From the IMG/VR virus record IMGVR_UViG_3300046466_000192, positions 1 to 55,164 of that record: DNA of 55,164 nucleotides; one strand, given 5' to 3'. Within the stretch, counting starts at the first letter, position 1. Each line of letters starts with the position of its first letter. The notes under the pieces were generated by a model. That model made no database searches and was not told where the DNA came from. It was given only the letters and a program-made list of their open reading frames with translations. This document shows positions 1 through 55,164 of this stretch, in pieces. Origin of the DNA: a virus. The translations under genes were made by a program, and so were the position numbers.

Positions 1-2
1 AT

Positions 3-1346
3 ACTAGTGGCGTAACACAAACAGGTGAAAACTATATAGATGGCTGCACTTTTAGTTCTTATAATTTATCTAGTAACGATAATAGAGACGGTGATGATTA
101 TCCAGCTATATGTATAAGGCATCCATATGGTATGGTAACTAGAAATTTAGTTGTTATTGGAGCTGGAAGAGGCGTGTGGCATTGGAGTAGTCAATACTAC
201 GGTAAATCGCATGGACATATAACAGCGCACTGTGCCTATGCTACTTCACAAATAGAAGCTGGGTATGAAATGCCTAACGAATATTCTTATGGTCAATATT
301 ATAGCTCTGAAGATTACGGCTTAATGCTTTATAATATAGGTAGACAAAATGACCAGGGTAAAGTAATGCACATGCGTATTGAAAATTGTCGTGGTTATGG
401 TTTTTACTTTGGAGGATCTACAATAAGTCCTAATTATAGAAGATTTTTTGCTAATAGATATAAACAATTATGTAACATTGCTGACAGTAATAACAACGTA
501 ATAGTAGATAACTCTAAAGTATACCCTAATGATTGGGATGCTACAATGAGTATATACGGAGAAGGCACGGGTATAATTTACCCAAACACTTTGCAGAATC
601 ACGGTAGTAGTCATTTAAGTCTAAGAAGAGGTGGTACTGGTTGGAAAGGTACTTATTGTTTTACTGAACAAGGTTTTAAAGAAAACGAAAAAGTAACAGT
701 TTATCATAATATGACTAAGTTTGAAGGAGTTAAAAACCTACGTAACAACCTTTGGGTTCCTTCTTGGAGTAGTAATCCTATTGGTATGGGTATCATTAAA
801 GTTCCAGCAAACTGTACAATTAAGATAAAATCTGTAATATATATACCTACAGACGAGCTTGATGGAACAGGATCTAGTTTATCTAGTAGTCACCCTCCTT
901 ATATTGTAGCGTCTTATGCTAACAATATGCTTTATGGCGCAAATGAATATGATGTTAATGATAATAACCATAGATTTCCTCATGATGAATTAGACTTAGA
1001 TGTTGAGGAAGAAAATGCAGATTTAAAAAACAGTACACAAGCTCAAGGTAAATTATATCAAGGTTTTATAGAATACACCCAACATACTACAGCTGCTGAT
1101 GGCGCTTGGGAAACAAAAATATTAACAGTTCAACCACAATATAGAGCTTATTTTTTAAGGTTTGGTTATTATAATTCAAACCATAGTTTAGTTCACGAGG
1201 GGTTTTACGCTAAAGATATACAGGTTGCAATGTCTGTAGCGCCACCAAATGGATTAGAAATGTGGCCTAATAACTTTGCTAAAGTTACAGTTAGACCATC
1301 AGCAAGTTTTGATTCAGGTAAAAAAAGAATATCAGGAAGAATTTAA
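3..1346 (+). CDS. Tail spike/fibre protein, 5'-truncated by the window edge
   Basis: The reading frame is already open at base 3, so the true N-terminus lies upstream and only about 447 C-terminal residues are visible. The first in-frame Met (base 132) is not a credible start because residues before it look like the same protein. The segment is rich in G, N, S and aromatic residues with short hydrophobic beta-like strands, as in the end of a right-handed beta-helix spike followed by a beta-sandwich. It sits 10 bp before the long tail fibre gene, which supports a role in host-surface recognition. No catalytic motif is recognised and enzymatic depolymerase activity is not shown. Confidence 0.6.
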   Translation, partial: TSGVTQTGENYIDGCTFSSYNLSSNDNRDGDDYPAICIRHPYGMVTRNLVVIGAGRGVWHWSSQYYGKSHGHITAHCAYATSQIEAGYEMPNEYSYGQYYSSEDYGLMLYNIGRQNDQGKVMHMRIENCRGYGFYFGGSTISPNYRRFFANRYKQLCNIADSNNNVIVDNSKVYPNDWDATMSIYGEGTGIIYPNTLQNHGSSHLSLRRGGTGWKGTYCFTEQGFKENEKVTVYHNMTKFEGVKNLRNNLWVPSWSSNPIGMGIIKVPANCTIKIKSVIYIPTDELDGTGSSLSSSHPPYIVASYANNMLYGANEYDVNDNNHRFPHDELDLDVEEENADLKNSTQAQGKLYQGFIEYTQHTTAADGAWETKILTVQPQYRAYFLRFGYYNSNHSLVHEGFYAKDIQVAMSVAPPNGLEMWPNNFAKVTVRPSASFDSGKKRISGRI

Positions 1347-1356
1347 ATAATAGAAT

Positions 1357-4300
1357 ATGTCAATACCATTTTTAAGTAACATAATAATAGATGACGCTGG
1401 GCACATACAGTTTAAAACCTCAGCAGGCGCTAATGCTGGTAAAATAGACCAAGATGGTGATAATCTAGTTTTAAGCAATGCTGTTGGTGATATTATTATT
1501 GGTAATGGTAGTGATGATGTTTATATTGGTGATGGAACAAACGCTGTAGATATTAGATTTGAACAGAACATGTCTATATATGCAGATTCTAGTTCAACAA
1601 GAACACTAACTCTAGGTGGAGCTAATACTAATTTAATATTAGATAATCCTACTACCGTTGGTGATTTTGTATTAGCAAGTAAATTAAAATTTACTGGCGC
1701 TACTGGTTATATACTATTTGATTACGAACCAACAGGTGATACAGGTCAATACACAACAGAAGTACCTTTATTAAAAGTTGATCGTAGCGGCGAAGAAACA
1801 ACAATACTTGCAAGAATAAGTGAATATAGAGGTGTTGCTCTAGGTGCTGATGATACTGTTTGGTTAAGAGCTGGTGACACTGGATCTGTTATAAGAGCAA
1901 ACGTAGGATTATCGCATGAACAAGTTTTAATGTCAGCTGAAGGTGGTTTTATTGCTTATGGTTTTCCTAGTAACGATACATCTTGGTCAAATAGAGTAGA
2001 GTTTCAGTTTAGAACAGATAGTGGTACAGCTAGTGATAATGGACTATATATAGGTGATGGTGGTAGAACGCAATTTATTGATTTAAGTAGAAACTTAGTA
2101 AATATTGGGACAATAGACTCTGGAGATATAACTTCAACAGGTATTACAATTTCAAATCAAAATCCATCATTAAACTATACAGACTCATCTGGATCTACTT
2201 ATACAGCTCAATGGAGATTTAAAGATAATGATTTACAGTATGTTTGGGGAGGTGGAATAAAAGCCTACTTTACAACAAGTGGTATTGGTATTGGAGATCA
2301 AGGAAATACTAATGATGCTAGAATAGAAAAAACAGGCTCTTCACCTTACGGTCTTACATTTAAAACAAATAATACATCGGCTTTAAGTTTAGACGCTTCA
2401 CAAAACGCAACTTTTGCAGGTACTATAGGATCAGGTGCAATAACGTCTACAGGTAAAATACAAGGTACGGAATTAGAAGGAACAAGTTTAGACATAAATG
2501 GCGATGCTAATATTGATGGTGTTCTCGATGTAAATACTGGCGCAACAAATACTGTAGCTTTATTTGAAAGCACTGATGATAAAGCTTTTATAAGAATTAA
2601 AGATGACGATACAGATACTTATTTAATTACTAAAGACGGTCATTTTTCTATTGGAGATTCTTCTACTGATTACAATAATTTTAAAATTAATATTACAAAT
2701 GGTAATGTTACTACAAACGGTACAATAACAGCAAACGGAACTACTCTTACAGGTGATCAAGATTTAAGCGGGCTTGCTGCTGCTTCACATACTCATGCAG
2801 CTGGTGATATAACATCAGGTACTTTAGCTGTAGCAAGAGGTGGTACAGGTTTAACAGCAAATACAACATATATAAACTCAAACGCATTTGCTAACTTTAC
2901 CGCAACAAATGCTGATTACGACACTTTAACAACAAGAGGTCTTTATAGATTTCAAGGAGGCGCAAATGGCCCTGCTTCAACTAGCCACACAACAGGTTTA
3001 ACACTAACAGAAGACAGTGGTAATTACGGTTGGCAGATGGCTTCTTATAGTAGTGCTAATAATACTGAAGGTTTATATTATAGGTATAGAGCTACTAGTT
3101 GGGGTCCATGGCAATCAATACTTACTAAAACAATTGGTGATGGTAGATATGCTAAAATAGCAAGTCCAACATTTACAGGCACACCTGCCGCACCTACAGC
3201 ATCTGCTGGAACAAACACAACTCAATTAGCAACAACTGCTTTTGTTAGTACAGCTGTATCAAATTTAGTTGACTCAGCACCTGGCACATTAAATACATTA
3301 AACGAATTAGCTGCGGCGTTAGGTGATGATGCTAGTTTTAGTACAACTACCGCAACGGCTTTAGCTAATAGAGTTAGAGTAGATACAGCTAGTCAAGGAT
3401 TAACCTCTACTGAAAAATCAAATGCTAGGACAAATATAGGAGCTGGTACTTCAAGTTTTGATGGTGCTTATGGTTCTTTATCTGGAATACCAACTTCATT
3501 TACACCAGCACAACATACGCAGGCTATATCAACTATAACTAATTTACAAACCGAGTTAGATGCTAAAATGCCTAAAACTGGTGGATCATTTACAGGTGAT
3601 GTAACTATTACTCACGCAGATACTCCTAGATTAAGTATTATTGATACTACTAATGATGTAGATTTCAGAATTAGAGCAGCTAACTCATATGTTTATATAG
3701 AAGCTGATACTGATAATGACGCTGCTTCTACTAGATTTAACTTTAAAGTAGATGGTGGTTTAGTTCATGAGATTTTACCAACTAGCCAAATATCTCATGG
3801 TAATTTTACTATAAGAAAAGATGATGCAACAGCTAAAGCGGTTCTTGATCTTTCAACAAGAAAAGATATTACTGGTAGCGGTAACTTTGGTACTGGTGAC
3901 GATGTTGGTGTAATAAATTTTAAAGCAAGAGATAGTGTTGTTACAAGTGACTTAACAGTTGGTAGTCTTTTAGTAGAAGCAGATAATACATTTGCGGCTA
4001 ACGATAAGAAAACAAGAATGAAAATGCAGGTATACACTGGATCTGCTTTAGAAAATGTTTTGTTTTTAGATTCTGACAAAAGTGCTACTTTTTATGGAAA
4101 TATAATTACTAGTGGTACAGTTGATGGCGTAGATGTAGCAACTTTAAAATCTGATTTTGATGGATTAGGTACTGCTGCTAATTTTGCTTCTAGTGCTTTT
4201 GCAACATCAACACAAGGTACTAAGGCGGATAACGCTCTACCAAAAGCAGGAGGTACTATGACTGGTGATTTAACTTTAGACGATGGCTCAGGTGAATCAC

Positions 4301-7300
4301 CACACATTATATTTCAAGATGATGATGATGTCAAGTTTAGAGTATACAATGCAGACAACAATGATTTTATTATCACAAGAGAAAACAATAGTGGGGCTGA
4401 CTTTGTAATACGCGCTAACTCAACAGCATATACAAGCAGTTACTTAACAATTGGTGGTGCTACTGTTAGTCCAACAGCTATAGGCAACTGGAACACTGCT
4501 TACTCCCATTCTCAAGCAGCACATGCACCATCTAATGCAGAACAAAACGTACAGTCTGATTGGAATGCTACTAGTGGTGACGCGTTTATATTAAATAAAC
4601 CTACAATACCAACAGCTAGTTCTCTTGGCGCTGTCACAAAAACAGGCACGCAAACTATATCAGGCGCTAAAACATTTACAAGTAATAATAATCATTATAA
4701 AGGACATCTTTATTACGATGCTTATGACTCAGGTGGTAACCATTATCCACACTTTTTAGATGGTACTGGTAACACTGGGGCAACTATTAATTGGAGACAG
4801 TATTACGGTTCTACTTATAAAACACACACATGGACGTCAGATAGCTCTGGTAACATGGCGTTTACTTTTCAAGGACAAATCAAAGCTAATGGTGAATTAG
4901 AAGGAACAAGTTTAGATATAAACGGTAATGCAGATGTATCTGGTACTTTAAACATTCACGATGAAATACTAACAACCGCTGCTGGTTCTTTACTTGAGAT
5001 GTATAAAAGTGCCTGGACCAACGCAACTAACCACGATGTACTATATTCTAGCTGGAATACATACGCTGGAGACTATTTATATTTAAAAGCACCTGGCAAT
5101 AGCACCAATGATCACGGTATAGCTCTTATTGGAGACGACGTTATCGCTTTTGGTAGGTCTGATGTTGAAACTGGAAGTCCAGAACTAACATCAGCAGCAG
5201 CTCCACTTAGTGAAAACTGGTTTGTATTAAATAGCTCAAGCGCAACTTTTTCGGGTGATGTAACTGCTAATGGTACTCTTCTCACGGGCGCGCCGACTGG
5301 TGATCAAGTAACTACGGCTTTAGGTTTCACACCTATGAACTCTGTTACAACTACAATATCTTCTGGCCAAGCACAGAAACTAGGTTATATATCAGTATCG
5401 CAAGCTGTAGACTTAGACGATATGGAGACAAAAGCTGCTAATGGTAATACAGCTCATGGTTGGGGTAACCACGCTACAGCTGGTTATTTAACACCATCCT
5501 CTACTCAATCAAAATATTTACGAAGTGATCAAAGTGATACTACTACTGGTAGTTTAACTATTAATGGTGACTTAACTGTTCAAGGTATTAACTACGGTTT
5601 ATATCACGCTGATAACATATCTAGTACTGAAAGTGGTAGTTCTAATAATTACTATCACGATCACTACGGCGGTGTTAGACACTTGTCTACGTTTATAAAA
5701 AACGCCAAATCAGATATTATTAGATATAGAGCTATAGACAACGTTGAATACTGGAATGGTAGTTCTTGGCAAGACGGATCATCTCAATTAGCAAACGTAA
5801 AAAAATTATTAGATGGTAGACAAGATACTAGATGGGATATAACTTCAACTTATTATAAATTTAGGTTTACTGTTACGCCATCCACAGGTTGGCCAACAGA
5901 AACTAAAATAGGTACACAAACAAGCTGGTCAGGCTCTACATATCCTGGTCATAGATTAATGGTTGAAGAGTATAGTAGCGGTTCGTGGAGTACTAGAGTA
6001 ATAGCTAAGTTTGGAGGTAGTAACACAACAATAGAGACAACTGATAACAACTGTGATAACTGGGGAATGAATTTTTATTCAACAAATAGGTTACACACTG
6101 GTAATGGTGCTGCGTCACAAGCTACAAGAATAACAGTTGATTTTTACGGCTGGACGCCTAGTAACTCTAGTTATTTAACAATACCTTTACAGAATATATT
6201 TATAACATCTAACTACTCGGGCACAGAGAATACTGATTATACAAACTTATTAGATTATGATAGAAATGTAAGTATTGCTGGTAATATTGTCATGGCTTCT
6301 GGTAAAACAGTCGATGGCGTAGATATATCTGCCTTACCAACTACTTTTGCACCAACAAATGCTGACGCAACACCATCGTGGGTGCCTAGTTCTGACCCTA
6401 GTTACACTCCAAACGCTTTGCCACTAGCTGGTGGTACTATGACTGGTGACACTTCACACGGAGACAATGTAAAAAGTCATTATGGAACAGGCAGTGATTT
6501 GAGCATATATCACAAAAGTGGTGAATCATTTATTGGTGGTGGTGGGCCTGATGACTTATTTCTTTCGCAAACTAAAGGCTATATTTATATTGGAACAGCA
6601 GACAAGACAACATCTACTTTATATATTGATTCTCAAGCTAAAAAAGTAGGATTTAGAACGCAAACCCCTGGTTCCGCGTTTGATGTTAATGGAACAATGC
6701 GCGTAAGAAACCAATTAAATGTTGGGCACACTTCGGAGCAAAATCTATACGTTCACGGTGATGGTACTGCAGGTGGTCGATACGTAAAAATGGGTGACTA
6801 CGGTAAGGGTAATTATTTCTCAATGTCCAGTACTGAAAATCAACCTAAATATTGTACAGCTTTTGGAAGTGGAGGTAAGTTAGTTGAAGACACGCGTATT
6901 GTAACTATTAAGTTATCAGGTGATGCGTTTAAATTATTAAGTACTACAGGAACAACTTTAATACCAGCGCCAGGAGCTAATAGCTTTATAATACCTTACG
7001 AGTGTATAATACATAATACTGGTGGTACATCTGGTAACTGGAATAGTACCGCACAAACAACAGCGGCTATAGGTTTCTGTGACACTACCAATTGTACTTA
7101 TCCTGGTCAATTTAATAGACTATTTGTTATAAATAACACTTTACTAAACACCAACGCTGCTTGGTATTATGCGGCCGGTATAGGAACAACTGGTAAAGTT
7201 ATGGCACTCAACAAGCCTTTATTGTTAAAAGCTTCTCAAAACCTTACAACAGTACCAACAGGAAATTGGTATATACAAATTAGATACCAAGTAATGAATA

Positions 7301-7350
7301 AAGATTCAGGACTTATACAAAACGTAGATATTACTAAAACCACTAATTAA
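1357..7350 (+). CDS. Giant repeat-containing tail fibre (1997 aa)
   Basis: A 1997-residue fibre made of repeated beta-rich modules. Several short motifs typical of phage fibres recur: 'GGTMTGD' twice (about residues 967 and 1691), 'ASHTHAAGDITSGTL' followed by 'ARGGTG' (about 479-500), 'TFTGTPAAPTA' and 'LEGTSLDING' twice (about 371 and 1179). Around residues 1484-1494 the 'LLDGRQDTRWD' stretch resembles the start of a discoidin (F5/8 type C) sugar-binding fold, suggesting an inserted binding domain. The last 150 residues form a distinct C-terminal head. No C-terminal peptidase-chaperone is recognised. It probably binds host surface glycans or proteins. The start has an A/T-only leader with no Shine-Dalgarno. 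Confidence 0.8.
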   Translation: MSIPFLSNIIIDDAGHIQFKTSAGANAGKIDQDGDNLVLSNAVGDIIIGNGSDDVYIGDGTNAVDIRFEQNMSIYADSSSTRTLTLGGANTNLILDNPTTVGDFVLASKLKFTGATGYILFDYEPTGDTGQYTTEVPLLKVDRSGEETTILARISEYRGVALGADDTVWLRAGDTGSVIRANVGLSHEQVLMSAEGGFIAYGFPSNDTSWSNRVEFQFRTDSGTASDNGLYIGDGGRTQFIDLSRNLVNIGTIDSGDITSTGITISNQNPSLNYTDSSGSTYTAQWRFKDNDLQYVWGGGIKAYFTTSGIGIGDQGNTNDARIEKTGSSPYGLTFKTNNTSALSLDASQNATFAGTIGSGAITSTGKIQGTELEGTSLDINGDANIDGVLDVNTGATNTVALFESTDDKAFIRIKDDDTDTYLITKDGHFSIGDSSTDYNNFKINITNGNVTTNGTITANGTTLTGDQDLSGLAAASHTHAAGDITSGTLAVARGGTGLTANTTYINSNAFANFTATNADYDTLTTRGLYRFQGGANGPASTSHTTGLTLTEDSGNYGWQMASYSSANNTEGLYYRYRATSWGPWQSILTKTIGDGRYAKIASPTFTGTPAAPTASAGTNTTQLATTAFVSTAVSNLVDSAPGTLNTLNELAAALGDDASFSTTTATALANRVRVDTASQGLTSTEKSNARTNIGAGTSSFDGAYGSLSGIPTSFTPAQHTQAISTITNLQTELDAKMPKTGGSFTGDVTITHADTPRLSIIDTTNDVDFRIRAANSYVYIEADTDNDAASTRFNFKVDGGLVHEILPTSQISHGNFTIRKDDATAKAVLDLSTRKDITGSGNFGTGDDVGVINFKARDSVVTSDLTVGSLLVEADNTFAANDKKTRMKMQVYTGSALENVLFLDSDKSATFYGNIITSGTVDGVDVATLKSDFDGLGTAANFASSAFATSTQGTKADNALPKAGGTMTGDLTLDDGSGESPHIIFQDDDDVKFRVYNADNNDFIITRENNSGADFVIRANSTAYTSSYLTIGGATVSPTAIGNWNTAYSHSQAAHAPSNAEQNVQSDWNATSGDAFILNKPTIPTASSLGAVTKTGTQTISGAKTFTSNNNHYKGHLYYDAYDSGGNHYPHFLDGTGNTGATINWRQYYGSTYKTHTWTSDSSGNMAFTFQGQIKANGELEGTSLDINGNADVSGTLNIHDEILTTAAGSLLEMYKSAWTNATNHDVLYSSWNTYAGDYLYLKAPGNSTNDHGIALIGDDVIAFGRSDVETGSPELTSAAAPLSENWFVLNSSSATFSGDVTANGTLLTGAPTGDQVTTALGFTPMNSVTTTISSGQAQKLGYISVSQAVDLDDMETKAANGNTAHGWGNHATAGYLTPSSTQSKYLRSDQSDTTTGSLTINGDLTVQGINYGLYHADNISSTESGSSNNYYHDHYGGVRHLSTFIKNAKSDIIRYRAIDNVEYWNGSSWQDGSSQLANVKKLLDGRQDTRWDITSTYYKFRFTVTPSTGWPTETKIGTQTSWSGSTYPGHRLMVEEYSSGSWSTRVIAKFGGSNTTIETTDNNCDNWGMNFYSTNRLHTGNGAASQATRITVDFYGWTPSNSSYLTIPLQNIFITSNYSGTENTDYTNLLDYDRNVSIAGNIVMASGKTVDGVDISALPTTFAPTNADATPSWVPSSDPSYTPNALPLAGGTMTGDTSHGDNVKSHYGTGSDLSIYHKSGESFIGGGGPDDLFLSQTKGYIYIGTADKTTSTLYIDSQAKKVGFRTQTPGSAFDVNGTMRVRNQLNVGHTSEQNLYVHGDGTAGGRYVKMGDYGKGNYFSMSSTENQPKYCTAFGSGGKLVEDTRIVTIKLSGDAFKLLSTTGTTLIPAPGANSFIIPYECIIHNTGGTSGNWNSTAQTTAAIGFCDTTNCTYPGQFNRLFVINNTLLNTNAAWYYAAGIGTTGKVMALNKPLLLKASQNLTTVPTGNWYIQIRYQVMNKDSGLIQNVDITKTTN

Positions 7351-7438
7351 CATATGACAATAGCTTTTTAATTAAAGCACTATATATGTAATAATTATAC
7401 TATGCAATAATGCATAAATAACAATTAAATTAAATAAA

Positions 7439-7714
7439 ATGGCAAAAAACGAAAAAATAGTAGATTTAGCGCCTTCAATTAAAGAAGAAGAACTGAAAGA
7501 GCTTCAAGATGTAATTAACAAAATACAACAAGCTCAATCTCAATTAGGTCAAATGGAAACTCAGAAGTTTGGTTTATTAACAATGACTCAAGAGTTACAA
7601 ATGAGCCTTAGACAAATTCAAGGGAATCTAGAAAAAGAATACGGTAATGTATCTATTAATATTAAAGACGGTACTATAAGCGAGATAAAAGATGAAGCTG
7701 ATAAGAAAGATTAG
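7439..7714 (+). CDS. Small coiled-coil protein of the late operon
   Basis: 91 residues, almost wholly predicted helix with Q/E/K heptad character at residues 15-70, and no cysteines. It is the first gene after an 88-bp intergenic gap that has an A/T-rich leader, and its 3' end overlaps the next gene by 23 bp. Proteins of this type often precede terminase genes in marine phages, but no function is known. It may be a virion accessory or assembly factor. Confidence 0.6.
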   Translation: MAKNEKIVDLAPSIKEEELKELQDVINKIQQAQSQLGQMETQKFGLLTMTQELQMSLRQIQGNLEKEYGNVSINIKDGTISEIKDEADKKD

Positions 7715-7910
7715 TATCGGTAAAGATTATAAAAATGAAGCTATGCACTACTCCGTAGGTCAAGAGGTCTACGGAGGGCATACTATTTGTCATATAACAG
7801 AAGAAGACGATAAGTTCAGTATATTTATTAAAAAAAATGACGAGGTTTTACCTTGGAAAGACTTTAATAAAAACATGGCTGTAGCTGTTGAGTATAACTT
7901 AGAGTATTAA
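7692..7910 (+). CDS. Hypothetical small protein
   Basis: 72 residues, basic N-terminus, then a beta-rich body with acidic and aromatic residues. The gene overlaps the end of the coiled-coil gene, and its TAATG stop/start overlap with the next gene points to translational coupling. No family is recognised. Confidence 0.55.
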   Translation: MKLIRKISIGKDYKNEAMHYSVGQEVYGGHTICHITEEDDKFSIFIKKNDEVLPWKDFNKNMAVAVEYNLEY

Positions 7911-8503
7911 TGAAAAGTATTTTTGACTTTGTTATAGAACCTATTGGATCTAGATATAACAACACTAAAGAGATTGAAGGTAAAAAACTTATACTAAATA
8001 CTCAAATATTTACACATCAAAGCGTTAATAGGCTTGCAAAAGTTAAAAGTGTACCAATAACAGGTGACACTAATATTAAGGTAGGTGATCAAGTTATTGT
8101 TCACCATAACGTTTTTAGAAGGTTTCATGACATAAGAGGTGTTGAAAAAAATAGCAGAAGTTATATAGATGATAAAAATTATCTATGTTCTTTTGATCAA
8201 ATATTTTTATATAAAAACGAAGACGATTGGAAAGCACCTAAAGGCTATTCATTTGTAAAACCTATTGAATCTAATGATATTTTTAATCTTAACAACGAAA
8301 AACCTTATGTAGGAATATTAAAGTTCCTAGATGAAACAATAGATAGTGTTTTTGAAAAAGGTGATTTAGTTGGATTTACGCCTAGTAGCGAATATGAATT
8401 TGTTATAGATGGTGAAAGACTTTATAGAATTAGATCTCAAGCATTAACTATAAAGTATGAATATCAAGGAAACGAAAAAGAATATAATCCAAGCTGGACA
8501 TAA
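7910..8503 (+). CDS. GroES-like co-chaperonin candidate
   Basis: 197 residues. The first half has the look of a GroES beta-barrel: an N-terminal 'FVIEPIG' strand, a flexible charged segment (residues 19-35) where GroES keeps its mobile loop, then 'VKVGDQVIVHHNVFR'-like residues at about 62-75, matching the 'GD-V-V' signature of phage co-chaperonins. A second similar half follows, with 'KGDLVGF' and 'GERLYRI' near 150-175. In T4 the co-chaperonin gp31 is needed to fold the capsid protein with host GroEL, and placement before the head genes fits that. The assignment rests on pattern memory only, so a generic beta-barrel is possible. Confidence 0.45.
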   Translation: MKSIFDFVIEPIGSRYNNTKEIEGKKLILNTQIFTHQSVNRLAKVKSVPITGDTNIKVGDQVIVHHNVFRRFHDIRGVEKNSRSYIDDKNYLCSFDQIFLYKNEDDWKAPKGYSFVKPIESNDIFNLNNEKPYVGILKFLDETIDSVFEKGDLVGFTPSSEYEFVIDGERLYRIRSQALTIKYEYQGNEKEYNPSWT

Positions 8504-8732
8504 GGCTGTTGAAGAGCTAATTAAAGTAGCTAAAGAAGCTATTGTTGATTCAGATGATGATATATCAGCTGATAGACTTAAAAATGCTGCTGCTACTAAA
8601 AAACTAGCTATATTTGATGCTTTTGAAATATTAAACAGAATACAGGAAGAAGAGGATATGTTGAATGAAAAACCTAAAAAAGTAGAAGAAAAGAAGGCTT
8701 TTGGTGGTTTTGCAGAAAGAAGATCTAAATAA
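8457..8732 (+). CDS. Possible small terminase subunit
   Basis: 91 residues, mostly helical, with an acidic cluster (DSDDD) near residue 31 and a basic tail. It overlaps the preceding gene by 47 bp and shares TAATG with the large terminase start. Position immediately upstream of terL and small size fit a small terminase (DNA-recognition) subunit, but no helix-turn-helix is obvious. It could instead be an assembly factor. Confidence 0.4.
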   Translation: MNIKETKKNIIQAGHKAVEELIKVAKEAIVDSDDDISADRLKNAAATKKLAIFDAFEILNRIQEEEDMLNEKPKKVEEKKAFGGFAERRSK

Positions 8733-10948
8733 TGTACCAGCAATCGCTTTACAAGGTTGTAGAACCTATAAAAATAAATACCGTAAAAAGACTTAATAAG
8801 TCTAAAAGCTGGAAATATGGTTATAACAAAGAGCATGATGTTGTAGTTATAAGCAGAACGGGTCAGATTGGCGAAGTGTATAGCATACAAAACCTGCATA
8901 TAGCTTTACCTAAAAAACCTACAAATGTTTTTAAGTTTAATAAAAATACTTGGGAAAAATCTGAATATCCAAAAGAATTAAGTAAAATAAAAACAGTTTT
9001 TGACTGGAAGGAATATCCAGAAGAATTTAAAGAAAAATGGTATGATTACATCGATAATGAGTTTACTCGTAGGGAAGAAGGTTTTTGGTTTTACAATAAA
9101 AACGTTCCTACTTACGTTACTGGTACTCATTACATGTACTTGCAGTGGAGTAAAATCGACGTTGGAGCACCGGACTTTCGCGAGTCAAATAGATTATTCT
9201 ATATTTTCTGGGAGGCTTGTAAGGCCGATCACAGATCCTATGGGATGTGCTATCTTAAGAATAGGCGATCTGGATTCTCATTTATGGCATCAGGCGAGGT
9301 GGTTAACATGGCAACCATATCCTCTGACTCTAGATATGGAATATTATCTAAGAGTGGACCAGATGCGAAGAAGATGTTTACTGACAAGGTGGTACCAATA
9401 TCCATTAATTACCCCTTCTTTTTCAAGCCCATCCAGGACGGAATGGATCGTCCAAAGACCGAGCTTGCCTTCAGGGTCCCAGCCAGTAAGCTTACCAGAA
9501 GAAAACTTACCAGCAACGAAGCCTTACAGGAACTCGAGGGTCTCGACACCACGATCGACTGGAAGAATACGGGTGACAACTCCTACGACGGTGAGAAGCT
9601 TAAACTCCTCGTCCACGACGAGAGCGGTAAATGGGAGAGGCCGAACAACATCCTCAACAACTGGCGTGTTACGAAAACCACCCTACGACTAGGTAGTAGA
9701 GTAATTGGAAAGTGTATGATGGGTTCAACATCAAATGCTTTAGATAAAGGTGGTGATAATTTTAAAAAATTATATAAAAACTCAGATGTTACAAAAAGAA
9801 ACCGCAATGGACAGACAAGCTCAGGATTATATAGTTTGTTCATACCTATGGAATGGAACTACGAAGGATTCATTGATTCTTATGGCTTACCTGTATTCGA
9901 TACACCCGAGCAAGAAACTTTTGGTCCCTATGGGGAAAATATAGATATAGGAATACTAGAGCATTGGCAAAACGAAGCTGATGGTTTAAAAAATGATGGA
10001 GATGCTTTAAATGAATTTTATAGACAATTTCCACGTACTGAAGAACATGCTTTTAGAGATGAAACTAAAAACAGTATATTTAATTTAGCTAAAATATACG
10101 AACAAATAGATTTTAACGAAGAAGCTAACTATGATAACACTATAACTACTGGTAATTTTCAGTGGGTAAATGGAGTTAAAGATAGTAAAGTTATATTTTA
10201 TCCAGATAAAAATGGTAGATTTAAATTAAGCTGGACACCTCCAGTTCATTTACAAAACAATATTATATTAAAAAATGGATTAAAAAAACCAGGCAATGAA
10301 CACATGGGTTGCTTTGGTTGTGACAGCTACGATATATCAGGAACTGTAGACGGCAAGGGCTCAAAAGGCTCTTTACACGGTTTAACAAAGTTTAGTATGG
10401 AAGATTCTCCAGCTAATCATTTCTTTTTAGAGTATATAGCTAGGCCCCAGACTGCTGAGATATTCTTTGAGGACGTTCTAATGGCACTTGTATTTTACGG
10501 GATGCCTATACTAGCAGAAAATAATAAACCCCGTCTATTGTATTATTTAAGAAGGCGTGGTTATAGAGGTTTTAGTATGAATAGACCTGATAAAGTTTGG
10601 AATAAACTATCTGTTGCTGAAAAAGAAGTAGGTGGTATACCAAACTCAAGCGAAGATATAAAACAATCACACGCTGCTGCTATTGAAATGTATATACAAG
10701 ATCACGTAGGTGTGAAGCAAGACGGAAGCTATGGTACGGTTTATTTTAATGAGCTGTTAAACGACTGGGCTAAGTTTGATATAAATAATAGAACTAAATT
10801 CGATGCTTCTATAAGTTCTGGTTTAGCTATAATGGGCTGTAATAGACATTTATACGCTCCAAATGCTAAAATAGAAAAACAAAAAATAAATATAAGTTTT
10901 GCTAGATATAAACAAGGCGGAACACATTCAAAATTAATAGAAAATTAA
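8732..10948 (+). CDS. terL: Terminase large subunit
   Basis: A 738-residue DNA-packaging motor. The ATPase half shows a variant Walker A ('KNRRSGFS', residues 176-184), a Walker B strand ending in Asp-Glu ('LKLLVHDE', 290-297) and a coupling motif ('GSTSNA', 331-336). The C-terminal nuclease half has 'GCDSYDISGT' (about 528-537), giving the first metal-binding aspartate. It cuts the concatemer and pumps DNA into the prohead through the portal encoded directly downstream (1-bp gap). Codon use is odd: residues about 143-320, the ATPase core, are written in GC-rich codons (CTC, GTC, ACC, GAC, TCC), unlike the rest of the gene and the window (see finding). The frame is intact throughout. Confidence 0.92.
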   Translation: MYQQSLYKVVEPIKINTVKRLNKSKSWKYGYNKEHDVVVISRTGQIGEVYSIQNLHIALPKKPTNVFKFNKNTWEKSEYPKELSKIKTVFDWKEYPEEFKEKWYDYIDNEFTRREEGFWFYNKNVPTYVTGTHYMYLQWSKIDVGAPDFRESNRLFYIFWEACKADHRSYGMCYLKNRRSGFSFMASGEVVNMATISSDSRYGILSKSGPDAKKMFTDKVVPISINYPFFFKPIQDGMDRPKTELAFRVPASKLTRRKLTSNEALQELEGLDTTIDWKNTGDNSYDGEKLKLLVHDESGKWERPNNILNNWRVTKTTLRLGSRVIGKCMMGSTSNALDKGGDNFKKLYKNSDVTKRNRNGQTSSGLYSLFIPMEWNYEGFIDSYGLPVFDTPEQETFGPYGENIDIGILEHWQNEADGLKNDGDALNEFYRQFPRTEEHAFRDETKNSIFNLAKIYEQIDFNEEANYDNTITTGNFQWVNGVKDSKVIFYPDKNGRFKLSWTPPVHLQNNIILKNGLKKPGNEHMGCFGCDSYDISGTVDGKGSKGSLHGLTKFSMEDSPANHFFLEYIARPQTAEIFFEDVLMALVFYGMPILAENNKPRLLYYLRRRGYRGFSMNRPDKVWNKLSVAEKEVGGIPNSSEDIKQSHAAAIEMYIQDHVGVKQDGSYGTVYFNELLNDWAKFDINNRTKFDASISSGLAIMGCNRHLYAPNAKIEKQKINISFARYKQGGTHSKLIEN
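9160..9690. other. GC-rich segment inside the terminase gene
   Basis: Counting by eye, bases 9421-9660 contain about 126 G+C in 240 (roughly 52%), while the 60 bases from 9721 hold about 27% and the early part of the gene under 40%. The left edge is gradual from about 9160. The right edge near 9690 is sharp. The reading frame and terminase motifs continue across it. Confidence 0.8.
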
Positions 10949-10949
10949 T

Positions 10950-13379
10950 ATGGCTGAATCAGTTGTTAAAGGTTATTTTCCAAGTCAAGTCGCTAGCGAT
11001 TTAGAAAAAATGAGTAAAGACTACGGTTTGAAAGTTGCTAAAGCAATTGAAAGCGAGTGGTTTAAAAGAGACTCAGGTACTAATAGGTTTTTTGGTAATC
11101 AAACAGAGTTTCACAAGTTGAGATTATACGCTAGAGGAGAACAATCAATACAAAAATATAAAGACGAGTTGTCAATAAATGGTGACTTAAGTTATTTAAA
11201 CTTAGACTGGAAACCAGTTCCCGTTATACCAAAGTTTGTAGATATAGTTGTAAACGGTATATCTGAAAGAGTTTACGATGTTAAAGCTTATTCTCAAGAC
11301 CCATCAGGTGTTAGTAAAAGAACAGCTTACATGGAATCTATGCTTAGAGATATGCGTAGTAAAGATCTAACAGCTTTTGCGAAAGAAGCTTTTGATATTG
11401 ATTTATCAGAAAATAGTCCTGAAATATTACCAGATTCTCAACAAGAGTTAGATTTACACATGCAGCTTTCTTACAAACAAGCTGTAGAGCTAGCTGAAGA
11501 ACAAGCAATAAACGTAATATTAGACGGTAACAGGTATGACTTAACAAGACGTAGAATAAATTATGATTTAACCGTTTTAGGTATAGGCGCTGTTAAAACA
11601 GTGTATAACAAGTCAGAAGGTATAAAAGTAGAATATGTAGATCCAGCTAATATGGTTTACTCCTACACAGAAGATCCTAATTTTAATGATATTTATTATG
11701 TAGGTGAAGTTAAAAACGTACCTGTAAACGAATTAAAAAAGCAGTTTCCACATTTAAAAGAGGACCAGTTGAATAAAATAACAGGTCAAGGTTTTCAAAA
11801 TAGTGGTTTTTATAATAGAAGCTTAACAGAGTCAAATCAGGTTGATAAAAATCAAGTACAAGTTTTATACTTTAATTACAAGACATACGCTAATGAAGTA
11901 TACAAAGTAAAAGAAACAGCAACAGGAGCTAGTAAAATCATAGTAAAAGACGATACATTTAACCCTGTTGTTGATCAAATGCTTGAGGCTAAGTACGGTA
12001 AAATTTCTAGATCATTAGAGGTTTTATACGAAGGCGCTGTAATATTAGGTACTGATATACTACTTAAATGGGACTTAAGCAAAAACATGATGAGACCTAA
12101 AAGTGATTACACTAAGGTTAAAATGAACTACGCTATATGTGCACCGCGTATGTATAAAGGTAGAATAGAAAGTCTAGTTAGTCGTATAACTGGTTTTGCT
12201 GACATGATACAGTTAACTCATTTAAAACTACAGCAGGTTATGTCTAGAATGACACCAGATGGTATTTATTTAGACGCTGATGGTTTAGCTGAAATAGATC
12301 TTGGCAATGGTACTAACTATAACCCACAAGAAGCGTTGAATATGTTTTTTCAAACAGGTTCAATTATAGGTAGATCTATGACTAGCGAAGGGGATATGAA
12401 TCCTGGTAAGGTTCCTATTCAAGAAATACAAAACGGAGCTGGAGGAGCTAAAATGCAAAGTCTAATAGGAACATATAACTACTATCTACAGATGATACGC
12501 GACGTGACAGGTTTAAATGAAGCATCAGACGCTTCTACTCCTTCAAAAGACGCTTTAGTTGGTGTTCAAAAAATAGCAGCAGCTAATAGTAACACAGCAA
12601 CAAGACATATATTACAGTCTGGTTTATTTTTAACTTCAGAGGTAGCTGAGGCTATATCTCTTAGAGTTTCTGATGTTTTAGAATATTCTGAAACTAAAGA
12701 AGCTTTTATACAAAAAATAGGTATACATAATGTTTCTACTCTTTCAGAAATGTCTAATTTACATTTATGTGATTTTGGTATAACTATAGAATTATCACCT
12801 GATGAAGAGCAGAAGCAAATGCTAGAAAACAATATACAAATGGCTCTTAGTGGTGGTGGTATTGATCTTGAAGACGCTATTGATCTTAGAGAAATAAAAA
12901 ACATAAAGCTAGCTAATCAACTACTTAAAATACGTAGAAAGAAAAAACAAGAAAGAGATCAGCTAATGCAACAACAAAATATACAAGCTCAAGCCGAAGC
13001 TAATGCGCAGGCTCAACAGGTTGCTGCTCAAGCAGAGGTTCAGAAAAACCAAGCTATAACTGAACAAAAAATACAACTAGAGCAAGTAAAAGCTAGAATA
13101 GAAGAGGCTAAAACACAAAAAGAGGTTATGTACAAAAAAGAACTTATGAATCATGAGTTTCAGATTAACATGCGTCTAAAGAGTATGGAGGTTGAAGGTC
13201 TAAGAAATAAAGAACGATACAAAGAAGATCGTAAAGATAAAAGAACTAAGATACAAGCAACTCAACAAAGTGAGATGATTGAGCAAAGAAATAGTGGTAA
13301 ACCACCTAAAAACTTTGAATCTTCAAGTAATGATATACTTGGAGGCGGGTTTGATCTAGGAGCAACAGATCCTAGGTAA
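10950..13379 (+). CDS. Portal protein
   Basis: 809 residues, directly after terL. The large mixed alpha/beta body (residues 1-620) carries a portal-like stretch with 'KPVPVIPKFVDIVVNGI' near 90 and a long glutamine/alanine/lysine coiled coil at about 640-770, matching the helical barrel of P22- and crAss-like portals. The dodecamer should form the DNA gate at one capsid vertex and dock the terminase. Assignment rests on length, position and general character. No single diagnostic motif is decisive. Confidence 0.8.
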   Translation: MAESVVKGYFPSQVASDLEKMSKDYGLKVAKAIESEWFKRDSGTNRFFGNQTEFHKLRLYARGEQSIQKYKDELSINGDLSYLNLDWKPVPVIPKFVDIVVNGISERVYDVKAYSQDPSGVSKRTAYMESMLRDMRSKDLTAFAKEAFDIDLSENSPEILPDSQQELDLHMQLSYKQAVELAEEQAINVILDGNRYDLTRRRINYDLTVLGIGAVKTVYNKSEGIKVEYVDPANMVYSYTEDPNFNDIYYVGEVKNVPVNELKKQFPHLKEDQLNKITGQGFQNSGFYNRSLTESNQVDKNQVQVLYFNYKTYANEVYKVKETATGASKIIVKDDTFNPVVDQMLEAKYGKISRSLEVLYEGAVILGTDILLKWDLSKNMMRPKSDYTKVKMNYAICAPRMYKGRIESLVSRITGFADMIQLTHLKLQQVMSRMTPDGIYLDADGLAEIDLGNGTNYNPQEALNMFFQTGSIIGRSMTSEGDMNPGKVPIQEIQNGAGGAKMQSLIGTYNYYLQMIRDVTGLNEASDASTPSKDALVGVQKIAAANSNTATRHILQSGLFLTSEVAEAISLRVSDVLEYSETKEAFIQKIGIHNVSTLSEMSNLHLCDFGITIELSPDEEQKQMLENNIQMALSGGGIDLEDAIDLREIKNIKLANQLLKIRRKKKQERDQLMQQQNIQAQAEANAQAQQVAAQAEVQKNQAITEQKIQLEQVKARIEEAKTQKEVMYKKELMNHEFQINMRLKSMEVEGLRNKERYKEDRKDKRTKIQATQQSEMIEQRNSGKPPKNFESSSNDILGGGFDLGATDPR

Positions 13380-13407
13380 TTATTTATTAATTTTATAATA
13401 TTATATT

Positions 13408-14598
13408 ATGGCAGAAGAACAAAAACAAGAAGAGCTTCAGGAAGAAGCTGTAGAGCAAAATCAAGAAGTTCAAGCTGAAGCTGTTACAGAGGAACCAGCT
13501 AACGATGTACCAAAAAATGAAGTTTTAGAAGATGGTACAATTAAACTTGATTTATCAACTAAATCAGCTGAAGAAGAAGTTGAACCTGAAAAACAAGAAA
13601 AAACAAGCGAACAGCCGGTTGAAGAGGTTGTTGAACAACAAGAAGTTGTTGAAGAGCAAGAAGAGCCTCAACAAGCATTAGAAGAAATAACAGAGGAGGA
13701 AGTTGAAGAACGAGTTGAGGAACTTACAGAGCAAGTTGAACAAGCTATAGTTGAAGCTGATGCTGGTGTTGAACTACCTGAAAATATTCAAAAAGTTGTA
13801 GACTTTATTAATGACACTGGTGGTACTTTAGAGGATTATGTAAAGCTAAATCAAGATTTTAGTAATTATGATGACAAAGCTTTATTAAGAGAATATTACA
13901 AACAAACTAAACCTCACTTAGAAGAAGAAGAAATAAACTTCTTAATGGAAGATAATTTTTCATTCGACGAAGAAGTCGACGATGAGAGAGATATTAGAAG
14001 AAAAAAATTAGCGCTAAAAGAGCAGGTTGCAAGTGCTAAAAGCCACTTAGACGGGTTAAAGTCTAAATACTATGAAGAGATCAAGGCTGGTAGTAAGTTG
14101 CTCCCAGAGCAACAGAAAGCAGTTGAGTTCTTTAATAGATATAACAAAGAGTCTGAGGAAAATCAGAAATTACAAGATCACTATAAAAATGTGTTTCAAC
14201 AAAAAACAAATAATGTTTTTAACGATCAGTTCAAAGGTTTTGAATATAAGGTTGGTGAAAAGAAATATAGGTTTAATGTAAAAGATTCTAGTAAAGTCAA
14301 AGATACTCAAAGTGACATCAATAATTTTGTCAAGAAGTTCTTGAATGAAAAAAATGAGATGTCGGATGCTTCGGGTTATCACAAAGGCTTATTTACTGCT
14401 ATGAATCCAGATTTAGTAGCTCAACATTTTTACGAACAAGGCAAGGCAGATGCTATAAAAAACAGTATGGCTAAAGCTAAAAACATTGACATGGATCCAA
14501 GGTCTACTCACGAGAAGGCCCCAAGTCCAAATGGCTTTACAGTAAGAACCGTTGACAACGATGTCGGAGACTTTAAGTTTAAAATAAAAACAAGATAA
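13408..14598 (+). CDS. Capsid scaffolding-like protein
   Basis: 396 residues. The first 120 are extremely acidic and low in complexity (E, Q, V repeats, almost no aromatics), and the rest is charged coiled coil with a basic C-terminus. An acidic, helical protein between portal and major capsid genes is the usual signature of the internal scaffold that guides prohead assembly and is then removed. No protease domain is recognised in it. The leader is A/T-only ('ataatattatattATG'). Confidence 0.7.
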   Translation: MAEEQKQEELQEEAVEQNQEVQAEAVTEEPANDVPKNEVLEDGTIKLDLSTKSAEEEVEPEKQEKTSEQPVEEVVEQQEVVEEQEEPQQALEEITEEEVEERVEELTEQVEQAIVEADAGVELPENIQKVVDFINDTGGTLEDYVKLNQDFSNYDDKALLREYYKQTKPHLEEEEINFLMEDNFSFDEEVDDERDIRRKKLALKEQVASAKSHLDGLKSKYYEEIKAGSKLLPEQQKAVEFFNRYNKESEENQKLQDHYKNVFQQKTNNVFNDQFKGFEYKVGEKKYRFNVKDSSKVKDTQSDINNFVKKFLNEKNEMSDASGYHKGLFTAMNPDLVAQHFYEQGKADAIKNSMAKAKNIDMDPRSTHEKAPSPNGFTVRTVDNDVGDFKFKIKTR

Positions 14599-14622
14599 CT
14601 TAACAATTAAAATTAAAAAATT

Positions 14623-16101
14623 ATGGCAAGTGGACAATTTACTGGGAGTAGCTTAGCTCTCTCACACTTAACCCCAAGACCTGTTAAAGATTTATATGGG
14701 TCTAACTACCTGTCTATTACAGGTAACGATTACAACTTTACTAAACAATTCCTACCAGAAGTTTACGAAAAAGAAGTTGAAAGATACGGTAACAGAACTG
14801 TTGCTGGATTTTTAAAAATGGTAGGAGCTGAAATGCCTATGGCTTCTGACCGTGTTGTATGGTCTGAGCAAGGGCGTATTCACGTTGCATTTGACGACTG
14901 TTCTACAGACGCTAACGGTGGTGCTACTAATGAGTTAACTTTTGAATCTGCAGAAAAAGCTTCATTAGTTAACAAACATGACACTATCATTGTTAACACT
15001 GGAGGTACTACAGTAAAATGTTACGTTTCAGATAAGCCAACTGCAACTACTGCTACTGTTATTCCTTACACTGCTGCTACTTTAGCCGCTGCTGGTATTG
15101 CGAATGACACAGCTAATTTAAAAGTATTTGTTTATGGTTCTGAGTACAAAAAAGGATCTAGTTTAGCTGGAAACTCAAAAGACGCGCAGTTTACTACTTT
15201 TAGTAATAAGCCAATTATCTTAAGAGACAAGTACAGTATAAACGGTTCTGATACTGCTAGTATCGGCTGGGTAGAAGTAACTACTGAAGCTGGAACTGGT
15301 GGGTATTTATGGTACTTAAAATCAGAGCACGAAGCACGTTTAAGATTTGAGGATCAATTAGAAATGGCGATGATTGAAGCTGAGCCAGTTTCTTCTACTC
15401 AAATGGATGCTGCTGGTATTTTTGAATCTGCTGCTGTTGTAGGACAACACGGAACTCAAGGTTTATTCTCTGCTATTGAAGCTAGAGGTTTAGTATATAA
15501 CAACCCTGATTTCGGCGCAACTGGAACTGGTGCAGGTGAAGGAATTAATGAGTTTGATGTTATATTACAAGAACTAGACAAGCAAGGAGCTATCGAAGAA
15601 AACATGATGTTCTTAAATAGAGGAACTTCATTAGCTATCGATAACATGCTAGCTAGTCAAAATTCTTACGGAACTGGTGGTACATCTTACGGTGTATTTG
15701 ACAATTCTGAAGATATGGCGCTTAACTTAGGATTCTCAGGATTTAGAAGAGGTTCTTACGATTTTTACAAGTCTGACTGGAAATACCTAAACGATGGTAC
15801 TACAAGAGGATTAATTGGTGATGTACAAGGAGTATTAGTTCCTGCTGGAACAAGTACTGTTTACGATCAGCAATTAGGTAAAAACATCAAAAGACCTTTC
15901 TTACATATTCGTTATAGAGCTTCTGAAGCTGATGACAGACGTATGAAATCTTGGATCACTGGATCTGTTGGTGGTAACTACACTAGCGACGAGGATGCAA
16001 TGAACGTTCACTTCTTATCAGAAAGATGTTTATGTGTTCAAGCTGCTAATAACTTTATCTTATTCAAAGATTCTGATGGTGCTACTGGAGACAGTAACTA
16101 A
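14623..16101 (+). CDS. Major capsid protein
   Basis: 492 residues following the scaffold gene. The N-terminus ('LALSHLTPRPVKDLYG') and compact mixed alpha/beta composition, with the best-balanced codons in the region (more GGT, TTC and GAC), indicate a highly expressed HK97-fold shell protein of the size seen in crAss-like and phi38:1-type phages. Its leader, AAAAAATT-ATG, is identical to that of the gene at 16997. A hairpin follows 20 bp after the stop and may separate or stabilise its message. The HK97 fold itself is inferred. Confidence 0.85.
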   Translation: MASGQFTGSSLALSHLTPRPVKDLYGSNYLSITGNDYNFTKQFLPEVYEKEVERYGNRTVAGFLKMVGAEMPMASDRVVWSEQGRIHVAFDDCSTDANGGATNELTFESAEKASLVNKHDTIIVNTGGTTVKCYVSDKPTATTATVIPYTAATLAAAGIANDTANLKVFVYGSEYKKGSSLAGNSKDAQFTTFSNKPIILRDKYSINGSDTASIGWVEVTTEAGTGGYLWYLKSEHEARLRFEDQLEMAMIEAEPVSSTQMDAAGIFESAAVVGQHGTQGLFSAIEARGLVYNNPDFGATGTGAGEGINEFDVILQELDKQGAIEENMMFLNRGTSLAIDNMLASQNSYGTGGTSYGVFDNSEDMALNLGFSGFRRGSYDFYKSDWKYLNDGTTRGLIGDVQGVLVPAGTSTVYDQQLGKNIKRPFLHIRYRASEADDRRMKSWITGSVGGNYTSDEDAMNVHFLSERCLCVQAANNFILFKDSDGATGDSN

Positions 16102-16120
16102 TCAATAACATGTGTAATTC

Positions 16121-16147
16121 TTACCCTCGTTGAACTGACGGGGGTAA
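16121..16147 (+). terminator. Hairpin after the capsid gene
   Basis: TTACCCTCGT pairs with ACGGGGGTAA (10 bp with one G-U) around the 7-nt loop TGAACTG. No long T-run follows, so it could act as a weak terminator or as a 3' stabiliser that raises capsid mRNA. Confidence 0.6.
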
Positions 16148-16176
16148 TTATTACCCTTATTAAATTATATTATATT

Positions 16177-16938
16177 ATGAAAAAGCAACAAAAAGCTCCT
16201 GTAACTTGGGAGGTTAAAGATAGAGTTTATTTATTAAAAGGTAACAAAACACCTTTATTATTTACAGTACCTGCAAAACACAGTAGAGCAAAAGCTTTAT
16301 TATGGTTTGACGAAGAACAAGGTATTCAAAGAGAATTAAGATACGCAACAAACCAAAACTCACCATTTGTTGATGAGCAAAAAGGTCAGGTAACTTTAGG
16401 TCATATATTTTTTAGAGATGGTAAGCTAGTGGTGCCAAAAGAGAAACAAAACTTACAAAAGTTATTATCGCTTTATCACCCAATGCGAAACAAACATTTT
16501 TTTGAAAAAGATGATCAAATGGAAGCTGAAGTTGATTTAAGCTATTTAGAAATGGAGATTGAAGCTTTAAAAATAGCATCTTCATTAGATATTGATGATG
16601 CTGAAGCAGTATTAAGAGTTGAAAACGGTAGCAATGTATCTTCTATGACTAGTAAAGAAATAAAAAGAGATGTAATTGTTTTTGCTAGAAGTAACCCTAG
16701 ACAATTTTTAGAGCTAATGCAAGATGATGATCTTCACTTAAAAAACATAGCTATGAAAGCTGTTAGATTAAGAGTTATAAAAATGTCACCAGATGGCAGA
16801 GCTTTTCTTTGGGAGAAAAATGGTAAAAAATTAATGAGTGTACCGTTTGATCAAGATCCATATCCAGCTATAGCTAATTGGTTTAAGACAGACGAAGGAA
16901 TGGAAGTTCTAGAAAGTATACAAAAGAAAATGAAATAG
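16177..16938 (+). CDS. Virion-region protein of unknown function
   Basis: 253 residues. Beta-rich N-terminus (1-95), then a helical middle with an acidic patch (about 115-160), and a C-terminal segment with paired lysines. It is flanked by two intergenic hairpins, so it may be transcribed or processed as its own unit. Position between capsid and ring proteins suggests a head-completion or head-tail joining role, but I do not recognise the family. Confidence 0.55.
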   Translation: MKKQQKAPVTWEVKDRVYLLKGNKTPLLFTVPAKHSRAKALLWFDEEQGIQRELRYATNQNSPFVDEQKGQVTLGHIFFRDGKLVVPKEKQNLQKLLSLYHPMRNKHFFEKDDQMEAEVDLSYLEMEIEALKIASSLDIDDAEAVLRVENGSNVSSMTSKEIKRDVIVFARSNPRQFLELMQDDDLHLKNIAMKAVRLRVIKMSPDGRAFLWEKNGKKLMSVPFDQDPYPAIANWFKTDEGMEVLESIQKKMK

Positions 16939-16952
16939 ATTACCTATAGTAG

Positions 16953-16976
16953 TTAGGCTACTTAACGGTAGCCTAA
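16953..16976 (+). terminator. Hairpin between head and tail-ring genes
   Basis: TTAGGCTAC pairs perfectly with GTAGCCTAA (9 bp) around loop TTAACG, 15 bp after the upstream stop. An A/T-rich tract and the start of the next gene follow. Could be a partial terminator or an RNA processing/stability element. Confidence 0.6.
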
Positions 16977-16996
16977 TTATTATAAATAAAAAAATT

Positions 16997-17791
16997 ATGG
17001 CAGTAAGCATAGATACAGTATATCAAAGAGTTTTAGCTATAGCTAATAAAGAACAAAGAGGTTACATAACGCCTCAAGAGTTCAACCTGTTAGCTAATCA
17101 AGCTCAAATGGACTTGTTTGAACAATATTTTTTTGATTTAAAACAGTTCTTACAGCAACCAGGTAATGATACTACTCACGGTGATCCTATTGATATTATT
17201 AAAGAAAAAATAGATATATTTGAAAGATATAGACAACCAGTTGTTATGTCTACAAATTCTAGTCAAAACGGCATGGGCACCTTACCTTTGTACTATAGAT
17301 TAGGTGAATTATATTTTTTCCATGCAGAATGTACTGGAGGGGCTAGATTTATTGAGATAGAAAAAATGAATCAAAATGAGGTGCATCATATAATAAACTC
17401 TCCATTAACAGCACCAAACTTAAACCAACCGGTTTATGTTAGAACTAGAGGTGTAGTTCCTAACGATGCTAGTGATCAAGCTCAAACATCGACCACAGCA
17501 AATGAAATAAGTTTGTCAAGATCAATACAAGTTTATCCTACTACAATAACAAGTAATGTTGTTTGTAACTATATAGCTAGGCCAGCGCAAGTAAACTGGG
17601 GTTATACAGTTGTTAACGAACAAGCGCTATATAATTCTGCTACAACCGTTGATTTTGAATTACATCAATCAGAAGAAGTTAATTTAATATTTAAAATATT
17701 AGCTTTAGCGGGTGTGATTATAAAAGATCCTCAGATGTATCAAATAGCTAACACCGAAACTCAAAACGATATTCAAGAAGAAAAACTATAA
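16997..17791 (+). CDS. Head-tail connector / ring protein
   Basis: 264 residues. The N-terminal 'NLLANQAQMDLFEQYF'-type helix (about 25-45) and a later beta-rich half resemble the ring or adaptor proteins that follow the capsid gene in crAss-like and related podoviruses. It should attach below the portal and join the tail. The stop is 3 bp from the next start. Family assignment is by position and general resemblance. Confidence 0.55.
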   Translation: MAVSIDTVYQRVLAIANKEQRGYITPQEFNLLANQAQMDLFEQYFFDLKQFLQQPGNDTTHGDPIDIIKEKIDIFERYRQPVVMSTNSSQNGMGTLPLYYRLGELYFFHAECTGGARFIEIEKMNQNEVHHIINSPLTAPNLNQPVYVRTRGVVPNDASDQAQTSTTANEISLSRSIQVYPTTITSNVVCNYIARPAQVNWGYTVVNEQALYNSATTVDFELHQSEEVNLIFKILALAGVIIKDPQMYQIANTETQNDIQEEKL

Positions 17792-17794
17792 GAT

Positions 17795-18886
17795 ATGCCT
17801 TTATTTACAGGAACACAGCAGCAATATTACAATAACAGTCAGTCATTCACTGGTAATGGTAGTACAACTGCTTTTACTTTAACATTTTCACCTCTACCAG
17901 CAAGTATAAACAACTTTAAAGTATATTTTAATGGATCAGAGGTAAACACAAGCTTATACGATGCAACTCCTTACAACAGTAGTACAGGTGTATTAACGTT
18001 TGATAGTGCTCCTGCTAATGGTGTTATCATACTTGTTCAACAATTTAACTTTGAAGAAAAACTAGGTAACTATCAATTTATAGGATTAAATGATATTGTA
18101 AATAATTTTATTATATCCTATGTTGGTGAAGATAAAATAATACCAAAAATCAGAAGAGCAGACGTTGCTTTTCATGCGCAAAGAGGTATTCAAGAACTTA
18201 CTTACGACACGTTCAAGTGCACTAAATCCCAAGAAATAGAAATACCACCTTCATTAACAATGAAACTACCACACGACTATGTTAACTATGTTAAACTTGC
18301 TTGGTCGGATAGCTCTGGCGTAGAACACGTTATATATCCTAGTGGTAAAACTAGTAATCCTACTGCTGTTTTGCAAGCTGAAGATTATAATTATTTGTTT
18401 GATCAAGACGGTAGTTTACTCACAGCGCAAGATTCAGACTCTTGGATAAAATATAGATCTAACTCTGAGTCACCTTCAGCGGATCCAAGTGCTAGTTTAT
18501 ATGACTATTTAACTGATGCTGGAAGAAGATACGGTATAAACCCAGAAACAGCTCAATCAAATGGTATATTTTATATAGATGCGTTAAGAGGTTTAATACA
18601 TTTTAGCTCAGATTTAAACGGTAAAACAGTTGTATTAAAATACATAAGTGATAGTTTAGGAACAGATGCTGAAATGATTGTTCATAAATTTGCTGAAGAA
18701 GCCATGTATAAATATATGGCTCATGCTATTTTATCAGCTAGAGCAAATGTTCAAGAGTATATAATAAACAGATTTAAAAGAGAAAAGTTCAACGCTATAA
18801 GAACTGCTAAAATTAGATTATCTAATTTAAAATCAGAAGAGCTGACACAAATAATGAGAGGCAAGTCTAAGCAAATAAAACACTAA
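17795..18886 (+). CDS. Tail ring/tubular protein with beta N-terminal domain
   Basis: 363 residues. Residues 10-85 contain 'FTGNGSTTAFTLTF' and a strand-turn pattern similar to the small beta-domain used in T7-like tail and fibre proteins for docking. Residues 110-360 are mainly helical with a strongly basic end. It is packed between the connector and the nozzle-like gene with 3-bp gaps and probably forms part of the short tail tube. Confidence 0.5.
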   Translation: MPLFTGTQQQYYNNSQSFTGNGSTTAFTLTFSPLPASINNFKVYFNGSEVNTSLYDATPYNSSTGVLTFDSAPANGVIILVQQFNFEEKLGNYQFIGLNDIVNNFIISYVGEDKIIPKIRRADVAFHAQRGIQELTYDTFKCTKSQEIEIPPSLTMKLPHDYVNYVKLAWSDSSGVEHVIYPSGKTSNPTAVLQAEDYNYLFDQDGSLLTAQDSDSWIKYRSNSESPSADPSASLYDYLTDAGRRYGINPETAQSNGIFYIDALRGLIHFSSDLNGKTVVLKYISDSLGTDAEMIVHKFAEEAMYKYMAHAILSARANVQEYIINRFKREKFNAIRTAKIRLSNLKSEELTQIMRGKSKQIKH

Positions 18887-18889
18887 AGT

Positions 18890-21800
18890 ATGCCAGAAAT
18901 TAAACACCACTTTCGCGCAGGTAAAATGAATAAAGACCTGGACGAAAGATTAGTTCCTAATGGTGAATATAGACACGCATTGAATGTGCAGGTAGCAACA
19001 TCTGAAGGTGATGATGTTGGAGCTTTACAAAACGTGCTTGGAAATCAACAAGCGAGTAATGTTATGCCTACCGGCGCTAAGTGTATAGGCACTATAGCGG
19101 ACGAGGAAAACGATAAAATATACTGGTTTGTTCAAAGAACAAATCAAGTAAACGCAATACTGGAGTATCACAACGGTGCTGTAAACCCTGTCTTAATAGA
19201 TACTAATAACGTATTGCAATTTAGACCGTCAACATTAATAACTGGAATAAACATAATAGACGGTTTATTATTCTTCACAGATGACAACTCAGAACCTAAG
19301 GTTATAAACATAGAAAAATTTAAAGAGGGTTGTACAGATTTCTCAACACACACACAATTAATAGATCAAAACGGAGCAGCTTATAACTTCGTAGAAGAAG
19401 ATGTTACTGTTATTAAAAAAGGACCAACAACTGCTCCTGTTCTGTTCATGTCACCCACAAAAAGATTTAAACCTTTTCCACAAAACCAAGATAGTAATGG
19501 TAATCCAGTCCCTGGCGTAGTTGAAACAACAGCTACATTTAACGTTACTAATAGTGATGGTTTAGTAGAAATAGGTAGTCAAATTCAAATAACCGTTTAT
19601 GGCACGAATTGGCAAACAGGTGATACTGTTATAGCTACAGCTGGTGAAGACGGTGATGTTTTTGATGACGAGTATGGTGTTAGCTTTATTGTAAACAACG
19701 TAATAGCTGAAGATGATGACGAGCAATTAGTTGTATTAATAGTTCAATCAGCTACTAATACACAACCAACAACATCGGTTTCTTGGAACTTAAAACTTAA
19801 ACAAGATGATCCTTTGTTTGAAAAAGATCTTGTTAGGTTTGCTTATAGATATAAATATAAAGATGGTGAATATTCTTGTTTTTCTCCATTTACTCAAGTT
19901 GCTTTTTTACCAGGAACTTTTGAATATGACCCAGCACAAGGATATAATATCGGTATGGTTAACAATTTAAGATATTTAAAAATATCTGGATTTAGACCAA
20001 GCGACATACCAAAGCAGGTTGTTGAAACAGAGTTGTTATTTAAAAAAGAAGAAAGTACCAATATATACAGTGTTAAAAGTTTTAAAACAACTAGTGAAGG
20101 TTGGGGTAATAATTCTTACATAATAGAGTCTGAAATAATATATAAGATTCTTCCTTCTATGCAGTTATTAAGACCTTTTGACAACGTGCCGTTAAAAGCA
20201 AAATCGCAAGAGTTGGTTGCTAATAGAATAGTCTACGGAAACTACTTACAACAGTTTGATTTAGTTGACTCGCAGAATAGTGAAATAGACATGGATTTTA
20301 CTAGCTTTTTAGATCCACTGGGTTTTACTAGTTTAACAACAGTAGAACAAGACTCTTTACCACCACCTGAAAAATCTATAAAATCAATGAGAACATATCA
20401 GTTAGGCGTTGTTTATAGAGATGAGTATGGTAGAGAAACACCTGTGCAAACAGATCAAACTGGAAGTATAGTTGTCAATAAAGCGTCAGCTGCTAGCTTT
20501 AGTAGATTAAATGTAAAAGTTAATAATAGTGCTCCTGCCTTTGCAAGTAGTTTTAAGTTTTTTGTAAAAGACACATCTAACCAATATTACAACTTAGCTC
20601 AAGATAGATGGTATGACGCAGAAGATGGAAACGTATGGTTATCTTTTCCTTCTTCAGAAAGAAACAAAGTCGACGAAGAAACTTTTTTGATACTAAAAAA
20701 GAAACACGACGATGATGGACTTGTAACAGATTCTGCTAAGTATAAAATTATAGATATATCCAACGAGGCGCCTGTAGAGTTGAAAGAAATAAAAGCTTCT
20801 TATGGTGTGGCTACACATAGCTTTGCAGCACTTTATGGTGGTCCAAATGAAAGTGGCTTTCCTAGGCCCGAAGCTACTTATTTTTCTTTCAAACTTAGCG
20901 ATTGGAAAGCTAATCGTGGAGACGACGGTAGTACATCTGGTGGTTCTGAAATATTATCTACGTCTAATTTAGTTGTTAGAATAGTTGCTCCTGGTAAAAA
21001 AAGTAGATGGTATGATGTAGGAAATATATCTCTTACAGGTGCACATGGTACAACCAAAGATCTTCAAATTAACTTACAAGGAAGATTCGAAAATGATGTA
21101 GTGCAGTTTTACCCGGACGGCACTTTAAGTAGTGAAGTAAGCAACATTGGTTATGAAATAGCTAGAATAGAAACAAAAAACAAGCCAGAGTTTACTGGTA
21201 GGTTTTTTGTGAAAGTATATAAAGACGCTGCTTTAATAAAAAACATTTTAGAAGGAAACGCTACTGAAGAGTATGCTATAGTTAATTCAACACCTGTTAG
21301 TATACCAAGAAAAGATTGTGGCGGAAGACGTAACAAAGGTCACTGGGAACACAATGGCCAAAACGAAACAAGACAATTAAAATGGCACATGACTGGTTGT
21401 GGTCCTAATAGAATAAAAAACGATCTTGAAGGATCTGGTATGGGTCAAAGTTGGGCTGTTCCTCTTACGTCTAAAAGTGCTTGGAACTCTTCAGATGAAA
21501 AAATAGCACCTATAAGAATAGGTAGAGATACTGTTCAAATTGGTTTTGCCGCTGAAAGAAGCTTGTCTGGAATAAGAGGTAATGATAATGGTTTATATAG
21601 AGACTTTTTAGATAGAATAACTAGCGCTGGAACTAAAATAAGGTTTGCTGATGACCCAAACCAAAATGTGTACGAAATAAAATCACATGTAAGTAGAAGT
21701 TTCCGTAACTTCTTTTATGGTAGTAATAACCCTCAAGATAGTTGGTGGACAAACAAAAGAAGAGTTTTTATAATTAAATTAGATAGACCAGTTCAAGACT

Positions 21801-23206
21801 GGGATATTTTTACAGATGATCCCAACGGTATAAACCCTACATCTTCAAGAAGAACGGTTTGGGAAATTGTAGAAGACTATCAATCTGAAGCTTACAGAAC
21901 AAAAAACCCGGCTATATGGGAGACTGAGCCTAAAGAACAAGCTGAGTTAGATATATATTACGAAGCTAGTAATTCTATACCTATTTCTCAACACAATAAC
22001 AACCACGCTTTAGAATATCACAACTGTTTTAGTTTTGGTAATGGCGTAGAATCAAATAGAGTTAGAGATGATTTTAATCAACCGTTTATTAAAAAAGGTG
22101 TAAAAGCATCTGCACCACTAGCAGAACAATACAACCAAGAAAGAAGAAAAAATGGTTTAATATATTCTCAAATATATAATTCTATATCTGGTTTAAATGG
22201 AACTAATCAGTTTATAATGGCTGATAAAATAACGAAAGATTTAAACCCTGAGTATGGTAGTATACAAAAACTACATGTTAGAGGTACAGATATTTTAGCT
22301 TTGTGTGAAGACAAAGTTGTTAAAATACTAGCTAATAAGGATGCTTTGTTTAATGCAGACGGTAATGCAAACGTTACGGCGTCAAGCAACGTTTTAGGTC
22401 AAGCTATAATACCACCTACTTTTGGAGAGTTTGGTATAAGTAAAAACCCTGAAAGTTTTGCTGCAGATGGATATAGATGTTACTTCACAGACAGAGCTAG
22501 AGGAGCTGTATTAAGATTATCTATGAACGGTATTGTTAAAATATCTGACTATGGTATGTCAGACTATTTTAGTGATTCTTTAAAAAATATAACATCAGCT
22601 ATAGGTTGTATTAATGTTCAACAAGGTGTTTATTCTTTAACTTTAAATAGAAAGCCAGGTTACCAAGAGGTTGGTGGTGAAACTATAAACTTTAAAGAAG
22701 ATGTACAGGGTTGGACTAGCTTTGCTTCTTACATACCAGAACAGGGTGTATCTATAAACGACGAGTTTTACACTTTTAAAAATGGTGAAATATACTCACA
22801 TGATAATGATACTAGAAATAACTACTACGGTGTTCAATATCAAAGTAGTGTTAAGTTACTATTTAATGATATGCCTGATCAAGTGAAAACATTTAGAACT
22901 TTAAACTATGAAGGATCACAGGCTAAGTGGAATCAAAATTTAAATGATAATCAATATTATAATAATGTTGCTAAAAATGGTTGGTTTGCTAGTTCTGTAG
23001 AAACAGACATGCAGTCTGGCTTTGTAAAAGAGTTTGTTAAAAAAGAAGGTAAGTGGTTTAATTATATACATGGAACTAGAACAGATTTATCAAATATAGA
23101 TACTTCAGAGTTTTCTGTTCAAGGTATAGGTCAATTAAGCGGATCTGTAACTGGTGATACTACTCCAACTCAAGTAACAATAACAATTGTAGAAAATAAC
23201 GATTAA
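18890..23206 (+). CDS. Tail stabilisation / nozzle-like structural protein
   Basis: 1438 residues, beta-rich throughout. The N-terminal motif 'KMNKDLDERLVPNGEYRHAL' (residues 12-31) followed by 'VQVATSEGDDVGALQN' is a hallmark I associate with the large 'stabilisation' tail protein of crAss-like and related marine podoviruses. In those virions the protein forms the beta-propeller-like nozzle or stabilises the tail. It is the longest gene between the ring proteins and the surface proteins. Function is inferred from that motif and position. Confidence 0.75.
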   Translation: MPEIKHHFRAGKMNKDLDERLVPNGEYRHALNVQVATSEGDDVGALQNVLGNQQASNVMPTGAKCIGTIADEENDKIYWFVQRTNQVNAILEYHNGAVNPVLIDTNNVLQFRPSTLITGINIIDGLLFFTDDNSEPKVINIEKFKEGCTDFSTHTQLIDQNGAAYNFVEEDVTVIKKGPTTAPVLFMSPTKRFKPFPQNQDSNGNPVPGVVETTATFNVTNSDGLVEIGSQIQITVYGTNWQTGDTVIATAGEDGDVFDDEYGVSFIVNNVIAEDDDEQLVVLIVQSATNTQPTTSVSWNLKLKQDDPLFEKDLVRFAYRYKYKDGEYSCFSPFTQVAFLPGTFEYDPAQGYNIGMVNNLRYLKISGFRPSDIPKQVVETELLFKKEESTNIYSVKSFKTTSEGWGNNSYIIESEIIYKILPSMQLLRPFDNVPLKAKSQELVANRIVYGNYLQQFDLVDSQNSEIDMDFTSFLDPLGFTSLTTVEQDSLPPPEKSIKSMRTYQLGVVYRDEYGRETPVQTDQTGSIVVNKASAASFSRLNVKVNNSAPAFASSFKFFVKDTSNQYYNLAQDRWYDAEDGNVWLSFPSSERNKVDEETFLILKKKHDDDGLVTDSAKYKIIDISNEAPVELKEIKASYGVATHSFAALYGGPNESGFPRPEATYFSFKLSDWKANRGDDGSTSGGSEILSTSNLVVRIVAPGKKSRWYDVGNISLTGAHGTTKDLQINLQGRFENDVVQFYPDGTLSSEVSNIGYEIARIETKNKPEFTGRFFVKVYKDAALIKNILEGNATEEYAIVNSTPVSIPRKDCGGRRNKGHWEHNGQNETRQLKWHMTGCGPNRIKNDLEGSGMGQSWAVPLTSKSAWNSSDEKIAPIRIGRDTVQIGFAAERSLSGIRGNDNGLYRDFLDRITSAGTKIRFADDPNQNVYEIKSHVSRSFRNFFYGSNNPQDSWWTNKRRVFIIKLDRPVQDWDIFTDDPNGINPTSSRRTVWEIVEDYQSEAYRTKNPAIWETEPKEQAELDIYYEASNSIPISQHNNNHALEYHNCFSFGNGVESNRVRDDFNQPFIKKGVKASAPLAEQYNQERRKNGLIYSQIYNSISGLNGTNQFIMADKITKDLNPEYGSIQKLHVRGTDILALCEDKVVKILANKDALFNADGNANVTASSNVLGQAIIPPTFGEFGISKNPESFAADGYRCYFTDRARGAVLRLSMNGIVKISDYGMSDYFSDSLKNITSAIGCINVQQGVYSLTLNRKPGYQEVGGETINFKEDVQGWTSFASYIPEQGVSINDEFYTFKNGEIYSHDNDTRNNYYGVQYQSSVKLLFNDMPDQVKTFRTLNYEGSQAKWNQNLNDNQYYNNVAKNGWFASSVETDMQSGFVKEFVKKEGKWFNYIHGTRTDLSNIDTSEFSVQGIGQLSGSVTGDTTPTQVTITIVENND

Positions 23207-23207
23207 T

Positions 23208-25340
23208 ATGGCACTAACAAATTGTACAATAACATCAGCATCTTTAACTGTAACAGCGGGTCAAGATTTAGGTAGTACTCCTGATCAAGTTTTAGTAATA
23301 ACCCCAAACACAGGTTATGTTGTTAGCGCTGCTGATTTCACAAATAACAGTGGTAGTGTTAACGGTATTACTAGTATTACACTAACTAATAGTGGCAGCG
23401 CTTACGAAGCTAGCAATAAGGTGTTAGTAACGTGTAATGTTGATGATAATTTTTCTACTAGTTCTAACGTTACATTAACAATAGATATAGACGGTGAAGC
23501 TAAGCTTGCTGAAGCACTTGAATACACTATAGCGGGTTCTTTAGTGCAGACTATATGTAGCACCAGTCTTAAAGAAAACACTACTTTTAATGGTAGTGGT
23601 GCTGAGGGTGATACAAGTTTATTGTTTACAAAGGTAGTTACTGTGTCTAACACATCAACACATTTTTTTCCAACAACACCTTCAATAGTATTACATAGCG
23701 TTGGTAATTACGCGAGTAACTACACTAGAGAAGCTGTTAATCAAGTTTACACTAACGGTAGATTAACTTCTGTTACATTGAAACTATATTGGACTCATCC
23801 AGCGGAAAACGTTGCTGGCCATACAATTACGATTGACTGTCCACAAGTAACTATACCAACACCTAAAACACTAATAACAGATTTATTTGTAGATGAGTCA
23901 GCAATAGACTCTAAAGGCGGTAGAAGATCTATTACTATAACCGGTAACAGTGGCGCTACTTTTTCTCTTACAATAACAAGAACTAGTAATAGTGATACTT
24001 ATGATTTTACAACAAACACTTTTACTTCATCGTCAACTGTTTTAACAGGCACAATACCAGCATCTGGATCAGTTGGTGCTTTTGTAATAATACCAACTAA
24101 TTCTTCAGGTGATACTTATAATTTTAGTTGCGTTGGTACTGGTAGCACAACAACATCTGCTGGTTCAACAAGTGACAACACAGCTTTTACAGCTTCAATA
24201 TCTCAGGGAACACCTATATCTTTAGTAGTTAACTCTACACAAGAAAACAACCCTGCTTTTTTTAGTATTGCATCAGCTAATAACACTTGTAGTTTGACAT
24301 CTGGTGGAGTTTATACAACCGTAAACGGTGAACCTCAGTACCCTAAAGCTTTATCTATAGCTATATCTAGAGTTGGTGGTGGTAATATTAAAATAAGAAA
24401 ACAACCAGAATTTATTGACTTAAATGGTAATGCTGTTGATTTTACAAATATAGATAGTGGTTCAAATGGTGGTACAGAGTGGAGCATTAGTGATTTAGCT
24501 GCTACTGGTGATGGAACATCAACTGTTACTGTTGCTGGTAGTTTTTACGCTATAGAGGCTGGAACTTCAAGTGTTACCTCTGTTTTTAATATAAACAACG
24601 TGGTTAACACGCCTCCAGTTGCGTCATCTATAACTTCACAAGTATCAATAGCAAATAACACAGCAACTACTATTAGTTTAACAGCTGTAGATCACGATAA
24701 TGATCCGTTAACATATAGTGTTGTTTCAGCGCCAAGTAAAGGATCTGCTACAATAAACACATTAGGAGTAGCAACATACACACCAGCAGGTGCTTTGTCT
24801 TCTGGTGCTGATTCTTTTACATATAAAGTAAATGATGGTTATCAAGATAGTAACACCGCTACAGTAAATGTATACATACAAGGCTCTGGACAAGGAGGTA
24901 GTACATACTCTACCCCACAGGTTAGATGGTACCAAATGGACACAGAGGCAAGTTCACCTGCTTATGGATTAATTACAAACTCGTCTTACCAAGGAACAGC
25001 CGCTATAGGTAATTTTGGTAACGGTAGCTCTTCGTTTAATGTTCAGATTACAGATTGGACTGTTACTATTGGGTCTGGTACTATGCCTAGCTACGTTGAT
25101 AACATGGGTGATATAACAATTAAATACGTATTAAAACTTGTTAGTAACAACTCAGTCGTTGCTGGGCCAACAGTTATGAATAAACTAAGTGGAAACATCA
25201 GTGGAACTAATTACAGTGTTGGTGCTATGGGCGCAACAATAGGAACTTCTATTACTCAAATATCAGTACCAGGTAATATAAACACAAGTCAAGAATATAG
25301 ATTAGAATTCATGGTAGAATACGATAACATACAACAATAA
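23208..25340 (+). CDS. Surface/tail protein with cadherin-like repeat
   Basis: 710 residues, dominated by T, S, N, G and V, as in stacked immunoglobulin-like folds. At about residues 470-565 a clear cadherin-like/bacterial Ig-type repeat appears: paired strands around 'AVDHDNDPLTYSVV', then 'TYTPAGAL', then 'DSFTYKVNDG'. Such repeats are common in adhesins and phage decoration or tail proteins, where they bind carbohydrates. It follows the nozzle-like gene by 1 bp and likely extends from the tail or neck. Confidence 0.65.
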   Translation: MALTNCTITSASLTVTAGQDLGSTPDQVLVITPNTGYVVSAADFTNNSGSVNGITSITLTNSGSAYEASNKVLVTCNVDDNFSTSSNVTLTIDIDGEAKLAEALEYTIAGSLVQTICSTSLKENTTFNGSGAEGDTSLLFTKVVTVSNTSTHFFPTTPSIVLHSVGNYASNYTREAVNQVYTNGRLTSVTLKLYWTHPAENVAGHTITIDCPQVTIPTPKTLITDLFVDESAIDSKGGRRSITITGNSGATFSLTITRTSNSDTYDFTTNTFTSSSTVLTGTIPASGSVGAFVIIPTNSSGDTYNFSCVGTGSTTTSAGSTSDNTAFTASISQGTPISLVVNSTQENNPAFFSIASANNTCSLTSGGVYTTVNGEPQYPKALSIAISRVGGGNIKIRKQPEFIDLNGNAVDFTNIDSGSNGGTEWSISDLAATGDGTSTVTVAGSFYAIEAGTSSVTSVFNINNVVNTPPVASSITSQVSIANNTATTISLTAVDHDNDPLTYSVVSAPSKGSATINTLGVATYTPAGALSSGADSFTYKVNDGYQDSNTATVNVYIQGSGQGGSTYSTPQVRWYQMDTEASSPAYGLITNSSYQGTAAIGNFGNGSSSFNVQITDWTVTIGSGTMPSYVDNMGDITIKYVLKLVSNNSVVAGPTVMNKLSGNISGTNYSVGAMGATIGTSITQISVPGNINTSQEYRLEFMVEYDNIQQ

Positions 25341-25342
25341 TT

Positions 25343-25687
25343 ATGCCAAGTATAACATTAACATTTGATAACCCAGTTCAAGATTCAGTACAAGTTGGAG
25401 ACATAGCTTATTATACAAGCACAGGTACAACTGGAGGTTTTTTAACAGGAGGATCAATAGTTGAAATGGGTAGTATAACAGCTATAGGTGAATATTCTAT
25501 AACTTGTAATATTAGCGCATCAACAACTAGGCCCTCAGCAAACGACTTTATACTTTTCAGTAAAGACAATAGAGTAAACGTAGCTAGTATAACTGGTTAT
25601 TTTGCTGAAGTGAACTTAACAAACGACTCTACTACTGAGGCAGAGGTTTTCCATGTTAGTGGAGAGATAGTTATAAGTAGTCAATAA
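25343..25687 (+). CDS. Small virion-associated protein
   Basis: 114 residues, all-beta. The order 'VGDIAYY' (about 18), 'EMGSITAI' (about 42), 'DFILFSKDNRVN' (about 70) and 'GYFAEVNLTN' (about 85) matches a family seen in tail clusters of several marine phages. No enzymatic residue is conserved to my knowledge. Probably a structural protein. Confidence 0.6.
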   Translation: MPSITLTFDNPVQDSVQVGDIAYYTSTGTTGGFLTGGSIVEMGSITAIGEYSITCNISASTTRPSANDFILFSKDNRVNVASITGYFAEVNLTNDSTTEAEVFHVSGEIVISSQ

Positions 25688-25726
25688 CATGTAATTATAA
25701 TATTAACAATATAAAAATTTAAGAAT

Positions 25727-26350
25727 ATGGCAATACCACCACAGTTAATAGTAGGAGGCGTAAAGGCCCTTAGCAGTATAGCCGGGGGTATAATCGGTTC
25801 TAAGAAAAGAAAAAAAGAGCAAAAACAAGCTCAAGCAAACTACGATAAACAGTTACAAAGATTAGAGGGCATGGACACATCAAATCCATATGCTAATCAA
25901 GAAAACGTGTATGAAGATCTAACTGTTAATACACAGCAAGCTGATATGCTTGCTCAGCAGCAGCAGCAATCGCTAGCTAACACAATGGGTAGCTTACAAG
26001 GAGCTGCTGGGGGTAGTGGTATAGCTGCTTTGGCTCAATCAATGGCTAACCAACAATCACAAAACCTACAAGCTGCCACAGCTAGCATAGGTCAACAAGA
26101 GGCTCAAAACCAACAGATGCAGGCTAGACAAGCTGGTGTTATGCAAGAGAATATGGTTAAAGGCGACATGATGTCTAGACAAATGGAAGCTAGTAAAGTT
26201 TCAGGTATGCTAGGTAGAGCAGAGCAAAGACTTTCCGCGGCAAATCAAGCTAGGCAAGCTGCCACTAATAGCATAATGGGTGGTGCTGGAGAAATAGCTG
26301 GTATGGCCGCTAGCTTTTTACCAGGAGGTGGTATGAACAGACCAGGATAG
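25727..26350 (+). CDS. Internal (ejection) virion protein, small
   Basis: 207 residues. The N-terminal hydrophobic glycine-zipper segment ('IVGGVKALSSIAGGIIG', about residues 8-24) is followed by a lysine cluster, a long Q/A/M-rich helical body and a glycine-rich tail. This composition is typical of podovirus ejection proteins (compare T7 gp14 and P22 gp7), which enter the host envelope and form a channel. The two larger internal proteins follow directly. Confidence 0.6.
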   Translation: MAIPPQLIVGGVKALSSIAGGIIGSKKRKKEQKQAQANYDKQLQRLEGMDTSNPYANQENVYEDLTVNTQQADMLAQQQQQSLANTMGSLQGAAGGSGIAALAQSMANQQSQNLQAATASIGQQEAQNQQMQARQAGVMQENMVKGDMMSRQMEASKVSGMLGRAEQRLSAANQARQAATNSIMGGAGEIAGMAASFLPGGGMNRPG

Positions 26351-26373
26351 ATTAAAAAAATTAAAAACAAAAT

Positions 26374-27654
26374 ATGAGAATTCCAGATTATTCAGGCGGA
26401 GATTCGCCAATGGGAAGAGACGTAGAGGTTTCTAGCCAATTGGCAGCACAAGACAGAGAGCTTCAAGCTAAGATGGATAAAGTCATTCAGCTTAGAAGAG
26501 AGGCTAAAGCTGAAGAAGCTAGGTCTAACGCTAAAATAGAGAAATATCTAAGTCAAATGCCTGATGGTGTTGACACTAGTAAAGTACCTAGTTCAGCTAG
26601 AGGAGAATTGCAGGGTTGGGCTAAAAGCAAACATATAGAGTTTGGTAACTACGCACAACAAGCAGCTGTCGCTGAGTCTCAAGGTGATTATTCTACAGCT
26701 ATAAGCTACAAGCAAAAGATGGCTCAAGTTGAACAACAATTTAAAAACTTAGACTCTCAGCTAAGTAACTTTAAGCAGTATAAAGACACTTTTTTGAAAG
26801 ATGCTGAAGACGGAGCGATAAGCAATGCTTTAAACCCTAAGAAAAGAGCCTTACTTTCCTCAGTATATACCGATGATATGATAATGGAGTTTACAGACGA
26901 AGGAACTATAATGTTTACTGATGAAACTGGTTATTTAAAGTTTGATGATATTCCTGATTATACTGTTAAAAATAACAAAGGCGCTAGTGAAATATTAAAA
27001 ATGAACGACAGTCTTTTCAATAGCGGTTCTAGAATAAGTTCAAGTAAAGAAAGGTTGCTTAAAATGAAGCTGCAAAACATAACTAAGTCAAGAGATGAGG
27101 TTTTATCATTGGCTACAGACGACTTTATAACAGAAGGTGGTTTAGGTATACTAGACCAAGACTTGTTATACAACGTTGAAAGAACAGACGAATTAAGGAA
27201 TAAAGTAATAGACTCTTACATGCAGATGTTTAAAGAGACTGCAAATCTTTCTTATAGTCAAAAACAATCAAGAGCTAATAATGGATCTGCTTTGAGTGAA
27301 AGAGATGCAATGGCGCAAATAAAAGGATTAGCTGATGCTATGAAAACAGGTGATCCAGAAGCTATAAATGAAGTTCTTGGAAAAGGTTTTGATGTCATGC
27401 AGTCAGATATAGAAAAAGGTAAAATAGAGATATTTAACAGCAAAGATGAAATGGTCGTTATTGATCCAACAGATATTAACGAGCTTACTAAGTTGTTTAA
27501 ATTAAAGAATATACCAGAAAGAATGTGGCCAGATTTGAGCTTAATAGATAAAATGAAATTAGCAAAAGACGCTAACGACATTTATGAAAATAAAGAGATA
27601 AAAGATCCTTCTTACTATATAGACAAGTACAAACACACAGTACAAAAATCGTAA
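26374..27654 (+). CDS. Internal virion protein, medium
   Basis: 426 residues, charged, almost wholly helical with coiled-coil segments at about 25-55 and 85-135, and no membrane helix. It lies between the glycine-zipper protein and the giant protein, 4 bp before the latter, which suggests one ejection complex as in T7 gp14-gp15-gp16. The family is not recognised by sequence. Confidence 0.5.
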   Translation: MRIPDYSGGDSPMGRDVEVSSQLAAQDRELQAKMDKVIQLRREAKAEEARSNAKIEKYLSQMPDGVDTSKVPSSARGELQGWAKSKHIEFGNYAQQAAVAESQGDYSTAISYKQKMAQVEQQFKNLDSQLSNFKQYKDTFLKDAEDGAISNALNPKKRALLSSVYTDDMIMEFTDEGTIMFTDETGYLKFDDIPDYTVKNNKGASEILKMNDSLFNSGSRISSSKERLLKMKLQNITKSRDEVLSLATDDFITEGGLGILDQDLLYNVERTDELRNKVIDSYMQMFKETANLSYSQKQSRANNGSALSERDAMAQIKGLADAMKTGDPEAINEVLGKGFDVMQSDIEKGKIEIFNSKDEMVVIDPTDINELTKLFKLKNIPERMWPDLSLIDKMKLAKDANDIYENKEIKDPSYYIDKYKHTVQKS

Positions 27655-27658
27655 TTTT

Positions 27659-30600
27659 ATGGAAGAATTAGAATTAATTGTTGACCGAATGATAAAAGCC
27701 GGTGAGCCAGAAGAGGCTATTGCTGGAGTAGTTAAGAGTTACACATCGGGAAAGACATCAGACCCAGTAATAAAGGAGGCGAGTACCGGGTCAAAAGAAG
27801 ATACGGCCTCACAATCGGAAGATACTTTTTCGGAATCACCGTTTTGGAACCACGATGAGACCCAAGAAAAACAAGGTTATTTTGAAGAAACTTTTGGTAA
27901 AGGGCTTTTAACAAACTTAGCAGATGACTTTACAAGAATCATTGGTGGTGGTAATGCTCAGGGAGCTGGTGTAAATGAAGCTTTTGATTTATACAAGTTT
28001 GGTCCTGAAATGACAGACGAACAATATCAAGATTTAATTGACGCGTCTAGAAGATTAGAAGAGTATGGTCAAACAGATGAGATGATATACGCTAGCCAGC
28101 AGTATGAAAAATACAAAAAAGAAGGAGATGGTGGTGTTAAAGCTTGGTTAAAAGCTTATATTACTTTAGACAACCCAACAGCTCTACCTCAATACATGGT
28201 TCAGTCTCTTGTTGGTATGGGTAGGTCTTTAGTAGATTCAGAAGAGGTTGCTGGTTTTGCCGCAGCAGGTGCTGGAACTGGTGCTGGTTTAGGCGCAGGT
28301 GGTGGAGCTGCTGTTGGATCTGTTTTTGCGGGAGTAGGTGCTGTTCCCGGTGCTGCGATTGGTGCTAAACTTGGTGCTGTGTCTGGTTTTATGGGTGGTT
28401 TATCAGGTGCTATGGAAACTTCATTAACAACAATGGATCTAGTTAGAGAGAAAGCAATTGAAAACGGTGTTGATTGGAGTAATTCTACAGACGAGCAAAG
28501 AATACAAGCTATAAAAGACATAACAAACAACAAAGAATCTTTTGATGATTTAAAAAGCAAAGCATTAGCAAGAGGTGTAACCATAGGTGTTATAGATGCC
28601 GCAACTGGTGTTGTTACAATGGGTGCTGCAAAAGGTGTTGGAGGACTTACTACTAAAAGCGTTTTAAGCTCAGCTACTAAGCCTTTATCCGCCACAGCTG
28701 CTGCTATAACTGAATCTGGTGGTGGTATAGCTAGTGAGTATTACGGTCAAAAAGCAGCGGGTCAAGAGTTCAATCTTGAAGAAATAATGATAGAAGGCTT
28801 CGCGGATAAAACATTTACAACCGTAGGCATAGCAAAAGGAGCTTTCACTGGTTCACCCAAGTATTCTATAAACGGTGAAACAATGAATGGTAAAAAGTTT
28901 CACGATGCCATAAAGCTAATGGATGACGAGGCTTATGTATCTGCTGATATAAAAGTAGAAAATTCTCCAGCTGTAGAAAGAGTTGTAAATAACAGGCGTA
29001 GTAATATAAATTTAGATCAAAAGGTAGATAGTAGAATAAATAACAGCGATGATAGATCAACGGTTATAAAGTTGATGAAAGAACAAAAGTCTTTAAATAA
29101 AAATAAAGAAGGTAACGCTAGTAGATTAGCTGAGATACAAGAAGAGATAAATACTATAAATGAAAAATACAAAGGCAACAAGGTAGATGTTACTATAGAA
29201 CAAAGAAAACAAGCTGTAGCAAAAGCTATAGATGATAAATTTGAAGCATCGTTTAATAAAAACTTAAAAGCTGTCAAAGAAGCCGCGGCTAAAAAAGATA
29301 CAACCATAGATGTATTTGAAGATGATGACGCTTACTATAATAAGATAGCGGAAAATCAAAATATTACTCCACAAGAGGCTAAAACAAAAGCAAAAGGTAG
29401 TGACGGTGTTTTTGTAGGTAAAGGTCAGATATTCATAAATAAAGCTCAAGCTAAAAAAGTTGGAGCTGTTGGAGTAGCAAGTCATGAATTTTTACACCCT
29501 GTGTTGAACGCCGCTATAGGCAATAGTAAACAACAGGGTAAAATTGTTTCTGATTTTAAAAAATCATTAACTAGCAAACAAAGAGCTTATGTAGATAAAA
29601 AGCTTAAAGCAAACTACGATCCTTCACAGTGGGACACTGAGTATTTAAATATATTTTCTGATGGTATACAAAATGGTGATATAAACTATGATCAAACGTT
29701 GTTTGAAAAGATAGGTGAATCAATAAAAAGATTTTTTGTAGGTCAAGGTTTTGATAATATATCATTTGATAGTGGTAGAGACGTATACAACTTCTTAAAA
29801 GAGTACAATACTAGTATTAAAAAGGAGGGTAAAGTTAGCAAAAAAGCTATGGATGCTATAACAGCAGCTGAGCAAAAGACTGGTAGAAAAGTTGGCAGCG
29901 TTGAAACCGTTGGTAACATGCAGATGTCAAGAACAGAAGACGTTGCTGAGGTAAATAGAATATACGAGGCAAACGAAAATAAAGATATTGCTGGTTTTGA
30001 AATAGCTGATAAGTATAGAGGTATGGCTGAGTCTACTTTTAAATCACTAAGAGATGGTTCTAACTACACTAACGATCAAAAAGATGTACTAGATCAGAAT
30101 AAAGAAGATATAATAGCTATGATGCTTTATGATAAAATACCTAGTCAAAAAGAAACATCAAAAGCTAGAAACGTAGTTGGTTTAGTTAAAGACTTTGTAA
30201 AAGAAAAGCAAAAATATAGAAACGTTGCGGCTTATATAAATACATTTTTTAAAGAAAGATCAAAAGAAGCTTTTAAATACTATGTTAAGGATGCTGTATT
30301 AGAAGGTATGACAACTGAAGATGGTACTCTTAAATCATCTGTTGCTAAAAAAACATCAAAACAGAGTAGTGTAAACCAGGGTAAAGAAGCTAGGAAGTTA
30401 ACCAGCTTTGACAAATTAAAATCTAAAAAAGAATCTTTTTTAACACCAGCTTTAAAAAAATCTATATTTAACGAAGTATCAAAAAATATAAAACTAGTTG
30501 TAGCTAAAACAGGAACTAACCTACAATCAGCTATTAACTCTATGGAAAGCATAGTTAATAACGAGGTTAGAAAAATAGTAACTAAAGACTTAGGTAATAT

Positions 30601-33600
30601 AAGTAAAAAGAAAGGTGAAGTTGTTATTGACGCTAATTATGAATTACATCTTAGAGAAAACTATGATATAAGTATAGCCGCTTTACCTCTTGATGTTATA
30701 AAAAAGTCTTACGGAAAGCTTTTTAATTTAACTAAAACTGGTAGAGAAAAAACAGCTGTAGGTAAAGGTACTTTTCAAATGACAAAGCCTAGTAAAATAG
30801 ACTGGATAAAACATCACACGGTTGGAGGTTACACTACTTTGTTAGCTAGACAAAAAACATATGCTACAAGTATATCTAATGAGTTTGTTAAAAACGAACT
30901 TATAAAACTAAAAAGTGATCCTGTCTTTATGAACGAATTAGCTGATATTGCTAATTTAAGTCAGTCAGATGTAAACGTGACAGCAATAGAAGCTTCTATA
31001 GATAAACTAATAAATGCTTTAGATAGAAAAAAAGGAGAAGCAAAAGGTTTTGACACAACACTTCAGTTTTCAATAACAGAAAATCAAGCTCAAGATATAA
31101 TACAAAACAAAGAGGCTATATTAGAAGGTATAAGACAACTAGGTGATTCTATTACAAGTAGTACGGTTGGCTTAATGCTTAATAAAACCCTAGACCCAGG
31201 TGTTTGGACGTCTAAAGATGTAGCTAACTACAGAGCGGCAATAACAAAAGCTATAACAAAGTTTGTTAAATATGAAGATCAAAATGTTGATTTAAGTAAA
31301 ATGATACTTGAAGAGGTTGCTACAGATTCAGTGGCAACTAATTTGTCTAGAATATTTAATCTAAATTCATTAGATATAGTTGTAAATGGTATTACTCAAA
31401 AGTTTAAAAACTTTGGTCAAATATTTACACTTAAAAAATACGTTTCAAGACAAAGAAATCATTACTTATCTTATGCCGATGAAACTATAAACAGTGTAGA
31501 TGATGTAATAAATCATTTAAAACACTTTAGAGGCCACATGACTAGTGCTGGTAAAAAATATTTTTTAGTAAAAAGAAACCAAATATTTTCAGGAAACCAA
31601 GATTATATAGATAGTTTAAATAAAATATTAGAGCCTAAAAGTATTCGTATAAATGCAGTAACTAAAGGTAATGGAACAAGTATTTTAAGCATAACAGATT
31701 TAGATGGTAATATACTTGAAATTACTGATTCAGAAGGAAACGCTACTGTTTTAAATGAAAAAGGTGTAAAAGCAGCTATAACAACACCGGCTCAATCTGG
31801 TTATGTAGGCAGTGGTAAAACTAAAAGGGTTAAGAGTAAACAAGCTTTTAAAGATGAACTTGATATTAGAAAAAAATCTGCGGACGAAGCTTGGAATAAT
31901 CTAATAAGTTTATTAACCTATATAAAGAAAAACGGTAGTCCACTTGATTTTGCTATGACCATGATGAGTTTAAAATCTAATATGGCTAGTATGTTAAAGG
32001 CTGCGGCGCCTGTAGAATATTATTTTGTTGGGCCAAATGTTGATACTGTTGTTTACGAGCATATAATACCTACTGAATATATAGTGTTAAAACTAACTCA
32101 GCATTTTTATGGCGCTCCTATAGACTTAAACGCTTTAAAAGATAGATATAAAGTGGCTATAGTTCCAGAAATTATGGATAACAACATAAATATACAAAGA
32201 CAAAAGGTCATGCCTGCTTACTGGAACGAGTCTATGCACGAAACTTTAAGGTATTTTGATGAGTTAACTCTTGGTATGAACAACATGTTTGTTATAGAGT
32301 CTTTAACTGATGGTGTTAAATATGGCGAAAATCATGCTAAAGTGTCTAGCTTGCAGTTTTCTAGAACAAATTTAGAAAAACAAACAATGTTAAATAAAGC
32401 AATACAGATAGCTAGAAATCCTTTTGCACCTGAAAAAGGTATTAGTGTATTTGATTTTGACGACACTATAGCTAGATCAAATAGCAAAGTTAGTTATACT
32501 CTTCCTGATGGAACTCAAGGTAAGATAAATGCTACTGAGTTTGCTTTACAGTCTGCGGATCTTGAAGCTGCTGGTGCTACGTTTGATTTTAGCGAGTTTA
32601 ACAAAGTTGTAGAAGGTAAAAAAGGTCCTTTATTTGACCTTGCTATGAGACGACAAGATAAGTTTACAAGTAAAGACATTTTTATATTAACAGCAAGACC
32701 ACAAGAAGCCGCGATAGCAATACACGCTTTTCTAAAAGGATTAGGTCTTACTATACCTATAGAGAATATAACAGGTTTGGCAGATGGTAGGCCATCAGCT
32801 AAGTCTGATTGGATAATAAGTAAGGCGGCTGAAGGTTATAATAATTTTTATTTTGCTGACGACGCTTATAAAAACGTGAAAGCTGTTCAAGATGTTTTAG
32901 ATGTAATAGATGTAAAAAGAGATGTTCAACAAGCTAAACTACAGTTTTCTAGAACAATGGAAGAACAGTTTAACGACATACTAGAACAAACAAAAGGAGT
33001 TAAGTCTGAAAAAAGATTTTCCGACGCAGCAGCTAGATCAAGAGGTAAAGACATTGGTAAGTGGAAGTTTTTCTTACCACCATCAGCAGAAGACTTTGTA
33101 GGTTTAATATATAGCTTTTTAGGAAAAGGCAAAGTTGGTGAAGCTCAAATGGAGTTTTTTAATAAAACTCTTGTTAAACCATTTGCTAGAGCAATGGACG
33201 AGTTGAATAGAACTAAACAAGCTTTAGCTAATAACTTTAGAGCTCTTAAAAAAGCGTATCCAGAGGCTGCTAAAAAATTATCTAAGATAACACCTTATAA
33301 CAATTTTACCTATAGTACAGCTGTTAGAGTTTACATATGGACTAAAGCAGGTATTACGATACCAGGATTATCTAAAACAGATATAAAAAGATTAAATGAA
33401 ATAGTACAAAACGATAAAGAGCTTAAACAGTTTGCTGATGCTATTGATTTAATGACAAAGGAAAGAGGTTTTCCTGCGCCTGGTGAAAACTGGTTAGTGG
33501 GTAACTTAGCAACAGATATAAAAGATATAACCGATAAAGTAGGTAGAAAAGAGTTTTTAGCAGAGTGGATAGCAAATAAAGAAGTTATATTTAGCAAAGA

Positions 33601-35017
33601 AAATTTAAACAAAATAGAGGCTATATATGGTAGTAATTTTAGAGAAGCACTTGAAGATATGCTCTATCGTATGGAAAATGGCACAAATAGGAACTTTGGT
33701 AAGAACAGATTAGTTAATTCTTTCTCAAATTGGGTGAATAATAGTGTAGGTGCTATAATGTTTTTTAACATGAGATCAGCTATACTTCAAACTATATCTT
33801 TTGTTAACTTTATAAACTGGAGTGACAACAACCCTTTGAATTTTGCTAAAGCTATATTAAACACTAAACAGTTTTCTAAAGATTTCGTAACTTTATTTAA
33901 CTCAGACATGCTTAAGCAAAGAAGATCTGGTATTGGTAGAGATGTAAACGAATCTGAGATAGCCGAGGCAATGAGCGGTGCTAGAAACAAACCTCAAGCT
34001 ATATTAAATTATTTGCTCAGAATAGGTTTTACACCAACGCAAATAGCGGATAGCTTTGCAATATCTATGGGTGGAGCTGCTTTTTATAGAAACAGAATAA
34101 ATACATACCTAAAACAAGGTATGACACAGGAGCAAGCTTTAGATCAAGCTTTTAAAGACTTTCAAGAAACTACTGAAGTTTCTCAGCAGTCTTCAAGACC
34201 TGATATGATTAGCCAGCAGCAAGCTGGTCCACTAGGTAGATTAATATTAGCTTTTCAGAATACACCTATGCAGTACACTAGATTAATAAAGAAGGCTTTT
34301 CTTGATTTAATGGCTGGTAGAGGCGATGCTAAAACTAATATGTCTAAAATTTTATACTACGGAGCTGTGCAAAACTTTATATTTGCAGCAATGCAATCAG
34401 CTTTATTTGCAATGCTATTTGACGACGATGAAGATGAAGATAAGTATGGTAAAAAGAAAACTAGAATAGCAAACACAATGACAGATTCTATACTTAGAGG
34501 TTCTGGTATATTTGGAGCTGGTATTTCAACTATGAAAAATATGATATTAAAATTCATGGAACAAGAAGAAAAAGGTTGGAATGCTGATCACGCTTACACG
34601 GTGATAGAAGCGGCTAACTTATCACCACCTATTGGTTCTAAACTAAGAAAATTATATTCTGGTATACAAACATATAAATTTAATAAAGACGTAATATCAC
34701 ATAAAGGTTTTAGCTTAGACAATCCTATATTGCAAACAGGTGGTAATGTGGTTTCAGCTATAACAAATATACCTTTAGATAGAGTTGTTAACAAATACAA
34801 TAATTTAAGAGGAGTTGCTAATAGTAAAAACGAGAGCTGGCAAAGACTAGCCATGCTGCTAGGTTGGAACTCTTGGGATGTTGACGCTGAAATAGATCCT
34901 GAACTTGAAGGTTTAAAAAAGAGATTAAAAAAGAGAAAAAAGTTAAAGAAAAAAATATCAGCTTCTGAAAAAGCTAGAAGAGACGCTATAAGAAAAAAAT
35001 ACTACCAAAATAACTAA
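27659..35017 (+). CDS. Giant multidomain ejection protein with metallopeptidase motif and HAD phosphatase
   Basis: 2452 residues. Visible parts in order: a hydrophobic glycine/alanine-rich stretch (about 195-250); a zinc-metallopeptidase motif HEFLH (H609, E610, H613); a lysine-rich helical middle; a HAD phosphatase domain (about 1596-1757) with DFDDT (D1599, D1601), 'LTARP' and 'FADDA' motifs; then a long helical end with two hydrophobic stretches (about 2030-2050 and 2235-2260) and a very basic C-terminus. Four '(L/M)Q(F/M)S(R/I)T' motifs begin at residues 754, 1135, 1565 and 1761. By size and position it matches T7 gp16-type ejection proteins and the 'large polyvalent proteins' of phages. 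Likely delivered into the host with the DNA. Activities are inferred from motifs. Confidence 0.75.
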   Translation: MEELELIVDRMIKAGEPEEAIAGVVKSYTSGKTSDPVIKEASTGSKEDTASQSEDTFSESPFWNHDETQEKQGYFEETFGKGLLTNLADDFTRIIGGGNAQGAGVNEAFDLYKFGPEMTDEQYQDLIDASRRLEEYGQTDEMIYASQQYEKYKKEGDGGVKAWLKAYITLDNPTALPQYMVQSLVGMGRSLVDSEEVAGFAAAGAGTGAGLGAGGGAAVGSVFAGVGAVPGAAIGAKLGAVSGFMGGLSGAMETSLTTMDLVREKAIENGVDWSNSTDEQRIQAIKDITNNKESFDDLKSKALARGVTIGVIDAATGVVTMGAAKGVGGLTTKSVLSSATKPLSATAAAITESGGGIASEYYGQKAAGQEFNLEEIMIEGFADKTFTTVGIAKGAFTGSPKYSINGETMNGKKFHDAIKLMDDEAYVSADIKVENSPAVERVVNNRRSNINLDQKVDSRINNSDDRSTVIKLMKEQKSLNKNKEGNASRLAEIQEEINTINEKYKGNKVDVTIEQRKQAVAKAIDDKFEASFNKNLKAVKEAAAKKDTTIDVFEDDDAYYNKIAENQNITPQEAKTKAKGSDGVFVGKGQIFINKAQAKKVGAVGVASHEFLHPVLNAAIGNSKQQGKIVSDFKKSLTSKQRAYVDKKLKANYDPSQWDTEYLNIFSDGIQNGDINYDQTLFEKIGESIKRFFVGQGFDNISFDSGRDVYNFLKEYNTSIKKEGKVSKKAMDAITAAEQKTGRKVGSVETVGNMQMSRTEDVAEVNRIYEANENKDIAGFEIADKYRGMAESTFKSLRDGSNYTNDQKDVLDQNKEDIIAMMLYDKIPSQKETSKARNVVGLVKDFVKEKQKYRNVAAYINTFFKERSKEAFKYYVKDAVLEGMTTEDGTLKSSVAKKTSKQSSVNQGKEARKLTSFDKLKSKKESFLTPALKKSIFNEVSKNIKLVVAKTGTNLQSAINSMESIVNNEVRKIVTKDLGNISKKKGEVVIDANYELHLRENYDISIAALPLDVIKKSYGKLFNLTKTGREKTAVGKGTFQMTKPSKIDWIKHHTVGGYTTLLARQKTYATSISNEFVKNELIKLKSDPVFMNELADIANLSQSDVNVTAIEASIDKLINALDRKKGEAKGFDTTLQFSITENQAQDIIQNKEAILEGIRQLGDSITSSTVGLMLNKTLDPGVWTSKDVANYRAAITKAITKFVKYEDQNVDLSKMILEEVATDSVATNLSRIFNLNSLDIVVNGITQKFKNFGQIFTLKKYVSRQRNHYLSYADETINSVDDVINHLKHFRGHMTSAGKKYFLVKRNQIFSGNQDYIDSLNKILEPKSIRINAVTKGNGTSILSITDLDGNILEITDSEGNATVLNEKGVKAAITTPAQSGYVGSGKTKRVKSKQAFKDELDIRKKSADEAWNNLISLLTYIKKNGSPLDFAMTMMSLKSNMASMLKAAAPVEYYFVGPNVDTVVYEHIIPTEYIVLKLTQHFYGAPIDLNALKDRYKVAIVPEIMDNNINIQRQKVMPAYWNESMHETLRYFDELTLGMNNMFVIESLTDGVKYGENHAKVSSLQFSRTNLEKQTMLNKAIQIARNPFAPEKGISVFDFDDTIARSNSKVSYTLPDGTQGKINATEFALQSADLEAAGATFDFSEFNKVVEGKKGPLFDLAMRRQDKFTSKDIFILTARPQEAAIAIHAFLKGLGLTIPIENITGLADGRPSAKSDWIISKAAEGYNNFYFADDAYKNVKAVQDVLDVIDVKRDVQQAKLQFSRTMEEQFNDILEQTKGVKSEKRFSDAAARSRGKDIGKWKFFLPPSAEDFVGLIYSFLGKGKVGEAQMEFFNKTLVKPFARAMDELNRTKQALANNFRALKKAYPEAAKKLSKITPYNNFTYSTAVRVYIWTKAGITIPGLSKTDIKRLNEIVQNDKELKQFADAIDLMTKERGFPAPGENWLVGNLATDIKDITDKVGRKEFLAEWIANKEVIFSKENLNKIEAIYGSNFREALEDMLYRMENGTNRNFGKNRLVNSFSNWVNNSVGAIMFFNMRSAILQTISFVNFINWSDNNPLNFAKAILNTKQFSKDFVTLFNSDMLKQRRSGIGRDVNESEIAEAMSGARNKPQAILNYLLRIGFTPTQIADSFAISMGGAAFYRNRINTYLKQGMTQEQALDQAFKDFQETTEVSQQSSRPDMISQQQAGPLGRLILAFQNTPMQYTRLIKKAFLDLMAGRGDAKTNMSKILYYGAVQNFIFAAMQSALFAMLFDDDEDEDKYGKKKTRIANTMTDSILRGSGIFGAGISTMKNMILKFMEQEEKGWNADHAYTVIEAANLSPPIGSKLRKLYSGIQTYKFNKDVISHKGFSLDNPILQTGGNVVSAITNIPLDRVVNKYNNLRGVANSKNESWQRLAMLLGWNSWDVDAEIDPELEGLKKRLKKRKKLKKKISASEKARRDAIRKKYYQNN

Positions 35018-35019
35018 TA

Positions 35020-36255
35020 ATGAAAAAAATATTAATTACCATTTTAACGCTGTTTACATTTGCAATAAACGCGCAAGAAAAAGAAAAGAAAAACTTTTTT
35101 AAAGGTTTTTATGAAGACTTTTTTAAGTACGCTACAGTATACGCTGCTGGAGACTACAGAGCTGCTTATGAGTCGTCTGATAAAAAATATTTAATAAGAC
35201 AACCTGATGGCGCTGGTTTATACGATGTCCCTGAGGTTGTTGATGTGACAGAGTATTTTCCATCAGATTATAGAATAGGTTTTGGTATACGTAAACTAGG
35301 TAGATTTGATTATGAAAGAAAACCAGGTAATTTTTGGACTGGTGATCAAAATGTAGAAAGACAAAATGCTTTAATAGCGCCTACATCTGCTGTAAAAGGT
35401 TGGGAATATTTATTTCATTTTGAAAAAGAAAGACGTAGAGGTGAAGAGTGGAATAATCAAAGATATTTTTTAAGACATACGGGTAAGTATCACATTGTAA
35501 AATTAGAATCAAGATACCAAGGTGCTTTTGATTTTAATTACAACGCTGTAGACGTAAGAGCTAGATTACCTATTGGTAAAAAGTTTAGTATATCTGCTGG
35601 TGCAGCATTTAGAACACATGAAAGAGTTTACGGTGTTAATCCTTATGAAATATGGGTTAGCGCGTTAGACGCTAATGGTAATCAAGAAAATTACTGGTAT
35701 GAACTAGCTTATGAGTATGGTTATCAAGACGCTTATTACACTACTGAAATTTATAACCCTATAACTGGTGAAGAAGAAAACGTTGGTGGTTATTTTTGGT
35801 GGAACCCAGAAGGACAAATAGTAGCTTCATCTGATCCTCAGTTTAGAGATGGTCCTTATAAACAACTAATATCACGATATAATAACGATATTTTAGGTAA
35901 CACAGGAACTTTTGGTTTAGTTAGCCCGGTTGTAGGTTTTGACTGGTATCATTATAAGTCTAAGTTCTGGGCTCATGTATATGGATCTGCTTTCTTACCT
36001 TACCACAAATACGTCATGGGTGACGAAGATGATCAAGGTAGAATACCATTATCGTATTTATATAGAAACAGTTGGGACCAATATGGTTTAGCTGATGACG
36101 CTGATGGCGAGCAATGGTGGGATTATCAAGCTGGTGCTAACATTGGGTGGAAGCTTAGTAAATCAATAGGTGTATTTGCGGAAGGTGAATATACTAAAAT
36201 GTGGGATTCAGAATTTTTTATAACAACGTTTGGGATAAACTTTACATTCAAATAA
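35020..36255 (+). CDS. Predicted exported outer-membrane beta-barrel protein
   Basis: 411 residues. A clear Sec signal peptide (residues 1-18, 'KKILITILTLFTFAINA') ends before Q19, the usual Bacteroidetes cleavage context. The mature part is rich in aromatic residues and alternating short strands and ends in 'GINFTFK', like the last strand of an outer-membrane beta-barrel. It starts 2 bp after the giant gene, so it is a late gene. A phage-encoded host outer-membrane protein could block superinfection by masking the receptor, or help release. Not a recognised family. Confidence 0.55.
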   Translation: MKKILITILTLFTFAINAQEKEKKNFFKGFYEDFFKYATVYAAGDYRAAYESSDKKYLIRQPDGAGLYDVPEVVDVTEYFPSDYRIGFGIRKLGRFDYERKPGNFWTGDQNVERQNALIAPTSAVKGWEYLFHFEKERRRGEEWNNQRYFLRHTGKYHIVKLESRYQGAFDFNYNAVDVRARLPIGKKFSISAGAAFRTHERVYGVNPYEIWVSALDANGNQENYWYELAYEYGYQDAYYTTEIYNPITGEEENVGGYFWWNPEGQIVASSDPQFRDGPYKQLISRYNNDILGNTGTFGLVSPVVGFDWYHYKSKFWAHVYGSAFLPYHKYVMGDEDDQGRIPLSYLYRNSWDQYGLADDADGEQWWDYQAGANIGWKLSKSIGVFAEGEYTKMWDSEFFITTFGINFTFK

Positions 36256-36257
36256 TT

Positions 36258-36545
36258 ATGGCAGCACCAGAAATAGGAGAGAACACAAAGGTAACTCTAG
36301 ATTTAAAAACAATAGGATTAATAATAGGTGGAGTAGTTTCACTAGCTAGTATGTATTTTATAATGCAAGCAGATATTGCTCTTGCTATGGAAATGCCTAA
36401 ACCTGTTATTGATAGAGTAGAATATGATTTAAAAGACGAGTTGATACGTCAAACAATTATGGACACTCAAGATGATGTAGAGGAGATAAAAGAGACTATA
36501 GATAAAATAGATCAAAGACTTTACGAAATACAAAAAAATAGATAA
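36258..36545 (+). CDS. Holin/spanin-like one-TM protein
   Basis: 95 residues when started at the ATG that follows the upstream gene's stop. A longer in-frame extension back to 36201 overlaps the barrel gene and is unlikely. One membrane helix (about 17-36, 'TIGLIIGGVVSLASMYFIM'), then a charged coiled coil. Small single-pass proteins of this shape beside an endolysin often act as holins or spanin parts. Confidence 0.5.
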   Translation: MAAPEIGENTKVTLDLKTIGLIIGGVVSLASMYFIMQADIALAMEMPKPVIDRVEYDLKDELIRQTIMDTQDDVEEIKETIDKIDQRLYEIQKNR

Positions 36546-36958
36546 TGAAATACTTAATTTTACTTTTTACGGTACCACTGCTTTCAATTAGTCAAGTAGA
36601 CGTGCCAGAGGAATACTGGATAAATGATTCTAATTTTGAAGAGTCTATAAGCAAAAAATCAGCTTTTGGTGACGAAGATAACAAACCTGTTTTAGTAGAG
36701 TTTTGGGCAGAGTTTAATAAAGCAAATTGTTTTTCTGATTGGGAAAAGGTTGAAAATGTTACGTATTACAGAGTAAATATAGCTGAGGCACCTGAGGCAA
36801 AAAAGAAATACAGAGTACGTATGGCACCTACTCTTATAATATTTAAAAACGGTATTAAAGAAAAAGTTTTTAAAGCAGGTTTAGATCTTGTGTTGCCTGC
36901 AGATTTAAAAGAAATACAAGATAGTATAGACGAAATAAATACAGCAAATAAATTTTAA
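36545..36958 (+). CDS. Exported thioredoxin-fold protein with a single active-site cysteine
   Basis: 137 residues. Signal peptide (1-16, cleavage near 'SISQ'), then a thioredoxin-like domain: beta strand 'PVLVEFWAEF' (48-57), an active-site position occupied by 'NCFSDW' with only one cysteine (C62) instead of CxxC, and the cis-proline signature 'MAPTLIIF' (P95). Without the resolving cysteine it cannot work as a normal disulfide reductase. It may bind or isomerise mixed disulfides, or serve as a chaperone in the periplasm. Overlaps the upstream stop by 1 bp. Confidence 0.65.
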   Translation: MKYLILLFTVPLLSISQVDVPEEYWINDSNFEESISKKSAFGDEDNKPVLVEFWAEFNKANCFSDWEKVENVTYYRVNIAEAPEAKKKYRVRMAPTLIIFKNGIKEKVFKAGLDLVLPADLKEIQDSIDEINTANKF

Positions 36959-36961
36959 ATT

Positions 36962-37195
36962 ATGTGGAAATTAACTAAACAGTACTGGAAGGACATGTGG
37001 AAAGCTTTATGGAGCAAAACAACTATAGATGAAAAAGCAATAGCTACAGTACAAGAAATTAAAAAAAGATATAAACTCACAGCTGCGGAACTAGCTGACG
37101 TAGCAGACGCTATTAAAGAAGTTGGTAATCAAATTGGAGACATAGATGACGCTGTAAAAGGCAAGGCTAGAAAAGGTAGAAAAACAAAAAAATAA
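36962..37195 (+). CDS. Small basic protein of the lysis block
   Basis: 77 residues: a tryptophan-rich amphipathic N-terminus (W2, W9, W13, W17), a helical middle and a lysine/arginine tail. No signal peptide. The next gene starts immediately after its stop. It could be a membrane-active lysis helper, but no family is recognised. Confidence 0.5.
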   Translation: MWKLTKQYWKDMWKALWSKTTIDEKAIATVQEIKKRYKLTAAELADVADAIKEVGNQIGDIDDAVKGKARKGRKTKK

Positions 37196-37549
37196 ATGAA
37201 AAAAATTATAGCTTTATTACTTATCCCGTATTTTTCAATGGCTCAACTAGATATATACGGTTGGGAAGTTCAAGAAGATAAAGCTATGCATTATTTAGCT
37301 GGTGCTGCTATAACTAGTATATCTCACGATTTAATTTTTGAGCATACTAAAAGTAAAGAAAAAGCTATAATGTATTCTATCGCTACTACTTTAGCTGTAG
37401 CGACTTTTAAAGAAGTTTTTATAGATAGAGGGCATGGTGATGGTCAAGATATAGCGGCTAGTATGTATGGCGCAATAACTGTAGGCGTCGCGATAGAGCT
37501 TGATGGTTTATTTAGAAAAAAAAGAAATAAAATAAAATGGAAAAAATAA
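37196..37549 (+). CDS. Exported YfiM/DUF2279-like protein
   Basis: 117 residues with a signal peptide (1-16, 'FSMAQ' cleavage). The mature part has 'DKAMHYLAGAAIT' (about 28-40), 'FKEVFIDRGHGDGQDIAAS' (about 77-95) and a small hydrophobic helix, the pattern of YfiM-like periplasmic proteins seen next to phage endolysins. Overlaps the endolysin start by 13 bp, indicating coupling. Exact biochemical role is unknown. Confidence 0.55.
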   Translation: MKKIIALLLIPYFSMAQLDIYGWEVQEDKAMHYLAGAAITSISHDLIFEHTKSKEKAIMYSIATTLAVATFKEVFIDRGHGDGQDIAASMYGAITVGVAIELDGLFRKKRNKIKWKK

Positions 37550-37998
37550 GCAAACACGTAAGTTACCGTGAAGGTGTGTATAGCAGAACAGCGGAGAGAC
37601 TTGGTTTGAAAAATGATCCTACTGATGAGCATCTAGCTAATATGAAGCTTATTGCAGAAAAAGTGTTTGAACCTCTTAGAGTACACGTAGGTGGTCCTAT
37701 AAAGATTAATTCCTTTTATCGTGGTCCAGAATTAAACAAAGCTGTCGGTGGATCTTCAAAATCACAACATTGTCACGGTCAAGCAATTGATATTGATGAT
37801 ACTTTTGGTCATGCAACTAATGCTGAAATGTATAAATACATAAAAGAAAACTTAAACTTTGATCAGATGATATGGGAATTTGGTACAGATGAGAATCCTA
37901 ATTGGGTTCACGTGAGCTACGTTAGCGAAGACAAAAATAGAAACAGATGCTTAAAAGCTTATAAAGAAAATAACAAAACTAAATACATGATAATATGA
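37537..37998 (+). CDS. Endolysin, peptidase M15 type
   Basis: 153 residues. The zinc-ligand pattern of M15A D,D-peptidases is visible: 'SQHCHGQAIDID' (H78, D85) and the later 'WVHVSY' histidine, plus the substrate-pocket stretch 'INSFYRGPELN' (57-67). It should cut peptidoglycan cross-links at lysis. No signal peptide, so it needs the neighbouring holin-like protein for access. Confidence 0.85.
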   Translation: MEKISKHVSYREGVYSRTAERLGLKNDPTDEHLANMKLIAEKVFEPLRVHVGGPIKINSFYRGPELNKAVGGSSKSQHCHGQAIDIDDTFGHATNAEMYKYIKENLNFDQMIWEFGTDENPNWVHVSYVSEDKNRNRCLKAYKENNKTKYMII

Positions 37999-38219
37999 GT
38001 ACACCATTTAAAAGAAAAGGATGTGGACCTAGAGGCTTAGGAGCTCCAAAAGGATCACCACTTAAGAAAAACCTAGACGAAACTGATCCTTGGCAGGGTG
38101 TACCTTTTAAAGGTGCAAACTCTAGTAACTCTAGCTGTTGGAAAGGCTACAAAAAAGTAGGTACTAAAAAATCACCCACAAATCCAGGGGTAACCGTAAA
38201 CGATTGTAAAAAAATATAA
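37995..38219 (+). CDS. Small Gly/Lys/Cys-rich protein
   Basis: 74 residues, rich in G, K, P and S with three cysteines (C10, C48, C70). Starts within the endolysin stop. The pattern 'PWQGVPFKGAN' is not tied to a known function. May be a minor virion or nucleic-acid binding protein. Confidence 0.5.
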   Translation: MSTPFKRKGCGPRGLGAPKGSPLKKNLDETDPWQGVPFKGANSSNSSCWKGYKKVGTKKSPTNPGVTVNDCKKI

Positions 38220-38220
38220 T

Positions 38221-38508
38221 ATGACTTGGTTAGCTAGACAAAGATCAGCAAGTCCCTTTAAAGAAATAAAGAAAACTACTAAGGGTGAAGGTAGAAACTT
38301 TAGGTCTACCGAAGAGGGCGCTGGTATGACATCAAAAGGTGTTAAAGCTTATAAAGCTCAAAACCCAGGTAGTAATCTGCAAACAGCTGTTACAGGTGAT
38401 GTGGAGCCAGGTAGTAAAGATGCTAGAAGAAGAAAAGCATTTTGCGCTAGATCAAAAGGCTGGACAGGTGAAAGAGGTAGAGCTGCTAGAAAAAGATGGA
38501 GATGTTAA
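38221..38508 (+). CDS. DUF6321-like basic protein
   Basis: 95 residues, strongly basic. The order 'KTTKGEGRNFRSTEEGAGMT' (18-37), 'VKAYKAQNPGS' and 'FCARSKGWTGERGRAARKRW' (75-94) matches a small family seen at the end of many marine phage structural regions, usually labelled DUF6321. Its arginine/lysine-rich helices suggest nucleic-acid binding or capsid packing. Last gene before the convergent terminator. Confidence 0.65.
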   Translation: MTWLARQRSASPFKEIKKTTKGEGRNFRSTEEGAGMTSKGVKAYKAQNPGSNLQTAVTGDVEPGSKDARRRKAFCARSKGWTGERGRAARKRWRC

Positions 38509-38511
38509 AAA

Positions 38512-38531
38512 AAAGGGGCTTTCGCCCCTTT
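38512..38531. terminator. Convergent terminator hairpin
   Basis: AAAGGGGC pairs with GCCCCTTT (8 bp) around loop TTTC, preceded by an A-run and followed by a T-rich tract, so it can terminate transcription from either side. It lies between the end of the late + strand operon and the end of the - strand early operon (38625). Confidence 0.9.
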
Positions 38532-38624
38532 CTTTAACTAACAAACTAACCATCACACATAAATTATTGAATTTTTTATACACACTAGTTTTTATATGTA
38601 TAAAAAAGTCATAACTTCTATCAT

Positions 38625-40343
38625 TTAGCCATCACACGCAATACAATCTTCATTCATCGCTTGCTGTGCAATATCTCCACGTAAGACAGATTCTGTCCTC
38701 GTATAATATAAGGTTTTAACACCCTTTTTCCATGCTTCAAAATGAACTTTGTTTATCCATTTTGGTGTAGCTACACTAGGAAAAGCTAAGTTTAAACTAA
38801 CTGACTGATCTACATATTGCTGTCTCAGTCCAGCTTGATTAACTAATTCTAGTTGATTAATTTCCTTAAAAGTTTTAAATACCTCTTTTGCTGGCGTGTC
38901 ATGGGCCATGATAATATCATCAAGCTCACTAATGTTTTGTACACTACCACCATCAGCCATGATCTTGTCCCATGTTTCATTTGTGTTTATTTTAAGTTTT
39001 CTTAACAACTTTACTAGTGTAGGATTTTTTCGTATAAACGTACCTTTAGCAGACTGTTCCGTAAATACATTAGCAGCCCAAGGTTCTATTCCTGGCGAAA
39101 CATTTCCCGAAAGCTTGCTATTGCTAACAGTGGGAGCAACAGCACGCAAATGAGTATTACGATAACCAGAGCCGCTACACCACAGAGGTTCACCGTATGT
39201 TTCAGCAAGAGCCATAGAAGCTCTTTCGCTTTCAATTTTAATTTGACTAAAAATTTTCCTAGTTTCAAACTGAGCGAGTAAACCCTCGAAACTGATCCCT
39301 TTTTCTTGTAAGTACGTGTGCCAGCCCAAAACTCCAAGGCCAAGCGCTCTTCCTTTGGTAGCTGAGCGGACCGCGTTTTCAAATCCTCGTAAACCTTTAG
39401 CTCTTTGTATAAACTCTTCCATGACTCCGTCAAGAAACCATATACTATCATAAATAAGGTTTGTACCCTTCCATTCTTCATATTTTGCTAGATTTAATGA
39501 TGATAAACAACAAACAAAGCTGTGGTTTTCATCTGTGTGTAATGTTATCTCTGAACATATATTTGTCATGTGTACTTTGAGACCGTTGTCTTTATAGGCT
39601 TTTGGGTTATTCTTATTTGTATTCCCTTTAAATAAGATATAAGGTTCTCCAGTAGCTTTACGTTTTTGAAGAAGCTTTCCCCAACGTTTTCTTGCTTGTT
39701 TATCTCCAGCTTCAAGTCTTCGCATGAATTTATCGCCGACAACAGCACATTGGTGCAGGTTGAGAGATTGACGGTTAACGTCTCCTTTGGGTTCACGTAT
39801 TTCAAGCCACTCATCGAAATCGGCGTGATCAATATTGATATTAACTGACGCTGCTCCTCGTCTGACAGATCCTTGATTAGTGGCAAGTATAGTTGAGTCG
39901 TATATTTTACAAAACGGCACAACTCCATCACTTGTTCCATTTCCAGTTATTTTAGCTCCGGCGGGTCTAATTTGATTTATACCGACACCAACTCCACCGC
40001 CGTGCTTAGCGAGTAGCATCATCTCTAAATTTTTTTGTCCTATGTCCTGTATCGAGTCTGCAACATCAATGCCAAAGCAAGATATAGGTAAACCGCGATC
40101 AGTCCCTGTATTTGATAAAACAGGACTAGCCAGACACAGCCAACCATTCCAAATATAATCAAAGAACGTTCCGGCCATTTCAGGTTTGTAAAGTCTACGC
40201 GCAACCGTTTTAGCAACTCGCATGTATGCATCACGAGGTGTTTCATCTTGTAATAAATATCCACCAGATATAGTTTTTTTATAAACATCTGTATCACCCC
40301 ATTTAGGGTAATCTTCTCCTTTTTTCCATTCATTATTCCACAT
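38625..40343 (-). CDS. nrdA: Ribonucleotide reductase class I, alpha subunit (compact)
   Basis: 572 residues, shorter than the usual 700-800. Conserved residues are present: C89 in 'PISCFG', the N-x-C-x-E catalytic core (N261, C263, E265), C278/C279 as the partner of the redox pair, the electron-transfer tyrosines Y546-Y547 and the C-terminal CIAC redox tail (C567, C570). The N-terminal ATP-cone is absent, so dATP feedback inhibition is probably lost. It converts NDPs to dNDPs together with the beta subunit two genes upstream. Confidence 0.93.
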   Translation of the reverse strand: MWNNEWKKGEDYPKWGDTDVYKKTISGGYLLQDETPRDAYMRVAKTVARRLYKPEMAGTFFDYIWNGWLCLASPVLSNTGTDRGLPISCFGIDVADSIQDIGQKNLEMMLLAKHGGGVGVGINQIRPAGAKITGNGTSDGVVPFCKIYDSTILATNQGSVRRGAASVNINIDHADFDEWLEIREPKGDVNRQSLNLHQCAVVGDKFMRRLEAGDKQARKRWGKLLQKRKATGEPYILFKGNTNKNNPKAYKDNGLKVHMTNICSEITLHTDENHSFVCCLSSLNLAKYEEWKGTNLIYDSIWFLDGVMEEFIQRAKGLRGFENAVRSATKGRALGLGVLGWHTYLQEKGISFEGLLAQFETRKIFSQIKIESERASMALAETYGEPLWCSGSGYRNTHLRAVAPTVSNSKLSGNVSPGIEPWAANVFTEQSAKGTFIRKNPTLVKLLRKLKINTNETWDKIMADGGSVQNISELDDIIMAHDTPAKEVFKTFKEINQLELVNQAGLRQQYVDQSVSLNLAFPSVATPKWINKVHFEAWKKGVKTLYYTRTESVLRGDIAQQAMNEDCIACDG

Positions 40344-40610
40344 TTATATTCCGTTTATTAAGTGTATGATCCATGCTATTAAACCATTAATGTTTAAAGC
40401 AACTAAGTTCCATTGTTTACGTGATGACGTTTGGACGATAATACATATAAAACCTATAATAAATAATATAGGTTCAATAGTCCATTGCCCAGCTATCACA
40501 AAGCCTGCGCCCATGTACCCTACACGTGACGCAAACTTTTGCCAAGACGTAAGTTTATTTGTGTAAGCTAAAATCTTTAATAGCTTTCTTTTATTAACAA
40601 AGGTCTTCAT
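40344..40610 (-). CDS. Small membrane protein between nrdA and nrdB
   Basis: 88 residues with a basic N-terminus and two to three hydrophobic helices (about 30-45, 46-61 and 68-86). Lies between the two reductase genes. The nrdA start follows its stop directly. No known reductase partner has this shape. Possibly a host-membrane modifying early protein carried in the nucleotide operon. Confidence 0.55.
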   Translation of the reverse strand: MKTFVNKRKLLKILAYTNKLTSWQKFASRVGYMGAGFVIAGQWTIEPILFIIGFICIIVQTSSRKQWNLVALNINGLIAWIIHLINGI

Positions 40611-40636
40611 ATATATCTTCTTTTGTTATTTTAATA

Positions 40637-41605
40637 TTACCAAATGTCTTCAAAGTCTTCTCCTTCGTTTGCCTTTGAGTAATCAGTCGGCCTAATAGCG
40701 AAAAAATCAGTATGAGTGACGCCCCCGGTAAGATGATAAAACCAATCAAGATTAGCTGCTGCTTTTTTGTCATAAGTAAAATATGATGAAAGGTCGATAT
40801 AACCAAGTTCCAAAAGTTTTTCATTTGTTCTTTTTCTTATAAATTGTTTTAAGTCATTTGCTTTAATGCCTTCAATGTCACCCATCTCAAACATTTTGTC
40901 TATATATTTTTCTTCTAGCTCAACCATAGATTCAGCTGCTTGCACAACGTCTGATCTACAAGCCTCTAATAAGCTATTGTCTTCTTGACACATATGTCTA
41001 AATAACTGACAACCCATTTTACTGTGTAAGCTTTCATCTCTTACACTCCACTTCATTTGTTGCCCGATACCTTTAAGTAAATTTCGAAGCTGAAAACTAT
41101 AAAGCACTGCAAAAGCACTATACAAACTAACTCCTTCAGCGAAGGCTGAAAATACAGCCAAGCTTTTACCAATACCAACTGGATCACTACCGTTATAAGC
41201 AACCAAATTATCAAATCTAGCAGCCGTTGCTGGTTCGTGTAAAAACGCTTCATAATCTTCTAATTTTAATGTTTCATTTAAATAGCTATATGCGACTGCG
41301 TGGATAGTCTCTTGACTTCCAAACATCATCGCCATTTGCTGTATCTCGTGCTTAGGGAACCAAGATACAACTTTTTGCGTCCAATAGTCGGAGACAGCGC
41401 ATTCGGTCTGTGCGAAGCCGAGTAGTATGTTTCCAACAAGGTTTTTTTCTTTGTCATTTAATTTTTCTGTCCAATCTTTTACATCTCCACTCATAGGTAT
41501 TTCAGTGTGTAACCAAAATGCTTGAGCTTGTTTTAGCCAACCCTCAGTATAATACTCAGGGTATTCAAACGGTTTGTACGCTACGCGCTCATTAAATAAG
41601 CCCAT
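40637..41605 (-). CDS. nrdB: Ribonucleotide reductase class I, beta subunit
   Basis: 322 residues. Di-iron ligands are seen in order: E68 ('TQTECA'-type helix), E99 and H102 in 'SQETIHAVAY', then E in 'FAEGVS' and the E-x-x-H of 'RDESLH'. Tyr106, four residues after His102, is placed like the radical tyrosine of E. coli NrdB. The acidic/aromatic tail 'DFEDIW' should dock into the alpha subunit. The start overlaps the preceding small gene's stop (TAATG). Confidence 0.92.
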   Translation of the reverse strand: MGLFNERVAYKPFEYPEYYTEGWLKQAQAFWLHTEIPMSGDVKDWTEKLNDKEKNLVGNILLGFAQTECAVSDYWTQKVVSWFPKHEIQQMAMMFGSQETIHAVAYSYLNETLKLEDYEAFLHEPATAARFDNLVAYNGSDPVGIGKSLAVFSAFAEGVSLYSAFAVLYSFQLRNLLKGIGQQMKWSVRDESLHSKMGCQLFRHMCQEDNSLLEACRSDVVQAAESMVELEEKYIDKMFEMGDIEGIKANDLKQFIRKRTNEKLLELGYIDLSSYFTYDKKAAANLDWFYHLTGGVTHTDFFAIRPTDYSKANEGEDFEDIW

Positions 41606-41748
41606 TATTTATATATTTCTAATGCTAGGTCTATAAGCGGTATGTATAGCACGTGAGTGGTCTGGTTTTCTTCCTCGTAAGATCTAAACCCAAGTAAAAT
41701 ACCTGGGTAAAAACCTAAAGACAAGCTCCAGCTTGTTTGTTTTTTCAT
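41605..41748 (-). CDS. Small phage protein (47 aa) upstream of nrdB
   Basis: A 47-residue reading frame with sequence 'WSLSLGFYPGILLGFRSY' in its first half and a second hydrophobic patch ('VLYIPLIDLAL'). It shares TAATG with nrdB and TGA/ATG overlap with the gene before it, which is strong evidence of translation. Similar tiny proteins with 'GFYPGxLxGFRSY' occur in other marine phages. Function unknown. Confidence 0.65.
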   Translation of the reverse strand: MKKQTSWSLSLGFYPGILLGFRSYEEENQTTHVLYIPLIDLALEIYK

Positions 41749-41906
41749 AAATTATATTTTTTACATTGTTCTACTAAGTTTTTGTATCTTATAGCGCCGA
41801 ACTGATCCCATCTCCATTTAATCCATTTATCAAGTTGACGTTCAGCATATTTTTGTCTAGCTATCCTTTTATTTTGTTTAGGATCAACCTTACTGTTTCG
41901 TCGCAT
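41745..41906 (-). CDS. Small basic protein (53 aa)
   Basis: 53 residues, rich in R, K, W and Q ('RQLDKWIKWRWDQFG'). It starts inside the end of the nuclease gene (46-bp overlap) and its stop overlaps the next start, so it is coupled on both sides. Its basic, tryptophan-bearing helix suggests nucleic-acid or protein binding. No family recognised. Confidence 0.6.
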   Translation of the reverse strand: MRRNSKVDPKQNKRIARQKYAERQLDKWIKWRWDQFGAIRYKNLVEQCKKYNL

Positions 41907-42319
41907 TCTTTTTGATTTTGTGGTTTATATAGTGTGTAATTAGGAAACTGATTCATAACAAGTCTTTTAAATAACTTCCAACGCATTGGAAAAGACTCGT
42001 TAGCCCTACCTTTTGTTTCAATTATAAAATCATCACCAATGAAATCTGGCGTATACTTAATAGGTAATATGCGTTTGCAGCCTCTATTTTTGTAATCACC
42101 TTTACCATTAGAGCATCTTTCATAAACTTCGTTTTCTATGTGGAAGCCATTTAATAAAACAAAAGTTTCTCCTTCGTATTTAGCTTTTATTTTTGATTTT
42201 TTTAAAGCCATATACATATAACGCTCAAGACCAGATGCAAAGTTAATACCATCATATGATACTTTCTTTGACTGTACCGGCCCGCGTTTTCTTTTACGTT
42301 TATAAGATCTCTTCTTCAT
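41861..42319 (-). CDS. Predicted PD-(D/E)XK-type endonuclease
   Basis: 152 residues. A very basic N-terminus is followed by 'SGLERYMYMALKKSKI' (about 28-43), then 'YTPDFIGDDFIIETKGRA' (about 93-110), which gives the D-x(n)-E-x-K metal-binding core of small phage nucleases related to T7 endonuclease I and DUF1064-type resolvases. 'RCSNGKGDYKNRGC' contains a possible zinc pair. It likely cuts branched DNA or degrades host DNA. The exact class is uncertain. Confidence 0.6.
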   Translation of the reverse strand: MKKRSYKRKRKRGPVQSKKVSYDGINFASGLERYMYMALKKSKIKAKYEGETFVLLNGFHIENEVYERCSNGKGDYKNRGCKRILPIKYTPDFIGDDFIIETKGRANESFPMRWKLFKRLVMNQFPNYTLYKPQNQKECDETVRLILNKIKG

Positions 42320-42614
42320 TTATTTCTATGTCGTGATAATGTAATCCGTCATTTCCATTTTGACCTATTACGTTTATCCTGTTTAACATTGCCTCTTCGA
42401 TTTCATCGCTTAAGCAACGCTTAGCAGCTTCAATATAAAGTAAAGCATCCATTAGTTCTTCTTGCACATCAACTAAAAAACGATTAAGATCTTTTTCTTG
42501 ACCTTCGATTTCTTGCATCATTGTAGCTCCATATTTCTTTTGACCTATTAAGCTACGTTCGTCCATCTTCCTTAGTACAGCTTGTACTATCTTGTCTTCA
42601 GTTTTAATCTTCAT
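42300..42614 (-). CDS. MazG-like all-alpha protein
   Basis: 104 residues from the ATG at 42614 (a start 27 bp earlier is possible). The central 'VQEELMDALLYIEAAKR' helix (about 50-66) with E-E and D spacing resembles the metal-binding helices of all-alpha NTP pyrophosphatases. 'LIGQKKYGATM' precedes it. It lies downstream of a gene with a clearer MazG domain, so both may clean the nucleotide pool. Confidence 0.5.
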   Translation of the reverse strand: MKIKTEDKIVQAVLRKMDERSLIGQKKYGATMMQEIEGQEKDLNRFLVDVQEELMDALLYIEAAKRCLSDEIEEAMLNRINVIGQNGNDGLHYHDIEINEEEIL

Positions 42615-43392
42615 CTTTCTCTCTAATATAAGTTCCATCAACCATCTTACCTTTACGATCTTTTATTTCGTTGTAAGCAGCGTCAATACATTGTTCTATA
42701 GTTACTCCCTGCAAATGAGCTAGACTTGTCAATACAACAACACAGTCACCAATACCATCCACAGTACCATCATAGCTGCCATCTAATATAGAGGAGCATG
42801 TTTCACCAACCTCTTCCATTAGTTTTAAACATTGTGTTTTAATGTCTCCTTTATCGTAAATACCTCTTTCTTCTGCCCAGTCTCTTATTAAATCAAATCT
42901 ATTAGGTACTTTATCTACACTTGTTTTGTATTTAAGTTTAGGATTATGTAGTTTATTAACAAAAGCTTCGTAAAAAGCTTTATTATAGACGTAAGATCTT
43001 TTACTGTTGTACATTGACTCTTTTACGTTAGCCATTATCCAATTAACACTTTCTTTTGTTATTTCAAACTGGCCAAATGTTGTTTTCCATTTTAAACCTA
43101 TGTTATCCATTAGTTGTCCTTTTAATTTATTAACTGGACAAGGGAATGTTGAGGTTTGTTCTGTTGCGTTTATTTTCATTTTATTAAATAAGTGTTTATA
43201 TAATTTTCTATCGACCTTATAGCCGTAAGACTTTTGAAGTTCTATTTCACGGTCTGATATATAATCTATATCTTCTGACTGTTCAAGAACTTCATACTCA
43301 TTCTCCTTATAGCCTTGCATAAGGGTTACTCTGGTATTAAGATCACGTGTAACACCAATCTTTTTACCTGGTATGTGGTATAAATAATACAT
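42604..43392 (-). CDS. GIY-YIG-like / MazG fusion protein
   Basis: 262 residues in three parts. N-terminal about 1-70: 'YYLYHIPGKKIGVTRDLNTRV', a GIY-YIG nuclease-like beginning with divergent core tyrosines. Middle 75-160: unrecognised. C-terminal 170-255: a MazG-type NTP pyrophosphohydrolase with 'LMEEVGETCSSI' and 'VDGIGDCVVVLTSLA' supplying the E-x-x-E and E/D metal residues. MazG enzymes hydrolyse noncanonical NTPs or (p)ppGpp-related pools. The fusion with a nuclease-like domain is unusual and worth testing. Confidence 0.65.
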   Translation of the reverse strand: MYYLYHIPGKKIGVTRDLNTRVTLMQGYKENEYEVLEQSEDIDYISDREIELQKSYGYKVDRKLYKHLFNKMKINATEQTSTFPCPVNKLKGQLMDNIGLKWKTTFGQFEITKESVNWIMANVKESMYNSKRSYVYNKAFYEAFVNKLHNPKLKYKTSVDKVPNRFDLIRDWAEERGIYDKGDIKTQCLKLMEEVGETCSSILDGSYDGTVDGIGDCVVVLTSLAHLQGVTIEQCIDAAYNEIKDRKGKMVDGTYIREKDED

Positions 43393-43395
43393 AAT

Positions 43396-44037
43396 TTATA
43401 ATTTATCGTTATACAGGTGCATGTTGTGAGCATGGTGGTAATACCAACCAATTTCAATATTTAATCTCTCTGCGATCATTTTTTGCAATGATGAAAACTG
43501 ATACTGATCATTACAGAAACCGTACCAGATGTCATTAGAACGCATATAAACAGACATATTTAGTTTGTTGTTTATAATTGTAAATTGAACGGCATATGTA
43601 CAGGGTGTATCTTTAGTATATTGTTTCCACTCTTTAGCATCATATATACTTATTGCAGCGTGCCTAGTATTAGGATTGTCTTTTAGTTTAGCTACAACAT
43701 AATCTATTTGATTATTTCGTTTCCATTGATAACCATAATTACTATTTACATTACCTTTACTATCTGCCATACGTTCCCATATTGGTGGTATTTTACCATA
43801 CAGTTGTCCTAGTTTAACAATATTAGGATCACCTGATAAATACCATTGCCATTCAGCTTCAGCATACTCTAGTTTCCAGTTACGTTGTTTATTGGTTATG
43901 TGATTATCCAAAGGGTTACGCATATAAAACCCACAGTTAAACAAAGCTTTAGTATTATCAAAATCAACACCATTTATTATGACTGCGTCTAATAATGCTT
44001 CATAAGCTTCGTTTGCGTTGTTATAACTATTTAGCAT
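43396..44037 (-). CDS. Thymidylate synthase / dNMP hydroxymethylase family enzyme
   Basis: 213 residues from the ATG overlapping the previous stop (an upstream Met would extend it by 10). The ThyA-family C-terminal half is visible: the catalytic cysteine in 'DTPCTYAVQF', the 'RSNDIWYGFCNDQYQF' substrate-binding stretch and 'HHAHNMHLY'. At the position of the dUMP-selecting Asn of thymidylate synthase this protein appears to have Asp ('CND'), as in T4 dCMP hydroxymethylase, so the substrate may be dCMP or dUMP. It is shorter than classic ThyA. Alignment is by eye. Confidence 0.7.
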   Translation of the reverse strand: MLNSYNNANEAYEALLDAVIINGVDFDNTKALFNCGFYMRNPLDNHITNKQRNWKLEYAEAEWQWYLSGDPNIVKLGQLYGKIPPIWERMADSKGNVNSNYGYQWKRNNQIDYVVAKLKDNPNTRHAAISIYDAKEWKQYTKDTPCTYAVQFTIINNKLNMSVYMRSNDIWYGFCNDQYQFSSLQKMIAERLNIEIGWYYHHAHNMHLYNDKL

Positions 44038-44272
44038 ATTTATTATAATAATATTTATAAAACTCATACATCTTAATCCATATCGTGTCTTTGCTATACA
44101 CGTCAGGTGATCTATTAGTTTTTTTATTAATCTCTATATCTAGATGCCACGTTGCGTTTCCAGTTGCAAACGGGGATATATATATTCCATTGTTTATACA
44201 CCACCGATATGCCGTTAGTTCTTCCGACGTAGGCAAATAGCTTCCCATTGATTGTTTCTTTATTCTTGGCAT
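44027..44272 (-). CDS. Hypothetical protein near ThyA-family gene
   Basis: 81 residues: a 'TSEELTAYRWCINNGIYISP' start, a beta-rich middle and an aromatic helical end ('YEFYKYYYNKY'). Overlaps the ThyA-family start and begins 1 bp after the primase-helicase stop. Many phage genomes have a small protein of this type in nucleotide-metabolism clusters, but no function is known. Confidence 0.6.
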   Translation of the reverse strand: MPRIKKQSMGSYLPTSEELTAYRWCINNGIYISPFATGNATWHLDIEINKKTNRSPDVYSKDTIWIKMYEFYKYYYNKYAK

Positions 44273-45997
44273 TTATTCCCACGGCATTGGTTCATCGTTA
44301 ATACTTATAGGTTCAAAAGGGATAAAACAACCCGATTTGTGCTCCCATTTAAAATGAGCTTCAGCTCCGTTTTCTCCGAGATTTTGAAACTTAACTTTAA
44401 GGACTTTTGCCTTGACAGTTTTTGCATCATAATCGCGGTGTACGAGAAGGCCATGATAGCTCGCGTCATACCATTCGCCGCCCCCTTTAATATTGTACAT
44501 CGTTGGTTCTTCAATTTTACCATCTTTATCTTTATACATTTTAGTTGGGTGAGCCACAATAAACACTAGTACGTCAAACTTTTTTGCAAATGTTTCAATC
44601 TTAGTTAAGTATTCCATTGTGTACCTGTTAACGTCCTCTGTTTTACAATCTACATCTCTAACTTTATTAAAAGGATCAATAACTAAACATTTAATACCTT
44701 TACGTTTAACTAGCTCAGCGCCTTTACGTAACACTGATTCTAATGTATAACGCTCCATGTCTATAAAAAAGTAATTATCGTTTACATGATTAGATATATT
44801 GTTCCATTTATCGCCGTGAATATCTGCTGACGTTGGCATACCTTCCCATGTCTTACGCATTAGCTTATGAGCATGTAAATACGTAGGTGCATTTTCTGGT
44901 GATGCAAAAGCTGTTTTCCAACCATAGTTACGGTTATAACCTACAACCATTTGGTCAACAAAATCAGACTTACCGCTACTAGGTATGCCAGTAACAGTAA
45001 TAAACTGACCGGTATATGTACTAAAAATGTTGTCAAAGTTTTCCAACCCGACTTGATAACCTTTTTTAAATCCGTTACGTACAAAATCAGTGACCTCGTC
45101 TTCGATGTCTTTGAATGTTGTAACGTTTTCGAGCGGTACTGGCCTTGCTTGGGTAATACGCTCTGCCAATTTTTCTTTGCCATATTTTATTAAGTATTCG
45201 TTAGCATCTTTACAATCATCAAACGATGCCAGGTAACAAACTTCAGCTCCAAGTCTACGGACTAATTCTGATTGTAGTGCTTGCCCTGCTTCATCTGAAT
45301 CAACAGCTAGTATTATTTTTTCTTTATCTTCAAAATAATCTATACAATTGTCAAGATAATCTAAGTTATTACTATTAAGTGTAGCGCCGTTAGGAACTGA
45401 TATAGCGTTTGGTATACCAGCTTCGTGTAGTGCTAACACATCCATTTCTCCTTCAGTTATAATACAATACTCGTAACCTACAATACTATTTATATTGTAA
45501 AATACTTTTTCAGCACCTTTATATAACTTAAAGTTTTTACGACCATCTCTATATTTAATATTAATAAGTTGATCGCCCATAAAGTAATTAAACTTTATAG
45601 TATTCTCGGTCTTACCGGTCTGAGGCATATATTCAGCACCCTCACCAACTTGTAAGTCGATGAGAGTTTGTGCTGATATACCTCTTGTTTTAAACCATTT
45701 CAAGACTTTTTGTTCTGGATCACCAGTTATATTATAGTCTTCAACTCTATCAACAGGTCTAACATATTCTTTTTCGCTAGCTCCTTTGCGTTGATAAGTA
45801 TGTAACTGAAATGATGTGTTACAATTATGACAAGTACCGAGACCCCGTTCCCAATCATAAGACGCGCACTTTGCCTTTTGATTCTTGGGTTTTCTAGTAT
45901 GAGAGCAAAGAGGGCATATACCCTGCTTTTTCCCTTCTTCTAGCTTATGTTGATTGAATTCGTCAATCAAAAATCCATTGATCTCTACTGTCTGCAT
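44273..45997 (-). CDS. Primase-helicase (T7 gp4-like)
   Basis: 574 residues. An N-terminal zinc ribbon (C28, C31, C56, C59) binds primer sites. A TOPRIM domain follows with 'IITEGEMDVLAL' (about 178-189) and 'AVDSDEAG' (about 230-237). The RecA-like helicase has Walker A 'GIPSSGKS' (about 337-344) and Walker B 'LVIDPFNK' (about 437-444). It unwinds DNA and makes primers at the fork. The full fused architecture is present. Its partner DNA polymerase is not seen in the window. Confidence 0.93.
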   Translation of the reverse strand: MQTVEINGFLIDEFNQHKLEEGKKQGICPLCSHTRKPKNQKAKCASYDWERGLGTCHNCNTSFQLHTYQRKGASEKEYVRPVDRVEDYNITGDPEQKVLKWFKTRGISAQTLIDLQVGEGAEYMPQTGKTENTIKFNYFMGDQLINIKYRDGRKNFKLYKGAEKVFYNINSIVGYEYCIITEGEMDVLALHEAGIPNAISVPNGATLNSNNLDYLDNCIDYFEDKEKIILAVDSDEAGQALQSELVRRLGAEVCYLASFDDCKDANEYLIKYGKEKLAERITQARPVPLENVTTFKDIEDEVTDFVRNGFKKGYQVGLENFDNIFSTYTGQFITVTGIPSSGKSDFVDQMVVGYNRNYGWKTAFASPENAPTYLHAHKLMRKTWEGMPTSADIHGDKWNNISNHVNDNYFFIDMERYTLESVLRKGAELVKRKGIKCLVIDPFNKVRDVDCKTEDVNRYTMEYLTKIETFAKKFDVLVFIVAHPTKMYKDKDGKIEEPTMYNIKGGGEWYDASYHGLLVHRDYDAKTVKAKVLKVKFQNLGENGAEAHFKWEHKSGCFIPFEPISINDEPMPWE

Positions 45998-46015
45998 TTA
46001 ATTTAATTTAAGTCA

Positions 46016-46087
46016 TTAATCTTCTATTAATGTTATATTACCGTCTTCATTTCTAACTATATTTATATAGTCTCCTTCGTCCCACAT
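46016..46087 (-). CDS. Micro-ORF between SSB-like and primase genes
   Basis: 23 codons starting in TAATG overlap with the SSB-like stop and ending 19 bp before the primase-helicase start. Acidic peptide ('MWDEGDYINIVRNEDG'). The overlap suggests coupled translation. It could also be chance, since the frame is short. Confidence 0.35.
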   Translation of the reverse strand: MWDEGDYINIVRNEDGNITLIED

Positions 46088-46401
46088 TAAAAAGGAAGAT
46101 CATCTGCAGGTGCAACCTCAGCTACTGGTGTAGCTTGTACAGGTTGGTCTTGCCTTGGCGCAACTTCAACGTTTGTACCATTTGTCCACACTACTTGAAC
46201 GTTACCTAAATATGTCTTAGCAACTTTAGATTCACGTTCTTCTTTTGTTTGCGCAACTACTACAGGTCCTTGATTACCGAACTGATCGACTTCATCATTT
46301 AAGGTTATAGTAATTGGTAAGTATTTACCTTTCTTACCATCAATAACTTTTGATTTATCAATGTTAGACAGGTTAATACTAGTTTTAATTATACTTGCCA
46401 T
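46087..46401 (-). CDS. Single-stranded DNA-binding-like protein
   Basis: 104 residues: a beta-rich domain (1-70) with basic and aromatic residues and an acidic proline/glutamate tail ending 'ADDLPF', which mimics the SSB C-terminal tip that recruits partner enzymes. It sits between recombination and primase-helicase genes. It should coat ssDNA during replication and recombination. OB-fold identity is inferred. Confidence 0.7.
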   Translation of the reverse strand: MASIIKTSINLSNIDKSKVIDGKKGKYLPITITLNDEVDQFGNQGPVVVAQTKEERESKVAKTYLGNVQVVWTNGTNVEVAPRQDQPVQATPVAEVAPADDLPF

Positions 46402-46402
46402 A

Positions 46403-46582
46403 TTATGCGTATTGATTTATCTGATTAAACATCCTTGATAGTTGTTCTTTAGTAGCATTTGTATTTCTTCTTAAGTTGTCAACAGCTTTTACATGTGTTT
46501 GATTCTTATAAAAATTGTTTGTTGAAGTTTCTAATCCTGTTACTGAACAAACTTTTGTTTGGTTTTTTCTGGTTCTTGCCAT
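46403..46582 (-). CDS. Small basic protein (59 aa)
   Basis: 59 residues beginning 'MARTRKNQTKVCSVTG', basic, with one cysteine and a helical C-terminus ('KEQLSRMFNQIN'). The start follows the exonuclease stop by 2 bp and the stop precedes the SSB-like start by 1 bp, so it fills the gap tightly. Resembles small regulators in related phages, but function is unknown. Confidence 0.6.
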   Translation of the reverse strand: MARTRKNQTKVCSVTGLETSTNNFYKNQTHVKAVDNLRRNTNATKEQLSRMFNQINQYA

Positions 46583-46584
46583 AA

Positions 46585-47316
46585 TTAAAGGGTTTTATTA
46601 ATAAAATATTGTGTAGGATCAAAGCCTTCAGACTTATAAAATAATTCATAAGCCTGCACCGCTCTTTCAACTTTGTCCTTACCACGTTCATAAAATTGCG
46701 GTGAACAGTCAAAAATACCTATTTGGCCTGTGTTCTTGTCAATGGCAATAAATACCATTTCATAGCCAAATAGTTTACTATAAATATAAGCTTGTGAGTC
46801 GTAGTTGTATTTAGAAGCTGAGTATTTAAATTTATTTAGATCTGCTGTAGTCTTCAAATCAACTACAAGTTTTTCTTCATGATTTACAATATCAGCTTTA
46901 CCTTTCCACATTTGACCTTCAAGCTCTGTAACGCCAGGTTTCTCATACTCATTTGTTGAGTTTCTAATCAAGTCATAACATATTTTATTAGCCAACATTT
47001 TATCTGTTAGTTTTTCTATATTATCAACCTCATGTTGTAGTAAACATAGTTCACCACCTGACATCTCTTTGTATGCCTTTGTATTTCTAGTTGTAGCTTC
47101 TATGATCTTAAACTTTTTAAGTTTATCAGGTTCTAGTATAGCCGTGTGGAAGTAACCACCAACTAAAAACGCTGGTCTAGCTTCAGAAGCTTTACCAAGG
47201 TTTAAAGGATTTGTAAGTAAAGTACCAATGTCTGAGTTACTAAGATATTTCTTACCGAAATCACCATAATAATGCTCATCATCACGTAACTTTTGAATTA
47301 CTTTTTCTTTATTCAT
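46585..47316 (-). CDS. RecE-like PD-(D/E)XK exonuclease (DUF3799 type)
   Basis: 243 residues. Family signs: 'YLSNSDIGTLL' (24-34), 'FLVGGYFHTAILEP' (50-63, with His57 likely catalytic), and the nuclease core 'WKGKADIVNHEEKLVVDLKTT' (about 137-157) with D, D and K. Later 'YNYDSQAYIY' fits the conserved Q-x-x-x-Y motif. Such 5'-3' exonucleases make 3' tails for the annealing protein encoded immediately upstream (1-bp gap). Size and order match phage two-gene recombination systems. Confidence 0.85.
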   Translation of the reverse strand: MNKEKVIQKLRDDEHYYGDFGKKYLSNSDIGTLLTNPLNLGKASEARPAFLVGGYFHTAILEPDKLKKFKIIEATTRNTKAYKEMSGGELCLLQHEVDNIEKLTDKMLANKICYDLIRNSTNEYEKPGVTELEGQMWKGKADIVNHEEKLVVDLKTTADLNKFKYSASKYNYDSQAYIYSKLFGYEMVFIAIDKNTGQIGIFDCSPQFYERGKDKVERAVQAYELFYKSEGFDPTQYFINKTL

Positions 47317-47317
47317 A

Positions 47318-54202: not shown

Positions 54203-54337
54203 TTATTTAAATTTAGCTGCGACTTCACGTATTTCTTCTTTGTCTTCTGAATCTAATCCAGGTGTTTGTGTAGCGTACATACGTAGTACATAGTGTACAA
54301 AAGTACAATCGTTTTCTGTTAGTTTAAGTGTTCTCAT
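54203..54337 (-). CDS. Small hypothetical protein (44 aa)
   Basis: 44 residues starting at the second ATG after the upstream stop. Helical and charged ('HYVLRMYATQTPGLD', then 'SEDKEEIREVAAKFK'). Fits tightly between the neighbours (1-bp gaps). Function unknown. Confidence 0.55.
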   Translation of the reverse strand: MRTLKLTENDCTFVHYVLRMYATQTPGLDSEDKEEIREVAAKFK

Positions 54338-54338
54338 A

Positions 54339-54701
54339 TTATTTTGCATAGTTTTTAAGGTAATATTTTAATATAAAGTTTAGTCTAGCTAGTCTAGAAT
54401 ATATAATAGCTCTCGCCCATGTATCATATTCTTTAGTTTCTAAGCCATTTTCTGTTAGAAATACCCATCTAGTCTTAGTTTTATACTTAGGATTTAGTTG
54501 ATATACTCTATCGCTACTGTCACATCTACGTACCATACCTGATTTGTATGACGCTAGTATTTGACCTGTAGGCATTTTAAATGCTCTTGTATCATTTTTA
54601 GCTTGTCGCTGTGTAGTAATTTCTTGTATGCCATATTTAGTTAGCATATTGAAAACAAAGTCTGCTTCGAGGTATCTTTGTTCTAATTCATATCTAGTCA
54701 T
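54339..54701 (-). CDS. Hypothetical early protein
   Basis: 120 residues, basic, with many tyrosines. 'QRQAKNDTRAFKMPTGQILASY' style mixed alpha/beta start and 'TRWVFLTENG' near the middle. No recognised domain. Overlaps the upstream stop by 4 bp. Confidence 0.55.
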   Translation of the reverse strand: MTRYELEQRYLEADFVFNMLTKYGIQEITTQRQAKNDTRAFKMPTGQILASYKSGMVRRCDSSDRVYQLNPKYKTKTRWVFLTENGLETKEYDTWARAIIYSRLARLNFILKYYLKNYAK

Positions 54702-54949
54702 AGTGTTTTTATTAATTTTAATTGTTCTACTGTAAATTTCTTAGTTGTTTCTCGCCACATACGGTTGTGAGTGAACTTACGTGATTTGCTGAACGTAGAT
54801 TTTTGTGAGTGCTTAACTCTATTGTATTCTGCATCAGTAAGTCCACTACATTTACCGCTGTATAAGGTTAGACGCCTATGCTCGTCTGCCTTAATTTTAC
54901 GTTGTGCTTTTGCATAAGCGCACAGTTCTTTCATGTTAGTTACTACCAT
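54698..54949 (-). CDS. Small basic hypothetical protein
   Basis: 83 residues, rich in K and R (pI high), helical. 'LCAYAKAQRKIKADEHRRL' then 'DAEYNRVKHSQKSTFSKSRK'. Either the first ATG (overlapping the upstream stop) or the ATG 15 bp later may be the start. Likely nucleic-acid binding. Confidence 0.55.
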   Translation of the reverse strand: MVVTNMKELCAYAKAQRKIKADEHRRLTLYSGKCSGLTDAEYNRVKHSQKSTFSKSRKFTHNRMWRETTKKFTVEQLKLIKTL

Positions 54950-55128
54950 GGTAATATAGTTTTTTCTATATAAGTTAAACCTTTGTAGTTAAACCATTGT
55001 GATTTACCTTGTTTTTCGTTTTGAAAAATAAAGCCGAATGAGTTAGGTATATTGCCTATTGAATAACCTTTGTAAGTTGTTTTGTTAAGGCGAATGTGAT
55101 TGTTAGGTAAGAATTTAATTGATTGCAT
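54943..55128 (-). CDS. Small hypothetical protein, first gene of the early arm in the window
   Basis: 61 residues, aromatic and lysine-rich, beta-like. Downstream of the partial promoter copy D, so it heads a transcript. Function unknown. Confidence 0.55.
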   Translation of the reverse strand: MQSIKFLPNNHIRLNKTTYKGYSIGNIPNSFGFIFQNEKQGKSQWFNYKGLTYIEKTILPW

Positions 55129-55154
55129 AGTATATTATTTATGTTTTACATTGT

Positions 55155-55164
55155 TATTATCCAA
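55155..55164 (-). promoter_or_regulatory. Promoter-like repeat, copy D (cut by the window end)
   Basis: Only the downstream block TTGGATAATA is visible before the window ends. It matches copies A-C and sits 27 bp before the 61-aa gene. Confidence 0.5.

What the first reader, a model, noticed from the sequence alone, without database searches (positions are those of the whole stretch)
27659..35017. Recurrent QFSRT-type motifs suggest a self-processing polyprotein
The motif (L/M)Q(F/M)S(R/I)T occurs at residues 754, 1135, 1565 and 1761 of the 2452-residue internal protein. The last two copies are identical (LQFSRT), share 16 bases of DNA (cagttttctagaacaa) and bracket the HAD domain (about 1596-1757). 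The HEFLH metallopeptidase motif (609-613) lies before the first copy. This suggests conserved linkers or cleavage sites that would release separate effector domains, perhaps by the built-in peptidase.
Basis: partly seen in the sequence, partly recalled or inferred. Interest (0 to 1): 0.78.

Follow-up and report, generated by a model that had tools for sequence, protein, structure and literature searches.

The report
Junction motif in injected phage protein
A giant protein that a marine phage probably injects into its host carries the same short amino-acid tag between its exchangeable domains, and across dozens of related phages the tags within one protein change together, as expected if one enzyme, perhaps the protein's own peptidase, reads them all to cut the protein into parts.

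Summary
The four motif copies, HEFLH and the repeated 16-mer are where stated. In the window alone the repeat is not statistically remarkable; comparison makes it so. Across 71 full-length homologues from uncultivated phages, [VIL][KQ]FS[KR]x occurs 66 times against 1.3 in shuffles. It is essentially confined to this protein: 86 copies, against one chance hit in neighbouring proteins. Copies lie where homology between modules breaks, mostly in low-confidence linkers of AlphaFold models. Copies in one protein change together (Q, K or M before F; FSEK, AKLSEN, FSKR variants). They match each other better than the nearest relative's copies, and they tend to be lost together. This points to one shared reader. 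The protein is a phage-type polyvalent protein with an invariant HExxH...E zincin, a T4-Pnkp-like HAD module and a polyvalent-type C-terminal domain. Self-processing of such proteins was proposed in 2017; I found no described cleavage-site motif. Cleavage is not shown. The link to the built-in peptidase is suggestive only: one homologue with a broken HExxH keeps the motif, and a neighbouring gene covaries as strongly. Interpretation: partly supported. New variant of a known kind; interest 0.62.

The parts
27659..35017 (+). giant phage-type polyvalent protein, 2452 aa, in the virion gene block downstream of the muzzle-like gene
   Evidence: C-terminal fold matches phage polyvalent proteins; the syntenic giant of Cellulophaga phage phi40:1 (gp101) is annotated as a virion protein by MS/MS
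29306..29863 (+). zincin-like metallopeptidase domain (about residues 550-735); HEFLH 609-613 plus invariant E661
   Evidence: H609, E610, H613 and E661 aligned in 68 of 68 homologues used; AF2 topology strand-helix-strands-HExxH helix-E helix agrees with the published description of polyvalent MPTases
29918..29935 (+). junction motif copy 1, MQMSRT (754-759)
   Evidence: predicted short strand, pLDDT about 71-74; conserved only in part of the family
29936..31048 (+). exchangeable module A (about 760-1130); its first 120 aa weakly resemble sigma-70 region 2
   Evidence: homology coverage falls from 46 to about 17 of 70 relatives here; VIA Z 6.7 to sigma70; homologue L066 to Sigma70_r2 E 0.009, below cut-off
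31061..31078 (+). junction motif copy 2, LQFSIT (1135-1140)
   Evidence: aligned column F 54/71, S 56/71; in linker with pLDDT < 50
31079..32338 (+). exchangeable module B (about 1141-1560), function unknown
   Evidence: shared by only about 6 of 70 relatives
32351..32368 (+). junction motif copy 3, LQFSRT (1565-1570)
   Evidence: in segment with pLDDT < 50
32426..32929 (+). HAD phosphatase module (about 1590-1757), T4 Pnkp 3'-phosphatase-like
   Evidence: VIA Z 13.1, rmsd 2.3, 126 residues to 5uj0_B
32939..32956 (+). junction motif copy 4, LQFSRT (1761-1766)
   Evidence: aligned column F 53/71, S 61/71; coincides with the six-residue pLDDT < 50 dip 226-231 of model 2
32966..35014 (+). conserved helical C-terminal domain (about 1770-2452), free of the motif
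   Evidence: shared by all 70 relatives; structural matches to 'large polyvalent protein associated' and 'ART-PolyVal' phage proteins

Best explanation
The ORF encodes a virion-carried polyvalent protein: an N-terminal part and a zincin peptidase, then a string of exchangeable effector modules ending with an HAD phosphatase, then a conserved C-terminal domain. A short linear motif, about [VIL]-[KQM]-F-S-[KR]-[ST], sits in the flexible junctions between these modules. All copies in one protein are read by the same partner, most likely a peptidase that cuts there, in the capsid or after injection, and frees the modules. The best candidate is the built-in HExxH...E zincin. By analogy with zincins that prefer a bulky residue after the cut, cleavage just before F is plausible. 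In the window this would give pieces of about 1-755, 756-1136, 1137-1566, 1567-1762 and 1763-2452. Shown by computation: motif enrichment, confinement to this protein, junction placement, co-evolution of copies, intact zincin signature. Inferred: that the partner is a peptidase, that it is the built-in one, the exact bond, and the timing.
For: Enrichment and confinement to the giant. Copies cluster at fixed places: after the peptidase, about 550 aa after it, just before and just after the HAD module; almost none in the C-terminal domain. Site 2 follows several non-homologous upstream segments that all end in xFSx. AF2 pLDDT < 50 at sites 2, 3 and 4. Concordance within a protein: site 2-site 4 p=2e-4, also among relatives under 60% identical; 28 better and 6 worse than the nearest relative; control column pairs -0.002 +/- 0.048 (max 0.13) against +0.11 to +0.32 for motif positions. 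Copies tend to be lost together (Fisher p=5e-4; 0.018 non-redundant). Identity-based partial Mantel: motif follows peptidase given HAD and C-term (site 2 p=0.001, site 4 p=0.018). Giants of phi40:1, phi46:3 and phi19:3 lack both HExxH and the motif. No prohead protease was recognised among the late genes tested in the window.
Against: No cleavage data exist. Homologue L062 has lost the first His of HExxH (EELFH) but keeps KFSK motifs, and L045 has HDAFH. With alignment scores instead of identities the coupling to the peptidase is weaker (p 0.06, 0.08, 0.012), and the upstream neighbour gene covaries as well (p 0.01). About a fifth of homologues lack site 2 or site 4, and several MAG-derived homologues with HExxH lack the motif. 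N4 vRNAP, which has a similar HExxH domain, is packaged unprocessed (PMC5512222) and lacks the motif. Site 1 is modelled as a strand, not a loop.
Confidence: 0.5

Rival explanations
1. Uncut docking or threading motif. The copies are binding sites for a virion, ejection or chaperone partner that spaces and feeds the giant protein through the portal and tail, or unfolds it module by module, without cleavage.
For: Explains several identical linker motifs, co-evolution with one partner and confinement to the ejected protein. Related phage giants such as N4 vRNAP are injected uncut. The upstream neighbour gene covaries with the motif too, and L062 keeps the motif with a broken peptidase.
Against: Does not explain why the motif lies downstream of the peptidase and avoids the N-terminal third and the C-terminal domain, or why giants without HExxH lack it.
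Confidence: 0.25
2. Processing by another protease. A host enzyme or a separate phage enzyme cuts the motif, and the variants reflect that enzyme in each host or genome.
For: Within-protein concordance needs only one reader, not the built-in one. L062 and L045 have altered HExxH sites yet carry motifs.
Against: No other virion or maturation protease was recognised in the window's late genes. Other virion proteins of these phages lack the motif. Variants follow the built-in peptidase better than the HAD or C-terminal domain.
Confidence: 0.15
3. Recombination joints. The copies are short DNA repeats at which modules are swapped, kept alike by recombination or gene conversion, with no role in the protein.
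For: Window copies 3 and 4 share 16 bases. Codons of sites 2 and 4 agree somewhat more within a protein than between proteins (0.67 against 0.58, p=0.002). Modules do change at the motif.
Against: A third of same-residue codons differ within a protein and Ser codons differ in half of cases, while F-S and the variants persist across relatives about 50% identical; selection on protein is needed.
Confidence: 0.07
4. Chance resemblance of common residues in a K/S-rich protein.
For: In the window protein alone repeated 6-mers are no more common than in shuffles.
Against: 66 against 1.3 in the family, fixed places, concordance controls.
Confidence: 0.02

Closest known systems
Phage-type polyvalent proteins with zincin MPTase (Iyer et al. 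2017, PMC5512222)
   Same: Giant multidomain injected protein, zincin HExxH...E domain, swapped effector domains, C-terminal domain of the polyvalent type; self-processing already proposed there
   Different: Pfam MPTase-PolyVal and LPD models do not match; a recurrent junction motif that co-evolves within each protein is not described there
N4 virion RNA polymerase (giant ejected protein with HExxH domain)
   Same: Giant virion protein of a podovirus with an HExxH domain and a large helical C-terminal part
   Different: N4 vRNAP is packaged unprocessed (PMC5512222) and carries no such motif
P1 DdrB / DarA (processed internal head proteins)
   Same: Injected polyvalent-type proteins that are proteolytically processed; DdrB has HELGH
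   Different: No recurrent xFSx motif
Prohead-protease processing of ejection proteins (SPN3US, phiKZ-like phages)
   Same: Short recognition sites cut in injected proteins
   Different: There a separate prohead protease acts on many head proteins; here the motif is confined to one protein and no such protease was recognised
Crassvirales cargo proteins gp45-gp50 (phicrAss001)
   Same: Related muzzle gene, similar gene order, giant cargo behind the muzzle gene
   Different: Those are RNA polymerase-related and lack the repeated motif

Membership tests
Phage-type polyvalent protein | one giant polypeptide joining several unrelated effector domains | tested here: met
   zincin, variable modules, HAD (Pnkp-like) and C-terminal domain; other members carry AAA_33 or Zeta-toxin kinases
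Phage-type polyvalent protein | C-terminal domain typical of phage polyvalent proteins | tested here: met
   Foldseek hits to LPD, ART-PolyVal and MuF-type phage proteins, E 1e-14 to 1e-5; no Pfam LPD hit by sequence in the 17 members scanned
Phage-type polyvalent protein | packaged in the virion and injected | not tested
   gene position only; the syntenic phi40:1 gp101 is a virion protein by MS/MS annotation, but it is not shown to be a homologue
Zincin MPTase of polyvalent proteins | HExxH plus Glu in the next conserved helix | tested here: met
   H609, E610, H613 and E661 in 68 of 68 aligned homologues; helices 107-120 and 156-172 of the model
Zincin MPTase of polyvalent proteins | match to Pfam MPTase-PolyVal (PF18818) | tested here: not met
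   no match in the window; so similar in kind, not a member of that Pfam family
Zincin MPTase of polyvalent proteins | zincin fold by structure comparison | tested here: inconclusive
   the 681-residue model gave no clear PDB match
Self-processing polyprotein | cleavage between domains at a common site | not testable with these tools
   only indirect evidence: motif placement and co-evolution
F|S autoproteolysis (Nup98/FIIND type) | essential Ser after Phe in a folded H-F-S site | tested here: not met
   no His before F; Ser is replaced by Ala at aligned sites (L001 LQFART, L044 IQFAKS)
Crassvirales-like podovirus | crassvirus muzzle and capsid proteins | tested here: inconclusive
   muzzle over Pfam cut-off; capsid weak (E 0.02); terminase hits are Elemovirus and Cellulophaga phages

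The most novel reading that the evidence does not exclude
Injected phage polyvalent proteins carry a lineage-specific self-cleavage code: one built-in zincin and its set of junction motifs co-evolve, so that effector modules can be swapped in freely as long as they end in the current code, and related codes (RFSL, FYSR) exist in polyvalent proteins of other phages and prophages.
Probability: 0.3. Interest if true: 0.82.

Novelty: new variant of a known kind. Interest (0 to 1): 0.62.

Why it matters
Why polyvalent phage proteins so often carry a metallopeptidase has been an open question since 2017; self-processing was proposed, but in the papers I searched I found no described cut sites. A conserved, co-evolving junction motif gives exact, testable sites and a rule for how such proteins gain and lose effector modules, and it could help to mark domain borders in unannotated giant phage proteins.

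Tried and rejected
Whole-protein tblastn against named phages: no match. PDB sequence searches with profiles of both halves: none. Foldseek and VIA with the 681-residue model: no clear zincin match; not evidence of absence. Generic repeated 6-mer search in single proteins: no power. Apparent gene splits near the motif (L007, L035 and others) look like frameshifts in the assemblies, not natural fissions. Generality in 19 other polyvalent giants (LPD38 or similar C-terminal parts): only weak, [RKQM][FY]S[RKL] 16 against 8.5 +/- 3.2; L146 (RFSL three times) and L143 (FSR/YSR) are suggestive. P1 DarA/DdrB, N4 vRNAP: no motif. phicrAss001 cargo: no repeated motif, one single copy in gp49. Papers: in the library searched I found no report of such a junction motif.

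Full report
What was checked. The 2452-aa ORF at 27659-35017 holds MQMSRT 754, LQFSIT 1135, LQFSRT 1565 and LQFSRT 1761, HEFLH 609-613, and a 16-base repeat at 32354 and 32942.

Relatives. The whole protein finds no named phage. Scans of IMG/VR gave four loci, then, with a profile of the C-terminal part, 80 more out of at least 455 that encode a relative. Seventy-one distinct full-length homologues of 2055-3789 aa were compared. The phage has a crassvirus-like muzzle gene and terminase hits to Elemovirus, Cellulophaga, Tenacibaculum and Maribacter phages. In Cellulophaga phage phi40:1 the giant in the same gene position is annotated as a virion protein by MS/MS.

The motif is real. [VIL][KQ]FS[KR][STNDAKVEG] occurs 66 times against 1.3 in shuffles, and FS[KR] 236 times against 76. 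In other ORFs of the same loci there is one chance hit plus two in frameshifted pieces of the giant. In aligned, unselected columns F is present in 54 of 71 at site 2 and 53 of 71 at site 4, S in 56 and 61; the residue before F is K, Q or M, the residue after S mostly K. Ser can be Ala and Phe can be Tyr or Leu, so Ser is not a required nucleophile.

It marks junctions. Local homology to the window protein is shared by about 46 of 70 relatives across the peptidase, about 17 between sites 1 and 2, about 6 between sites 2 and 3, and all 70 from the HAD onward. The steps fall at the motif. Motifs pile up 0-100 aa before and 100-200 aa after the HAD start and 500-600 aa after HExxH, and almost none lie in the C-terminal domain. 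At site 2 several non-homologous upstream segments (ERGNVKFSK, RDPNVKFSK, GTPEVMFSK, FDIIQFSK) end in the same motif. In AlphaFold2 models site 2 lies in a segment with pLDDT < 50, site 3 in another, and site 4 coincides with a six-residue dip below 50 between HAD and C-terminal domain. Site 1 is modelled as a short strand.

Copies in one protein change together. Examples: Q before F in the window clade, FS[ED]K in L073, AKLSEN twice in L036, FSKR in L084, VM[FY]SK in L041. Site 2 and site 4 are more alike within a protein than across proteins (p=2e-4, also in a set under 60% identical), and more alike than site 2 with the nearest relative's site 4 in 28 cases against 6. Column pairs elsewhere give -0.002 +/- 0.048; motif positions give +0.11 to +0.32. 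Sites 2 and 4 also tend to be lost together (p=5e-4; 0.018 in a reduced set). Codon agreement is slightly raised, but a third of same-residue codons differ, so selection acts on the protein. For sites 1 and 3 the copy was picked from several candidates, so their concordance is less clean than for sites 2 and 4.

Who reads it. The upstream domain has H609, E610, H613 and E661 in all 68 aligned homologues. Its modelled topology agrees with the published description of polyvalent zincins (PMC5512222), though Pfam's MPTase-PolyVal model does not match. Identity-based partial Mantel tests tie motif variants to this domain after HAD and C-terminal identity are removed (site 2 p=0.001, site 4 p=0.018). 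With alignment scores the link is weaker (p 0.012 to 0.08), and the upstream neighbour gene covaries too. L062 has EELFH and L045 HDAFH, and L062 still carries KFSK motifs. The peptidase is therefore the leading, not the proven, reader. No other maturation protease was recognised among the late genes tested.

Modules. The HAD module is closest to T4 Pnkp 3'-phosphatase (Z 13.1, 126 residues, rmsd 2.3). Module A begins with a region weakly like sigma-70 region 2 (Z 6.7, helical, so weak; one homologue to Sigma70_r2 at E 0.009, below cut-off). Two of 17 members scanned carry AAA_33 or Zeta-toxin kinases. The C-terminal domain matches phage proteins annotated as large polyvalent or ART-PolyVal. 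So the protein belongs with phage-type polyvalent proteins.

How general. P1 DarA/DdrB and N4 vRNAP lack the motif. phicrAss001 cargo proteins have a single copy in gp49 and no repeats. In 19 other polyvalent giants the signal is weak, with two suggestive cases. Some members from MAG contigs lack the motif.

Verdict. Observation confirmed. A junction motif read by one shared partner is well supported; cleavage by the built-in zincin is the most likely mechanism but undemonstrated (0.5). Self-processing of polyvalent proteins was proposed in 2017; what I did not find described is a recurrent, co-evolving site. The paper library is not complete, so the novelty claim is limited to what was searched.

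Noticed in passing
window 32426-32929: HAD module of the giant protein resembles the T4 polynucleotide kinase 3'-phosphatase; an injected nucleic-acid end-healing activity is possible.
   Followed up: partly
window 29936-30313; L066 7649-8008: Module after site 1 weakly resembles sigma-70 region 2; an injected sigma-like effector would be notable.
   Followed up: partly
window 47940-48698 (-): Separate sigma-factor gene (PHROG 351, E 6e-21; Pfam regions 2 and 4 just under cut-off).
   Followed up: no
L146 translated giant, residues 2085, 2369, 2640: A prophage polyvalent protein with LPD38 carries RFSL three times at spaced positions, possibly a related code.
   Followed up: partly
L007, L030, L035, L039: Giant ORF split by apparent frameshifts in metagenome assemblies; in L007 the break lies next to site 2.
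   Followed up: yes
L097, L098, L099: Members of this phage family sit in a MAG labelled Woesearchaeota; likely viral contigs binned wrongly.
   Followed up: no
window 28856-28873 (residues 400-405 of the giant): PKYSIN at residue 400 (also in L001 and similar to the motif) may be a further copy before the peptidase.
   Followed up: no
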